From the NCBI GenBank assembly GCA_019054805.1, contig JAHQIY010000008.1, positions 1,473,501 through 1,537,500 of the forward strand: a stretch of 64,000 bases of DNA. Reading direction: 5' to 3'. Both the position numbers and the translations under genes were made by a program. Positions 1 through 64,000 of this stretch are shown piece by piece; the first letter of the stretch is position 1, and each line of letters opens with the position of its first letter. Source of the DNA: Brachionus manjavacas. Its lineage: Eukaryota > Rotifera > Eurotatoria > Ploima > Brachionidae. The notes beneath the pieces were generated by a model that searched no databases, had not been told where the DNA came from, and saw nothing but the letters and a program-made list of their open reading frames with translations.

Positions 1-40
1 GCTGCTCGCGTGGTCCGTCTGTGCAGCATGACTTTAGTGC
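1..40 (-). CDS. possible partial exon at left edge
   Basis: On the minus strand a pyrimidine-rich acceptor (TTTTTTCTTCTTCAG) is followed by 40 bases, richer in GC than their surroundings, that stay open in more than one frame up to the window edge. This looks like the start of an internal exon of a gene lying to the left. It could be a later exon of the TSC2-like gene upstream on the same strand, but nothing links them directly. No product can be named. Confidence 0.25.
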
Positions 41-509
41 CTGAAGAAGAAAAAAGCTTTTTTTTTGGACAGATAAATTGAGAAAGCTTACATTTGGCAA
101 ATAGATTAAACAGTTTATGTGAAGCTCTTTAATTAGGTAAATGTTCTTGGATTTTGACTGCTTGAACTCGTCAAAGATTTTCTTTATATGCATTAAGGCT
201 CCATTGATTTGGTGTTTTCTGTGAACTTGATACTTTTTGCTTTAAAAAAATTGGATTAAAATTTTTTTTTATCTTAATATTTTTTTTTATCTTAAATGAA
301 AAATTTATGAGAAAATTTTGGGCGTCAGAAGATTTTTTGAGTTTATTTAATTTTTGAAATAAATTTTAAAATTTTTTAAAGCTTAATTTATTGAAAAAAT
401 TCACGTAATTTAATTTTAATTTTTTTACGCAATTATACGCGGAATTTTTAAAATTTACAAGTAACAATCTATTACAATTTAAGTCTTCTTAACATTCATT
501 TATTTAGCT

Positions 510-543
<34 letters not shown>

Positions 544-559
544 CATATAATCAATAATC

Positions 560-846
560 AATTGTAACTAACCTATTTATGTAATTAATCATCTCTTAGT
601 TTTTTATACTATTGAACCATTATTTAATTCATTTTTTATTTATTTCTTATTCATGACTAATTTTTTGAATTACTTTTAATCTACTTAATCACATTAATCT
701 GTATAATCTCTCGTATTCGTCTTGTACCTCAGTTTCGTCTCTGTTACTTTCATTGTAGTTCCTTAATTAATCTCTCGATTTTTGCGCAATTAGCTACCAT
801 AGATGGCTTCCGAGTAAGTCATCTCCGCAAGCTCGCTTGCTGTAGC

Positions 847-880
<34 letters not shown>
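560..880 (+). mobile_element. LINE 3' end with TTA/ATT tail, truncated
   Basis: The block ends CATCTCCGCAAGCTCGCTTG, CTGTAGC, then a TTA repeat. The same block with the same tail occurs at about 55259-55355, where it follows the C-terminus of a reverse-transcriptase ORF. This copy is therefore a 5'-truncated 3' end of that non-LTR element, in plus orientation. A run of about 30 T lies near 513-540. No coding sequence survives here. Confidence 0.55.
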
Positions 881-884
<4 letters not shown>

Positions 885-1178
885 CCACTGAAAAATACTT
901 ATTTGTAAATAATTAGTAAATTTTTAAAGAAAAATTCAAATATTAGAATTACAAATTATCAAAAAATTTGAATTTTTTCAAGGAATAAATTTTTAATTAT
1001 TTTTTAAAAACAGTTATTTCAAAATCAGTTCTAAATCTTTATTGGTAATAAAAAAATGCTATCAAACCAAGTCAAAAAACGTTTAAACTACTTTAGCTTC
1101 AACCATTTTTTGGTTTATGCGTTGACAAAATTTTCAAATTTTGTATTTTTTATGAACAAAAAACATGGCTGAAATAAT

Positions 1179-2240
1179 GGGTCCTACTAAAACACTGACC
1201 CCCATTTTTTTTGCAAAGCAAAAATATTTTCAAAAAATTTAATATAATCATTTAGTTTGAATTTTTCTCTATTTTTTGAAAATTAAATTATTTTTTCTAC
1301 AAAATTATTATTTTTTGTGAAAATTGAATATTTTTATATTTTTAAAAACCTGAACCCCTCCTGACCCTTCATTTTTATACGACTGACCCCCAACTGACCC
1401 CCATTTTTCTTGAAGAGAATTTAACGAGCTTTCTAAAAATGTGTCTAGTTTTTCTTCAGGAAGTATAGTTGCTAAAAATTATTAGTAAAAATAAAAAATT
1501 TCGCCTCATTTAAGTTTATCAATTTTTACGTAAATAAAAATTTAATACATAGACTTCATTTTTTATTAAATTAATTGTCATAAATCAATAGTAATTTTTG
1601 TTAAAAAATTTAAAAAATTTATTAATAAAACATAAAATATGAGGCGAGATTTTTTATTTTTACTAATAATTTTTAGCAACTATACTTCCTAAAGAAAAAC
1701 TAGACACATTTTTAGAAAGCTCGTTAAATTCTCTTCAAGAAAAATGGGGGTCAGTTGGGGGTCAGTCTTATAAAATTGGGAGTCAGTAGGGTGTCAGGTT
1801 TCTTTAAAAGTTGATTATAGTTTTTCCTTTAAAAATAATATTGAAATTAAGAAAACAAACATGACAGTCAAAAAGCTTAAAAATTCTTGATCGAGTAGTA
1901 TATCGTTTTAAAACTTTAAGACCCGCTTTCAAAATAACTAGGGTCTTTTATTATAATCAATCTCGAAAACTATAATTCCTGGAGAAAATCTAGAAATATT
2001 TTTAGAAAGCTCGTTAAATTCTCTTCTAGAAAAATTGGGGGTCAGGTTTTTAAAAATGTAAAAATATTCAATTTTCACAAAAAATAATAATTTTGGAGAA
2101 AAAATAATTTAATTTTCAAAAAATAGAGAAAAATTCAAACTAAATGATACATTAAAACTTTTGAAAATATTTTTGCTTTGCAAAAAAAATGGGGATCAGG
2201 AAATTAAAAAAAATTGGGGGTCAGTGTTTTAGTAGGACCC
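1179..2240. mobile_element. foldback DNA transposon, non-autonomous
   Basis: The left end begins GGGTCCTACTAAAACACTGA at 1179 and its reverse complement closes the element at 2240. The flanks carry GAAATAAT at 1171-1178 and 2241-2248, an 8-bp target site duplication. The arms are long: 1179-1505 pairs with 1640-2240, although the right arm holds a second diverged copy of one segment (1690-1745 and 1985-2040). CTGACCCCCA or its complement recurs near both ends. No ORF is present. An 8-bp duplication fits hAT, P or Merlin-type transposases, and the terminal bases do not decide among them. Confidence 0.75.
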
Positions 2241-2248
2241 GAAATAAT

Positions 2249-3430
2249 TGCTTTTCAAGAAAAATTAAAAAGTTTAAAAGTTTGTCCCATCACGTTACAC
2301 TAGAAAAAAAATGAGATAATTTTTTTTTAAATTGAAAATTCAATAGTTGAAGACAAATTTTAGGACGAAAGTCAAATTATTTCAGTAAAATAACTATTTA
2401 CTATATCAAAGCGACTTGCTGATCAATGCTGCTATCAAAACATACCACTAATAAAAATTTTTTTTCCAACTATCAATACAAAAAATTCTGAGATGAATAA
2501 TATCTACTATTGAACACCAATTTTATAAGCAAAGTTTTTGGTGGAAGTGAATTGCTCGTCAAGACCTAAAGAAACTGAACATTTTTTAATCTAATTATAT
2601 AATGAAGAATATTATTTAATTTTTAAAAAAAATTTTAATACTCAAAAAAAATAATTAATTAGAATAAGTTTAATTTTTTTACTTGACCAGCCGAAAAAGA
2701 GATTTTACTCACATTCAGAAATTAAGAGAAAAAATGCTTTGCGAAAAATTCCCATTGTGTTTATGATCAAGAGTGTTCATTTAAATAAAGACTCGATTGA
2801 CAAGAGTTTATTGCATAAAAATTATTTCAATGAATTCATTTTTTTATGTTTAAGAAGTCAAAGTCAAAGCAAACGATTGACAGTATTTCATATATGAATT
2901 TTAAAAAAGGGTCTTTAGCTTTGTTCGAAAAAATAAAATTGAAAGAAAATTAATGGATAAAAAAAATTTACATAATTTTACTTTTTGGAAAGTTAATAAC
3001 TTTATTTGAAAAAAAAATTTGTTTAGAATTCATTTCTTATTCTAAGATTGCTAATCATTAAAAATGAACACCCATAAGTATTCGAAAATTTCCTAACCCT
3101 TTGATTTTGGTCAAGCTGCAATTCATTCAAATGGATCCGTAAAGGTATGTAAATTAACTAAAAAACAAACAATTATAAAGAAATTTCTTTTATCTTGGAA
3201 AATTTTAAAAAAAATTTAAAAAAAAATAAAGTTGAAAAAATTATAATTACTTTTTGATCATAATTAATTTAAGCACTAAATTTATATTTAAAAAAATTTA
3301 ATTGATTATTAACTTTTAAAGAAATTTCAAATCCTGAAAAAATATTTTAAAAATGAAGAAATTTTAGAATTTTGCAGAATTTTATAAGTTTATGAATAAA
3401 ATTATAGATCTTATTATATTTCAATTATAT
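2249..3430. other. AT-rich stretch, no gene resolved
   Basis: Mostly A/T runs. Short open stretches near 3070-3130 and 3430-3515 on the minus strand follow AG dinucleotides and could be late exons of the TSC2-like gene. They are too short and poorly conserved to call. Confidence 0.4.
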
Positions 3431-4205
3431 TAGATGTTATTAAGGGTTTGGTCGTCTTCATATTAAATCTAAGACGGACTGTCCGATTCAGTGATTTTGC
3501 TAATCACCTTAATAAAGATAAAGTTAACCTTAAACTGATAACTAAAAAATTGAATGATTCTAAAAAAAATTTTAAATTTTTGTTTTTTTTGTTTGATTCA
3601 AAATGCCGATTCAAATAAGGAAATTAATTATTGAGTAAGTTTTTTTTTTTTTCTAATCACAAGAACTAAATTCAGGAACTTTTTTAATTTTTCAATTTAA
3701 TTTAATTTTGGGAAAAAACATGGTAGGTCCCTCGTTTGAACACGCTCATTTGCGTTACAACGCTATTTACAGTCTAGAAATAAAAGAAAATTTCAGAATT
3801 AAAATTCCAATATAATTGAAAGTGATTTTTTTTTAAAGATTTTTTTTAAGATTTCTAAGTTCACTCTTTCTTGTCTTTCAAAAAGGTAGTGTATCAACTC
3901 AAAATAGCTAAAATATGGTTGTTTTTAAATTATTTTTTAAATCATTATTTTGATTTAAATAAAATTGGCTTTTTAAAGAAAATTTTTTTTTGAAAAATTT
4001 AATTATTTGGTAAAAGTGTGAGATTTGAAAGAAAAAAATTGTGATTAGACATTTTCAGGTGAAATTTTGAATTTTTCATTTAAAAAAAATTGAAACTTCA
4101 ATCAAAAAATTAAAAATTTAGTTTTTCAAAAATTTTGCAATAAATCAAATTTAAAGGAATAAAATTATAAATTAAAAACTACATACCTTATAGGAAAAAT
4201 CTCAC

Positions 4206-5578
4206 TAAAAAAAGTAAAAACTGCGTAGCTCCCAATAGGACTGACAAAAAGTTTGTTCATACACTTGCAGGATAAAAATTAAAATTTTTTTTTTTAATTT
4301 CCTAATTAATACCCCATATATTTGACTAATTAACAAATCACTTAAGTCGACTGCTTCATTCCGGCTGAGTTGAACTTCAGCTTGACTATTTTGCCAAACA
4401 ATGTCAAGCAGCTCACACAAACAAAGCACTACATAATTAATACAAACGCTGCTAGTAATGTTTTCAATTAAATTGTCTATTAGATCGACACACGTCTTGA
4501 TGTCTTCTTGGTTCAGACGACCGGGTCTCTTAAAACTGGCCGTGACAAGATAGGAAAAATTTAGGATCGTCCGACTCAGCATTGTTAAAATTTGTTCATT
4601 TGTATACTGGAAATATTTATTAGTTATTAGATTTTTAAACATTATGAACAAGTCTGCAAATTTGTCAATTAAAAGCTCGGAATTTTCCAAAAAGTAAACC
4701 AAGCATTCACCTTTTAATGAATTTTCAAAAATAAAATTATTCCAATATTTTGAATTACTCATTAGATCAGGGTCGAGATTTTTACAGTAATTTCCGTTTC
4801 TAGTTACCAAAAGGAACAAATTAAGCCTCAATTTTAGATCATCATTAAGCAGCTTTGTGCTACTATTTGGTCTGAGGTTTTCCAATATCGAGTTGTGTCC
4901 ATCTTCTGGGCTAGTTGGCTTGCTGATTTGATTTAGTGCATTTAAAAAAATACACTTGGATTTTTTGCAGTTAATGATAATGAAGCACAAAAGGTGATTT
5001 CGAAGCATGAAAGAGTCGAATTTATCAGTCTAAATTTTAAAATTTAAATTTTTTTTATTTAAAATAAAACAATTTATTCATAAAATAATCACTTTTTTTT
5101 GATAAAATTGAATCAAATAATTGAAAGCCTTGGTACGGATTTCGACCGGGGTCCGGTCAATTTTGTACAAATCACTGGTTACTTTGAGAAAACTGTTGAT
5201 TGAACTCTGAAAAAAATTAATAAAAGATTTAGACAAACAAATATAATTAATACTTCATTTAGCTGAAATAATTCACTTAGCTTAATCAATTCTTCGAATG
5301 ATTTGAGTCTGTTCTCGAATGATTCGCTTGATTTAAGGCTCTTTTGAAAAATTTAAAAGTGGTTCTTGGAAATTTTCTGAAAAAAAAAATACATTTAAAC
5401 GCTTGTAAATTTCGTCACTGGGCGCATCTTGGTCAAAATCTTGGACTGTATTGAGGGTCGATTGGGCTTTTTTGTCTTGTTTTGGCTCCTTATCTGCTTG
5501 AGTTGAAGTGGGCCTAGCGCGAAGAAAATTGTCCAGAGCTGACCAGAATGATGATCCTGACTTATCACTATCGGACAT
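4206..5578 (-). CDS. TSC2: tuberin-like protein, N-terminal exons
   Basis: Tuberin is the GAP subunit of the TSC complex, which turns Rheb off and so restrains TORC1. Exons that splice in frame are 5578-5393, 5340-5254, 5206-5093, 5029-4342 and 4263-4206, with introns of 52, 47, 63 and 78 nt and GT...AG borders. The resulting ~248 residues align by eye with the N-terminal alpha-solenoid of human tuberin: a block before LKSFEELIKLSEL, then an acidic DLKLRLNLF block where human has DLHERLEVF, and CQSYWELRSF where human has CEPCWKLMRNL. The ATG at 5578 opens a disordered, Ser/Lys-rich leader. Possible further exons are 3907-3865 and 3773-3720, which keep the frame, but the GAP domain is not seen here. 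The match is from memory. Another HEAT-like protein is the alternative. Confidence 0.6.
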
Positions 5579-6880
5579 GATGCATAACTTGTGACAGCTT
5601 CATTTAAGTCTAAATTTAAAATAAATTTCTTTTAAATGATATACAAATACGGCGAGTTTTTATTCAAACAATAAAGAGCAAAATAAAATAGGTGTTTAAT
5701 CAAGACGATAAATTGGAGAGAATTTTTATGTAAATATGCTTTCAAAATTTAGATATAATGTTTTTATTTAATAAATCAGCTGATCTTTTTTTTTAAAATG
5801 GAGTTTTAGCTTATTCAAAAAAACAATCCTAACATAATCTCAGCAATAATTGTATGTGCCATTGATTAACACGAAAATTCAGAAGCTTTAGTTCATTTCA
5901 TTTTCTTTAATTTTCATTTAACAATTTGCTATTAAAAATTTTTTAAATTTTTTCCTCTAATTGCTAATTAATTCCAGTTAAAGTGATTCAATTTTGATAA
6001 AAAAATTTCAATTAAAAATTTTAGTTAAAATGGAACGAATAATTTACATAAAAAGCCCCATGGGAAAATAAGTATTTAAGAATTTTTTGAAGATTTTTTT
6101 AAATTTTAATCTATCGTAAGTGTATATATATATGCGCGGCGTTAAATAAATCAAGCCTCAGCTTTAGCGCACGCATCGTTTACCATTTAATCCATATTGA
6201 AATTATTAAAATTTTAGTTATACGCATTTAAAAAGTGTTTTTCAAGAATTATCTTCTTTAAGTTTAAAATTAAAATTAATTTTTAATACAAGAAAAATTA
6301 AAATTGAAAAAGAATTTTTCATTAACTAAGCTTCCTTTATCAATTTTACCATAGAAAACTTAACAAAAAAATTTAATGTTTTTATTAATTTTTGGCTTTC
6401 TTAAAATTTTTTTTGAAGAGATAAATAGTTTATTTTAATTTTATTGTGAAAAATTGTGAAAAATTTTGTTATTTTTGAATTTTAATTCTTTTTAAATTAT
6501 GTTATTATAATAATTAAGTAAAAATAAAATTGCTTTTTAAACTAGATTTGATCTATTAAAATTTTCTTTTTCATTCTGAATTTAATGTCGGATCAAATTT
6601 AAAAATTATTTCTTTTATTTAATAAAAAATTACTGTCATTCAAAAATTGAACGAGGCCCGGGACAGAGCCCTGGTTTAGGGATTCGGGTATGTTGAAGAT
6701 TAGAGAACTATTAGTTTAAATTGATGTCCAAATAAAAAATATTATAGAATTTTTTTAAAAAATGTATATTTTATAGTATTCTAAAATTTCAAAGCTTAAG
6801 TGATTTAAAATATATTTTATTACGTAATAAATAATACGTAATACTTAATTGATGATTTTCTTTTTGTAAATTCTGATTTT
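5579..6880. other. intergenic, TSC2-like upstream region
   Basis: AT-rich and without a gene. Two richer islands stand out: 6130-6180 (TATATATATATGCGCGGCG and following bases) and 6652-6700 (GAGGCCCGGGACAGAGCCCT). Neither carries an ORF. They could be promoter sequence or small retroposon scars. Confidence 0.4.
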
Positions 6881-7190
6881 CTTCCTCTTTTCAAACAATA
6901 TTCTCTTCAAGTTCGCGGATGAATGGCTCTAAATTTTGCAGATTACTGCATAATGTATTGAGTTGGTTGCTCTCCTGATTCAACTGGCACTGCTGCAACT
7001 GAAGTACCTTTTTGACTAGATGTATTTCAGCTCGCTTCTATGTATAAGTGTCAGGAACGCCATGAATATCAACGAAGCTGTGGGAAGGATCGCCTGGAAG
7101 TCACACAAGTCAATGTCAAACTTCTCTAACTCTTCTTCCAGCTTCTTGTGAGGTGGAGGTTGTTTGTCGTGGATTTAGTAATGTATCTGG
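6880..7190 (-). pseudogene. unrecognised coding-like fragment with frameshift
   Basis: The minus strand reads an acidic, helical stretch (KKLEEELEKFDIDLCDFQ), a hydrophobic segment (ILPTASLIFMAFLTLI), then after a frame change near 7016 a Gln/Leu-rich coiled-coil-like stretch (VKKVLQLQQCQLNQES onward) ending near 6895. Codon-like composition contrasts with the flanks. The RTE insertion at 7217 lies just upstream. A second coding-like stretch (DPLGHQTDLLKPIEDEFGES) lies on the other side near 8400-8470, so a gene or older transposon may have been split. The product is unknown. Confidence 0.35.
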
Positions 7191-7216
7191 TAAATGATGA
7201 TAATTAATAATGAAAT

Positions 7217-8380
7217 AATTTTTTTCCTTATTCACTCCTTGTGAAGCATAGGGTCATTACTTTTGATTTCCACTCAAGTCAATCTTTTGCCTTTACCCTT
7301 GCTTCTCCCCATGTCATTTCCATTTCGATGGGCTCTTTAGTGATTGATGACCCTAATAGTTGTCAGACTACTGTACACACTTTGGAGCTCTCAGATTGTC
7401 CTTTTTCCGAATCACGCTACACTCTAATTTCTCATAGAAGAGTTTTATCAAGTTAACTTTCTTCTGTGGCAGGCCATAAGATCTTAATATGGCCCACAAG
7501 GTTTCAAAATGTGTATGCTATCAAAGATTTTCTTTAAGTCAATGAAGTTAAGATACAGGTAGGCTATTTCATTTCAGATTTTTTTCTATGATGTTCCTAA
7601 ATGTAAATATCTGATCTATGCATCCTCTACCTTGTCAAAATCCTGTTTGTTCTTCTCTAAGTATAACATCCAAAGAGTTCCTGATTCTTTGAAGAATTAT
7701 GCTGCAGAACGCCTTGCTTGCTAGCAGTGTTATTCCTCGAAAAGAAAAGAAAGAGATAGACATCCGATGAGACATGGACACATGATAGCTGAAAGAGGGG
7801 AAATCAAAACGAAAATGCTTCAAGCAAAATCGGGTCGCATTCGCGAGAAATTAGAAACATTATATGAAAAAAAGAACAGGCTTTGAAGAAAGGAGCAAGG
7901 CTGATAAAAGAAACTTTATAAACCGGTGTGCTAGTGAAGCGGAAGAAGCCAGCTCAAAAGGGGACCTTCATTTGCTACACAAGATCCCAAATGCGATATG
8001 TGGATCCTCACAAAAAGAACAACATTAGTGAGAGACAAACAAGGTCGTATTTTAACAAATGTTTGAGCATTTAAAGAAGTTCTAAATAGACCAGAACCTA
8101 AAGATTCTTTACAACCTGAACCAGCTGGCACTGATCTCGGTATTGACACAGAAGTTCCTAGCCATAAAGAAATAGAATCTGCGATAAATGCTCTGAAGAA
8201 CAGAAAAGTCTCAGGTATTGACGGAGTCATGATAGAAATGTTGAAAGCTGACGGTAGAATAGGAATATTGCAAGACCTCTTCAGCAAGTTATGGCGGCAA
8301 GAAATCATATCAGAGGAAAGGCCTAATAGTTAAGCTCCCCAAGAAAGGTGACAAAATGATCTGTGACAATTGGCGAGGAA
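7217..8380. mobile_element. RTE-type LINE with inverted 5' segment (twin-primed)
   Basis: 7217-7740 reads on the minus strand as the reverse transcriptase from RGITLLASKAFCSIILQRIR onward (REEQTGF, then a palm segment near INFIDFKK), followed by an internal deletion and the RTE C-terminus (MTWGEARVKAKD, LEWKSKVMTLC). 7745-8380 reads on the plus strand as the part just upstream: the connector (GRIREKLETLYEKK, ASEAEEASSKGDL, VRDKQGRILTN) and the RT start, ending KLPKKGDKMICDNWRGI. The two halves face away from each other and meet at the WRGI motif of the family. TAATAATGAAAT at 7205-7216 and 8381-8392 is a 12-bp target duplication. Several stops make it dead. Confidence 0.8.
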
Positions 8381-8499
8381 TAATAATGAAATTTGGGCCA
8401 AGTTGATTCCCCGAATTCATCTTCGATTGGTTTCAACAAATCAGTTTGGTGTCCCAAAGGGTCGACTTTATTTGTAATGTAAATTAAAATTAAGAAATT

Positions 8500-8605
8500 C
8501 TTTTTTGAAAATTTAAAATAAGATTCCTCAGCGGGTTTTAAACTCTCGATCCTCTGCTTGCATGACTAACACGCAAACCATTCGGCAATACGAGCTCGAC
8601 TTAGT
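8500..8605 (-). mobile_element. tRNA-derived SINE head
   Basis: The minus strand reads TTGCCGAATGGTTTGCGTG, which resembles a pol III A box (TRGCNNAGYNGG), then an anticodon-like stem with loop GTTAGTC, and GAGAGTTTAAAACCC as a decayed B box. The same head occurs at 28466-28420 in a SINE with clean target duplications. The loop would give anticodon TAG (leucine). Boundaries are approximate. Confidence 0.55.
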
Positions 8606-8609
8606 TGTT

Positions 8610-8995
8610 CCAATTTAAATCACTCTGTATGCAAATACACAAATCCTTTTCGTACTCAAGAATTCACAACCAATCTTATAACCAAACTCTGGTTTCTTGT
8701 TGCCAAAATGAACATCTTTGCATTTATCTTCATTTATCTGAGTTGACCACTTAGAAATTTAACCTTATCTGATTGTGGCTTATAAATCGATTTGAAATTA
8801 TTAATTGTTTATTAGATCTTCGTGTCATCAGCATAAGCTTCACAATGGTTTTGAACAAAATTCAACATATCGTTTACATAAATAGTAACTAGTTAAGGAC
8901 CTATCATTATACCTTGTGGAACTCCACTGTTTGCTTTTATCCAATTTGAGCTGGTATCCCCTAAAACTACTAAAAATGAAAAATTTGAGTTTTAA
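8610..8995 (-). mobile_element. CR1-like LINE fragment, reverse transcriptase core
   Basis: The minus strand encodes SGVPQGIMIGP, then YVNDML and the catalytic box AYADDTKI, followed after a frameshift by STQINEDKCKDVHFGNKK. These are RT motifs 4 and 5 and the post-palm segment of CR1/L2-type non-LTR elements. Stops and frameshifts interrupt it. It differs from the abundant LINE of this window, whose box is LLFADDL. Confidence 0.6.
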
Positions 8996-9059
8996 CTTTT
9001 AGTTTTTTATAGTTGTTTTGTTGTTTCAAATTTTGTTTTCCAAATATTAGTCCTCCTAA

Positions 9060-9330
9060 AAATCAAATAACTTTTGATGAAAGTACTATCTTTGGTTCTG
9101 AATTGTAAAACTATTTTTAAAGGTTATTCTTTAGATTCTCAAATGAATCCGATAATCAAATAAATTCGAGATCTGTTGTTAATGGATGCAAAGCAAAATG
9201 TTGTACCGATGGTAGTGAGTATTTTGTTAGTTTCAAAAATCTGGTTCATGAGAAACAACCAACTTACATTTTACTCGATCAGAGAATACAAGAAATATTG
9301 AAAGATTATTTTTTAGATAAACATGACTTT
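9060..9330 (+). pseudogene. unrecognised coding-like fragment
   Basis: The plus strand holds an open, protein-like stretch from about 9150: SRSVVNGCKAKCCTDGSEYF and, further on, HEKQPTYILLDQRIQEI. It is cut at 9340 by the 3' end of a LINE. Composition suggests real coding ancestry, perhaps a transposon protein. No family is recognised. Confidence 0.3.
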
Positions 9331-9339
9331 TATCTATTT

Positions 9340-10285
9340 GTTTTCTGTACCCATCTAGAGCTCCTTCAGAATAAATTATAAAAAAACTAAAAATAAAGTA
9401 AATAGGCTATTTAAAATTTAAAGAAAGTTAAAAAGACATTTATTGAAATAGAGTGTTATATGTGGCACATGTTTACATAGTTGAAGCTTCAGGAAAAAAG
9501 GAGGAAATAGTAAGGTAGCAATTAAACAATCGAGTTGGGTATTCAATATATCTTGATTCAAAACCCAACGTTGTATTCTTCCACCAGTCTGGGAATCAAT
9601 GGAATAGAATGACTCAGTTCTGTTCCAACATATCTCTCATTCAATTCAAAATTATTTTTTGAAAATGAATTCAAGCAAGTAAAAGAATAGTCTATAATTG
9701 ATCGGACAAAAGATTTATATAAATTTCCTAGTCTACTTCGATTACGATCCCTATTTTTGTTTGACAGTATCTTAATATTATTTAGCCTTTTATTGCAGCG
9801 TTCTTTAATTTCGTCAACTAGTATATTAAAATTTAACTTAGAATCAAATTTAATACCAAGAAACTTGATTTTTTTTGGCTCACTATTCTGTTTCCATAAA
9901 TTTTTAAGTCAAGATTATCACTCTCTTTTTTTCACTTAATAAGTCATTAATAAGTAATTAATAAGTACTAGTTCGCTGGTGTAATTATTATCTTATTTTC
10001 TAGGTTCCCCTTTTTGTTATAAATGAAGAATGTAACTAGATCATCTGCGAAAATCAGAGAGTATTCATTATTTGTTTTGTTTCTTTTGGGGATGTAATTT
10101 ATATATTTATAATAAATAAAAGAGAACTAATTACTGAGCCTTTAGGCACACTTGCAGTTATTTGGTATTCTCGTTTACCTTAAATGTGAATAACCACAGC
10201 AGTTAGATCTATCCTTAAGTTAAAATATGATACTCCATCCAACATCGTGCAAGTTTCTTGGTATTAAATTTGAAGAACTTCTCAA
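9340..10285 (-). mobile_element. rearranged copy of the abundant LINE
   Basis: The 3' end lies at about 9340 (complement of CTGAAGGAGCTCTAG). The minus strand carries the RT C-terminal region and the catalytic palm (complement of the LLFADDL segment near 10020-10080), with many stops. Near 9645 the segment encoding the TAVRSILKLKYDTPSNIVQ block is missing. It reappears in the opposite orientation at about 10197-10255, followed by an inverted scrap of the FLGIKFD segment. Confidence 0.75.
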
Positions 10286-10579
10286 GAAATTTTTTAGAAG
10301 TTTTTTATTTAAAAAATTAAGCAAACTTGGTAGACAAAAAACTCGAAAATTGAAGGAAATACAATTTCTACGAATCAATTCAGACTAAAACCGGAATCAC
10401 GCATATTTACAGCTTTTTCATGTGAACTTGACTATTTGAATTGCTCGACTTACCAGCGGAACAACTAATGCTCGGGCTTCTTTCTATCAGCATTTCGTAT
10501 AATTTTGACTTGTAGTATAAATTTTATACTGAACTGTAAAAATTTTCATGCAAAAGTTGCAGTTCCTAAACTTCATTTT

Positions 10580-10960
10580 TAAAAGAAGACATACCAGCTT
10601 TTGTTGGTTTGCTTTATGCAAGAGGTGTTCAATACCCAAATGTTCTTCTTAGAGCCATGTGGTCAAGAATTTATGGAGTGAAATGTTTGGAAAATTCATG
10701 TCAAGAAACAAGAAATGGCAAATAAAAGCGTGCAGCCTAAAACTCCTATTACTATAATTGCTTCTAGAAAGCGCTTAGCAAGCATTGAGGCTGATTCATG
10801 TCCACTATCTGCAAAAAAAGATTACAAATTAAGATATGTAATAGAAACATATTTACTTGTGAAAAATGCAAAAAATTTTGAATTTGGTCCTTGTGTAGCG
10901 CAGAAAGTTTTCAAATCGATTTTAAAATACTTTATGGCAAAGGACTGGGGAATTAGGTAA
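10580..10960 (+). pseudogene. piggyBac-type transposase remnant
   Basis: The plus strand reads DIPAFVGLLYARGVQYPNVL then LRAMWSRIYGV and, after a one-base frame change, MFGKFMSRNKKW. This is the start of the DDE_Tnp_1_7 domain of piggyBac transposases (GLLY, the WS motif and the FxxxMSRNxF motif). An 81-residue open stretch follows (10715-10960). It is Lys-rich, ends AKDWGIR, and is not clearly piggyBac. The catalytic Asp region is absent. No TTAA-flanked termini were found nearby. Confidence 0.55.
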
Positions 10961-13900
10961 AATAATTATTTTTTAAATAAAGAAAATTTTTCTTCAATTT
11001 TTGTCTAGTAATTTTTGTGTATTAAATTTATAAATATTTTTTTTATGAAAGTAAAAAAATAAAGAAAATTTTTTTTTCAATTATTAACGTTCTTTGACAT
11101 ATTTTGAATAAAAAATCTAGTTTATTTTATCTAAAAAGTTAAACCTTATTTTAGGTTTTAATTCAAATATTTCAAAATTTTACGTTTTAAAATTTTTTTT
11201 TTAAATAAACGTAGTTTTGTTTTGGTTCTTATTAAAACAGTTATCCACAAATATATTTCTTTAAAATAAATTAATTTTTTTTGATATATAATACATTTGC
11301 TATTAAGCTATATTTAAATTTTATAGAAAAATAAAATGTAATTTGTTCTTCAAATATAGCATATATAATGTTTGGAACATTATTTTTATGGATTTCAAAT
11401 GTATTAATATAATAATTATATTAACTAAATCCTGAATAATTCAGATAGTAATGGGATCAAAAAAAAATTAAGAAATCTTGCATAACTAATATTTTAATAT
11501 TAATATTTCCTTTTTTTTGCTTTAGATTTTGAATGCTTTTGATTGTATTTCGAGTTTAAACTTTTTCTGATTTATATCTAGAATAACTTCATGAAGAAAA
11601 CACCAGTATATTCTTTCAATTTTTCATCTTATACGAAATTAGATAAAAGGTTAAAACCAAAAGTACCCTAAAATTTTTTTTCCATTAAATTAAGCTAATT
11701 TTTTATTTATTTACCTTCTTTCCTTTGTTAACTTTTTCAAATTTCAGCCGATTTGTGTTTGTTTAAAAAAGTGAAAGAAAATGTTGCTGTGGGCACTACG
11801 AAAGCTGAATTACCAGCGTTCATCGTAAAAATTTTACTTTTTGTTTCTGTTGAAACCAATGTCCATAACAAACTCCTAAAATTTAGATTTTAAATCTTAA
11901 AGTTACTTCCTGGTTCCATATAATATTCAATTCTGATTTTAATTTAGAACTCGCCATTGAACATGGTAATAATATACCATGTTATTATTATGGTATATGT
12001 ACTTGTTAAGAATCAGTCATTTTAAAAATAAATTTCACATCTTACTAAAAGTATAAGAAAATTTAAAAATTCCAATATCGACTACTTTTTAGTAATAAAA
12101 TTTTTTAAATTTTCTTTAAGCTTTTTTGTTTTGATATATATTCAATTTTAAAATTTATTTTTATATTTTCAAAGTTTTTTCAATAAAGAGTAAATGATTA
12201 ATATTTAAGTTTAATATTAAAATAAAAGTTTTGGGTTTCCCCTAGGTTTTTCCGAATGACTTTAGTCTTCGTTAAAACCATCATGCTATTAAGAATTTGT
12301 GATTAAAATGAAAATTTGAAAATTTAATAAATAAGATTGATTTATAATAAAGTTTCTTTAAAAAAAAATATATTTAAATTAAAGATAAAAGGCGCTTTGC
12401 TCTGATGTTCAACATTCATATGATGTAGACAGCGGCAAAGGCACACAATGAATCAGTACAATGTTCGTAAGTGAAATAAGAGGAAAAAATTAATATGACA
12501 CTAAATCTAATAATTAAATTTAATTAATAATGTAAATTTTATACTTTAATTTTATGAAAAAATACAAAGGTTTCTATCATATCGTTTTTCATTAAGTATA
12601 ATTATCTTTCTAAAATTTGATATTTCCGAAAAATATATTTTTTATGAAAATTTCAAATTCTATTTTGCTAATCATTAATTGATAGCCTGATCCGTTTTTT
12701 TTTTTCTATTATTGATATTTTCTAAATTAGACCTCAAAAAATCGGGAATAATTGAAAAATATTTTTGCATTTATTTCGATCTAAATTGATAAAATCCAAT
12801 TAAATTAAAAAAACAACTACATGTTTTAATGAATAATAAAAGATTTATGTATTTAGCTACGCTTTTAAAAGTACTTTTTGTTAAAAAAAATAAAATAAAA
12901 TTACTCAAAATTTAATTAAAATTTATTCAATAATTCTAAAAAAATGACGGATTAGGAAAAAAATTAAAAATTTGATCTATATCGGAACCATAAGCCTTAT
13001 ATTTTTACAAAAAAAAATTACAAATAAATTATTTAGATTTATCATGAATTCTTGTTTATTTTTTCTTGATTTTTGTTCATGCTTATTTATTAAATGATAA
13101 ATAAAGAAAGACAAAAAGTCAATTGTTAGTCTTAAGAATCAATCTCTTCACAAAAAAAGATAATTTTTAAAAAGGAAATAGTAAGTTAAATAAATATTAG
13201 CATGTATTTTTTATCAAAAAATCACGAATTTGGTTAATAATACATAATCGAAAGTATAAAAAATCTTTTTAAGAACATATTTTCATCATATTTCATATCT
13301 TATAATTTGCTTCTCAATATTACTGTCGAAGAACCAGCAGATAAAGAACCATTTGGCATTTTTTTATTTATTATTCTTTTATAAACTTAAGGATTTTTTG
13401 GCCGATAATTAAAAAAAAAATTATTTTTAAAATCACCATTTGTTAGTAAAGCTTTCTAATTTTGATTTAAAATTTAATAATTGAATATCAAATATTTAAT
13501 CTAAATTTAATACTTTAATTGAATTTTATTCTAATTTATAATCCACTTTAAATTCTTTAAAGTCAGAATCGTTAATAGTCAAGGCAAAGACTGACTTTTG
13601 ACTTACTAAAGTCCGCACTTGAAATGGACTTCATGACTATGACTTTTGACCAAATCTGTATATTTTATTATTTATAGTAAGAAATGACTCTAAGTCTGTC
13701 AAAATGTTTAAATAAAATTTTTTAAAGCGATATTACAAAAAATTAATTAATGGTAAAAATAAAGGAATTTTTATCAGTAACCAAAATTAGCCATTCAAAG
13801 GTATTTATCGATGACCTATGGTAAAAATTTTGAGCAATTTTTAATTTTGTTTAGTGAAATCAAATTTGGTGATTTTTGATGATAAATATTTTTAAAAAAA

Positions 13901-13985
13901 ATTTAATTTATTATATTTTTTTATTAATATAAAAAGGAAAATTTACAATCAATGTTTTTACAAAAAAAGGAAAATAATAAAAAAG
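10961..13985. other. AT-rich gene desert
   Basis: No ORF of note. A possible exon at about 11748-11827 (plus; acceptor TTTCAAATTTCAG, then a frame reading LCLFKKVKENVAVGTTKAEL) is isolated. A richer patch at 12390-12475 ends in a donor-like GTAAGTG. A small inverted repeat lies at 11955-12000. Nothing else is seen. Confidence 0.4.
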
Positions 13986-14753
13986 TTAATAATATTGAAA
14001 ATTATAAACATTTTGATAATTATTGTAATATTGATAATTATTTGGTGTTTTGAAATGGGAAGAATAATCAGAGCTCGTGGGAGAAGAATTTTGTACATAG
14101 TAATTAAAAGCTGAAGTGTAATCGGAAGAAAAATTAGATGTTGTTGAAGAATAATGAGGATAATAGTTTTGATTTATTACTGGTGAAGAGGAATAAATAG
14201 GGCTATTTGAATGAAGCGAAATATTTGGACTATTTTGACTAGTGGGTGAACAATAAGCTGAATAATTAAACCGATAGCTTGTCGGAGAGCTAGACTGAGT
14301 AGAGTAATTATTTTCTGAAAAGGTAGAATCCAAAGAAAGAGTTGAATAAGAATAAGCAGTTAATGGCTGAATTTCTTCTTCCAATTTGATGCGATTTTGG
14401 ATTTGATTCTCTTCATTTTCTGATTTTCTTTTTGTACATCGGGTATCCCTAGTTTTGCGAAATTGGTTTTGTGTACGTCTTCTCACATTTACGAACCATT
14501 GTTTTACCTGATTAATTGTGATGTTACCTTTTTGTGCAAACATTTCACAGTCTCTATAGGTCGGATAAGGATTAGAATAATGACGGTCGTACCATTCTGT
14601 CATTAAGTCAACTGCTTGGGTTGGCAATAGTCGACTGTTTTCTTTTACTCTTTGTCTTACTTGTGGTAGCTTTTTGGCTCTATCCGAAATTGGAATAGAT
14701 GCAAAAACAGTGTTGCTAAACAAGTATTCTTCGGGTGATTTTTGGTATTCCAT
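13986..14753 (-). CDS. divergent TALE-class homeodomain protein
   Basis: A DNA-binding transcription factor of 255 residues in one exon. The homeodomain lies at about residues 34-100. It carries the TALE-type helix 1-helix 2 loop with NPYP and a third helix QVKQWFVNVRRRTQ, keeping the invariant W, F, N and R (WFxNxR). The spacing between helix 1 and the WF motif implies the three-residue TALE insertion. The segment before it is basic. The C-terminal half (from about 125) is low complexity, rich in Ser, Tyr, Asn and Pro, likely an activation or disordered region. No MEIS, PBX, Iroquois or SIX companion domain is visible, so the subfamily is undecided. Orphan lineage-specific TALE genes exist in several invertebrates. 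The ATG at 14753 is the first in frame and follows a TATA-like promoter. Confidence 0.8.
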   Translation of the reverse strand: MEYQKSPEEYLFSNTVFASIPISDRAKKLPQVRQRVKENSRLLPTQAVDLMTEWYDRHYSNPYPTYRDCEMFAQKGNITINQVKQWFVNVRRRTQNQFRKTRDTRCTKRKSENEENQIQNRIKLEEEIQPLTAYSYSTLSLDSTFSENNYSTQSSSPTSYRFNYSAYCSPTSQNSPNISLHSNSPIYSSSPVINQNYYPHYSSTTSNFSSDYTSAFNYYVQNSSPTSSDYSSHFKTPNNYQYYNNYQNVYNFQYY

Positions 14754-14814
14754 TTGGTAATTTTTTTGTTGATGAAAAGATGAAGTGATGATGCTTATCG
14801 GGCATTTCCGATGG

Positions 14815-14824
14815 TTAATTTATA
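14815..14824 (-). promoter_or_regulatory. TATA box of the homeobox gene
   Basis: On the minus strand GAGCGC is followed by TATAAATTAA, about 60 bp upstream of the ATG at 14753. This leaves room for a start site near 14790 and a short leader. Confidence 0.45.
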
Positions 14825-14829
14825 GCGCT

Positions 14830-17155
14830 CAAAATAAAGGACTTATCCAAATGCTGCAGATAAGTTGATTAAATTAAAAAAAATAAGTTCGATTAATGTG
14901 AGTGTTAATCATTAATTAAACTACTCATCATCAGTAACCGGCGATTATCAATTAGGAAGAGAAATTTCTGACTGTTACTCAATTAATTAAGTCAGATAGT
15001 GGATGGCAATAGATTTTGATTATGTGTTTCCCTGAAGGTTATCTATTTGAATATTTAAAAATTAAAATTTTGTCTCCAGGGTATTAGTGTAATAAATCTG
15101 GAATAATGGAATTTTTTATCAAAACTTGTAAATTTTTTTTAGTTTTCTATTTAAAATTTATTTAATTTTAATTTTATATTAATCAAGGAACCTACCTCGA
15201 TGTAGTCAAACAAACAAAATTTAAATATTTCATAATTATTATTTCTATTTTACTCTGTATGTTTCCTTTTTTCCAATATTTAATAATTATCATTATAAAA
15301 TTAAATTTTAGCTTTAAAAAAGAAATCGTTAGATTCAATTTAAAATTTGTGCGATTTCTTTCTATTTTTTAAAAAATGTCGCAAATTCAAGTGGATTTTA
15401 TTGAAATAAAAAAGAAAAAATATTTTAAAATCAACTTTCTATTATCTATAAATTTTAATAAATATACTATAATTATTTAAAATGAAGATGATGCTCGATA
15501 CAAATCAATAAAGTTTTTTAATTTTTAAATCTTTTCGTTAATGCGTTAGGTAAAATATTTTTTTTCGTGAAAATATTAATATTGCTTAAATATAAATAAT
15601 TTTATTTTTTAAATTTGTTTTATTAATGTTAGACACTCCAAAATAAATAGATTAAAATCAAATAAATTTTTCAAGTCTTTAAAAATTTTTTTTGTTAAAG
15701 AAAAAATATAAATTTTTATTTTTACTTCTTATTTTATTTCTTTTAAATACGCAAAGTAAAGTAATTCGAAACTAATTTTAAAAAATGTTTCAATTATTTA
15801 TTTAATTTAGATTAATTGAAAAAATAAATCGTGCCTACTTTTTGAGACGATCAATAATTACCAATTGGTTAATCCAGAAAAGCTTCAACAAAATTTTTAC
15901 ACATTTTTTGTTAAGGAATTTTTTTGCTAACAAAAATTTAAAGATATTTATTTTATTTAGTTTTTTCAAACCTTTTAGTTTCAAAAAGGGTTCAAAAATC
16001 AAATTTATTTAAAAAAATTTTTTTCGGTCTTAAGCAAATTCGGAATCTACTTTAGTTTCAATTTTAATTACACTAAAAAAAATTATAAAACTTAAATGAA
16101 AGCTAATTGTGAGTGATTAAAATTCTTCAAAGAATTTTCATTGAAATTAGGTTTTGTTTTTAGGGATTTAAAATGATAGTGTTTCAAAACTTAGGGATTT
16201 GTCAAACTCAACAAATCTTTAGAGATACACATTTGAAAAAAAATTGATCAATAATTTTTTTGTTTTTTTCATAATTTTTTAAGAATTAATTCACTTGAGT
16301 TGATAAACTAAAGTTATTCGATTATGAAACATTTTCATTTTATTGGACATGTCTTTGCCAAGATGTTCAAAAATGTCAAAAAATCAACTAGAGACACGAA
16401 ATTACCATTCCTTCGAATTTAAATTAATACTCTCAAGGATTATGACAAAATTTCATGACAAAAAAGCAGGCTATTTAAATTCTAATTTTCTAAAATTTTG
16501 TCTTTTTTTTTTGGTTTGAAAAATATATTTTTAGAATATATCTTCTATCAAAAAAAAATCAAATTAGAAACCGACCAAACTTGTCCAAAGATAGATTTTT
16601 CTAATTAATTAGTTTTAGGACTAATAAATCATTTTTAATTTTCAAAATGCGTTGGACCAAAAAGGATAATTTTAATAAAATTAAAATGATAAAATTTTTA
16701 TAGTTCTTTTTCCTAAGAAAATCTAAAAAAAAAATTGTTAATTTGTTAAAATTTTCTTTAACTCAAGGTATCCTTTTATTAAATGTACTTTAACTCGAGT
16801 TAATTTAGATCGGAAGTAAATATTAATCAAACAAAAAGCTTTTTTTAAATAATTTTTAAAGACTTGTTGCTTTCCCGATAGGCGTCAATAAAAATTATTA
16901 AATTTACTTGATTTAAGCTTTGTTTAATTAGTCATAATTGAGCAGGTATTTAAGCATATTTTTTGTCGACTTAGACTAAAATAGTTTTTAGTTAGCAGCA
17001 ATTTAATTTCATCTAAGAAATTATAATCAAAATTTAACCAAAAACACTACAAAATTTTTTTTAAACTATTGTGACATTTTCAAAACGGAATAAAATTATA
17101 AAAATTTTTTTTTAATTTTAAAACAATTTTATAGTTTATTTAGATTTCTGTTAAA
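14830..17155. other. AT-rich intergenic region
   Basis: Between the divergent homeobox gene and neuropeptide gene. A/T runs dominate and no ORF is visible. GCAGGTATTTAAGC near 16943 could hold a TATA-like element for the neuropeptide gene. Confidence 0.35.
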
Positions 17156-17646
17156 ATGAAAAACTTAAATTTTTTCCTAGTGGTTTTGTGTGCAATTATA
17201 TTTCAAGCTTCATCAGTAAATTTTTTTTTCAATTTAAATTTGAGCTTAATTTAAAAAAAATAAAGGAAAAAGTTGACGACGTAATACTGAAGACAGAAAA
17301 AGAGCCAGAATCTAGTGATTTATTTCGAGATTTGGAAAAGCGCTACCGTCTCTATGGCAAGCGAAATTATGAAACAGAGCTCTCGGATGAGATTGGACAT
17401 GACGCGTCAAATGATGTAGACAAGCGCTACCGACTGTATGGCAAAAGAATGGACGATCTCTCTGATTTGGACAAGAGATACAGATTGTACGGCAAAAGGT
17501 ACAGACTCTACGGAAAGAGATACCGTCTATATGGAAAGCGAGACTTCGATGAATCAAATGAGTCAGATGATTATGAGAGAGAAATTTTAAAAAGATATCG
17601 TCTTGCTGGAGGTGGCACTGGTAAACGCTTTCATCTCATGGGATAA
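17156..17646 (+). CDS. amidated neuropeptide precursor (YRLYamide type)
   Basis: A secreted prohormone of 146 residues. Exon 1 (17156-17215) encodes a signal peptide, MKNLNFFLVVLCAIIFQASS. After a 50-nt intron, exon 2 (17266-17646) encodes the rest. Five copies of YRLYG, each bounded by KR dibasic sites, predict five identical tetrapeptides with C-terminal amidation (YRLY-NH2). Three copies are back to back and two are separated by acidic spacers. A variant (YRLAGGGTG-KR) and a terminal FHLMG, whose Gly is the last residue, predict two more amidated peptides. Precursor architecture is typical of animal neuropeptides. The RLY-amide ending recalls sNPF/RYamide-type peptides, but I do not recognise the family. 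Processing is inferred. Confidence 0.9.
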
Positions 17647-20600
17647 TACAATTTTAAGTCTTTATTTTCTATTTTTTTTTGGAAATTTTGTTGACCTTTT
17701 TCACCCATAGATGAAATTTATGAATAAATGTTTTTTAAGTCGTATTTATTAAAAAAAAATTATTTAAAATAAATAAATCTTATTATTTTAAATTAAAACT
17801 GATTTAATGAAAAGTGATTTTTACCTGGTTATTAGAAGTATAATAAGTATCTGTTTGAAAATTACTAGATGTTACTAAAAAAAGTTGTGCAATTAATTAA
17901 AAATGAATTTGATTTTATATTTTAGTCAAAAAAAATTATTTTTAAATGATTTAAATAATCAGGATAAATTGATGAGTTTATTTTTCAAAATAATTTTCTT
18001 AAAAAAGTAATAAAACTACTGTTCAGTTCTACTATTTGATCTCACTAAGGTTATAAAAAATATTTTGTTAAAACAATAATTATATTAAACTTGGTTTTTT
18101 TAATATTTTAAAAAGCAATTTTATAAAGATCATTTCGAGCTATTTCATGTATAAAGTAGTTGCGGTAGTTCAATGCAGTACATCCTTCATAACATCTGTC
18201 CTTCAATCAAAGATAGAACCAAAAAATATTAATTTATTTAATTTAATTTCTAACACTTTTTAAATAGAATAAAAAAAAATCTAGTTTCAAATTTTACTTT
18301 AAACGATTTAAAAAAGATGTTTTCCATTCCAACAGATTTGAACAAGAATTATTTTACACTTTTTTCAAAAATTACAAAATTTTATTTAATCTATTATTCA
18401 TTATGAACTGCTTTATTCTCTAAAATTATTTATTTAACTAAAAATTGCGTTACAGCTAAGTTCAAAGAGCTATTGCCTATTTTGCTCTGATCCATGTAAA
18501 ACAATTCTTTACCATGGCAACTTTTTTTTAAAAGTTTTCAGTCTTCAAAATTTAATAAAACATACCAAAAATTTGTAAAATGCTTTGTTTTTGAATAAAA
18601 AATTTTGATGAAGCAAATTCGCAAGCTATCGTGGCAAACATTTCACTTATATAAAATTTAAAAAAAATTTTAAACCTACTTTTTTTAAATTTTTATTTTA
18701 AGGTGGTTTATTAATTTTTAGTTTTTTGACTTGAATTTATTAATTTATTCTTCTTTTATCTAAAATAAATTTAAATTTAATAAACGTCTTTATTTTGATA
18801 GAAATACTTTTTATTCGAAAAAAACTTAAAACTTATAAAAAAATATATTGAATATGAAAAAATCTTATAATGACTACTAAAATATTTGACGCCTTATTTT
18901 TCCTTTTCTTAAATTCATTAGAGATTAGGTTAATCTAAATTCTTACTAAATTTAAAATTTTTTCCTTTATTTTTTATAAAATCGTACACAGTTTATAATT
19001 TTCATAGGGATAACATTAGAATTTTCAAATACCCGGACATAAATATGTATGAATAAAAAGTTGAAAGAGCAAAATGATGGTAAATATTTAATGGCTTTAC
19101 CTAGAAAACGGGCAAGGCCAACGAAAAAGCAAAAGACAAATTTACTTTTTTTATATTTTCTTTGTAATTTTATATTTAATAGTCAGTTTAATAAATATTT
19201 TTGTCAGTCGAAATAGTTTTTTTGTCAGCACAATAAGTTTATTTTGTCAGTCCAAAATAGATTTAATAGTTCACTTAAAATTGTTTTTTTGTCACCCCCA
19301 AAAAATTGACCCTATATTTAATTAGATTTTTTTATAATGAAAAAAATATTCAAGGCCAAAACAAATTTTCAAGTTAATGTCAAATTAGCTTAAAAAAAAT
19401 TTATATCGAGCAGGTAACGTAACGAGGAGCGTTTGCTGTTTTTCAAAGATCTGTAGATCAAAAAAGTAAAAGATTTGGACTGATTTTGAAAACTACAAAA
19501 GTTTTTATTATTAATTGAACGGTAGGATCGGATCAAAAGTAAAAAAACAATTAAAAAATATTTTAATGAGAAGTAAATAAATTTATGCAAAAAATATCAA
19601 ATATTTTTATATTTTTCAAAAATAAACTGATTTGAAATCTTATTCAGATTATAAATTTATCATAGATAATACAAGTTATGAAAATTATGAAATTTAAATT
19701 TTTATTGAGTAAATCTGGTGATTTTTTCAGAAATATAGGTGAAAAAATAATATATCCCCAGTAAACAAAATCAACATTCTGTTATCAGGCCAAATAATTT
19801 TTCATTGATTTTTTGAAAGACTTTTAATTATTATTATTTTTTAATATTTTTTGTTATTGAAAGACTAAAATTAGAAATTAAAAAAACATGCTTTTTCTTA
19901 CTCATAGTTTTAAATTAATTTGATTAAGTTTTTCAAATAATTGTTTCTCATTCAATAAATGATTCAAACGTGGGTTGAATATTTATTATGAAGAAAAAAA
20001 CTAAGTTTAGAAAATCTATAGAGTTTTTCGTGATACATAAACTTTTAAAAATATATCAAATGTAATGGAAGTTGCTAAAATAATATGTAGCGAATTTAAA
20101 ACAGAAATTTAATAAGGAATCTGATTAAATGACTCCCAGAAGACAATCGTCGAAGTTCAACACAATTATAAAGCTAAAAAAAGGCATGTTGAAGCTTATA
20201 ATCAAATTTTGATGTTTAAAATGATCAAAACAAGTTTTAATCTTGTTATTTTTTAAAAAATTAATGCAGAGGTACATTTTTGGATTGAATATACTTTGTT
20301 AAATCTAAAGGTAAACTTTGAAAAAGTCTGCAAAAAATAACTCACTTAAAATAGTATAATTTAGATGGTATATACTCTGCAATGTGCATTTTGATATTGC
20401 AGTGTTTAAGTTTAGTTTTTACAAAGTATGTTGAATCTTTTATTAAATTTTTTATTAAAAAAATAATTAAAATGTTTCACCAATACATTAATTTTTATAA
20501 AAATTTCAAATAAAAAATTTATTTTGATTTAGATCATATGGGAATTTGAAGTCGATTTCAATTCAGATAAATTTAATTAATTTTAACTTGAAAATAAAAA

Positions 20601-21180
20601 ATCTGATTTATTTATTTTTTTTTATTTAAAAATTAATTTTAGGTTTTAATTTTTTTAATACAAATTAAATTTCATAAGAATACTTCTAATTTAGATTGCT
20701 TTGCGTTAGTGTATTTTTAAATAATCAAATTGAACAAAAGCCATTAATTATTGAAAATTTAAATGAAAATTTCAAACTCTATTTAATTAATTCCTATAAA
20801 TAAAATATTTTATTAAAATTAGACTAAACATGTCAAATCAACTTTTGAATGTCATCATAGAGTAAAAAAGATTCTAATAAAAAGAGAAGGCTTGCCACAA
20901 TTTTAATTAAAATCTTTCTATGTTATAAAAATCAATATGGAATTCTTTAATTTAAATAACTGGTGTTAGTAATTGCATTTTTTGCATCTTTATTAATATT
21001 AAAATAAATTTTGAGAATCCAAGTTGCATTTTTTAATTTAAATTTAAATTCTACTTTAAAAAAATAAAAAATTTCATGGCAAACAAAAAATTCCTTATTA
21101 TTTTGCCATTTTGTAAATTTGTTTAAGAAAAAAATAAAATTATGCTTTAATCTTGAATCTCTAAATTTTTGAAAATAAAA
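17647..21180. other. AT-rich intergenic region with one transposon end
   Basis: No gene is seen. 19140-19315 holds TTTTTGTCAG-type repeats ending GTCACCCCCAAAAAATT, matching the right end of the element at 36190-36840, so it is probably a solo or truncated copy. The remainder is A/T runs. Confidence 0.4.
19140..19315. mobile_element. solo end of TGACAAAAA-repeat transposon
   Basis: Four or more TTTTTGTCA repeats (for example near 19200, 19222 and 19245) end in TTTTGTCACCCCCAAAAAAT. The same terminal sequence and repeat array close the element at 36660-36830. No partner end was found within 1 kb, so this copy looks truncated. Confidence 0.5.
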
Positions 21181-21183
21181 AAA

Positions 21184-22182
21184 ATGGAATCCGATAATGC
21201 GGCTGAGACAGAAATTTTACCACAAGCCTTGCCAGTTTCTAAAATACCAGAAAATTTTGATATGAATTATGCACCCGTAACTGGTGAAGAATATTTATCA
21301 CGAGTGAGGCTTGAAGCTTCGAAAAAAAAAATTGTTGTGGCCAACATTGACACAAAAAGATTCGAAAAAAATCGAACTTCTCAATTTTTTCAATCAGTAA
21401 GAAAACTAATTGTCATTTGAAAAGTTGATTGTTTCATCTTTAAAGGACTTTGAGGGTGAAAAAAGGCCTGAATTTAAGGCTAACCGAGAATGGCAGTTGG
21501 AAAAATGTGCTGAATTTAGTCATTTGCGTGACAAAGTTATTAAAGAAAGAGCTCAATTTATCAAAAACTTTCCAATAAATGAAACAAAATTAGAATTGGT
21601 AATTTAGTTAAAACTAATTTAACAAATATAAAAATAATTTTTGTGAAAAGAAATCTTTGAAATCAAAAAAAGAATGGTACACGTTTTGTCATGGCAAAAA
21701 ATCTAACAATGAAGAACAGCAAATCAAAGAACCTTATTTGACAATATTGTATAGTATGGATCAGGTAGATCATAATCTAAAATTTTTAGACGTTCATTAA
21801 TTTCCTTCAGAATTCTGTTGTTAAATTATTTGATTACCATGTCGAGTGGTTAAAAGCATATGGCTATTCATCTAATAAAGTAATTTTTATTTAAGAAAAA
21901 AAAATAAATAGCAATTCTTTAAATACTAGTTTAAATGGATGTTTTGTTTAATGTGCTTTTTAGAAAAGCCTTTACTTCCAGAAACACATTCATCGCTTAG
22001 AGATCTAGCTAGAGAATGCATCAAAATAAGAAGCCAACTAGTATGTTTTTTATTTTTTGGATTTTTTTTAATTTTTAATCAAGAATGATCTGAATGATGA
22101 AAAATTGACTGAATTGAATTTTTTTATTGCCATTATTGGTCGTTACTTTGAGCAAAGAGATCTTGCTGATGAAGACCTTTGA
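21184..22182 (+). CDS. GEMIN2: Gemin2, SMN-complex subunit
   Basis: Gemin2 binds SMN and holds the Sm-protein pentamer during spliceosomal snRNP assembly. Six exons splice in frame: 21184-21396, 21446-21598, 21651-21764, 21811-21879, 21930-22040 and 22084-22182. Introns are 43-52 nt with GT...AG borders, giving 252 residues (human 280). Diagnostic blocks are GEEYLSRVRLEA followed by VVANID near the N-terminus, NREWQLEKCAEFSHLRD, CFLEKPLLPETHSSLRDLA, and the C-terminal RYFEQRDLADED, each nearly matching human GEMIN2. The ATG at 21184 is chosen because the in-frame codon upstream (21169) is TTG. The stop lies 119 bp from the end of the convergent NDUFB10 CDS, so the 3' UTRs probably abut or overlap. 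All introns are shorter than most animal introns. Confidence 0.92.
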
Positions 22183-22300
22183 TAAAATAATAGAAAAATT
22201 GAATAAAATTTTTTGTGTACGGTTTTTATTTTTTTGACTCTATAATAATTTTCATCAATTTTTTTAAATAAAACTAGTCACCCTTTGGTTTCTCGACATT

Positions 22301-23968
22301 CTAGGCCTTGATCGGATCTTCGGTAATTCTTTTCTGGTACTCGGCAACTTCTTTTCGAATTTCCTTCTGCTTATCTAAGCCAACGATGTCTGCTTCAGGG
22401 TTTCTTCGTTGCCAAATTAGACGATGTTTTTGTTTCATGTAAGCATCAACACAGGTCGCATTTGATCCCAAGTCACCATCTAATTCAATTCAAATATAAA
22501 TTGTTGATCTATAATCTAGTGCTTTAAAGGGTTGCTTAAGGATGGTTGAAAATCAAAACTTTTACCATAAAAATAATGTTAAAACATTATACTGTTTTAA
22601 ATCATCATTTTTTGATTCAACTAAATTTTAGTTTAATACTTAGGAATAAAATTTTGAAGGAATCATTTACTGAAACATGTAATTTAACTGATATTTATGA
22701 TTTTAAAAAAAATTTTCTTTTTTTAAATATGATTCTTTGGTAAGAGTCTGAAATTTAATAATTTGTTAATTAGTTTTAATATTTGTAAAATATTTTTTTC
22801 ACACTAGAATAATTTTATTTTTCTAAAAATTTTAAATCTAAATAAAAGAATTTTTTTGAACATAAAGGCCACAAACAAAAAAAAATTAAAACTTAAAAAT
22901 AAAAATATTTTTTTGAAAAACAATCGTTTTTAAAAAAATTTTTAAATTCATTTTTTTTTTCGTCATTCACTACAAATTCTATAAACCTAATTCAAATTTA
23001 TTTAACTTTTAAAAAAAATTTTACTTTAAATTTGATCATATGACTGAAAATAACTAAGATAGTTCTGCAAATAATACAAGACGAGGTCAGTTTTCTATTC
23101 AGAGAGTAAAAAATATAAATATTTTTTAAAATAAAATGAACTTAGTTGTATTTGAACAATAAATATTGGACGAACAAAAAAGTAACTTAATTTTTAGAAT
23201 GTAGAATATGGATAAAAATTGAAGGTCGTATGCCTTTATAGCAGAGTATTTCCCAATACCAATACTTGGGATTACTTGATAACAAAATATGACATTTTCT
23301 ACCCTATAATATTTTGATATTTTCATGAACCCAAAAAATAAATTTATTAAATTATTGAAGAGATTAAAAAAAAAAGATTAACATCTTATTTAATTTTTTT
23401 AACCGCAGATATTAATTTTAGATATTTGGCGTCAAAAGCGCTATTCCGAAAGAATTTTAAAAAAATGCTTACATTTAATATAATAGTTTGTCAAGGCTTT
23501 TTCATGATCTTCATCAAGTTTGCGACATCTTTCAAAACCATCATAAGGTCCATTGTGAATATAACATTCTTCGGCTCTCCTAGCCAAAATTTGAGTTATA
23601 AACTTGTCTACTTTTCTTAAAAAATAAGTGATAAATGAAAAAAAATCCTTTTCTTTTCTACCTGTCTCTTAAGAACTGTTCATTTGCTTCAAAGAAACAA
23701 ACATGGTCACCATAAGCACACTCGTCAATAGTTGGAACTCTTGGATAATTGCGATGATAGTATGGGTACTCGTTACGATTTTTTTCAACAAACTTCTCTT
23801 TATAAAATTTAAAAAAAAATTAAAAAAGAAAAGAGGAAAAAAATTCAAAAAACCTCGAAAAAAAGTAACTGGACCATCAAAAACTTTGCCGAGTCCGACC
23901 AAACGGTTCATAAATTTATTTTGACTGGACAGATCTACAGATCCATGTTGGTCGTGTGCACTACTCAT
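22301..23968 (-). CDS. NDUFB10: NADH dehydrogenase 1 beta subunit 10 (complex I)
   Basis: An accessory subunit of the membrane arm of mitochondrial complex I, on the intermembrane-space side. Exons are 23968-23854, 23797-23662, 23615-23473 and 22479-22301, giving 190 residues (human 172). Introns are 56, 46 and 993 nt. Matches to human PDSW are FDGPVTFFRE, YYHRNYPRVPTIDEC, the Cys in GDHVCFFEANEQFLRD, KVDKFITQILARRAEEC and YGDLGSNATC. The paired Cys residues of the family are largely kept (DEC, VCF, EECYI, ERCRK, ATC), as expected for a disulphide-rich CHCH-like subunit. The ATG at 23968 (MSSAHDQHG) starts a leader without a strong presequence. The 993-nt third intron is the only long one and shows no ORF. 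Transcription converges with GEMIN2. Confidence 0.92.
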
Positions 23969-24008
23969 TTTCCGCTTGTATCTAAACCTAACTTTTAAAT
24001 TAATCAAT

Positions 24009-24890
24009 TAGTTCAAAAGCTTTTTTATTAAAATATTATGTATGCGCTATTGTGTTCTAACGCGGCGTTTGTATCAGCAACTGTGCATTCAAATTTGGAA
24101 TATTTTAAATATGCACAATTAAAAAAATAAATTTCGTCTAAAATTCACAAAATTAATAAAACTTTTATTTAAATTTAACGCTTTTTATTTCTACTGTAAT
24201 TTTTTATTAAACCCAAAAAAAAAATCAATAATTGAAAAAAAAAAATTTCTTATAAAACATTTCAACAATTTTTTTCAATTTTTGAATAAATAAATAAAAA
24301 GTGATGAAATCGAATATGCATATTCGAACCGATATTTTAATAAGTTGCTTTTAATAAGTTCTAATGAAAATCAGCTTCAAATATAATTTTTGATTATAAA
24401 TAAATTTGAAAAATATCCTTAAATATTATTTCATTTTAAATTGAATCTTAAAAGGAAATTTGAAAAAATAAAAATTTTAAATCAAAAACTGAATATAATG
24501 AAAATTCGATTTATTAATTGAAAAATAAAAACATTTTTAGAAAAATTTGAATTAAAAAATGTCCAAAAAATAAATTGAATTTTGATGCTAGTCGGATACC
24601 AATATCAATGTCAGATTTTGGTAAGCCATCAAAATTTTTCAGATATTTTCTTGTCCTGACACAAAAATAAGTTGTTCTCAAGGAACTGTCAGTGAGTATA
24701 AAAAATCCTAATGAAAATCTGATAAAAAATGAGATATTTTGACTTATTTTTTTTCTAAAATTTAACAGACTTAATTTTTATGTAAAGAATTCTTATTTAA
24801 AGTATCTAATTTTTCATAAGCCTTTTAATAAATGACTGATAATGTAACTAATAATAAATCATAAGCTATGCACTTATAAAACATATAAAA
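24009..24890. other. AT-rich intergenic region upstream of NDUFB10
   Basis: The first 100 bp, containing CTAACGCGGCGTTTGTATCA near 24057, probably holds the NDUFB10 promoter. The rest is A/T runs with no gene. Confidence 0.35.
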
Positions 24891-24900
24891 AAAAATCATC

Positions 24901-25114
24901 AACACTAGAAAGCCTGAGGGTTTTTTTAAACCCTCTTTTAAATATATAAGCTTGAATAATATATCAAGCTATCTTGGTGGGACTAAATTTGGTCTCGCCT
25001 AGCAGGTCTTGTAAAACTCAAATTTTCTTCTCATTTTTTAAGTTATTTTTATTTATTTCTCTTTAAATTTTAATTTGAAATGTTTGTAATTAAACAGTCG
25101 GGCTTTCCGGTGTT
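24901..25114. mobile_element. short MITE, probably piggyBac-type
   Basis: AACACTAGAAAGCCTGA at 24901-24917 is matched by an inverted AACACCGGAAAGCCCGA at 25114-25098 (14 of 17 identical). Just inside the left end lies the palindrome GAGGGTTTTTTTAAACCCTC. TCAA and TTAG at the two edges may be decayed TTAA sites. The ends resemble those of the piggyBac-like element at 28510-31173 (CACTCAAAGG). No ORF. Confidence 0.5.
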
Positions 25115-25661
25115 AGGAACAAAGGTTTTTTTAATTTTAAATTAATGATTAAATGATAAATTTTTAAAGAATTTTATTCAAATTTTGATATTTTTAATTT
25201 TTTAGTTGATTTTAATTTAAGTTCAAATTCATTTTCAAAGTTCGAATTTCGATTTAAAAACAGGTGGTTTTCGAATTTAATTTCAAAAGTAAAAATAGAT
25301 CAAATTTAAATTTAAATTCGATTTGACTATTTCAAAAAACTAATTCGATTTCGTCCCTTTAACCTTTATCCGTCGAAAATAGAAAAAATAACGTTGGTGA
25401 CGAAAATGGGTCATTTTTGACCCAGAAAAAAAAAATTATTTGTGTTTTAAAATACTTTTATTTAAAAAAAAAATTATTATACAAGTTTAAAAAAATAAAA
25501 AAATGATAAAAGCTAAAATTATTATTTGTAAAACACAATTTTCACAGATAATAGTATTCATTTTTTCTAGATGATCTTTACAGACAAAGTTTGCGCATTG
25601 GCAACAAGTTGTTGAGCTTTTGTTATCTCGCTTTTTTATCATTTCCGTTTTGGCACATAAA

Positions 25662-26308
25662 GCATTTATTTATTTGTTTTCTGTACCGAGCTAAAGCTCC
25701 TTCAGAATAAATTAAAAATAAAAAATTAAAATAAAAATAAAAATAAAATTAAAGTTAATAAAATTAGATAAAAAAAAAAGAATCAAAATAGAGTAAATAA
25801 GCTAAAAAAAATTAAAGTTGAAAAGACATAAATTGGAAAAGATTGTTTCATGTGGCACATGTTTAAATAGTTCAAGTTTCAGGAAAAAAGAAGAAATAGT
25901 AAGGTAGCAATTACACAATGGAGTTGGGTATTCAATATATCTTGATTCGAAACCTTCTTTGTATTCTTTCACCAGTCTTTCAACCATTGGAATAGAATGA
26001 CTCAGTCCTGTCCCAACATATTTCTCGCTCAACTCAAAAAGACGATTCGAGACTGTTAGTAATTTTAGTTTATTAAAAGCTTCATGTTGCACGATGTTGG
26101 AGGGAGTATCATATTTTAACTTAAGAATAGATCCGACTGCTGTATTCTGAATTGCTTGTAGTTTTTTGATATTATTTTCTGAAAATGAATTCAAGCAAGG
26201 AAAAGAATAGTCTAAAATCGACCCGACTAAAGATTTATATAAATTTCCTAGTGTGTTTTGATTGAGACCCCATTTTTTGTTTGACAATATCTTAATAATA
26301 TTTAGCAT
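25662..26308 (-). mobile_element. 5'-truncated LINE inside piggyBac
   Basis: It starts with the family 3' end (AAAT-type tail, then the complement of CTGAAGGAGCTTTAGCTCGG) and encodes on the minus strand the RT C-terminal region from MLNIIKILSNKKWGLNQNTL to the end. AGCAT flanks both sides (25657-25661 and about 26304-26308), possibly a 5-bp target duplication. The C-terminal 168 residues are open. Confidence 0.75.
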
Positions 26309-26562
26309 CTTCTGAATTTAGTTTAAATGTAGCTGAGCGAGGAATTCGATGCTGCATTTCACCGATAGAAGTTGGATCATTTTCTTCGGAAGAAGAATCT
26401 TACGAAGTTTCGAAACCACAAACCAACCCTTCTAATGACGGCTGAACATAATCGAATTCATCATCACTTATTTGTTCTAATTCGTTGTTCAGTTCAGGTG
26501 AATAATTAATAAAATTAAATTCATAAAAACTCATTTTTTTTAAATTGATTGAATCAATTATT

Positions 26563-26800
26563 TCATTATTTATTTATTTGTATATCTGTACCGTGCTAAA
26601 GCTCCTTCAGATTAAATTTGAAAAAAAAAAGAAAATTAAAAAAATAAAGATACAGTTAAATAAAATAAAATATAAAAAATAACAAAAAAATAAAGCTTAA
26701 TGATATAAATTAAAAATTAGATAAATATTAAAATCAAAATAAGATAAATGTTGATAGAGAGTAACAGAATACATATTTTTAAATATTTGGATCGTTTTTT
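26563..26800 (-). mobile_element. LINE 3' UTR fragment
   Basis: Begins with the tail ATTTATTTATTTGTATATCTG and continues as the 3' UTR of the abundant LINE (complement of CTGAAGGAGCTTTAGCACGG). It carries no coding sequence and lies within the right part of the piggyBac element. Confidence 0.6.
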
Positions 26801-27251
26801 TCGGAAGAAATTTTTTTTCTGAGAAATTCGTTAATTTGAAAACAATCCTTCAATTATCAACAACATATTTAGGATGAAAAGTAAAGCGGTTTTTTCTAAG
26901 ATTCTAAAAAAGGGATAAGAAATTTATCAAATGAAAACTAATTGTTTGATTTGTAAAAGTAAAGCTACTGTGTATTTATTTCAAATAAGATTTGTCAATT
27001 AAAAAAACGATAGAAAAAAAAAATTTGCTTGACCCAGTTTTCGACAGATAAGGGTTAAATGAATCAAAATCAATATCAATTCATAACATGATCGGTCCAA
27101 GACTTTTTCTTAGCACGATCCCAAATTTTTATAATTATTATAATCTATAATTTTATACGTATACAATTATGTATATGGCATACATAATTTGTATATTTTT
27201 TAATTATAAAAATCGATTTCTATCCCAAAACGGAACAAAATTTAATTAGCA

Positions 27252-27926
27252 ATGACCAAACTGTTCAAAGACATACCAAAGCATCTTAGTCTTAGAGAAA
27301 AAGTGGAGATTTTGACCCAGCGGCACGAGAACAATTACTTCATTGACATCGAGCCGGATGAGATGGGCGAAGAGCTGAGCGAGTTTGTGCGACCAGTGTG
27401 CAAGGTGAGCAAAAAAGCCCTGGACTCATGTGTCACCAGAGACATCAGAGCCAAGATCAAAAAAATCCACTGGGTTGTCAACCGCGATGATGAGTTCACA
27501 CACGATTTTAAAGAAAAGCTTAGCACCAACTTTTTTTCATCTATGAATGAAGTTTTTCGCGAGTCGTCCAAGATCTACAGTAAATACTGTGACCAGTACA
27601 TGTCCTCCAAGGCAACTGTGTCGAGTGTAGATGGCAGAAAGGTTTATAAAAGAAAAGCAGCGCACATGTTTGACCAAATGAGCGAGCATGACAACATCGA
27701 GCTCGACTGCAAGGAGAGAATCATCGACGCTGTCATAAAAAATTATGATAAGCTTAAAAAATTGTTTCAACTTTCTAGCGATCAGCTTCAGTCGAAGATA
27801 TCGGACAACCCGGAATCGAGCAGTGCCATCACCTACATTCTGGGCATAGATCAACCCATTGCAGAAAAAGATCGCTTGCTTTTTTTGACAATTTCGACTT
27901 TCTTTGACCTGATCAACGATGCCTAA
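27252..27926 (+). CDS. unknown intronless 224-residue protein
   Basis: A single long ORF, clearly richer in GC than its surroundings and with codon-like third positions, so I regard it as a real gene. The protein is mostly charged and helical, with Lys/Glu-rich segments around residues 75-130 and 140-190. There is no signal peptide and no obvious membrane segment. Cys residues occur at 50, 60, 113 and 153 without a recognisable zinc pattern. AATAAA lies near 28083, about 160 bp past the stop. Lack of introns, where most neighbours have them, allows a retrocopy origin. I do not recognise the family. The opposite-strand ORFs over the same interval are shadows. Confidence 0.7.
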   Translation: MTKLFKDIPKHLSLREKVEILTQRHENNYFIDIEPDEMGEELSEFVRPVCKVSKKALDSCVTRDIRAKIKKIHWVVNRDDEFTHDFKEKLSTNFFSSMNEVFRESSKIYSKYCDQYMSSKATVSSVDGRKVYKRKAAHMFDQMSEHDNIELDCKERIIDAVIKNYDKLKKLFQLSSDQLQSKISDNPESSSAITYILGIDQPIAEKDRLLFLTISTFFDLINDA

Positions 27927-28185
27927 TCAGTTTGAGTTTGTAAAGTTGATTTCAATTTTTTCGCTTCATTTTGAATAATTTTTCAAGACAATTTAGAAAA
28001 GTTTATCGTGTGTCAAATCATCGTTTCTTACCCTAAAATTTTTGAATATAAATTTATTTTGTTTTATTTTTTCAATTTGAAAAATAAAGACCCTTCACGA
28101 TAATCTTTTTTGATTTTATTTATTTTATTTACTATTGTTTTACAAGTAAACAATCCTATAAACGATACGAAAACGAGAATTATCC

Positions 28186-28477
28186 ATAAGATCCTTATAA
28201 TTGTCCCTATTCTATCCTAGTGGATAGTGGGAGGCGCTCATCTCCTTTTCAAGTACCTTTTTGAGCAACGGCTTTGATCTGACACAGAGGCTACAGCATC
28301 GAGATGATCATCTACACCGCAATTATTACCCAGGCGAAACTGGTCCCCCTATTTTTATGATGAAAGTGGTTTAAACATTCACCCTGTTTTGCAGAGATAT
28401 TTTGAAGATTTTTTTCATTTTGAAGAACCCTCTGCTTGCATGGCTAACACGCAAACCATTCGGCTATAAGATCCTTA
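28186..28477 (-). mobile_element. tRNA-derived SINE with target duplications
   Basis: ATAAGATCCTTA at 28186-28197 and 28466-28477 is a 12-bp target duplication. On the minus strand the insert starts AGCCGAATGGTTTGCGTG, a tRNA-like head with A-box similarity and anticodon-like loop GTTAGCC. A GC-richer body follows (CCAGTTTCGCCTGGGTAATA near 28340) and it ends at about 28198 with no poly(A). Length is about 270 bp. The head is shared with 8500-8605, so this is a family. Confidence 0.75.
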
Positions 28478-28664
28478 ATTCTCACAAATTTTTAGCTAAG
28501 TATCGTCAACACTCAAAGGACGGATTTTTTATACCATTTAGGACAGTCGGGTTTATAAAACCCAAAACCTATTTTTTTCCAACTAAACTAAATATTAAAC
28601 ACAAATTACAACTTTTAATGATAATATTTGGGAGTGATTCAACTCAAAATGTTTCATTTTAGCA

Positions 28665-28724
28665 AATTTATACTAGCACAGGTAATTAATTAGCAAGTAT
28701 TAATTACCTGTGCTAGTATAAATT
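28665..28724. repeat. perfect 26-bp hairpin with 8-nt loop
   Basis: The stem arms are 28665-28690 and 28699-28724 and the loop is TAGCAAGT. The arm contains ATACTAGCACAGGTAATTAA. No mismatch was found. It lies in the left end of inner element X. Confidence 0.9.
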
Positions 28725-28939
28725 AAAATAGCAACAATAAAATAGCAATACTGTTTATCAAATATAGCAATAAATAAAAATAAAATCAATCAATTTAGCA
28801 ATTTTTTTACCTGAAAAAAAGAGGAATGGACAAGTCATAGAATTTTTTTTTCATAGAAAACTTAAGTCATAGAAAAAAAATTGATAGAATACCTTTATTA
28901 ATTATTCATAGAAAAAATATTCGTAGAAAAGATTGTCAT

Positions 28940-29505
28940 TAAATTTATTTATTTATTTAATTATTTATTTTTTTTCTGTACCGAGCTAAAGCTCCTTCAG
29001 AATAAATTAAAAATAAAATAAAAAATTAAAATAAAAATAAAATTAAAGTTAATAAAATTAGATAAAAAAAAAAAAGAATCAAAATAGAGTAAATAAGCTA
29101 AAAAAGTTTAAAGTTGAAAAGACATAAATTGGAAAAGATTGTTACATGTGGCACATGTTTAAATAGTTCAAGTTTCAGGAAAAAAAGAAGAAATAGTAAG
29201 GTAGCAATTACACAATGGAGTTGGGTATTCAATATATCTTGATTCGAAACCTTCTTTGTATTCTTTCACCAGTCTTACAACCAATGGAATAGAATGACTC
29301 AGTCCTGTCCCAACATATCTCTCACTCAACTCAAAAAGACGATTCGAGACTGTTAGTAATTTAAGTTTATTAAAAGCTTCATGTTGCACGATGTTGGAGG
29401 GATTATCATATTTTAACTTAAGGATAGATCTTACTGCTGTATTCTGAATTGCTTGTAGTTTTTTGATATTATTTTCTGAAAATGAATTTAAGCAAGGAAA
29501 AGAAT
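28940..29505 (-). mobile_element. 5'-truncated LINE inside element Y
   Basis: The tail ATTTATTTATTTAATTATTT is followed by the complement of the family 3' end and, on the minus strand, by the last part of the RT ORF (a 73-residue open stretch beginning MQHEAFNKLKLLTVSNRLFE, with the upstream part to about 29505 in another frame). It ends abruptly at 29505 in the SFPCLNSFSEN segment. Confidence 0.75.
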
Positions 29506-29591
29506 AAAATTACATAGAATTAATTTAAAGTCAATTGATTAATTTATAAAAAAATAAAATAAAATGTTTATCAATTATCTAATTTTGACAA

Positions 29592-29904
29592 CTAAGCAAC
29601 AATTTTTTTTCTCGACTTATTGATGTTATAGACTTTATCATTGATCAAATTAGCCAATCCACCCAAAAATAAACTCATATTTTCACTTGTATAAGCGTCA
29701 ATTTTACGTTTGAGATCTTGTTCTCTCTTTTCAAAAATCACAAGTTTCTACAGGTTCTTTAAAACAAAGTTGTTCGTCGACTGATTGAAAATCGCCTACT
29801 ACCGTATTCTTTGATTTTATTTTTAACTTAGATGCTGCTAAGTTACTAACATTATAGCTTTTGTTTGATCTAAGACTATTAATAATTGGTGAGTTCACAT
29901 TCAT
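29592..29904 (-). pseudogene. unknown ~103-residue ORF with one frameshift
   Basis: From the ATG at 29904 the frame reads MNVNSPIINSLRSNKSYNVS and continues to ETCDF near 29735. A one-base extra T then shifts it, and the other frame continues EKREQDLKRKIDAYTSEN to NKSRKKIVA and a stop at 29592. The tail is helical and basic. It lies inside inner element Y and is its only coding sequence. It could be a remnant of that element's own protein or a captured host fragment. Family unknown. Confidence 0.4.
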
Positions 29905-30524
29905 TTTACAATTTCAAGTGTTTGCAATATATATTTGAAGTGAGAAAATCATAAAAGAGAAATATTCTATGAAAAAAAAACTACGAGTTAATTTCTATGA
30001 GAATTTTTTTCTATGAAAACATCATTCTATGATTTTTGTCTTCTATGAGTTTACATTCTATGAATATTATTTTCTATGAGATGTCACTTCATCGAAAAAA
30101 AAAAATCTTTGAATTAATAATCTAGAATAAGTGACAAGTTTTCATAGTATTTATCGAAATTTTCTAACGAATAACATTTTTGAATCTCTCTTATTCTTTC
30201 GTCTAATAAAATATAAGTCATTATCTTTATCAAACATAGTGAGATTTTTTAATAATATTGATGATTTTTTTTAAATGAAATAAACTGCTAATAATAATTT
30301 AGCACAAAAGTGATGCTATTTTTTTGTTTGCTAATTTTACATAACAAAGCTGCTATTTTTATCAATATTGCTAAATCAATCATTTTGAATTAAATATGCT
30401 AAATTGAATCGGCTATTTTTTAGTCTGCTAAAATAATACAGAGCCATAATATCTTAATCAGGAAAAAAAATTCCAATGTTAAAATGAGAAATAAGTATAG
30501 AGCCATCAAAAAAAAAGAAAATAT

Positions 30525-30854
30525 TCATACCAAACTTTTAATATAACCTAATCCAAACTTTTCCACTTTAACTAGTTTTGTCAAATGATTTGGGCCAGTT
30601 TCTGGATTATCATTGACTTTTTGAATGGTAGCCTTGATCGCCTCTTCAATGTGCATTTCGACTTCATCCTCTTCGTCTTCCTCTTCATTGTAAACATCTC
30701 CAACGAACTCTACTGAGTCATCATCATCAAGCTCGCTTTCAATTTCATCATTATCATTGAAATAATTATCATCTTGGTCGGAACAAACAGACTGGGTATT
30801 ATCAGCAGTTTTCATTAGCTCTAAAGCTTTTTGGGCTGAAATTCTCTTAAACAT
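30525..30854 (-). pseudogene. piggyBac-like transposase N-terminus
   Basis: 109 residues starting MFKRISAQKALELMK, then very acidic (DDDDSVEFVGD, EEEDEEDEVEM). This basic or hydrophobic start followed by an acidic stretch is typical of the disordered N-terminus of piggyBac transposases, and the ORF lies inside piggyBac-type termini. The DDE domain is not present downstream; elements X and Y are found there instead. A host gene of another family is possible. Confidence 0.45.
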
Positions 30855-31177
30855 GATTAATTTTCTAAATTTTAGTATTTAATAATCAAATTTAGATTAA
30901 AATTTTTATTTTATTGCAAAAATTTAAATTAAAACACATTTTAATGCGTCAATACAAGACATTTTTAAAGTCGAGTTTTATAAACCCGATTGTCCTTAAT
31001 GTATATTTTTTTTTTTGCAGAAAAAATTCAACTTTTTTTTTTGATAATCAAAAAATTTTATTAGTTTTTGCTTTAAAAACAATTATTAAAAAGTTGAGGG
31101 CTGCAATCGATTATTTAGATATTTTTAAAAACTATCCTAAAAGGGTTTTATAAACCCGACCGACCTTTGAGTGTTAA

Positions 31178-31900
31178 TTTTTTCTAATTGCAATAAGCTT
31201 TTTATCTTTTCGTTTCGTTACTATGTCGTTATTTTTTATAAATCATTATTGTTAGGATTAAAATGTTTTTTTTGTAATTAAAGTATATTAATAAGCCATC
31301 ATTCACTATTTCAAAAATTCTTTTGGTTAGAGCAAGAAAATTTCTTGTCCTGAATTAGTGTTAAATTAGAATTGAGTCATTTTATTATTTTCAAAGCTTA
31401 TCAAAATGTATTTTTTGGAGAAATAGCTAGACAAGACAAAGTATTATCAAATTATTAGCTTCAATTGTTTATTTTTAAATCGGCTTCGAACATTAGGCAT
31501 TCTATTAAATAGCTTTATTCAATTAAACCGCTAAATTTGCAGTTTTAGCAGTATTTGATAAAAAAATAAATATATTTAAATAAAATTTAAAAAAAGAATT
31601 TTCAATATTTTTTTCAAATTTCCAAATAAAAATTAAACTCATTCTATTTCACTCTCAAATTTAATTTGAAATATGAAAATGCTTGCAATTTAACTTAAAA
31701 TTATTTTTTTTATTTGAGACTGAAAAAATAATTTGAAACATTTAATCTATTTTATTCTGCCTTGTTTAAACTGTTTAAATTTGACTTTTAAAATTTTGAC
31801 TTTAACGATACAAATAACTTTCTTGAGAAATATGGATTATTTGGGTTCTAACACAGATTTTTATCTAGACTCCTTAACTTTGGTTTTAAAATATTTAAAC
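31178..31900. other. AT-rich, no gene
   Basis: A/T runs with no convincing ORF, splice pattern or repeat. Confidence 0.35.
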
Positions 31901-31909
31901 TGAACAATG

Positions 31910-32350
31910 GTCCTATTTTATTAAAAGAAAGTTTAAAAGAAGATGAAATAAGAAACCTTAAATACAATTTAAGAAATAAAAATAATTTAATTGTACCAAA
32001 AACAAAAACAAAGTTTGGAGAGCTAACTTTTTATGATTTTTTTCCAAAATTAATTAATAATTTTGTTATTGATCGTCTATGTTTATCTTTCAATCATTTT
32101 AAAACATCTATTTATAAAAATATAAATATTATTTTTCTTAAATCAATTAAAATTTTTGATAAATTTAAATTGGTTTACAAAAACTTTTACAAATCAATAA
32201 ATTAAATTAATTAAACTTTTCTTTTTTTTAATAATCTTTTTAAATAAAAATTTTGATAAATTGTATTTTAATGAATTATTTATTTTAATTGAAATAAATG
32301 AAGAGTTAATCAGTCTATTCAATAGATAAGGGCACTAGCCTGTTGATTAA
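31910..32350 (+). mobile_element. LINE 3' fragment of another lineage
   Basis: The plus strand encodes a stretch ending at about 32204: LKYNLRNKNNLIVPKTKTKF then GELTFYDFFPKLINNF. The RN-K motif followed by FG..TF.Y..P..IN is the usual C-terminal segment of CR1/Jockey-like RT ORFs. Downstream, GATAAGGGCACTAGCCTGTT near 32325 may be the 3' end. It is unlike the abundant LINE. Confidence 0.5.
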
Positions 32351-33157
32351 CCTTGAAACTTAAACTTAAAAAATTTTGTATTGCAAAATATCAAAATATT
32401 GATTAAGATTTAATTTTGCTTTAGATAAAAATTCATTATTTTTATCCTAATGAAAGATTAAAAAAATGATGTTTGATAAATTTAAAAAAATTGATAAAAA
32501 AAACTTTTTTTTTAACCAAAAACTAAAAATTTTCATTTTGAAATTAACATTTGATCATAAGCTTCAATTTGCATGATAGATGACCCTTCAGAACATTTAA
32601 ATTTTTTGTAATAGATGTTCAGATATGATATTAATACATTTAGAAGATTAAACTTTTTAAATTTTTTCTTAAGTTTTTTTTGCTTCTTTTGGAATTGAAA
32701 AGATTCCGTTATTTCTTTTTGAATTTAAAACGTGAAATCACGTGAAAAACAAGTTTCATAGCATTACAGCAATATATTTTATGTATTAATATTAAATAAA
32801 AAAAATAATAAAAAGGCAATATCTAAAATTAAATTTTTTTTGGTATTTTTATTAAATTTTTTTATCAGAGACAAAAAAAACATCAACGAAATATTAAGTT
32901 TTTTTAGAAATTTAAATGTTAGGATAAGATTCAAAAAAAAATTGCTCGACTTCAATTTTGTCAGATGGTACAAATTTTTCAATTTGCTTGTTTTTGTTTT
33001 TGTCAATTTCACAATCCCTCTTGCTTTTTATGTTGACAAAAAATTAGATTTTCCGGCTGGCTTAATTGTATCTTTGGTTGATCTGTATAAATAAGCTTGG
33101 ACCTGAAATTGATTGTTAAAATTTTAAAAGAATAAGGGATGAAAAGCAAAAAATGAT
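32351..33157. other. AT-rich, one weak ORF
   Basis: An 84-residue plus-strand ORF (32840-33094) has a hydrophobic middle (NLLVFVFVNFTIPLAFYV) and could be a terminal exon of a membrane protein. The opposite strand is also open here. Not supported further. Confidence 0.25.
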
Positions 33158-34500
33158 GTGATTCCCTCAGTTGACATCTTGCTTTTCAAAGATGTATTCA
33201 AAATAATTAGTTGTTGTCAGTAAAATTTTATTTGCTTGGCAATATATTTTTATAACACTAAAAAAGGACTGAAAGTGTCCACTAAATTTCAAAATAATCA
33301 TCTCTGTATTTAAAATACTAGATCTGCAAAAAAAAATTCTTGATTTCTTGCTAAAAGTGTGATGCTGATGATGGCCATCTTTCAAAGACACTTAAAAGTA
33401 GAGCATGAAAAACAGGATCACTATGTAGAGGCACATAATGTATACCAAAAGGGAATATGTATAAATCAAAATGAACATTTCCACGTTAAAACAATTGAAT
33501 TGCTTGAATATCTCGTAGTGGCTGTTTAGGTGATAATGTTTGAAAATAATTTCAATGCCAAACTTGCACTTCTCATGGCTCAAATGTCTGTACACCTCAT
33601 AGATACTTCTCAAGTCTGTATTTTCGACCTCTTTGTAGAAGCTAAAGTTTTTGGCAATTTTTTTGTGCTTCTTGATCCATTCGAGCAGCTCTTTGTAAAA
33701 GAAAGCAAATTTGGACTGCACATACAGAACACTCAGTTCGCTGAGGTCTTCGCAAATTTCATTTGATGAAAGTAAATATCTTTTGACTTTGTCGAAATTC
33801 AAATTAAGAAATTGTTTTATGGTGTCTGTTTCGATCTTTCTAAATTGGTTTTGTTCGAAAAATCGCGCATTGCCTATCAGCCATAGTTTGGTGCACATAA
33901 TCTTGGAATTTTTCTGAAAAATTTTCTATTCAATTTAATAAAATAAAATAAAATGTAAATGTAAGCTACTCTTTAGAGTTTTTTAGTGTTGTTGGATATT
34001 TTGCGCGGCTAATGTATGAATAAAGGGTATTTGTTCATTATTTTATATTAGAAAGACCTCATTTTGAATTTTTCAAAAAGAACTTATGTATTTTTATTGG
34101 CTATTTTGCTATGGTCAAGCTAAACTATATTGAGACAGTCCGAGCATTATTAGTGAAAAAATTGATCAAATATGCAGCAAAATTAACTTTAAAAATATGT
34201 TTTCATTCAGAAAAATATTTTTCACGCTTTTTATTTTGAAATGGCCAACAAGTCCGGTGACATTTTAAAAATGCTTGCAAAAACTAAGCAATTAATTTAT
34301 GAATTTTAAAGCCAAAAATGTGATTCCCTCAGTTGACATCTTGGTTTTCATGGTTTTCTCTGTCAAAGTTTTATTCAAAAATTTCAAATCAGAGCCAAAC
34401 AAATAATTAATTTTTGTCAGTAAAATTTTAATTAATTTGCCATACATTTTTTTATCACTAAAAAAGGACTAAAAGCGTCAAATAGTAAATACAATTTTAT
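33158..34500. repeat. direct repeats flanking copy 1
   Basis: GTGATTCCCTCAGTTGACAT at 33158 recurs at 34320, and similarity continues for about 160 bp on each side (both contain ACTAAAAAAGGACT). The repeats bracket the 168-residue gene and its upstream region. Confidence 0.7.
33392..33898 (-). CDS. unknown 168-residue protein, copy 1 of a pair
   Basis: A single-exon gene whose protein is about 60% identical by eye, end to end, to that at 43988-44494. Order: KLWLIGNARFFEQNQFRKIE at the N-terminus, a helical charged middle with WIKKHKKIAKNF and RSIYEVYRHLSHEK, then HYEIFKQFN and a strongly hydrophobic C-terminus of about 30 residues (from FILIYTYSLLVYIMCLYIVI). No signal peptide is seen. The C-terminal segment suggests a tail anchor. 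Conservation of the protein between copies, against more diverged flanks, argues both are or were under selection. Family not recognised. Opposite-strand ORFs are shadows. Confidence 0.7.
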   Translation of the reverse strand: MCTKLWLIGNARFFEQNQFRKIETDTIKQFLNLNFDKVKRYLLSSNEICEDLSELSVLYVQSKFAFFYKELLEWIKKHKKIAKNFSFYKEVENTDLRSIYEVYRHLSHEKCKFGIEIIFKHYHLNSHYEIFKQFNCFNVEMFILIYTYSLLVYIMCLYIVILFFMLYF

Positions 34501-35790
34501 CCAGAAAATCCGATAATCTTTTCTTTTTAAATTCAAAAAATTGTGGAGTCATTAAATAGAAAGAAAAGAGTTTGCTGCTTGTTTTTTGATATTTCCAAAG
34601 CCTTTGATAGAGTTTGGCATGAAGGTTTAATTTTTAATTGATTAAAATGAATCCACCTCATTACTTGACTAACTGGATTAGATCCTTTTTAGATAGTAGG
34701 ACATTTAAGGTAAATGTGAATGACCACTTGAGCGAAGAAAATCAAATAACTGCATGTGTGCCTCAAGGCTCAGTAATTATTCCCCTTTTATTTAGTATAT
34801 ATATAGATGACATCCCCAAAAGAACCAAAACAAATAATGAATACTCTCTGCTTTTCGCAGATGATCTAGTTACATTCTCCATTTACATTAAAAAGAGGAA
34901 CCTAGAAAATAAGAAAAATAAATACACCAGCGAACTAGAACTATGGCTTATTAAGTGATAAGTGAAGATATCAGTTGAAAAGTCGTGTTCAGTAGTCTTT
35001 TCTAGGTACAAAAAAGAGGGTGATAATCTAAACTTAAAAATCTATGGAAACAGAATAGTGAGCCAAAAAGAAATCAAGTTTTTTGGTATTAAATTTGATT
35101 CTAAGTTAAACTTTAATATACTAGTTGACGAAATTAAAGAACGCTGCAACAAAAGGCTAAATATTATTAAGATATTGTCAAACAAAAATATGGATCGTAA
35201 TCGAAGTAGACTAGGAAATTTATATAAATCTTTAATCCGATCAATTAAAGACTATTCTTTTCCTTGCTTGAATTCATTTTCAGAAAATAATATCAAAAAA
35301 CTACAAGCAATTCAGAATACAACAGTAAGATCTATCCTTAAGTTAAAATATGATACTCCCTTCAACATCGTGCAACATGATGCTTTTAATAAACTTAAAT
35401 TACTAACAGTCTCGAATCGTCTTTTTGAGTTGAGTGAGAAATATGTTGGGACAGGACTGAGTCTTTCTATTCCATTGATTGTCAGACTGGTGGAGGAATA
35501 CAAAGGGGTCTATTGCAATATGTGATCAGTTGGTAACATTTTTGGTGAACAGTCAATCATACATATTGATGTGTTCAGGACTGTTCACCTGTTAACTAAT
35601 TTTTATTTAATTATTTTAAACAATACAAAAATGATTTTAATTTTTAAATGAAAAGTTAAATTTTAAATTAATCGTCTAATTTTAAATTAAGCATTCTATT
35701 TCAATATATGTCTTTTTAATTTTGATTTTTGATTTAATTCTGAAAGAATTTTCGCTCGGTACCGAAAACAGATAATCAGCCTGGTTTTCC
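34490..35790 (+). mobile_element. 5'-truncated LINE with alternative 3' end
   Basis: The plus strand runs from FDISKAFDRVWHEG through the palm (PQGSVIIPLLFSIY, LLFADDL), the connector (34962-35525) and a shortened C-terminus ending EEYKGVYCNM. The same C-terminus is seen at 42674. The 3' UTR (GTGATCAGTTGGTAACATTT onward) ends near 35790 with TCGCTCGGTACCGAAAACAG. Two ORFs (106 and 187 residues) are separated by a stop at 34956, so it is inactive. Confidence 0.8.
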
Positions 35791-35839
35791 CTTTCAATTT
35801 TTTAATTTCTAATTTTTTAAATTGTAAAATAGAACTCAC

Positions 35840-36010
35840 AAAACTTCCAAAGCGTTTATTTTACTGGAAGTTCACTCACATTAGATGAGCTAAACGATAA
35901 AATCTTTGAAAACCATTTCTGCTTTACATATATCCTATCAGTTACAGAAAATCTACAGAACTAGTCTTCCGCCAAACATAGCTAGTCCGATAAAAGATAG
36001 TTAGAAGAAA
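35840..36010 (+). mobile_element. LINE linker fragment
   Basis: Encodes SSLTLDELNDKIFENHF and, in another frame, YRTSLPPNIA. These match the endonuclease-RT linker of the full-length LINE at 46.7-50.6 kb (LTIDHLNDKITEKI and YKTNLPPNIV). The same fragment lies at 42330-42490 on the minus strand, also directly downstream of an RT copy. Confidence 0.6.
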
Positions 36011-36189
36011 CTTCCAGATAACTCGCTGTCAAAAACTCAAGGAAAGATTTAATCACTTGACATCTGTAATTTAATTACTTAAAGCCTTTTAGAGTCTAAT
36101 TATTCACAAAAATTGTAATAAGAGTTTTGGTAATACCAAAAATTTGAAAATTGGACAGTATATGAAAGAAAGAAAAGATAGGCCATCAA

Positions 36190-36840
36190 TTAATGGACTG
36201 ACAAAAAAAATTAAATTTTACTGACAAAAAAGACTAAATCTACTGACAAAAAAACTACATATGATGACAAATAAATTAATTGACTGATAAAATAATGATT
36301 TGAGTGACAAAAATACTTTTTGACTAATTAATTATTTTTACAACAAATTAATGATTTTGAGGTCACAATAAAAATCAAAATCTTGACATATAGCACCAAA
36401 ATCGGAAGGAAGCTCCAGACGATTATGACAAACCGTTTTGTCCAAATCTCATCATCAAGCTAGAGTCAACTATGAGAAAACGTCACAATTTTAGTTCATT
36501 CCTTACAATCTTAGAGAACTAAATTATTAAATAGCTTTTCTTTTTTTTCCCTATTCACTCCTTGTGAAGCATAGGGTCATTACTTTTGATTTCCACTCAA
36601 GTCCACCTAAATAGCTTAATTAGAACCAAAATAATATAAAATAAAAATGAATAAAATTTTGTCAGTGCAAAATTATTAAATAGTCATCTCAATATATATA
36701 TATATTTGTCAGTCGTTTAGTTTTTTTGTCAGAATAATTAGTTTTTTATTGTCAGGTAAAATAGATTAAATTAGTCACCACTTTTAGTTATTTTTTTCAT
36801 CTTAAAAAAATTAAATTTGTCACCCCCAAAAAATTTAAGC
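36190..36840. mobile_element. element with TGACAAAAA subterminal repeats
   Basis: ACTGACAAAAA-type repeats fill 36195-36325 (six or so) and the inverted TTTTTGTCAG-type repeats fill 36658-36825, ending TTGTCACCCCCAAAAAATT. The right end recurs alone at 19140-19315. The interior carries no ORF but holds a 70-bp RTE stub. Left terminus not well defined. Confidence 0.5.
36538..36607 (-). mobile_element. 70-bp RTE 3' stub with 10-bp target duplication
   Basis: TAAATAGCTT lies at 36528-36537 and 36608-36617. Between them is only the 3' end of the RTE element, including the complement of the codons for WKSKVMTLC, identical in layout to 7230-7275. This is an extreme 5' truncation. Confidence 0.75.
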
Positions 36841-37194
36841 CGAAAAGATATTACGAAAAAGAAATTAATATTTAGTTGAATTCATGTCTTAGTTTTTTTT
36901 TATTAGTGAATTATTTTATATCTACGGTTAATTTAAAAACAAAGTGCTTTCAATTTTCTTTCAAAATATATAATAAATGATATATTCAAATTTCAAAATA
37001 TATATTCAAAATATATAATAAATAATAAATGATTTAGTTGAAAAAGTAATTAATTTGAAATACTTTATTTATTATTTATTCTAAACAAAAAAATAAAAAC
37101 AAATATCATCTACTGAAAATATTTCCTAAAAATCGACGGAACATTTATTAAAATATTTTCAGAAATTTACAAACTGATGTTTTAACATTACCAT

Positions 37195-37779
37195 TCAATT
37201 GGTAATAAAATCCGGAGCTGAAAAATCAATGACTATTCTTTTTCGTTTTGGTTTAAACTGTTCAATTTGAATACCAGCCATTTTGAACATTATTTTGGAA
37301 GCTTTTGTTGGTTCAGTATGAGCATATTTATCACACAAAAATACAACACGTCTTATTCCAGATTGAATAATTAGCTTGGCACAGTCATTACACGGAAACA
37401 TTGAGACATAAATAGTACAGTTTTTCAAATTAGCCTCATTTTTATTTAAAATCGCGTTCATTTCAGCATGACATACTTTAGAAAAAATTTAGTCCATCGC
37501 CTCACAAAATTTAATAAAATTACCAAATGGATATTTGGTGTCAAGAATTGATCCATTTGTAGAAGTCCTTGACCAGGGTAAAAGATCATCAGAACAGTTT
37601 TTTGGAAATCCATTGTATCCGATGCCAACAATTTTTTTTTCCTCATTGACAATGCAAGCTCCAACTTGAGTACTGGGATCTTTGCTTCTCTGAGAACTTA
37701 AAATTGATACAGCCAAAAAGTACTCATCCCAGTCAAGATAGTCTTGGCGTTTTTTTCTAGAATAAATATTTTTAAACAT
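37195..37779 (-). CDS. DCTD: deoxycytidylate (dCMP) deaminase
   Basis: Converts dCMP to dUMP, feeding thymidylate synthesis in the cytosol. Exons 37779-37524 and 37475-37195 are joined across a 48-nt intron, giving 178 residues, the same length as human DCTD. Zinc-site and catalytic residues are present: the CHAEMNAI motif spans the splice junction (His and Glu) and [10 protein letters not shown] supplies the two Cys. Other family blocks are [24 protein letters not shown] and [17 protein letters not shown] further 5' exon is likely: a donor at 37813 (GTAAGA) and an acceptor at 37758-37757 would join 37995-37814 in frame to [13 protein letters not shown], extending the protein and replacing the MFKNIYSR start. 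Confidence 0.93.
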
Positions 37780-37813
37780 TATTTAATTTGATTTAATTGT
37801 TAAGTTTTCTTAC

Positions 37814-37995
37814 ACTGTCAAATCTGGCTTGAATCCTATTTCGTTTAAGACTTGTTCCATTTCTGATGAATTTTGCATTTTTTGAGTTGATTTATTTAGT
37901 TTAGAAGTAAATTTATAGTTATTTTTTAAAAGGCTGGTCTTAAAATAAAAAGATAAAAAGTTCTTCATTCGAATGAAAAAAAAAATTTTCGCCAT
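37814..37995 (-). CDS. possible alternative 5' exon of dCMP deaminase
   Basis: The frame from the ATG at 37995 reads MAKIFFFIRMKNFLSFYFKT, then a Lys/Ser/Thr/Asn-rich stretch and MEQVLNEIGFKPDLT. Splicing at the GTAAGA donor (37813) to 37756 leaves a 57-nt intron and keeps the frame into the deaminase. The first 40 residues are basic and free of acid, like a mitochondrial presequence. Internal ATGs could give a shorter cytosolic form. Inference from frame and splice signals only. Confidence 0.45.
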
Positions 37996-38450
37996 TATAT
38001 TTTTAATAAAGACCTAACTTTGTTCTGATTAAAAGCAGCTGAAATCAAAAGGTTGACATAATATTTTGACCGAATTCTGTTGATATTGAATCTGAATTAA
38101 AAAAATTTTATCATAATTTTATTCAAAATTTTTCTTTTTTTAAAATTTAGCCACAATATTTACAAAGAATTTGAAAATAGAAATTTAAATATTTTTTACT
38201 GTCTTTAATTACAAAAAAAAATTTAACTTTTGCATTTTCTTTAGACTTCAAATATAAAATAAAAAAAAAAGAAAAAAATTTTGGTTCTTCTGAAAATTAT
38301 TTAAATTATTGAATTTTATATTTACATTAATTTTTTTTAATTTTAAATCTAATTGTTAAGATTAATTTGAGAGTTAAAACTTTTTTTAAACTACGAGCTT
38401 CGAATAAAACCTGAACGCTGAATTTAAACTAAAAAATCAAAAAAATCAAC

Positions 38451-38941
38451 ATGAATAATAAATTAAGTTTTTGTTTCGAGAGGACCAAAAATCTCTACCA
38501 AATTTCGCAAAGATGTTTGGCAGCCAAAGCATTTTCTGGTGGCAAACTCGGAGGAGGAATATCAAGTTATAATTGCATGTTAAAAATATTTTCTAACTTT
38601 TGAAAAAATTTAAAAAAGAAAAGGGAGGTGCCCAACAAGTCAAAAAAGTCGAATTGCCTGTAGAGAAAGATGCAAGCAAACTAGCCACCTTTTGCTGCGG
38701 TTTGAATATACTAAAGACCGGAGGGGAAGAAGTTGCGATTAAACCTGATTCCGAATACCCTGAATGGCTTTGGTCTTTAAGTCTGGACAAAGGTCCATCA
38801 CTGGAAGAGATGGATCCAGATACTATTGAGTACTGGGCTCGCAAAAGACGTGTCGCACTCCGACACAAAAACAAGTTAATGAAGAACCAATTCCCGGAAC
38901 CTTTTATACCCAAAAAGATCAAAAATTTACGTCTTGCTTGA
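38451..38941 (+). CDS. MRPL54: mitochondrial ribosomal protein mL54
   Basis: A component of the large subunit of the mitochondrial ribosome. Exon 1 (38451-38565) and exon 2 (38619-38941), separated by a 53-nt intron, give 145 residues (human 138). Exon 1 encodes a basic, Arg/Lys/Gln-rich presequence (QISQRCLAAKAFSGGKLGGG). Exon 2 carries the family core: CCGLNILKTGGEEV, KPDSEYPEWLW, LEEMDPDTIEYWARKRR and RHKNKLMKN. These follow human MRPL54 (MGVNIYKEG, KPDAEYPEWLF, LEELDPESREYWRRLRK) nearly position by position. The opposite-strand ORF is a shadow. No unusual features. Confidence 0.92.
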
Positions 38942-39013
38942 TTAAAATATAATTTAAAAAAAAAATAATTTTATTTTATTTTAAAAACAATTGAGACAAA
39001 TTTAAATAAAAGA

Positions 39014-39478
39014 TTATTTATCTGTATAACAGCTTATAAACATCAAAGAGAATATAAGCATTAAAGTAAGGTAGCAAATAACTCCAAAGATAAAAGCTAT
39101 TAAATTAGAATAATCGGCCTTGGTCAAAAATTTGTTAGCTTCTGGATAATTTTCTGAAGAGATCTCTTTTTTTGCTTTAATTCCGAAATAAATTCCGGAC
39201 AGAGCCACTGGTGAGATAAAGAAAAACGAAAATAATACTGAATAGATCAAAATACTCCGCAATCTTGCTCTCATTTCTTTATTATAAGCAAAATCGTATG
39301 CAGCAAAGCTATTTGTATCAGCAATAATTTCGTTTTTATTCAAATCAGTCGAATTGTTGTTGTTGTTCGAATTAGAAAAATTTTTATTATCCAAGTAATT
39401 AACTTTCATTTGTCTATTAGTGTAAAAATACCTTCTGACCACCTTAGGAACCATGATGTTAGAAATCAAAAAAACCAA
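39014..39478 (-). CDS. CD225/dispanin-like two-pass membrane protein
   Basis: 154 residues, one exon. The C-terminal half has two membrane segments, about residues 76-98 (ILIYSVLFSFFFISPVALSG) and 126-150 (LIAFIFGVICYLTLMLIFSL). Between them lies a short cytosolic loop, GIKAKKEISSENYPEANKFL. This matches the plan of CD225 proteins (IFITM, PRRT and TMEM91-like): a first segment ending in P-x-x-x-G/A, a loop of the form IKAxxx..GDY..A, and a second hydrophobic segment. The N-terminus is polar and Asn-rich. In-frame ATGs at residues 9 and 24 could be used instead of the first. The CD225 call rests on pattern rather than near-identity. Another small two-pass family is possible. Confidence 0.55.
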   Translation of the reverse strand: MVFLISNIMVPKVVRRYFYTNRQMKVNYLDNKNFSNSNNNNNSTDLNKNEIIADTNSFAAYDFAYNKEMRARLRSILIYSVLFSFFFISPVALSGIYFGIKAKKEISSENYPEANKFLTKADYSNLIAFIFGVICYLTLMLIFSLMFISCYTDK

Positions 39479-39479
39479 T

Positions 39480-40099
39480 TCAAGTTAAAAAAAAAAGTTT
39501 TAAAATAAATTTAATTTTAATTTATATCCAAGCAAGTGTTGCTATATTATAGTTTCGGTGAACAAGGCTCTAACAAAATTTAAAAATTTAATTAAAATTA
39601 AGATTTTAAGTAAAAATTTATTTTTTAAATTTTTTTATTTAATTGTACGCAATTTTATGAAATTATCGTAAAATTAGGCTTTTGAAATTTTTATTATCAT
39701 TGAATTCAAATAAAAATATGAATTTTAATATTATTAAACCATATCTAAATTGCTGTAATTTTCATTCAAAACCTTTAATTTAAAAAAAATGTCTAATTTA
39801 ATAAAGAATTTGAATTTCTCTTACTGCTAATGTTAAAAAACTGTTCGCTAATTTTATTAAAATCAAAGCTATTTTAATAAAGGAAATCGATTTTGTGGAA
39901 TTCAGTATAAAATGATAAAAAGAACAGAAAAAAATTTAAGAAAAATGAATTACTTTTTTTCTAAAGGTTTAAACTTAGTTCTGTAAGTGCAACATTCAAA
40001 GTTCTATCAAATATTAAGTCTGCTTAATTTGCAGAGATTATCAGAAATCAAATTTCAATATAATCGAGAGTAGAGCTTTTTTGGGAGATTTTGCACATC
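39480..40099. other. AT-rich intergenic region
   Basis: Upstream of the CD225-like gene. A/T runs with no ORF or repeat worth naming. Confidence 0.35.
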
Positions 40100-40113
40100 A
40101 TTAGCAGGCTTTT

Positions 40114-40412
40114 TTCTAAAAAATTCTAATTATATTTTATAAAATTTTTTTATTTTTTTATTCAAATATTCACTGTAACTAGATTAAACTTTAATTCAAA
40201 ATTCTATGCAAAAATACTCATAATTATTGTATTCGTTTTTAAAATTATGCTCAATTAAAATTTAAATTTTTTTTAAATTTCTTATTCGTATTATAAATTA
40301 TAAAACAAAATATTATTTACATTGGGCTGAAAAGAAGGACTTTGATCCATTCTGAGCTGACCCGAATCTGTTTTACATTTTCATACAATAAAGAATTATT
40401 ATTATTATTATT
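40114..40412 (+). mobile_element. 300-bp retroposon with ATT tail and 14-bp target duplication
   Basis: ATTAGCAGGCTTTT at 40100-40113 and 40413-40426 flanks the insert. Its 3' part reads GGGCTGAAAAGAAGGACTTT, then ACAATAAAGAATT and an ATT run, the look of a 5'-truncated LINE or SINE tail. No ORF. It differs from the tails at 880, 55355 and 59540. Confidence 0.7.
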
Positions 40413-40413
40413 A

Positions 40414-41178
40414 TTAGCAGGCTTTTACAGTGGATGCAACTTTGAGCACAACTTTGAATGTCTCATTCAAACCTGCATCCAAAGCAGAGTTGTTAATAAA
40501 AATAAAATTTAATAAAAAATTCATCATTTTATAATGAAAGACAAAGTCAATAAATATATTGGATTTATTTTTTAAAATAAGACTTTTTTTTATCTTAATC
40601 ACTTTACCTGAAATTAAATATAATTTTTTCTTACACATACACATAATTTACGTGATTTTCATTTCATTTATTTTCAGATAAGTTGTGTAAAAATAAACGT
40701 ACCCTTTATTTAAATTGGCGGGTTATTTTTTTTTAAATAAATTTCTGATTTTATATAAAATTAATTTTAAGTAAAGAAATAAATCTGGTCTGCCTTGTTT
40801 GATTGTGTCTACCCGGCTATGTGTACATTTTATTAAATATTTTGCTATCAAATTAGTTACCTTCGGTTTTGTTTCATGCGCATAACAAAAATTATTAACA
40901 AGGAAAAATTTTATCAAAATATTTATAAAAATTATATTTTAAAAATGTAATTATCATTACAAAAATTAATTAAAAAAATTTAGTTATCAAAAAAAATTTA
41001 AAATACAGAAATCGATCTGTTTTATTTTGAGTGAGCAATTTGAAGCCACGATGATATTTTGAGGAAATCCAACTTGTGTCCTGATTATATTACCTATAAT
41101 CAGGAGATAATTTGGATTTTTTTTATCACTTAAAACGCTTTTGATCATTTCTTCATTTGATTTTTTTTTAAATTGCAT
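40414..41178 (-). CDS. unresolved coding-like exons
   Basis: Three minus-strand open stretches could be exons of one gene or be unrelated: 41178-40987 (starts MQFKKKSNEEMIKSVLSDKK, later IIRTQVGFPQNIIVASNCSL), 40917-40723 (HETKPKVTNLIAKYLIK, VDTIKQGRPDLFLYL) and 40644-40414 (NNSALDAGLNETFKVVLKVA, ending KAC and a stop). The peptide texture is protein-like, but I could not find one consistent set of splice sites and recognise no family. The last stop lies exactly at the retroposon insertion. Confidence 0.3.
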
Positions 41179-41289
41179 TAATCATAATAGTTTTTGGTTT
41201 TGCGAGTAAAAGTTTCCTTATTAAAATTTCCTAAATCAAATGATTCAAATATTAACAAACTTCATGTTATCATGTTAACTTTTTCCCTG

Positions 41290-41866
41290 CTGCTCACAAA
41301 AAAACTTGGTGGTAAAAACTTCCATTAAATCTTGTAAGAGAATTCTTGGGCTTCTTGTTAAATTGTCAAAATATGCTGCTAGTGCAAGGATTTCTACTAT
41401 TATAAGCTATGATTTTACAGAAAAAAAAGCAAAAACTTAGATGTGAAAATGGGACACGTTGGTCCTCTTCTTATTTAATGCTTCAGTCATTCTATAAAGC
41501 ATATGAGAAAAGCGCCTTTCCAACAGATCTTTTTTAAATTCGGCTCCTTATGAATCTAATGCCGAAAGAAATCGCTCTTCTGTATTTGAGAAAATAAATC
41601 GAGAAAAAGAGATATTCTTGGATTTTATTAAGGAGCCAACAAGTCAACAAAAGTCTACAAAAGAATTTTGGAATGAAAATTCTTATCGTTATCCAATTTT
41701 AAGCCAAATTTCCCGTATTTTGTTTTCTTTAACCGCTTCAAGCGCTTGTGGTGAGCGGTATTTTAGTATTTGCGGAATTGTAAGTAGCAAAAGATCTCAA
41801 CACATTAATCCAAAAAATTTCATGTCGAAAACATTATTTAAAGTTAATGTTGATATTTTAAGCTAA
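41290..41866 (+). pseudogene. hAT transposase remnant
   Basis: The 3' part is open for 82 residues (41618-41866) and is a hAT dimerisation domain: YRYPILSQISRILFSLTASS, ACGERYFSICGIVSSKRSQ. Upstream, with frameshifts, LRCENGTRWSSSYLMLQSF matches the TRW-S-ML segment of hAT transposases. The DDE catalytic part is decayed. Downstream at 42015-42125 AAGTGTTTAAGTGTAAG-type repeats, partly inverted, may be the subterminal repeats of its right end. Confidence 0.75.
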
Positions 41867-42229
41867 AAAAAGTTATTTTTAATTTTTTTTTTTTTTGAAG
41901 CGTTTAACTTTCATTTTTTTTGTCATTAAAGATTTTGAATTTTTTAATTTAATTAGAAATGAATTTTAAAATTTGCTAATAATTTCGCATCATTAAGCAT
42001 TAGGTGACAAGCAAACCCCTGCCTGGTTAAGTGTTTAAGTCTAAATGTGGGTATGGACACTTGATCTGGTCAAGTGTTTAAGTGTAAGAATGGGTGCGTA
42101 TCAATACTTACACTTACACTTGAAACTCAAAAAATTTCAAATGTAATTGTATGTCTGCATCAAACATAAATCCGGCAGATGCCTAGTAAAAAATTGATTT
42201 AAAATTTATTTTAAATGATTATTTATGTA

Positions 42230-42345
42230 ACACAGTCCAAAAAAAGGAAAAATAATAAAAAGGAAAAAATAGCAGAGGAAAAATGTTGAAAGGGAAAAAG
42301 TGTAAGAAGGAAAGACGAAAAAGGGAAAAATTATCGGACTAGCTA
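42230..42345 (+). repeat. purine-rich GGAAAAA tract
   Basis: About 100 bp almost without pyrimidines on the plus strand, built of GGAAAAA-type units (AAAAGGAAAAATAATAAAAA, GGGAAAAAGTG and so on). It borders a LINE linker fragment. Confidence 0.6.
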
Positions 42346-42490
42346 TGTTTGGCGGAAGACTAGTTATGTAGATTTTCTATAACTGACAGGATATATGTAA
42401 AGCAGAAATGGTTTTCAAGGATTTTATCATTCAGCTCATCTAATGTGAGTGAACTTTCAGTAAAATAAAAGCTTTGGAAGTTTTATTTAT
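42330..42490 (-). mobile_element. LINE linker fragment, second copy
   Basis: Reverse complement of the block at 35840-36010, including the codons for SSAKHS/LPPNIA and the AGATGAGCT segment. It lies downstream (in LINE sense) of the RT copy at 42590-43580. Confidence 0.6.
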
Positions 42491-42589
42491 TTAATTTTAT
42501 TAACATTTTAGTCAACTTTTTAGACGATTAATTTAAAATTTAACCTATCATTTAAAAATTAAAATCATTTTTGTATTGTTTAAAATAAT

Positions 42590-43580
42590 TAAAAAAAAAT
42601 TAGTTAACAGGTGAACAGTCCTGAACACATCAATATGTATGATTGACTGTTCACCAAAAATGTTACCAACTGATCACATATTGCAATAGACCCCTTTGTA
42701 TTCCTCCACCAGTCTGACAATCAATGGAATAGAAAGACTCAGTCCTGTCCCAACATATTTCTCACTCAACTCAATAAGTCTATTCGAGACAATCAGAAAT
42801 TTAAATTTATTAAAAGCCTCATGATGCACGATGTTGGAGGGAGTATCATCTTTTAACTTAAGGATAGATCTGACTGCTGTATTCTTAATTGCTTGTAGTT
42901 TTTTGATATTATTTTCCGAAAATGAATTCAAGCAAGGAAAAGAATAGTCTAAAATCGATCCGACTAAAGATTTATATAAATTTCCTAGTGTGTTTTGATT
43001 GAGACCCCATTTTTTGTTTGACAATATCTTAATAATATTTAACCTTTTATTGCAGCATTCTTTGATTTCGTCTACCAGTACATTAAAGTTTAACTTAGAA
43101 TCAAATTTAATACCAAGAAACTTGATTTCTTTTTGGCTCACTATTCTGTTTCCATAGATTTTTAAGTTTAGATTATCACCCTCTTTTTTGTACCTAGAAA
43201 AGACTACTGAACACGACTTTTCAACTGATATCTTCATTTTCCATTTAATAAGCCATTGTTCTAGTTCGTTGGTGTATTTATTAATCTTATTTTCTAGGTT
43301 CCCTTTCTTGTTATAAATGGAGAATGTAACTAGATCATCTGCGAAAAGCAGAGAGTATTCATTATTTGTTTTGGTTCTTTTGGGGATGTCATTAATATAT
43401 ATACTAAATAAAAGAGGACTAATTACTGAGCTTTGAGGAACACCTGCAGTTATTTGATTTTCTTCGCTCAAGTGGTCATTCACATTTACCTTAAATGTCC
43501 TACTATCTAAAAAGGATCTAATCCAGTTTGTCAAGGAATGAGGTGGATTCATTTTAATCAATCATAATTTTGGAAGTTTA
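42590..43580 (-). mobile_element. LINE copy with 295-residue RT ORF
   Basis: One open frame (43561-42674) covers RT motifs from PPHSLTNWIRSFLDSRTFKV through AGVPQSSVISPLLFSIYIND and LLFADDL to the variant C-terminus EEYKGVYCNM. It is the most intact palm in the window. The 5' end is truncated just before PPH. Its tail matches 35525-35640. Not autonomous, since the endonuclease and ORF1 are absent. Confidence 0.85.
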
Positions 43581-43735
43581 ATTTATTTAATTTTATTAAC
43601 TTTAATAAAATCTTCTCATTGAAACATTGAGAAGATTTATATTGTTTATTGAATGCTTTTATTTTAAATATCCGTCTTCAAGAAACTAAGTTTTATCTTA
43701 CAATTTAAAAAAATTAAAAATTAAATTAAAAAATT

Positions 43736-43805
43736 GATAGGAAAAACCAGGCTGATTATCTGTTTTCGGTACCGAGCGAAAATTCCTTCAGAATTAAATC
43801 AAAAA
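43736..43805 (-). mobile_element. LINE 3'-end scrap
   Basis: Reverse complement of the 3' end at 35735-35795 (TTCGCTCGGTACCGAAAACA). It lies upstream, in LINE sense, of the RT copy, so it belongs to a separate insertion or a rearranged composite. Confidence 0.6.
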
Positions 43806-43987
43806 TCAAATGTTTTTTTAGATTTTATTTAGCAAACTTTTATTTGTCTAAGAACTGCTGGGACAATCAAAAAAAATGCTCAAGTGCTCATTTAATTTCT
43901 TATTGTTAAATCTGCATTCTAAATGCCAGATCTAGAATACCCAATTTTCAAAGTGGCCTAAATTGTCATCATTTTTTAAAAGGGCTT

Positions 43988-44494
43988 TTAAAAATAGAGC
44001 AAGAAAAATAAGAATACTATGTAGAAACACATAATGTAAAGCAAAAGGGAATATGCATAAATCAAAATGATCATTTCCAAGTTAAACCCATTGAATTGTT
44101 TGAATATCTCGTAGTGTTTATTCAGGTGATAGTGAGTTAGAATTATTTCAAAACCAGACTTGGATTTTTCATGATTCAAATGTTTGTATACTTCGTAAAT
44201 GCTTTTTAAGTCTGCGTTTTCAACTTCTTTTACAAAGTGAAGATTCTTGCTGATTTTCTTGTGCTTTTTGATCCACGACAGCATGTCCTTGTAGAACGTG
44301 GCTAGCTTCGACTGCACATAGACCAGGCTGAGCTCTCCATCTTCACATATTACATTTGAAGCAAGCAGGCTTCGTTTGATGTCATCAAAAGTAAAATTAA
44401 GAAATTGCTTAATAATGTCTGCTTCGATCTTTTTTAATTGATTTTGTTCAAAAAATTTTGCTTGGCCGATTAACCACAGCTTATTGAAAAACAT
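43988..44494 (-). CDS. unknown 168-residue protein, copy 2 of a pair
   Basis: Paralogue of the gene at 33392-33898, with the same length, order and single-exon structure: NKLWLIGQAKFFEQNQLKKI, WIKKHKKISKNLHFVKEVEN, SIYEVYKHLNHEK, HYEIFKQFN, and a hydrophobic C-terminus (MIILIYAYSLLLYIMCFYIV). Similarity extends into both flanks: about 43820-43985 matches 33250-33390, and 44500-44800 matches 33900-34130. A whole gene unit with promoter and 3' UTR was therefore copied. GC content is higher than in the flanks. No family recognised. A C-terminal membrane anchor is inferred. Confidence 0.7.
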   Translation of the reverse strand: MFFNKLWLIGQAKFFEQNQLKKIEADIIKQFLNFTFDDIKRSLLASNVICEDGELSLVYVQSKLATFYKDMLSWIKKHKKISKNLHFVKEVENADLKSIYEVYKHLNHEKSKSGFEIILTHYHLNKHYEIFKQFNGFNLEMIILIYAYSLLLYIMCFYIVFLFFLLYF

Positions 44495-45079
44495 TTTGAA
44501 TGCAATCTTGCTGGAATTTAAATGGGATTTAGAAATTGCCTGTTGCTATATTTTATTTGATTAAAATATATATATCAATATCTTCACATTGTACGCCACT
44601 CTTGCGAATATTGTAGTTCTGTTGGATACTTCAACTGAGCATGTATTCAAATTTAGGATTTGAGTTTTTATTTTCAAATGGTAAAAATTTTCACTATTTT
44701 ATACTAGAACGGTGTCCATCTTGAATTTTCCAAATATTTACTTATGTTTTTTAATTGGTTAGCTTTGCTCTCTATTATGACCAAGCGAACACATTTTTTA
44801 TTTCTATTTAAATTATGAGAGTTCAAGTTTTAACTATTGAAATAATTAATTAAATATGGACAACAATGAACTAGAAAAAATTTACTCAGGTGTGTTAAAA
44901 ATTAGACTAGTGTGTCAACTAGGTAGTCTCTTGGTAAAACAAGCTAGAGTTATAATTACATTATCGAGGAATTTCCAATAACCGCAGGCGACCCTCAAGT
45001 CAAAGTAATTAAACCTAATAAGCAGATTTCCCTAGCAACAAGATGTCTTCATCGCCAATGTTACATGATCTTTGAGAAA

Positions 45080-45242
45080 AAAACTAAAGTTAAAATCAAT
45101 CTTGACCCTAAAATTAAAGGTAACAATTTTGGTAATGAGAAAAAAGTCTAATTTTTAGGCACCAGATTAGACTCAAAATTTACATCTAGTCTAATGGTAA
45201 ATGAATTAAAAGAGCACTGTAATTTAAGGCTAGAGCACAGGG
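45080..45242 (+). mobile_element. diverged LINE fragment
   Basis: Encodes, with stops, KINLDPKIKGNNFGNEKKV and FLGTRLDSKFTSSLMVNELK, clearly homologous to the FLGIKFDSKLNFNVLVDEIK block of the abundant LINE but of another subfamily. It directly abuts the LINE copy starting at about 45243. Confidence 0.55.
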
Positions 45243-46555
45243 GCAAACTGGATTTAGGAAACACCGGCGAACATCAGATAATCTTTTCTTTTTAATTCAA
45301 AAAATTGTGGAATCATTTAATAGAAAAAAAAGAGTTTGCAGCCTTTTTTTTTGATATTTCTAAAGCCTTTGATAGGGTTTGGCATGAGGGTCTACTTTTT
45401 AAACTGATTAAAATGAATCCCACTCATTAATTGACTAACTGGGTTAGATCCTTTTTAGATAGTAGGACATTTAAGGTAAATGTGAATGATCATCTGAGCA
45501 AAGAATATAAAATAACAGCAGGTGTTCCTCAAAGCTCAGTAATTAGTCCTCTTTCATTTAGTATACATATTAATGACATCCCCAAAAGAACCAAAACAAA
45601 TAATGAATACTCTCTGCTTTTCGCAGATGATCTAGTTACATTCTCCATTTTTAACAAATAAGGGAAACTTGAAAATAAGATAAATAAATACACCAACGAA
45701 CAAGAACAATGGCTTATTAAATGGAAAATGAAGATATCAGTTGATAAGTCGTGTTCAGTAGTCTTTTCTAGGTACAAAAAAGAGGGTGATAATCTAAACT
45801 TAAAAATCTATGGAAACAGAATAGTGAGCCAAAAAGAAATCAAGTTTCTTGGTATTAAATTTGATTCTAAGTTAAACTTTAATGTACTGGTAGACGAAAT
45901 CAAAGAATGCTGCAATAAAAGGTTAAATATTATTAAGATATTGTCAAACAAAAAATGGGGTCTCAATCAAAACACACTAGGAAATTTATATAAATCTTTA
46001 GTCGGATCGATTTTAGACTATTCTTTTCCTTGCTTGAATTCATTTTCGGAAAATAATATCAAAAAACTACAAGCAATTAAGAATACAGCAGTCAGATCTA
46101 TCCTTAAGTTAAAATATGATACTCCCTCCAACATCGTGCAACATGAAGCTTTTAATAAACTAAAATTACTAACAGTCTCGAATCGTCTTTTTGAGTTGAG
46201 CGAGAAATATGTTGGGACAGGACTGAGTCTTTCTATTCCATTGGTTGAAAGACTGGTGAAAGAATACAAAGAAGGTTTCGAATCAAGATATATTGAATAC
46301 CCAACTCCATTGTGTAATTGCTCCCTTACTATTTCTTCTTTTTATCCTGAAATTTGAACTATTTAAACATGTGCCACATGAAACAATATTTTCCAATTTA
46401 TGTCTTTTCAACTTTAATTTTTTTTAGCTTATTTACTCTATTTTTGATTCCTTTTTTTTTTTATCTAATTTTATTAACTTTAATTTTATTTTTATTTTAT
46501 TTTTAACTTATTCTGAAGGAGCTCTAGCTCGGTACAGAAAACAAATAAATAATAT
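45243..46555 (+). mobile_element. 5'-truncated LINE, plus strand
   Basis: From NTGEHQIIFSF through FDISKAFDRVWHEG, palm (45431-45661, LLFADDL) and connector plus C-terminus (45728-46357, ending SRYIEYPTPLCNCSLT then SSFYPEI). A stop at 45659 and one upstream interrupt the frame. The 3' end is CTGAAGGAGCTCTAGCTCGG, then an AAAT tail near 46550. It lies tail-to-tail with the next LINE. Confidence 0.85.
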
Positions 46556-46670
46556 AAAGGCTTTATTAAATTTTTTTTAAAGAAAGGTTACGAGCAGGTA
46601 ATTTTATTATTGCAAGGAACGAGCATCGCGACGAGCTAATAACCAGATGTGTACATAGGAAAATCTAGGA

Positions 46671-46734
46671 TATAGTAATTCAGGGTTGAACCGTTAATGG
46701 GGTAAAACCGTGAATTCTTCTTTGAATTACTATA
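46671..46734. repeat. 64-bp unit with 12-bp inverted ends and pogo-like core
   Basis: TATAGTAATTCA at 46671-46682 and its inverted copy at 46723-46734 enclose GGGTTGAACCGTTAATGGGG and TAAAACCGTGAATTC. The core matches both ends of the pogo-like element at 50.86-51.93 kb. Probably two transposon ends fused after loss of the interior. Confidence 0.6.
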
Positions 46735-48584
46735 ACTTTTCTATGAAATTATTTTATTTACTTATTTATTTATTTGTTTTCTGCACCGAGCTAGAGCTCC
46801 TTCAGAATAAGTTAAGAATAAAATAAAAATAAAATTAAAGTTAATAAAATTAGATAAAAAAAAAAAGGAATCAAAAATAGAGTAAATAAGCTAAAAAAAA
46901 TTAAAGTTGAAAAGACATAAATTGGAAAATATTGTTTCATGTGGCACATGTTTAAAAAGTTCAAATTTCAGGATAAAAAGAAGAAATAGTAAGGGAGCAA
47001 TTACACAATGGAGTTGGGTATTCAATATATCTTGATTCGAAACCTTCTTTGTATTCTTTCACCAGTCTTTCAACCAATGGAATAGAAAGACTCAGTCCTG
47101 TCCCAACATATTTCTCACTCAACTCATTAAGACGATTCGAAACTGTTAGTAATTTTAGTTTATTAAAAGCTTCATGTTGCACGATGTTGGAGGGAGTATT
47201 ATATTTTAACTTAAGGATAGATCTTACTGCTGTATTCTTAATTGCTTGTAGTTTTTTGATATTATTTTCCGAAAATAAATTCAAGCAAGGAAAAGAATAG
47301 TCTAAGATTGATCCGACTTAGGATTTATATAAATTTCATAGTGTGTTTTGATTGAGACCCCATTTTTTGTTTGACAATATCTTAATAATATTTAGCCTTT
47401 TGTTGCAGCGTTCTTTAATTTCGTCAACTAGTATATTAAAATTTAACTTAGAATCAAATTTAATACCAAGAAACTTGATTTCTTTTGGCTCACTATTCTG
47501 TTTCCATAGATTTTTAAGTTTAGATTATCACCCTCTTTTTTGTACCTAGAAAAGACTACTGAACACGACTTTTCAACTGATATCTTCATTTTCCATTTAA
47601 TAAGCCATTGTTCTTGTTCGTTGGTGTATTTATTAATCTTATTTTCTAGGTTCCCTTTCTTGTTAAAAATGGAGAATGTAACTAGATCATCTGCGAAAAG
47701 CAGAGAGTATTCATTATTTGTTTTGGTTCTTTTGGGGATGTCATTAATATATATACTAAATAAAAGAGGACTAATTACTGAGCTTTGAGGAACACCTGCT
47801 GTTATTTTATATTCTTTGCTCAGATGATCATTCACATTTACCTTAAATGTCCTACTATCTAAAAAGGATCTAACCCAGTTAGTCAATTAATGAGTGGGAT
47901 TCATTTTAATCAGTTTAAAAAGTAGACCCTCATGCCAAACCCTATCAAAGGCTTTAGAAATATCAAAAAAAAAGGCTGCAAACTCTTTTTTTTCTATTAA
48001 ATGATTCCACAATTTTTTGAATTAAAAAGAAAAGATTATCTGATGTTCGCCGGTGTTTCCTAAATCCAGATTGCTCCTAGATAAGGAGTGAATTTTGTTC
48101 CAAATAATTGTATAATATTGTAAATACTTTGCGTTCCAGGAGCTTTCCTTAACAACTCGTTATACTAATTGGTCTATAATTTAAAGGATCTTGTAAAGAA
48201 GAGGCTTTTTTTGAATCATAGTAATGTTCGATGTTTTCCATGCTTTAGGGACTCTACCTTCTCGAAGAGATAAATTAAAAAGTTCTATAATTTCTATTAA
48301 TGAATTTCTAGATAAGTTTTTTAACATTAGATTATGAATTTGGTCAGGTCCTGATGCCGCTTCATTTTTCAATCTTTTTAGAGCCATAATTAATTTATTT
48401 AAGCAAATTGGATCATTAAAATTAGACTGATCATAATTTCTAAAGAATTCAGAGTTAGAATTAAGTATTTCGAAATCTTTATCACGATCTATTAAATCAG
48501 AATTAGGACTAAATATTGAAATAGGAGTTCTCCAAAGCATTTTCCCATTTCTTCATTAGTTTTGAATTCCTTGTCATTTAAAAA

Positions 48585-49775
48585 CTAATTTGGGATTAAA
48601 TTTGATCCTTTTTTTGATCTAAATTTATTAAATTTTTGCCAGAATGGTCTACTTGTTAGTGGGTTTTTTACCATTTTCTCAATAAAATCAAACCAATTTT
48701 GATTCCAGAATTTTTTTAAAGAGGCCTTTAACTCGAATGTAAGTTGATTAAATTTTTTCTTGAGATTTTGACAGCAAGTTATTTGAAAGTTTCTTCTTAC
48801 TTTCCTACGTTCTTTTATCAGAATAACAATGTTCGGGGGAAGATTGGTTTTGTAGATTTTCTGCGAATGATAAGGAATCCTTTTATGTGAAGTAGAAATA
48901 ATTTTTTCTGTAATTTTATCATTTAGATGATCTATTGTGAGGTAACTTTCAGTGATATTCACTATTTGAGAATTTAAAATCTCGCTGAATAATTGCCAGT
49001 TTGCTTTCTTATAGTTAAACTTTTTAGCTGCTGATTTATTTTCTAATTGATATCCCATAGAAATCGATGCTTCGATTGGGAAATGGTCACTAGTCATGTC
49101 TTGACTATTTAGGACACAAAAGTCGGTAATTTTGTCGATTAATGAAGATGAAACTAAGAAAAGATCAAGAATTTCAAAGTAATTCCTATTAAAAATATTG
49201 AAAGTAGGACGCTTATCATTAATTACTGAGAAGTCTAACTCATTGATTATTCTTTCCAACATTATGCCGTTTTCATTTTCTCCTACGCAGCCTATTTGCT
49301 TTGTTCTGGCGTTAAGATCACCACCTAAAATGTAGTTTCTACATTTTTTATTAACAGTTTTAAAAAACTCAAAGTTCAGAAGCATATTGGGTGGATTATA
49401 AAGACTGAATATAAACAATTCATTATTCTTTCCTAAGTTCATTTTTATACAAAGGAGTTCGGAATTGAATTCCTCATATAAGAAATCTTGTATAAATTCA
49501 ATTCCTTCTTCAATTAAAATTGCTACTCCTCCTCCATACTTGTTGCGAGGTTTTGTTATGAATTGATAATTGTGAAAATCAAGATAAATATTTGCCTCAC
49601 TTAAATCTATCTTTAGTTCATTGAGCAAAACAATGTCTGGACATTTTTGAGCTAAAAAATTGGCTAAGAGATGAACCCTACTAGGTAAATGTAAACAATT
49701 CCAGTGTGTAATTACTAACCTTGTTTTATTAAGAGGTTTTGAACTTAAAGTTGATTTATTTATCTTCTTGTTCAT
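48585..49775 (-). CDS. LINE ORF2, apurinic endonuclease domain
   Basis: 396 residues. Makes the target nick for target-primed reverse transcription. APE-family residues are in order: Asn in THWNCLHLP, Glu in LLNELKID, Tyr in FSLYNPPN, Asp and Asn in GGDLNARTKQ, and the terminal SDH in TSDHFPIEAS. GGGVAILI, a core strand, is present. After about residue 245 comes the linker (LTIDHLNDKI, YKTNLPPNIV). An in-frame TAG ends it before the RT. Otherwise the domain looks intact. Confidence 0.88.
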   Translation of the reverse strand: MNKKINKSTLSSKPLNKTRLVITHWNCLHLPSRVHLLANFLAQKCPDIVLLNELKIDLSEANIYLDFHNYQFITKPRNKYGGGVAILIEEGIEFIQDFLYEEFNSELLCIKMNLGKNNELFIFSLYNPPNMLLNFEFFKTVNKKCRNYILGGDLNARTKQIGCVGENENGIMLERIINELDFSVINDKRPTFNIFNRNYFEILDLFLVSSSLIDKITDFCVLNSQDMTSDHFPIEASISMGYQLENKSAAKKFNYKKANWQLFSEILNSQIVNITESYLTIDHLNDKITEKIISTSHKRIPYHSQKIYKTNLPPNIVILIKERRKVRRNFQITCCQNLKKKFNQLTFELKASLKKFWNQNWFDFIEKMVKNPLTSRPFWQKFNKFRSKKGSNLIPN

Positions 49776-50560
49776 TCTAAATTTTCTTCAATGCTGTTTT
49801 GACCGGCAGTTTGCTGACCAATTTCGTTAGATGATTGATCTACTTGAATTGAACATTCAGTTGTTGAACTGTTTGATTCAGACTTGAAGGTACTGTCGTT
49901 TTGATTTTCTAAGACAACTAATGGTTTCTTTGATTCATTTTCCGTGAGCTCTTTTTCATTTGGATCAGATTCGGGAAATCTCTTGGTTTGATTTTTGGTT
50001 TGGAAAAAATTCTCAGTCTCATTCTGATCATTTGAGCGTACATTGACAGGTGACTGGCATAGTGGAAGAAAATCGTTTATATCGTCATTGAAATTTGGGA
50101 TATTACGTCATTGAAATTTGTTGGCTGATATCCAGATGTTTTTGGCATCACATTTTCATCATTATCTTTTTGGTCAGCTTCAAATAATGATTGCGTTTCT
50201 TCTTGGTCAATGTAAAGATCATTGTAGTCAATCTTTTTCCTTTCAAGCGACTTAAGCTTTTCGGCAATGGAGCATTTTTTTGTCAAATGTCCTTTCTGAT
50301 GACAATTTTCGCATAGTGTTTCTTTGACAGGGAATTTAGCAATGTTGTGTCCTTCATCATCACAAAAATAGCATTTCTGCTTTTGTCCAACAATTGACAC
50401 AAGACACTTTAAACCATACATTATTGTGGGGCCTGACAAGCTTCCAATAATTTTCTCAACTTCTTTTGGAAATGATATTTTCACCCTTCTGACACCATTT
50501 TTCCTCTCGGGTCTATCTTTATATATTTCTTCGGTAATGTGTTCAATATTGAGCGTTTTT
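49772..50560 (-). pseudogene. LINE ORF1 with CCHC zinc knuckles, 5' truncated
   Basis: A nucleic-acid-binding ORF1 protein. The readable part starts NIEHITEEIYKDRPERKNGV. The first knuckle (CYFCDDEGHNIAKF) has Phe for the last Cys; the second (CENCHQKGHLTKKC) is a perfect CX2CX4HX4C. A Ser/Glu/Asn-rich tail follows after a frameshift near 50085, caused by a duplicated CAAATTTCAATGACG stretch. Its TGA (49774-49772) overlaps the ATG of ORF2 as ATGA. Confidence 0.75.
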
Positions 50561-50860
50561 CAAATTTTGAAAAAAAAATTTTTCTATCAAATAAAAAAAA
50601 AGAATATAAAGAACGTCTTTATTAATGAAAATGACCATAAAAAAGAATCTTTTTATTTTTTTTTATTTCATTTAAACGACTAATCTTTGCTACTTAAAAG
50701 AAAATGCCGATCCTCAAAAGAAAACTTTCTTGATAATTGGGAAAAATTTGAACAAAGAACACTGTATTTTTTGATGCTGATTACGAATTTCTTATTGAAA
50801 AATTCAATAAATTAAACGGATTTTCTGTTATTTTAAAATAAAATAAGTTTAAGAAAAAAA

Positions 50861-51932
50861 ATGGGATTGGGGTTAAACCGTTAATTTCATTTTTTGCAAT
50901 AAATAGTGTGAATTTTCTATTTGATTGATATTTAAAAAAAAAAACTTTTTAAAAATGCCGAGAAGTAACTTCCAAAAAAACCAAAAAGCTTATTGCGAAG
51001 AAACTTTACAAATAGCCATTGCCGAAATTGAAGCAAAAATAATTAAACAAACATCAAGCTTCTGTGCGCTTTAACATTCCATATTCAACATTTAACGACC
51101 GGATCAATGAAAAGTATAAGAGACCTGCATATGGTAAAGGTGCTCCCCCATGAATCCCTAAAGAATTTGAAACGCTTTTAGTTGAAGTGATCAAACAATT
51201 AGCTGATTGGGGTCATGGTATTAAATTTGCTAGCATTAGTAACCTTGTGAAACGCTATTCCAGCAAATATAGGGAAAACGTCAACAAAAAAAACGAGGAT
51301 TAAAAGAAAATACGTTGAAGTTTTGACTGAGAATCAAGTTTTGAAACAATTAGAAGATGAAGAGGCAAAAAAATTGAACAAAAAGAGGAAAAAAGTGGCA
51401 ACAATCAGTGATGATGAAGATGAAGAAGATTCTGAAATTGAAATATCTCCACTGAACGACCAAAAAAGTTGTTACAAATGTAAAACAGTATTTGGAAAAA
51501 TGAAAACAAATCAAAACAAAAGGATTTTTTGTGAAAAATATAACAATTGGTCTTGTGGGAAATGCCTTCCAAGAGGCTTTGATTTAACTATGGAATTTTT
51601 TTTTTCAAAAAAGTGTTCTAAATAGATAAATTTTGTTTTAAAATAGGAAACATATATTTTCTTATACTTTTTTTTGTATTTTAATTGCTTGAACTTTAAT
51701 TCACGGATATACCCCAATGTAAGTGTTGAAACGTTAATGAAAGATCTTATTTTATTTTAACTATAACTTCTGAACCGTTCTTTTATTTTAAATATAGTAT
51801 TTTTAAAGACAATATTCTCTTTTATTTTTTTATATTTTTTTCGAAAAAAATAAAAAATCTCACATTTAATTAGCGATCAAAAAAAAGAATTCACGGTTTT
51901 ACCCCGTTTGACTATACTGAACGATTTTTCAA
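50861..51932 (+). mobile_element. pogo-like transposon, internally deleted
   Basis: The left end holds GGGGTTAAACCGTTAATTTC (about 50870) and the right end, inverted, CGGGGTAAAACCGTGAATTC (about 51922). Between them an ORF starts MPRSNFQKNQKAYCEETLQI near 50955. With frameshifts it gives the HTH-psq motif (FNIPYSTFNDRINEKYKRPA), the linker LLVEVIKQLADWGHGIKFAS, and then jumps straight to a C-terminal part (51323-51625) with an acidic stretch and Cys pairs (CYKCKT, CEKYNNWSCGKC). The DDE domain is gone. The family is Tc1-pogo/Jerky-like by its HTH and linker. Confidence 0.65.
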
Positions 51933-52045
51933 TTCAAGAATTGAAACCCTGCATTCTGATTCGACGAATACTTCAGCGAATTATTATAAAAATTTGATTC
52001 AATATTTTTTTGGTCTTACGCAACCACGTTTAGCTTGTTGAGGAC

Positions 52046-52246
52046 TTAATACGATAATTTACGATAATTTTTGTTGGCCTTCCTCTCATTTTTGAAGTTG
52101 GAGCTTATGTTGAAGTTGTTGTGTTGTTGTAGTTGAAGATGTAGCTGTAGTTGGAGCTTTATCTGCACTAGCTTTATCTCCCACGTTTCATTGTTGATCT
52201 CGAATATATGAAATGAATCGTTCCATGTTTTAAAATCATTATTCAT
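52046..52246 (-). CDS. weak 66-residue ORF
   Basis: The minus strand from the ATG at 52246 reads MNNDFKTWNDSFHIFEINNE, then a Gln/Leu-rich stretch. Another frame over the same bases gives KAPTTATSSTTTTQQLQ, equally protein-like. It may be a first exon. No family. Confidence 0.2.
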   Translation of the reverse strand: MNNDFKTWNDSFHIFEINNETWEIKLVQIKLQLQLHLQLQQHNNFNISSNFKNERKANKNYRKLSY

Positions 52247-52439
52247 TATTTTATCACTTTTTGATGTTTACATGTCAATAATTTTCAATTAAGCTTTTTT
52301 AATTAGCTACCAAAAAAACTATTTTAGCTACTCGAAAAAATATAATCCTTTCAAATTTAGAAATTTTTTTTTTGCTCAAAATTTTCTGAAAGTTTAAGTG
52401 ACGCCATCCAAAAAGTCTGCCATATTTTTGGCCAACCGA

Positions 52440-52935
52440 AGAAAACAATAGTCATTAATTGATCCGAATAAAGGTTTATATAAATTTCCTAGTATATATT
52501 GAATAAGATTGGCAGTATCTTTATTATATTCAGCCTTGTATTCCATCGTTCTTTAATTCGTCAACCAGTATATAAAAATTCAAATAAGAATCGAATATAA
52601 TACCATGAAACTTGATTTCTTTTTGGCTCTCTTTTCTGTTTCCGTAAATTTTTAGTTTAAGATTATCACTCTCTTTTTTGTATTGAACACGAATTTTCAA
52701 CTGACATCTTCATTTTCAATTTAATAAGCCATTATTCTAGTTCGTTGGTGTATTTATTAATCTTATTTTCTAGGTTCCCTTTCTTGTTATAAATGGAGAA
52801 TGTAACTAGATCATCTGCGAAAAGCAGAGAGTATTCATTATTTGTTTTGGTTCTTTTGGGGATGTCATTTATATATATACTAAATAAAAGAGGACTAATA
52901 ACTGAGGCACACTTGCAGTTGTTTCAAGGCACACA
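52440..52935 (-). mobile_element. degenerate LINE copy
   Basis: Minus-strand RT segment of the abundant family from the palm (complement of the LLFADDL region near 52805) to the LGNLY region at 52490, with many stops and small deletions. Confidence 0.7.
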
Positions 52936-52944
52936 TATAGGTTT

Positions 52945-53880
52945 CCTCGTGTGCAATAATTAAGACCCCACTTTTTGTTTGACAATATTTTTATTAAGTT
53001 CAACCGTGAACTACAACGCTGTTTTATTTCATCAACCATTGGGGTAAAGGTTAATTTTGAATCAAATTTTATACCTAAAAACTTAATTTCCTTTTGACTC
53101 TAATTTATTTTCATATATTTTTAATTTTAAGTCAATATTTTCCTTATTATATTTAATGAAGACAATGAAGCAAGACTTTTCAACAGATATTTTCATTTTT
53201 AACTTGAAGAGCCATTTTTTTAGTTCGTCTAAGTATTTGTTTGTCTTATTTTCTAGATTTCCTTTTTTCTTAAAAATATAAAATGTAACCAAGTCATCAG
53301 CAAAAAGAAGAGAGTATTCATTATTTGTTTTATTTCTTTTAGGAATATCATTGACAAAGATACTAAAAAGTAATGGACTAATTACGGAGCCTTGAGAAAC
53401 ACCTGCAGTAATATGGTATTCATCACTTATGTGACCATTTACATTTACTTTAAATGATCTTGAGCCTAAAAACGAATTAATCCAATGTATTAGGTATTGT
53501 ACAATGTATTTGTTATAAATGAAGAATTTAACTAGATCATCTGCGAAAAGCAGAGAGTATTCATTATTTGTTTTGGTTCTTTTGGGGATGTCATTAATAT
53601 ATATACTAAATAAAAGAGGACTAATTACTGAGCCTTGAGGCACACTTGCAGTTATTTGATTTTCTTCGCTCAAGTGGTCATTCACATTTACCTTAAATGT
53701 CCTACTATCTAAAAAGGATCTAATCCAGCTAGTCAAGTAATGAGGTGGATTCATGAAAAAGAAAAGATTATCGGATTTTCGTCGCTGTTTTCTGATTAAA
53801 GATTGCTCCAAGATAAGAAGTGAATTTTGTTTCAAAAAATTGTATAATCTTGAATATACTATTCTTTCCAGTAAATTTTC
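52945..53880 (-). mobile_element. two LINE subfamilies fused head to tail
   Basis: 53880-53515 is the abundant family (HYLTSWIRSFLDSRTFKV, LLFADDL), cut within the palm. It runs directly, in frame, into a second diverged palm from about 53515 down (YLIHWINSFLGSRSFKVNVN, LLFADDL, KKWLFKLKMKISVEKSC), which continues to about 52950. The 250-residue ORF 53835-53083 therefore contains two successive RT palms. Confidence 0.75.
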
Positions 53881-54289
53881 TAAACAATACTAATTGGTCT
53901 TTAATTAATAATAATAATAATACTATATAATAGTTTTTTAATAGTTAAATGATTAATATTTATTTTTCTTCTTTAATTCTCAGATTAAATTTAATTTAAT
54001 TTCTTAGTAATAGTTTTGAATTTAAGTTTTGAATATAAATTTAAAAAAAAATCTTCATTATTTCGAGCTATTTTATATAGTATATTATTTTATATAATAA
54101 GGAAATTGAAAATAAAAATCAGACAATTAATATTATAAAAATGAAGTTTATTTACTTGAAAAAATCTAAAAAAAAATTTACTATATACAACATTACAAGA
54201 TTTCAATTAAAACTAAAATGTATTCATCGCCTATTTTGATCTTTTAGAATATAATTTTTCTTACTAGCAAAAATTATGAAAAAAGTTTT

Positions 54290-54690
54290 AAACCAGTTGC
54301 TTTCAATTTTGTTAAAAGTAAACCATTCATTTCAACTCTTTGCTGTAAGATATTAATTTTTCAGAGTTTTTTTAAGGTCTTTCTCAGAGATATTAATTGT
54401 TGTATCATCTACACACATTTTGATATTTAAATTATTAAATAAAAATGGTGTATCATTTACAAAATTATGATAAAGGAATGGACCTATATTAAGGGGTTTA
54501 GACTTAAAAGTTCTTGAATCCAGAAATGATCTAACCCAATGGATAAGATAAGGTGGTAAGTTAATTTTTATTAGCTTGTAAATAAGATCCTCATGTCAGA
54601 CTTTATCATATGCTTATGATATATCAAAAAATAAACAACAAACTTTTTTTTCCAGTTAAACGATTCTACTTTTTTTAAAAAAGGAAGATT
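54290..54690 (-). mobile_element. third, decayed LINE subfamily
   Basis: Minus-strand KVCCLFFDIS, then HEDLIYKLIKINLPPYLIHW, VRSFLDSRTFK and, after a deletion, the box MCVDDTTI. Related to the abundant LINE but with a CVDD box and no intact frame. Confidence 0.6.
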
Positions 54691-54844
54691 GCTAATTAGA
54701 AAAAGTGTATTCAAATCGAAAATAAAATAAAATCAGATTTATTTATATTAATTAATTCATTTATTAAGATGAAATTTATTGTATTTAAATAAAGAAAAAC
54801 AAAGTAATATTAAGAAAATTATTAAAGGCTAAATTAAAACACAA

Positions 54845-55317
54845 AAAAAGATCAGAGTTGTTAACCATTGGAATGCCCTGCCAGCCGAAGTTACCGACTC
54901 TCAATCAATCAACCATTTCAAGAATAATAACGACGCCTTCAAGTCTAGCATATGATTTCACTATAGCGCACTAGTTCCTTCCACCTTTTTTTATTGTATA
55001 CTTCTTCTATTTTAATTTTTCACTGTAATTCTATTTAAATTGTAATTTTATTTGATTTGTAATGGTATTTAAACTGTAATCTTTTATTATGTAATTCTAT
55101 TTCTGTATTCTTGCATATTTTTCCTTTGAAAAATTCTTGTACATAATACTTACTTAATTCCACACAATACTTTCTTAGATTAAATAAAACAATGACTCTT
55201 ATTGAACTAAAAAAAAAAAAAATGTATTTGTCTGTTATTTTCCATCTTTTCTGCGTAATTTCGGCTACCATAAATGTCCTCCTAGTAGGTCATCTCCGCA
55301 AGCTTGCTTGCTGTAGC

Positions 55318-55354
<37 letters not shown>

Positions 55355-55360
55355 GTCGCA
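54845..55360 (+). mobile_element. LINE 3' end with RT C-terminus and TTA tail
   Basis: The plus strand reads RVVNHWNALPAEVTDSQSIN, then HFKNNNDAFKSSI and a stop at about 54954. This is the highly conserved C-terminal motif of many non-LTR RT ORFs (R-V-x-N-x-W-N-x-L-P). A 3' UTR follows and ends CATCTCCGCAAGCTTGCTTG, then CTGTAGC and a TTA run at about 55318-55352. The same end occurs at about 815-880. Confidence 0.75.
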
Positions 55361-55483
55361 AACTTGGTATATAACTAGATCAGATTTGTTTTTAAGTCAC
55401 AAGTCTTAAATAAAAAAAATTTAAGTCAAGTCAAGTAAGTAAGTAAGTATTTATCATAAACAGCTGATAAAATTTCTCGAGAG

Positions 55484-55512
55484 TATAAAAGTTAGGAGGG
55501 ACAAAAATCAGT
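55484..55512 (+). promoter_or_regulatory. TATA-Inr core promoter without assigned gene
   Basis: TATAAAAG at 55484-55491 and TCAGT at 55508-55512, with spacing close to that of animal TATA-Inr promoters. The next 80 bp are less AT-biased, like a 5' leader, but no ORF follows. Confidence 0.3.
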
Positions 55513-57985
55513 GAAACCATCAAGTTCATTTATTACAAAAATCAAGATTATTGTGAACTAGCTGAACCTCTTTATATTTAAGCTCATATCTATAAAATGA
55601 GCTAAAATATTTATTATCATAGTTTAAGTAATAATTTTATGAGTTAGAGTCATCTTTTGTTCTTTTAAAAAATTAATATTTTTTGAGAAAAAATCAATGT
55701 TTATTTTACCAAACAGATGATTTTTTTAAAAATCGACACATAAAATAAGCAATTTGACTTAACTATTTATATTTTGAAAGTTAAAAAGTTAAAAAAAATA
55801 GTTAATACAAAAGACTTGATTTCAAAAAAATTTTCTTTTTAAAATCAAAATTTAGGTATTGGTTCAATCTAAATAGTGTCAATTTTAGCTAAACAATTTA
55901 TACTTATTCGGCACGACATAAAAAAAAATTAATGATCTTGAGGCCCATTTTATTTTGAATTTTTTTAGATAGTGTTTAAAGGTGAATATTGATCTTTGAT
56001 TTTTAGATTTTATTAAATTAAATTATATTTTCTCGGTAAAAGTTATGATAGTTGAAAATAACATCAGCAATAGAATAAAATATTAGGAAAATTTCCTCCA
56101 AAATATTAAAAACAAAATTTTATAGTTGCTTATCTTATTTATTAAATTTTAGTGATGATCAAAATGATCAAAAATTGTTTTTGATATAATTTTTTTAATA
56201 AACTTGAAAATTAGTGCTTCTCATTATAAAAAAATTTATTATTAATAATTTTTTCAAACTGTCATATTTTTTATATAAGGACTGAATAGTTTTAAGTGAT
56301 TCACAAAATTTAGAAAATAAAATTAAAAATTAATCATTCAAATTTTTGTGTTTCTATTTTGTTATAAAAATCAATTGAATTGTCTTCAAGAAATTACTTC
56401 TAAATAAAAAAATTTTTTTTTGGCATGAAATTTTTTATCTGAATGTTATATAATTAAACTCTCATATTTTTTCCGACTTTATTTTCAACCTGTTTTATCA
56501 CAGAAAGTAAAATTTTTGATTTTCAAAATTAATAAAATATGAATTTATTTTTCTTTTCTTACCGATTTATTTTAATTTATTAAGCTAATAAAAATACTAA
56601 AAATGAATTAATAATATATTTTTTCAGAACTAGATTTTAACAAGATTTAAATGCCATCTTTATTGTTTATTAAGTAGACAAGTTATTTTTTAAAAGCCTT
56701 TACGACAAAGCTTTTTAAATTAGGAATTTACATTTAACAATAAATATGCAAATAAAAAGAAACAAATTTATATAAAAATTCTAAGCAAATATTAACTCAA
56801 TTTTTGTCGTATTGATTATTTTCCAAATCAGAAGCTTTTTATTTTCTTGCTTTTTTTATTTTTATTTTTATTTCTAATATATTTTTATTTTTGAAGGGCT
56901 CTCTTTGATCATTTCTAATTCTAATACTGAATGATAAAATAAAAAAAAATCTAATTTCAGTTCACAATTTCTTTCAATAGACCCAATTTTGGCTACAAAC
57001 CATTTCTTACTTTCGATCTTGGTTATACATTTCGAAGATGCTAGTTTTAGATGAATATTGGTATATTTCGTTTTTTAGAATTAAACAAATTAATGAATAA
57101 TAATAAGTTAATTATTTAAAATTTTTTTTGGCTAAACTTTTTCTCTTTTCAATTAAATTTATTAAATTTATTTTTGTTTTTTATTATTTAAATCGCCATT
57201 TATTTATTATGAAAAAAATATTTGCGAAATAAAAAAGGAAGATCATGTGTCTTCCATTAACCGAAAACAGAACTGCGAAAATTTTAAATCATAAATCTTA
57301 ATTTTTATTTTATTATTATTCATATACGAACTTCTGTAAAAAAGTTTTCTAGCAAGTCTTTTATTATGCCCTCTTCTGATACTAATAAAATTAAAAACAT
57401 AATTACATTTGAATCAAATCACCTAACTTAATCAAACTATTGATTTAGAATTTTTCTCTTACTAATAATATTTTTTAATTTTTTTTTACTTCATGTGTTG
57501 CACTAAAACTTTGCAGCGGATATCAGCATGGTATTATGGTAAAAAAGTTTTTTTTCTTACTGCATTGGAGATTGTTGTTTGCCTCTTAACTAATTTAAAA
57601 TATTTTAATATTGGTCTTGGCTAGTCAACTATGTTTCTAGAATTTTTAAGGAATTTTTCAATATTTTTGTAAAGGGATTTGGATCAATTTTCTATTAATT
57701 ATCTTCAGAAAAATCTTTAAAGAATTTTTTCACCAAAATATTTTTGCCCGGGCAAAACCAACATTATTATACTTAAATTGGTTAAAGGCAAACAGAAATA
57801 TAGAAGAATTTTCAAAGATTTTTAAGGTTTTTGAACATTTTCTCCAAATAATCTTCAGATTATTTTGAAATATTTTTTACTTTATTCTCTTTTTTTTCTT
57901 TATCTCTTTCAATATTTAATATTAAATAAGGATCTGGTGTAAAATAATCAGAATGATAATGTTTATTTTAAAAAAATTTTTTTTT
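55513..57985. other. AT-rich gene desert
   Basis: Nearly 2.5 kb of A/T runs with no ORF, splice chain or repeat that I can support. A short AAGTAAGTAAGTA tract lies just before it, near 55432. Confidence 0.4.
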
Positions 57986-57989
57986 TCCT

Positions 57990-58170
57990 TTTTCATTTTT
58001 TGTGGAGCACAGGGTCATTACTTTTTATTTCCACACAAGTCGATATTTCGCCTTTACCCTTACTTCTCCCAGTGCCATTCCCATTTTGGTGAGCTCTTTC
58101 ATGATTGTTGACTTGTTGACTACTGCTGGTCGTTTTATCTTGCGTCGGCCAAATTTAAGAAAAGTTTTCT
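57990..58170 (-). mobile_element. RTE 3' end fragment
   Basis: The minus strand reads RRRKIKRPAVVNKSTIMKEL, then MGMALGEVRVKAKYRLVWK and KVMTLCSTKN: the C-terminus of the RTE element seen at 7217 and 36538, diverged, with a stop. It abuts the first of the 593-bp repeats. Confidence 0.65.
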
Positions 58171-58763
58171 ATATTCAAAAGTAAGTTACACTTCATTTTC
58201 GAATGAATCACATTTTTTAAAGAATCCTCCGACTTTAGCAGTTGATTAGTTCGACAAAATGACTGCATATTCCAGATGTGATCATGTGAGCTTAAATCAA
58301 GGACTAAAATTTATTCTATGGGGTTTGAGGTTTTTATCTAGATATTTTAATTAAAAAGTTAAAATATAAGATAAATAGTATCGAATAAAAATTTATACAA
58401 TGATTAAAAAATTGATGTAATTCAATCTAGCTAATTTTTTTTGTAAGTTTTATGTTATTAAATAAATGTTTACAATAATGTTTGGCTAATGAAAGTATTA
58501 AATTAGCGTATTTTATTTTTTTCAAGAGTAAAATTCATGGAAAATTGAAGTTTATGATCAAATTTCGATTATAAAATTTGAATTTTATTGCAGAAGTATG
58601 TTTTTTAAGTAAAAATGTGTTTCTGTATTTAATTTTTAGAAATATTCGAAAATATCTTTTTTAAGGTGAATTTTTAGCATGATTATGAAAGTATGACCAA
58701 AAATATTTGTAAAACAAAACAAATAATTATGCATTTTGCTTTTAGATTAAGAGCAAAAATCAA
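58171..58763. repeat. 593-bp direct repeat, left copy
   Basis: Identical, as far as I can read base by base, to 59541-60133. AT-rich, non-coding, starts ATATTCAAAAGTAAG and ends GAGCAAAAATCAA. Flanks the LINE at 58764-59540. Confidence 0.92.
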
Positions 58764-59540
58764 GGACAAAAGATAAAGTACGACAAAAGATCACGTACGA
58801 CCAATCTACTGTATGCACTAAATATTGAACCAGTTATCTCGAAAATAAAAAAATTAAAACTGAATTTTGCATCCAGAATAATTGGTAATGAGTGTACTGG
58901 AAAAATATTTAGAACGAAAGAAACTGATCGAAATAACGGTAATAAACTTGTACAAGAGTTAAGAGAGATTCTTGGCTCGAATGAGTTCATTACTCAAGAA
59001 ATTTTAACTAAAAAAGTAAATAAAATCAAGGAAGAAGACGAGATAAAAAGTAAAAATGGAATATGTGAAACTATAAAATTTTGCCTGGAAAATATGGACG
59101 AAAGGAAAGAGCAATTAAAATTAATAGTTAAAGCTTACTCATGTAAAACTGGTCCTTAAGTGATAGAATCAAACAAAACTCAATAAAATTCGATGCGTTC
59201 TTGGTTCTTGTTTTATACGTGACTGAAAAATAATAACAAAGGGATAAACAAAATTTAAAAAGAAAAAAAAAAAAAAAGGAAAAAAAAAAAACTTACATAC
59301 GACTTTTCAAAAGGTTTTATCTTTTTTTTTTTTTTTTTTTTGTATCTCAATATTTGAATATTTAATCTAAAATTAATCTTTTGTGGTATTTATGTAATAA
59401 TTTATTTTAATATTTTAATTTCTTAAACATAATTGTAAATTAAAAATAGGAAAACTAACAGTACAAAAATCCTTGTATTTAATTTATTTTTAACATCGCC
59501 AAGTCTGGCGTAATTTTATGAATAAATAATAATAATAATA
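58764..59540 (+). mobile_element. 5'-truncated LINE between long repeats
   Basis: The plus strand is open from the first base: LLYALNIEPVISKIKKLKLN, FASRIIGNECTGKIFRTKE, then a helical tail to a stop at about 59158. This is the C-terminus of a CR1/L2-like RT ORF. The 3' UTR contains long A and T tracts (59260-59341) and ends CGCCAAGTCTGGCG, AATAAATAATAATAAT. It is not the abundant LINE. Confidence 0.75.
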
Positions 59541-60133
59541 ATATTCAAAAGTAAGTTACACTTCATTTTCGAATGAATCACATTTTTTAAAGAATCCTCC
59601 GACTTTAGCAGTTGATTAGTTCGACAAAATGACTGCATATTCCAGATGTGATCATGTGAGCTTAAATCAAGGACTAAAATTTATTCTATGGGGTTTGAGG
59701 TTTTTATCTAGATATTTTAATTAAAAAGTTAAAATATAAGATAAATAGTATCGAATAAAAATTTATACAATGATTAAAAAATTGATGTAATTCAATCTAG
59801 CTAATTTTTTTTGTAAGTTTTATGTTATTAAATAAATGTTTACAATAATGTTTGGCTAATGAAAGTATTAAATTAGCGTATTTTATTTTTTTCAAGAGTA
59901 AAATTCATGGAAAATTGAAGTTTATGATCAAATTTCGATTATAAAATTTGAATTTTATTGCAGAAGTATGTTTTTTAAGTAAAAATGTGTTTCTGTATTT
60001 AATTTTTAGAAATATTCGAAAATATCTTTTTTAAGGTGAATTTTTAGCATGATTATGAAAGTATGACCAAAAATATTTGTAAAACAAAACAAATAATTAT
60101 GCATTTTGCTTTTAGATTAAGAGCAAAAATCAA
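59541..60133. repeat. 593-bp direct repeat, right copy
   Basis: Second copy of 58171-58763, at an offset of exactly 1370 bp. It follows the AAT tail of the LINE directly. Confidence 0.92.
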
Positions 60134-60840
60134 CATTACCAAATTAAGAATAATTTTGAAAATTAATTTTTGTATCCAAAGTTAAACTAATTTCAACAGA
60201 AAACTCACCTATCAAAATGCGCTTTGGTATACATTTATATTTAAATTGCTTATTCAATGATATCAAACTCCATCTAATTGTCTAACAGTGTTGCCAGCAG
60301 CTACATTATCTTTGTTTACCTTCTTTAGATAAACACTGCTCAAATATTCTAATACACTGATAAAATTGTTTAAATTTGAATAAATTACAAAAAGAAATTT
60401 ACAAAAATTTGAAGATGTATCTAAATTTAGACGAAAAAAATTTTAATCTCAATCTAAAGTAAACATGTTAAGGCATAGATAAAAATCAAATTTTAATTAA
60501 CGAATTTTTCTGTAATAAAAAAGCCATTTATTTTTCGACTTTTTATTTTTATTATAATAAGATGCAACTTAAATTTACTTTAATTTTTTTTATTTAAATT
60601 GGCATTAAATTGAAAATTATGGCTAGAATTTGTCACGAGGCAAACAAAGCTAATTAGCTTCGAGGAACGTGCAAGGCCAAACTTTCACTCAAAGCATTTG
60701 AAGATAAATCAAAATTTAATAAAAATGGTAATAAAATTTATAATGCTGTGTCATCAAAATTTATTTTTCCAAATATTAGCTATACGATACTTTGAATGTC
60801 AACGAAACGTCTAGAATTAATCACAACATCACATATAAAT
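60134..60840. other. intergenic, downstream of TTI2-like gene
   Basis: AT-rich. A less biased patch at 60275-60310 (CTAACAGTGTTGCCAGCAGC) may be promoter-like. No ORF. Confidence 0.35.
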
Positions 60841-60841
60841 A

Positions 60842-61804
60842 TCAGATAATACTTTCTAAAAGATTTTTGAAATTAGCATCTAATTTGTGATCATTTTTCA
60901 AATTTTTCAACTCTTCCACATCAAATTTTGATGTTTTGTCATTTTTTAGAAGTTTTTCCACAATTCGACACACTTTGTCTATCACATTTAATTTCTCTCC
61001 AACTCTTTCCTTCATTTCAGTTGTATCTAAACCATAAAAATACAAAATTTTTATACAATGGCTCAGGACTGGTCTTGCATGGCAGTGGATTCGTTCGGAA
61101 CAAGTGTCAACAATAGCCATGATCAAATCAATGCTGGACTCGATGAATTCCGACTGTTTATCAAAGTCCAGACCAATCTTGGAGCTTTCAAGTGAATCAA
61201 AGGCAATTGTCAAGCATTTTTCCAAATGACGGCTCGCGAATACACCCATTTGGTTGACGAACAAAATTAAATTTGTGTAATAAACTGTTTTGGCACTAAT
61301 GCTCGTGGTCATGTAGCAATTGGTGAGCATTGAGCCCATTGTTTGAGAGTGCTTGCGGTAGTAGTGCTCTCCTGAAGCATACTCCGGTTCCATGATAGCC
61401 AAGAGCTTTAGCATTGATTTTCCAATCGAGTGCAAAAACTCGACACACTCTTTGTCGTTCAAGTACTTGCCAAAGGTCTCGTAAAGCAATTGGGCTCTCA
61501 TGTTGAAGAGAAGTTTGGCCTGGGTCAAATTATCCAGCAGGTGATTTAGAATGCGGAGAGCGTGGATTTTTTTCTGATAATCCAGCTCTTCTAGATAAAA
61601 TATGCCGTATCTGAGCGTGACTTCAAGCAGGGCTTCGTCGTCAAAGCCCGGAAAGTTGACCTTAAAAATGTGTTCCTCAAACTTTTGCTCCATGTCGGTG
61701 CATTCTTGAGCAAAAAAATTTCTAGCCTTGCCAAAACCCTCAATTAGTTTGACTCTTTTTTGCTTGGTTGAAGTCAAGTTTAAAAAGTTGCCAGATAATG
61801 TCAT
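60842..61804 (-). CDS. TTI2: TTI2-like protein (TTT complex)
   Basis: TTI2 works with TELO2 and TTI1 as an HSP90 co-chaperone that stabilises PIKK kinases (mTOR, ATM, ATR, DNA-PK). 320 residues in one exon, alpha-helical throughout, without signal or membrane segments. It aligns by eye with the C-terminal half of human TTI2: LRILNHLLDN then FNMRAQLLYETFGKYL (human YNRAQVLYHALSNHL), YYTNLILFVNQMGVFASRHL (human YARNLPAFVKRLGILTVRHL), and TCSERIHCHARPVLSHCIKI (human TWPRVSCRLVVLLKALLKL). Human TTI2 is about 508 residues, so the N-terminal third is absent or too diverged. The ATG at 61804 is the first in frame and no exon was found upstream. GC content is higher than in the flanks. The identification is from remembered sequence; a generic ARM-repeat protein is the alternative. 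Confidence 0.6.
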   Translation of the reverse strand: MTLSGNFLNLTSTKQKRVKLIEGFGKARNFFAQECTDMEQKFEEHIFKVNFPGFDDEALLEVTLRYGIFYLEELDYQKKIHALRILNHLLDNLTQAKLLFNMRAQLLYETFGKYLNDKECVEFLHSIGKSMLKLLAIMEPEYASGEHYYRKHSQTMGSMLTNCYMTTSISAKTVYYTNLILFVNQMGVFASRHLEKCLTIAFDSLESSKIGLDFDKQSEFIESSIDLIMAIVDTCSERIHCHARPVLSHCIKILYFYGLDTTEMKERVGEKLNVIDKVCRIVEKLLKNDKTSKFDVEELKNLKNDHKLDANFKNLLESII

Positions 61805-62795
61805 TTTAATTATTAGCTATTGAATGGATGCTTGGTCTTGATTAAGTGGGAGAACAATAAAAAAAAAGCAAGTCCTAAACGCACTAGGATACAAAGTTAA
61901 AATATTTTAAAATAAAAATTAGAATAATTAAATTCAACGCAATTACATTAAGAGTAAAATAATAGCTTTTTTTCCTCGGGTATAAATACAGGCTCTCACA
62001 AATAAATTTTTCTTTTCTTTTTTATTTTTTAAATTTCAAATTTTTGCACACTTTAAACTAAATCTTATCTAGATAGAACCATGCTTTAGAATATATTATG
62101 ATCGTTCTAGATCAGCTGAAATTTTAGTAAGCGCAATTTCACGGAAAAGGTTGTTCTATTAAAATAAATTATGATTCAAGTAAAACAAAATTCGATCACT
62201 TTTCCTTAGGAACCGATTTATTTATTCGGCGCAGAAAATTTAAAAAAAATTAGTTACATAATTTAACCATAGTACAATCACGCAATTTCCAAAAAAAACA
62301 TTGATGAAAATTGAGAAACAAAAAAGGACTTAAAAACTTATTTTCAATAAATTTTTAAAAAGTTTAAAAATTAATAACTCTGATCAAGGTATCAAATGAA
62401 TTAATAATTAATAAATTATTACCCAGTCTAGACGTAAATCGAAGCACTTAAAAAATTTAGAAATTTTAAATGATAAAATTTTATTTTCATAATTTAAAGC
62501 CTCTAACATTTAATTACTATAATGTTAGATTCAAAAAAATCAAACAAAAAAGCTCACTCCTGGACTAATAATCAAGTTATATCTTTGTTTATTTGAATCA
62601 CCTTTTTCATTGCTTGCATGATTGATCATTGTAAATTATTTTTTAATTTTTCAATTAAATTAAAAATTAATTTAGATTTAATGAGAGAAATAAAAACCAA
62701 AAAATGGAAAAAATAAATCACCAAGAAATAAATGATTACACGGCATCACAAGAGTAGAATGAAATTTAAGTAAAAAAAAAATTTATTTAATTTTA
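61805..62795. other. intergenic between divergent genes
   Basis: TTI2-like (minus) and the second deaminase (plus) diverge from here. CTCGGGTATAAATACAGGCT near 61975 is a good TATA box on the plus strand. A short ATG-led stretch at 62704 (MEKINHQEINDYTASQE) could be a leader exon. No other gene is seen. Confidence 0.35.
61981..61988 (+). promoter_or_regulatory. TATA box, probably of the second deaminase
   Basis: TATAAATA preceded by CTCGGG in an otherwise very AT-rich region. The nearest plus-strand gene is the deaminase paralogue about 0.85 kb downstream, so an intervening 5' exon and intron would be needed. Confidence 0.35.
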
Positions 62796-62846
62796 TTTGT
62801 AAAGTCAATTTTGGGAAAAATGTCGAAACAAAAAAAGTGTTTCCAG

Positions 62847-63403
62847 CACCGATAGCTTGACCGAAAATTACGAATTGAACCAATACTTCATGAACATAGC
62901 TATACTGGTTTCTAAGCGCCGAAAAAATGTCAAGCACCAGGTACTTAGGAAAATAAAAGATTCTTAAAATTGGACTTAATTTTTGACCAGGCAGGTGCAT
63001 GCATTGTCAACTCGAGTAATAAAATAATTGGCACTGGAAATTACACCCACAATAGTCCATTGAAAGAAGAGGTTCTTTCTTGGTTTAAGGAGACAAAGCC
63101 TAAAAATGATTACTGTAAGATTTTAGCTTAACTTTGACCAAAGCAAGACCAGATTTTTATCTTTTAGTGGAGCATGCAGAAGTGAACGCTATTCTGAGCA
63201 AAACCGAAAGCTGTTTGGATAATTGTACAATGTATTTGACATGTTTTCCATGTATAGAGTGTGTAAAATTGATTGCGCAGTCTGGTATTCGTAAAATTGT
63301 CTACATTGATGATTCTTGTTGTCAAACGTTGAGCGAAAACGAAATTTTTGCTTCCAAAGTTCTTCTTCAGTTGTCAGGTGTTTCTCACTACAAACTTGAA
63401 TAA
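62847..63403 (+). CDS. divergent dCMP deaminase paralogue
   Basis: A zinc-dependent deaminase of the dCMP deaminase fold. In-frame exons end at 62940, then 62991-63114 and 63144-63403. Introns are 50 nt and only 29 nt (63115-63143, with GTAAG donor). Family blocks: NQYFMNIAILVSKRRKNV, AGACIVNSSNKIIGTG, catalytic EHAEVNAI, and FPCIECVKLIAQSGIRKIVY with both zinc Cys. The Cys before HAE, present in the other copy, is Glu here. The GYNG/SDD loop that shapes the substrate site is replaced, and the C-terminus is shorter. The first exon has no convincing ATG; the frame is open back to about 62799, so an upstream exon is likely. Identity to the 37-kb gene is modest, implying an old duplication and perhaps another substrate. 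Confidence 0.75.
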
Positions 63404-63843
63404 TTTTTTTTCGAGATTAAAATTATTTTGTTTTTTTTTTGAAGTTTTCATTTAAATTGTTTTGTAAAGAACGATTGATTCCTGGACCAAAAATTCAATT
63501 TAATTAAAATTTTTTTAATAGTGAATTTTTGAATTATTTTTGTAAAAAGTGTTACATTTTTTTCTATTCGAGATTTTTTATCTCTGAGTAGTATAATAAA
63601 AATATGATTTTATTAGTTTTTTTATTCCTTATCAATTTTTTAATTTTTGAGTGAACTTTACTCTGAATTTTTAAAATTGCAAGAAAAATTTATTTTTTTT
63701 ACTAAAAGTTTAAAATTATTTAATGGGCTGGGTTTAAAAAACCATTTTTTACTTACAAAAAAATTAAATTTGAAATAAACTAATTCACTGACAGATAAAA
63801 TAATTCAATTCATAGGAAAATTTTAAAATTCTTAAAATTATTA
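63404..63843. other. AT-rich spacer between convergent genes
   Basis: 3' flank of the deaminase paralogue (plus) and of the gene ending at 63844 (minus). Only A/T runs. Confidence 0.35.
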
Positions 63844-64000
63844 TTATTTAAGTGAAAAGAAAGAATATTTAAAATTTCGAGTGTATTGCTCAAAAGTATT
63901 TTTAAGCAAACCAGTCTGAAACTTCCATTTCATGTCGCTCCCAACATCGATGCCTAAGTCATTTTTTACCTTACTTATCAAGACTGTGACGAAAATCTCA
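63844..64000 (-). CDS. C-terminal end of an unknown gene, cut by window edge
   Basis: The minus strand is open from the window edge to a TAA at 63846-63844, about 51 residues: EIFVTVLISKVKNDLGIDVG, SDMKWKFQTGLLKNTFEQYT, ending FFSLK. Composition is clearly coding compared with the spacer. No family recognised. Whether an intron lies just outside cannot be told. Confidence 0.6.
   Translation of the reverse strand, partial: EIFVTVLISKVKNDLGIDVGSDMKWKFQTGLLKNTFEQYTRNFKYSFFSLK

What the first reader, a model, noticed from the sequence alone, without database searches (positions are those of the whole stretch)
58171..60133. Truncated LINE flanked by identical 593-bp direct repeats
58171-58763 and 59541-60133 read identically, and exactly between them sits a 777-bp 5'-truncated LINE whose AAT tail abuts the second copy. 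If both arose in the insertion, this is a target site duplication of about 593 bp, far beyond the usual 5-20 bp, implying widely staggered nicks. Perfect identity means the event is very recent or the assembly duplicated a haplotype.
Basis: partly seen in the sequence, partly recalled or inferred. Interest (0 to 1): 0.75.

Follow-up and report, generated by a model that had tools for sequence, protein, structure and literature searches.

The report
Rotifer LINE insertion with 593-bp duplication
A very young, truncated jumping gene in a Brachionus-like rotifer sits exactly between two identical 593-base copies of the DNA it landed in, most likely because the second cut or join used to insert it lay about 600 bases from the first instead of the usual 10 to 20; this is rare but has known parallels, and sequencing reads are still needed to exclude an assembly error.

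Summary
Between them lie a 17-bp filler and 760 bp of a LINE 3' end with its TAA tail. The host is a Brachionus-like rotifer. Six other copies are 98-99% identical, and the window copy has no private substitution in its LINE part, so perfect flank identity needs only a young event. The 5' junction carries a retrotransposition-like scar: the filler recopies the first 17 LINE bases (14/17) from a 4-nt GTCG microhomology. A sister copy, checked against its empty site, has a similar 8-bp filler with at most 5 bp duplicated. Where detectable, end repeats of other copies are 9-18 bp; no flush long one was found. Best reading: target-primed reverse transcription completed at a strand end 593 bp from the first nick, on the same duplex or the sister. 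Human L1 does this, mostly in repair-deficient cells; rotifer R9 makes 126-bp duplications. A one-off of a known kind; without reads an assembly error is not excluded.

The parts
58171..58763 (+). left copy of the 593-bp duplicated target
   Evidence: identical to 59541-60133; only these two full copies found in the genome
58170..58171 (.). inferred first (bottom-strand) nick, TTTTCT|ATATTC, where the LINE tail was primed
   Evidence: the tail abuts the right copy at the equivalent position 59540/59541; resembles the C54 sister site CTCTGT|ATAAC; position inferred
58764..58780 (+). 17-bp filler at the LINE 5' junction, imperfect recopy of the first 17 LINE bases
   Evidence: 14 of 17 identical to 58781-58797; a GTCG microhomology lies exactly 17 nt back; the filler+LINE junction was found once in the genome at up to 3 mismatches
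58781..59540 (+). 5'-truncated LINE 3' end, 760 bp
   Evidence: 98-99% to 6 other copies; 0 private substitutions in the LINE part among 7 copies
58782..59159 (+). C-terminal part of the reverse-transcriptase ORF (125 codons and stop)
   Evidence: same residues as the end of the 547-aa ORF of L039; that ORF matches RVT_1 PF00078
59160..59522 (+). LINE 3' untranslated region
   Evidence: shared with the sister copies
59523..59540 (+). (TAA)n tail of the LINE, abutting the right copy
   Evidence: read; same tail in sister copies
59541..60133 (+). right copy of the 593-bp duplicated target
60133..60134 (.). inferred position of the second-strand end used to complete the insertion (equivalent to 58763/58764), 593 bp from the first nick
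   Evidence: right end of the identity; inferred

Best explanation
A LINE RNA was inserted by target-primed reverse transcription. Shown: the (TAA)n tail joins the left edge of the 593-bp segment, the LINE is 5'-truncated, and its 5' end carries a 17-bp filler that resembles the next 17 LINE bases. Inferred: the bottom strand was nicked at 58170/58171 and primed first-strand cDNA. The enzyme reached the 5' end of a broken RNA, slipped back 17 nt on GTCG, recopied to the same template end with three errors, and the cDNA end was then joined to a top-strand 3' end 593 bp downstream rather than 10-20 bp downstream. Filling in the 593-nt gap on both sides made two identical copies. The distant 3' end was either a late or misplaced second nick on the same duplex or a nick or break on the sister chromatid. 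Both give the same final sequence.
For: Duplication flush with both LINE ends. Unit single-copy elsewhere. LINE young, with 6 near-identical sisters and no private substitution in its LINE part, so 0 differences over 593 bp is expected. 5' filler resembles the LINE end (14/17), with a microhomology that fits the slip distance exactly. A sister insertion on C54, with an empty site 11.4 kb away, has an 8-bp filler that resembles its LINE start (7/8, read) and at most 5 bp duplicated, so such scars occur in ordinary insertions of this family; the 8-bp match alone is weak (316 of 63,984 window positions do as well). Exact end repeats of 9-18 bp at 10 of 40 copies against 0.55 expected show staggered cutting in the family. 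Published L1 work shows the same outcome: in NER-deficient human cells TSDs had a median of 1,495 bp, and events above 100 bp never exceeded 10% in HeLa cells (PMC5223499, passages).
Against: One event with no replicate. No other copy examined has a flush long duplication: 22 other copies with 1.5-kb flanks; 20 copies with about 0.4-kb flanks, the 5' end uncertain in some; 8 loci of 9.8-9.9 kb, five best hits each. Two young sisters, L042 and L043, showed no target duplication at all. The exact empty allele is not in hand. Three mismatches in 17 is a high error rate for a recopy by the enzyme that left no private substitution in the other 760 bp. XPA_C, Rad4 and Rad10 domains are present, so a host-wide repair loss of the kind that lengthens L1 duplications is not indicated.
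Confidence: 0.8

Rival explanations
1. Assembly artefact: a heterozygous LINE sits at 58170/58171 on one haplotype; the assembler wrote the empty haplotype as far as 58763 and then switched to the other haplotype inside the LINE, so the 593 bp are one locus written twice and the LINE 5' end is a false join.
For: It gives exactly the order A-LINE-A with identical A and needs no unusual biology. Near-identical duplicated segments lie 11-15 kb apart at three places in this assembly (C54, C17, C4), some of which could be haplotype duplicates.
Against: The supposed false join is marked by a 17-bp near-copy of the LINE end with a fitting microhomology, and a similar, weaker scar is present at a sister insertion checked against an empty site; a false join would not make that. 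No N in the window, and no other exact local duplication of 140 bp or more in the 66 sequences scanned (299,971 bases with overlaps).
Confidence: 0.1
2. The 593-bp segment was already tandemly duplicated and a LINE inserted exactly at the junction of the two copies.
For: Local duplications exist in this genome.
Against: It needs an insertion at one exact position with no target duplication of its own, and a tandem duplication with no divergence. A coincidence by parsimony.
Confidence: 0.04
3. A LINE inserted normally beside the segment, and a later duplication or recombination copied the 593 bp to the other side.
For: Local duplications do occur here.
Against: Both later breakpoints would have to fall exactly on the two LINE ends, and a short duplication of the original insertion would be expected at one side; none is seen.
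Confidence: 0.05

Closest known systems
Human L1 insertions with long target site duplications (PMC5223499, passages)
   Same: LINE inserts flanked by duplications of hundreds to thousands of bp; the authors propose use of a more distal, unrelated second nick
   Different: human cell culture, engineered L1, mostly NER-deficient cells; here a natural insertion in an assembled rotifer genome in which three NER domains were found
R9, 126-bp stagger (figure from passages of PMC6895275; that R9 is a rotifer rDNA-specific element of the R2 group is recalled, original paper not read)
   Same: rotifer LINE with a target duplication far above 20 bp
   Different: R9 is site-specific; here a family named jockey-like by its database relatives, at dispersed sites, with usually short, variable duplications
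L1-mediated tandem duplication in tumours (PMC7058536, passages)
   Same: one LINE cDNA bridging two points so that the DNA between them is duplicated, with the LINE at the junction
   Different: megabase scale, somatic; here 593 bp in a reference genome
Hebe, jockey-clade LINE of the bdelloid Adineta vaga (PMC2861651, passages)
   Same: rotifer non-LTR element with an RT domain
   Different: Hebe is reported only as non-5'-truncated copies, while the copies seen here are largely 5'-truncated

Membership tests
non-LTR retrotransposon (LINE), jockey-like by database name | reverse-transcriptase domain of the LINE type | tested here: met
   RVT_1 in the longer sister copies L042 and L039; the best hit that bears an organism name is a jockey-like RT of Brachionus plicatilis, 70% over 55% of the query. 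Clade not tested by a tree; the window copy holds only the RT C-terminus
non-LTR retrotransposon (LINE), jockey-like by database name | AP-like endonuclease domain | tested here: inconclusive
   the close copies examined are 5'-truncated or their 5' ends were not settled; L042 gave only RVT_1; L040 reads into an endonuclease-like C-terminus (by eye); several homologues carry PF03372 or PF14529
non-LTR retrotransposon (LINE), jockey-like by database name | 5' truncation, 3' tail, dispersed copies | tested here: met
TPRT insertion with target site duplication | identical direct repeats flush with both element ends | tested here: met
   593 of 593
TPRT insertion with target site duplication | duplication length within the family's usual range | tested here: not met
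   other copies: 9-18 bp at 10 of 40 tested, at most 5 bp at C54
TPRT insertion with target site duplication | empty site with one copy of the target | not testable with these tools
   no second strain or reads held; shown only for the C54 sister
R9-like fixed long duplication | constant long duplication at every copy | tested here: not met
   no flush long repeat found in the other copies examined

The most novel reading that the evidence does not exclude
In this rotifer, LINE insertion occasionally uses a second strand end hundreds of bases away in the germ line, so that LINE insertion is a natural source of small segmental duplications, as seen so far mainly in human cells lacking nucleotide excision repair.
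Probability: 0.3. Interest if true: 0.5.

Novelty: new member of a known kind. Interest (0 to 1): 0.36.

Why it matters
How LINEs choose and prime the second strand is still open. A natural, very young insertion with a 593-bp duplication and a readable 5' scar, in a genome where sister insertions look ordinary, is a clean case that fits a distal second nick or a sister-chromatid join and is easy to check by PCR. It also shows how a LINE could duplicate a piece of unique DNA without unequal crossing-over.

Tried and rejected
Tested whether the long duplication is a habit of the family: not supported (short repeats). Twelve of 44 listed matches of another, much larger LINE family were fetched and showed no flush long repeat: L072 has 30 bp at 90% starting about 30 bp past the tail, L077 157 bp at 80% and L078 18 bp, neither flush; the 5' ends of many may lie outside the loci. 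Tested whether the host lacks nucleotide excision repair, which could lengthen duplications: domains of XPA, XPC/Rad4 and ERCC1/Rad10 are present; whether the genes are intact was not tested. A 248-bp, 96% repeat in L039 looked at first like a second long duplication; with more contig it proved to belong to a duplicated segment of at least 7.9 kb, copies 11.4 kb apart, whose other copy is the LINE's empty site. A 180-bp, 86% repeat in L044 is not flush with the LINE. I first took the copies that share only the last 200-300 bp for SINEs; at least five of them (L028, L061-L064) have reverse-transcriptase-like LINE sequence upstream at 67-70%, so they are a diverged LINE subfamily. No known RNA family in 57500-60500 at the gathering threshold. 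No target duplication was found for L042 and L043, and the 5' ends of L040/L041 and L045/L046 were not settled. Papers: the listings (titles and starts of abstracts) showed no report of hundreds-of-bp duplications for a Brachionus LINE; the library lacks most subscription journals, and no paper was read whole.

Full report
What was checked. The two copies at 58171-58763 and 59541-60133 are identical over all 593 bases and differ at once outside. The unit was found nowhere else at full length; the other six hits are 49-99 bp at 75-88%. In the 66 sequences scanned, totalling 299,971 bases with overlaps, it is the only exact direct repeat of 140 bp or more within 6 kb; the next are four of 96-133 bp, all in the window. 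The window has no N.

What lies between. The 777-bp insert matches six other places in the genome at 98-99%, but only from its 18th base (40 of 190 first-look candidates were scored, so counts are lower bounds, and two of the six lie in one duplicated segment on C17). So it is a 17-bp filler plus 760 bp of LINE: the last 125 codons of the reverse-transcriptase ORF (same residues as the end of the 547-aa ORF of L039), a 3' UTR and a (TAA)n tail. Longer sister copies carry RVT_1. The best hit that bears an organism name is a jockey-like RT of Brachionus plicatilis, 70% over 55% of the query, and the neighbouring gene at 60845-61816 is 87% identical to a TELO2-interacting 2-like protein of B. plicatilis, so the host is a Brachionus or close kin. 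The species was not determined.

Age. Aligned with six sisters, the window copy has 15 private substitutions, all in the 21 junction columns that hold the filler and the last four target bases, and none in the LINE proper; differences in homopolymer and tail length were set aside. A young insertion explains identical flanks without an assembly error. With an assumed mutation rate of 3e-9 per site and generation, zero differences bounds the age at about 0.84 million generations (the rate is an assumption).

Junctions. The filler GGACAAAAGATAAAGTA matches the next 17 bases, CGACAAAAGATCACGTA, at 14 of 17. Only 29 of 63,966 window positions show as good a period-17 match; of the 17 whose word holds all four bases, 9 lie at this junction in shifted register and 8 at 55022-55030. 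On the cDNA strand the end GTCG recurs exactly 17 nt back and nowhere else in the 80 nt examined, as expected if the enzyme slipped back and recopied to the same template end. The filler-LINE junction was found once in the genome. At C54 a sister copy lies in one of two duplicated segments (at least 7.9 kb, 99.1-99.7% identical, 11.4 kb apart) whose other copy is an empty site, CTCTGTATAAC|AAAAGGG. The filled site shows at most 5 bp duplicated (ATAAC, part of which could be tail) and an 8-bp filler TTTAATAG, 7 of 8 like the LINE start ATTAATAG; 316 of 63,984 window positions do as well, so this second scar is suggestive, not strong. Together they favour the window's 5' junction as a product of insertion, not a false join.

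How unusual. Of 50 loci of this family and a diverged LINE subfamily with the same 3' end, 10 were dropped (7 with the 5' end outside the locus or too near its edge, 3 without a clean tail) and 40 tested, the window copy included: 10 have exact end repeats of 9-18 bp against 0.55 expected from mismatched pairs (some are AT-rich, their ends ambiguous, and this test looks at short repeats only). Flush long duplications: 1 of 23 with 1.5-kb flanks, the window copy itself, the four other hits (L022, L030, L032, L035) being 22-33 bp and not flush; 0 of 20 with about 0.4-kb flanks (the 5' end is uncertain in some); 0 of 8 loci of 9.8-9.9 kb, five best hits each. The 8 loci hold sister copies already met as loci, two pairs of them segmental duplicates. 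Among the young sisters, L044 has about 10 bp, the C54 copy at most 5, L042 and L043 none found. So the family normally makes short or no detectable duplications and this copy is an outlier.

Mechanism. TPRT began, by inference, at the left edge: the tail abuts the right copy at the position equivalent to 58170/58171. The cDNA was completed at a top-strand end 593 bp downstream. Published L1 data show the same outcome: TSDs of 5 bp to 5.3 kb, median 1,495 bp, in NER-deficient human cells, and above 100 bp in at most 10% of HeLa events (PMC5223499, passages). There the authors propose that a more distal unrelated nick is used when NER is deficient. Tumour data include a 22.6-Mb tandem duplication ascribed to a LINE cDNA bridging sister chromatids (PMC7058536, passages). 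The final sequence cannot tell these two routes apart. XPA_C, Rad4 and Rad10 domains are present here, so a general repair loss is not indicated; gene integrity was not tested.

Against. One event, no reads, no empty allele. The assembly rival (heterozygous LINE, empty haplotype written first) gives the same order of parts and is kept at 0.1; the recopied filler is the main argument against it. This assembly holds near-identical duplicated segments 11-15 kb apart at three places (C54, C17, C4) whose reality I could not test.

Verdict. A real observation, most likely a genuine LINE insertion with an exceptionally long target site duplication: a natural rotifer example of something known from human cells and, at 126 bp, from R9 (figure from passages of PMC6895275; its rotifer host is recalled). 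Ordinary in kind, rare in degree.

Noticed in passing
L047, L039, L048 (G000:C54:58000-87000): A duplicated segment of at least 7.9 kb (99.1-99.7% identical, copies 11.4 kb apart) in which one copy carries the LINE and the other is its empty site, a clean before-and-after pair for this family.
   Followed up: yes
L040/L041 (C17) and L045/L046 (C4): Two more pairs of near-identical segments 12.4 and 14.8 kb apart, each copy carrying the LINE; recent tandem duplications or haplotype duplicates of the assembly.
   Followed up: partly
L026 (about 1450-1785) and relatives: A diverged LINE subfamily shares the last 200-300 bp and tail of this LINE at about 78-84%; in at least five copies (L028, L061-L064) RT-like sequence lies upstream at 67-70%. 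One search lists 11 other copies that start within the first 24 query bases and end within its last 2, at 89-97%.
   Followed up: partly
window 45239-46557 and 46762-48078: Two copies of another LINE in inverted, nearly abutting arrangement, 97% identical; its 3' end gave 2,909 first-look candidates in the genome.
   Followed up: partly
window 57952-58112: An old repeat 80% identical to 7193-7351 ends about 60 bp left of the LINE's inferred first nick.
   Followed up: no
window 17155-17646, + strand: ORF with repeated RYRLYGKR units, by eye a neuropeptide precursor.
   Followed up: no
window 13986-14819, - strand: ORF with a homeodomain-like stretch that includes VKQWFVNVRRRTQ, by eye.
   Followed up: no
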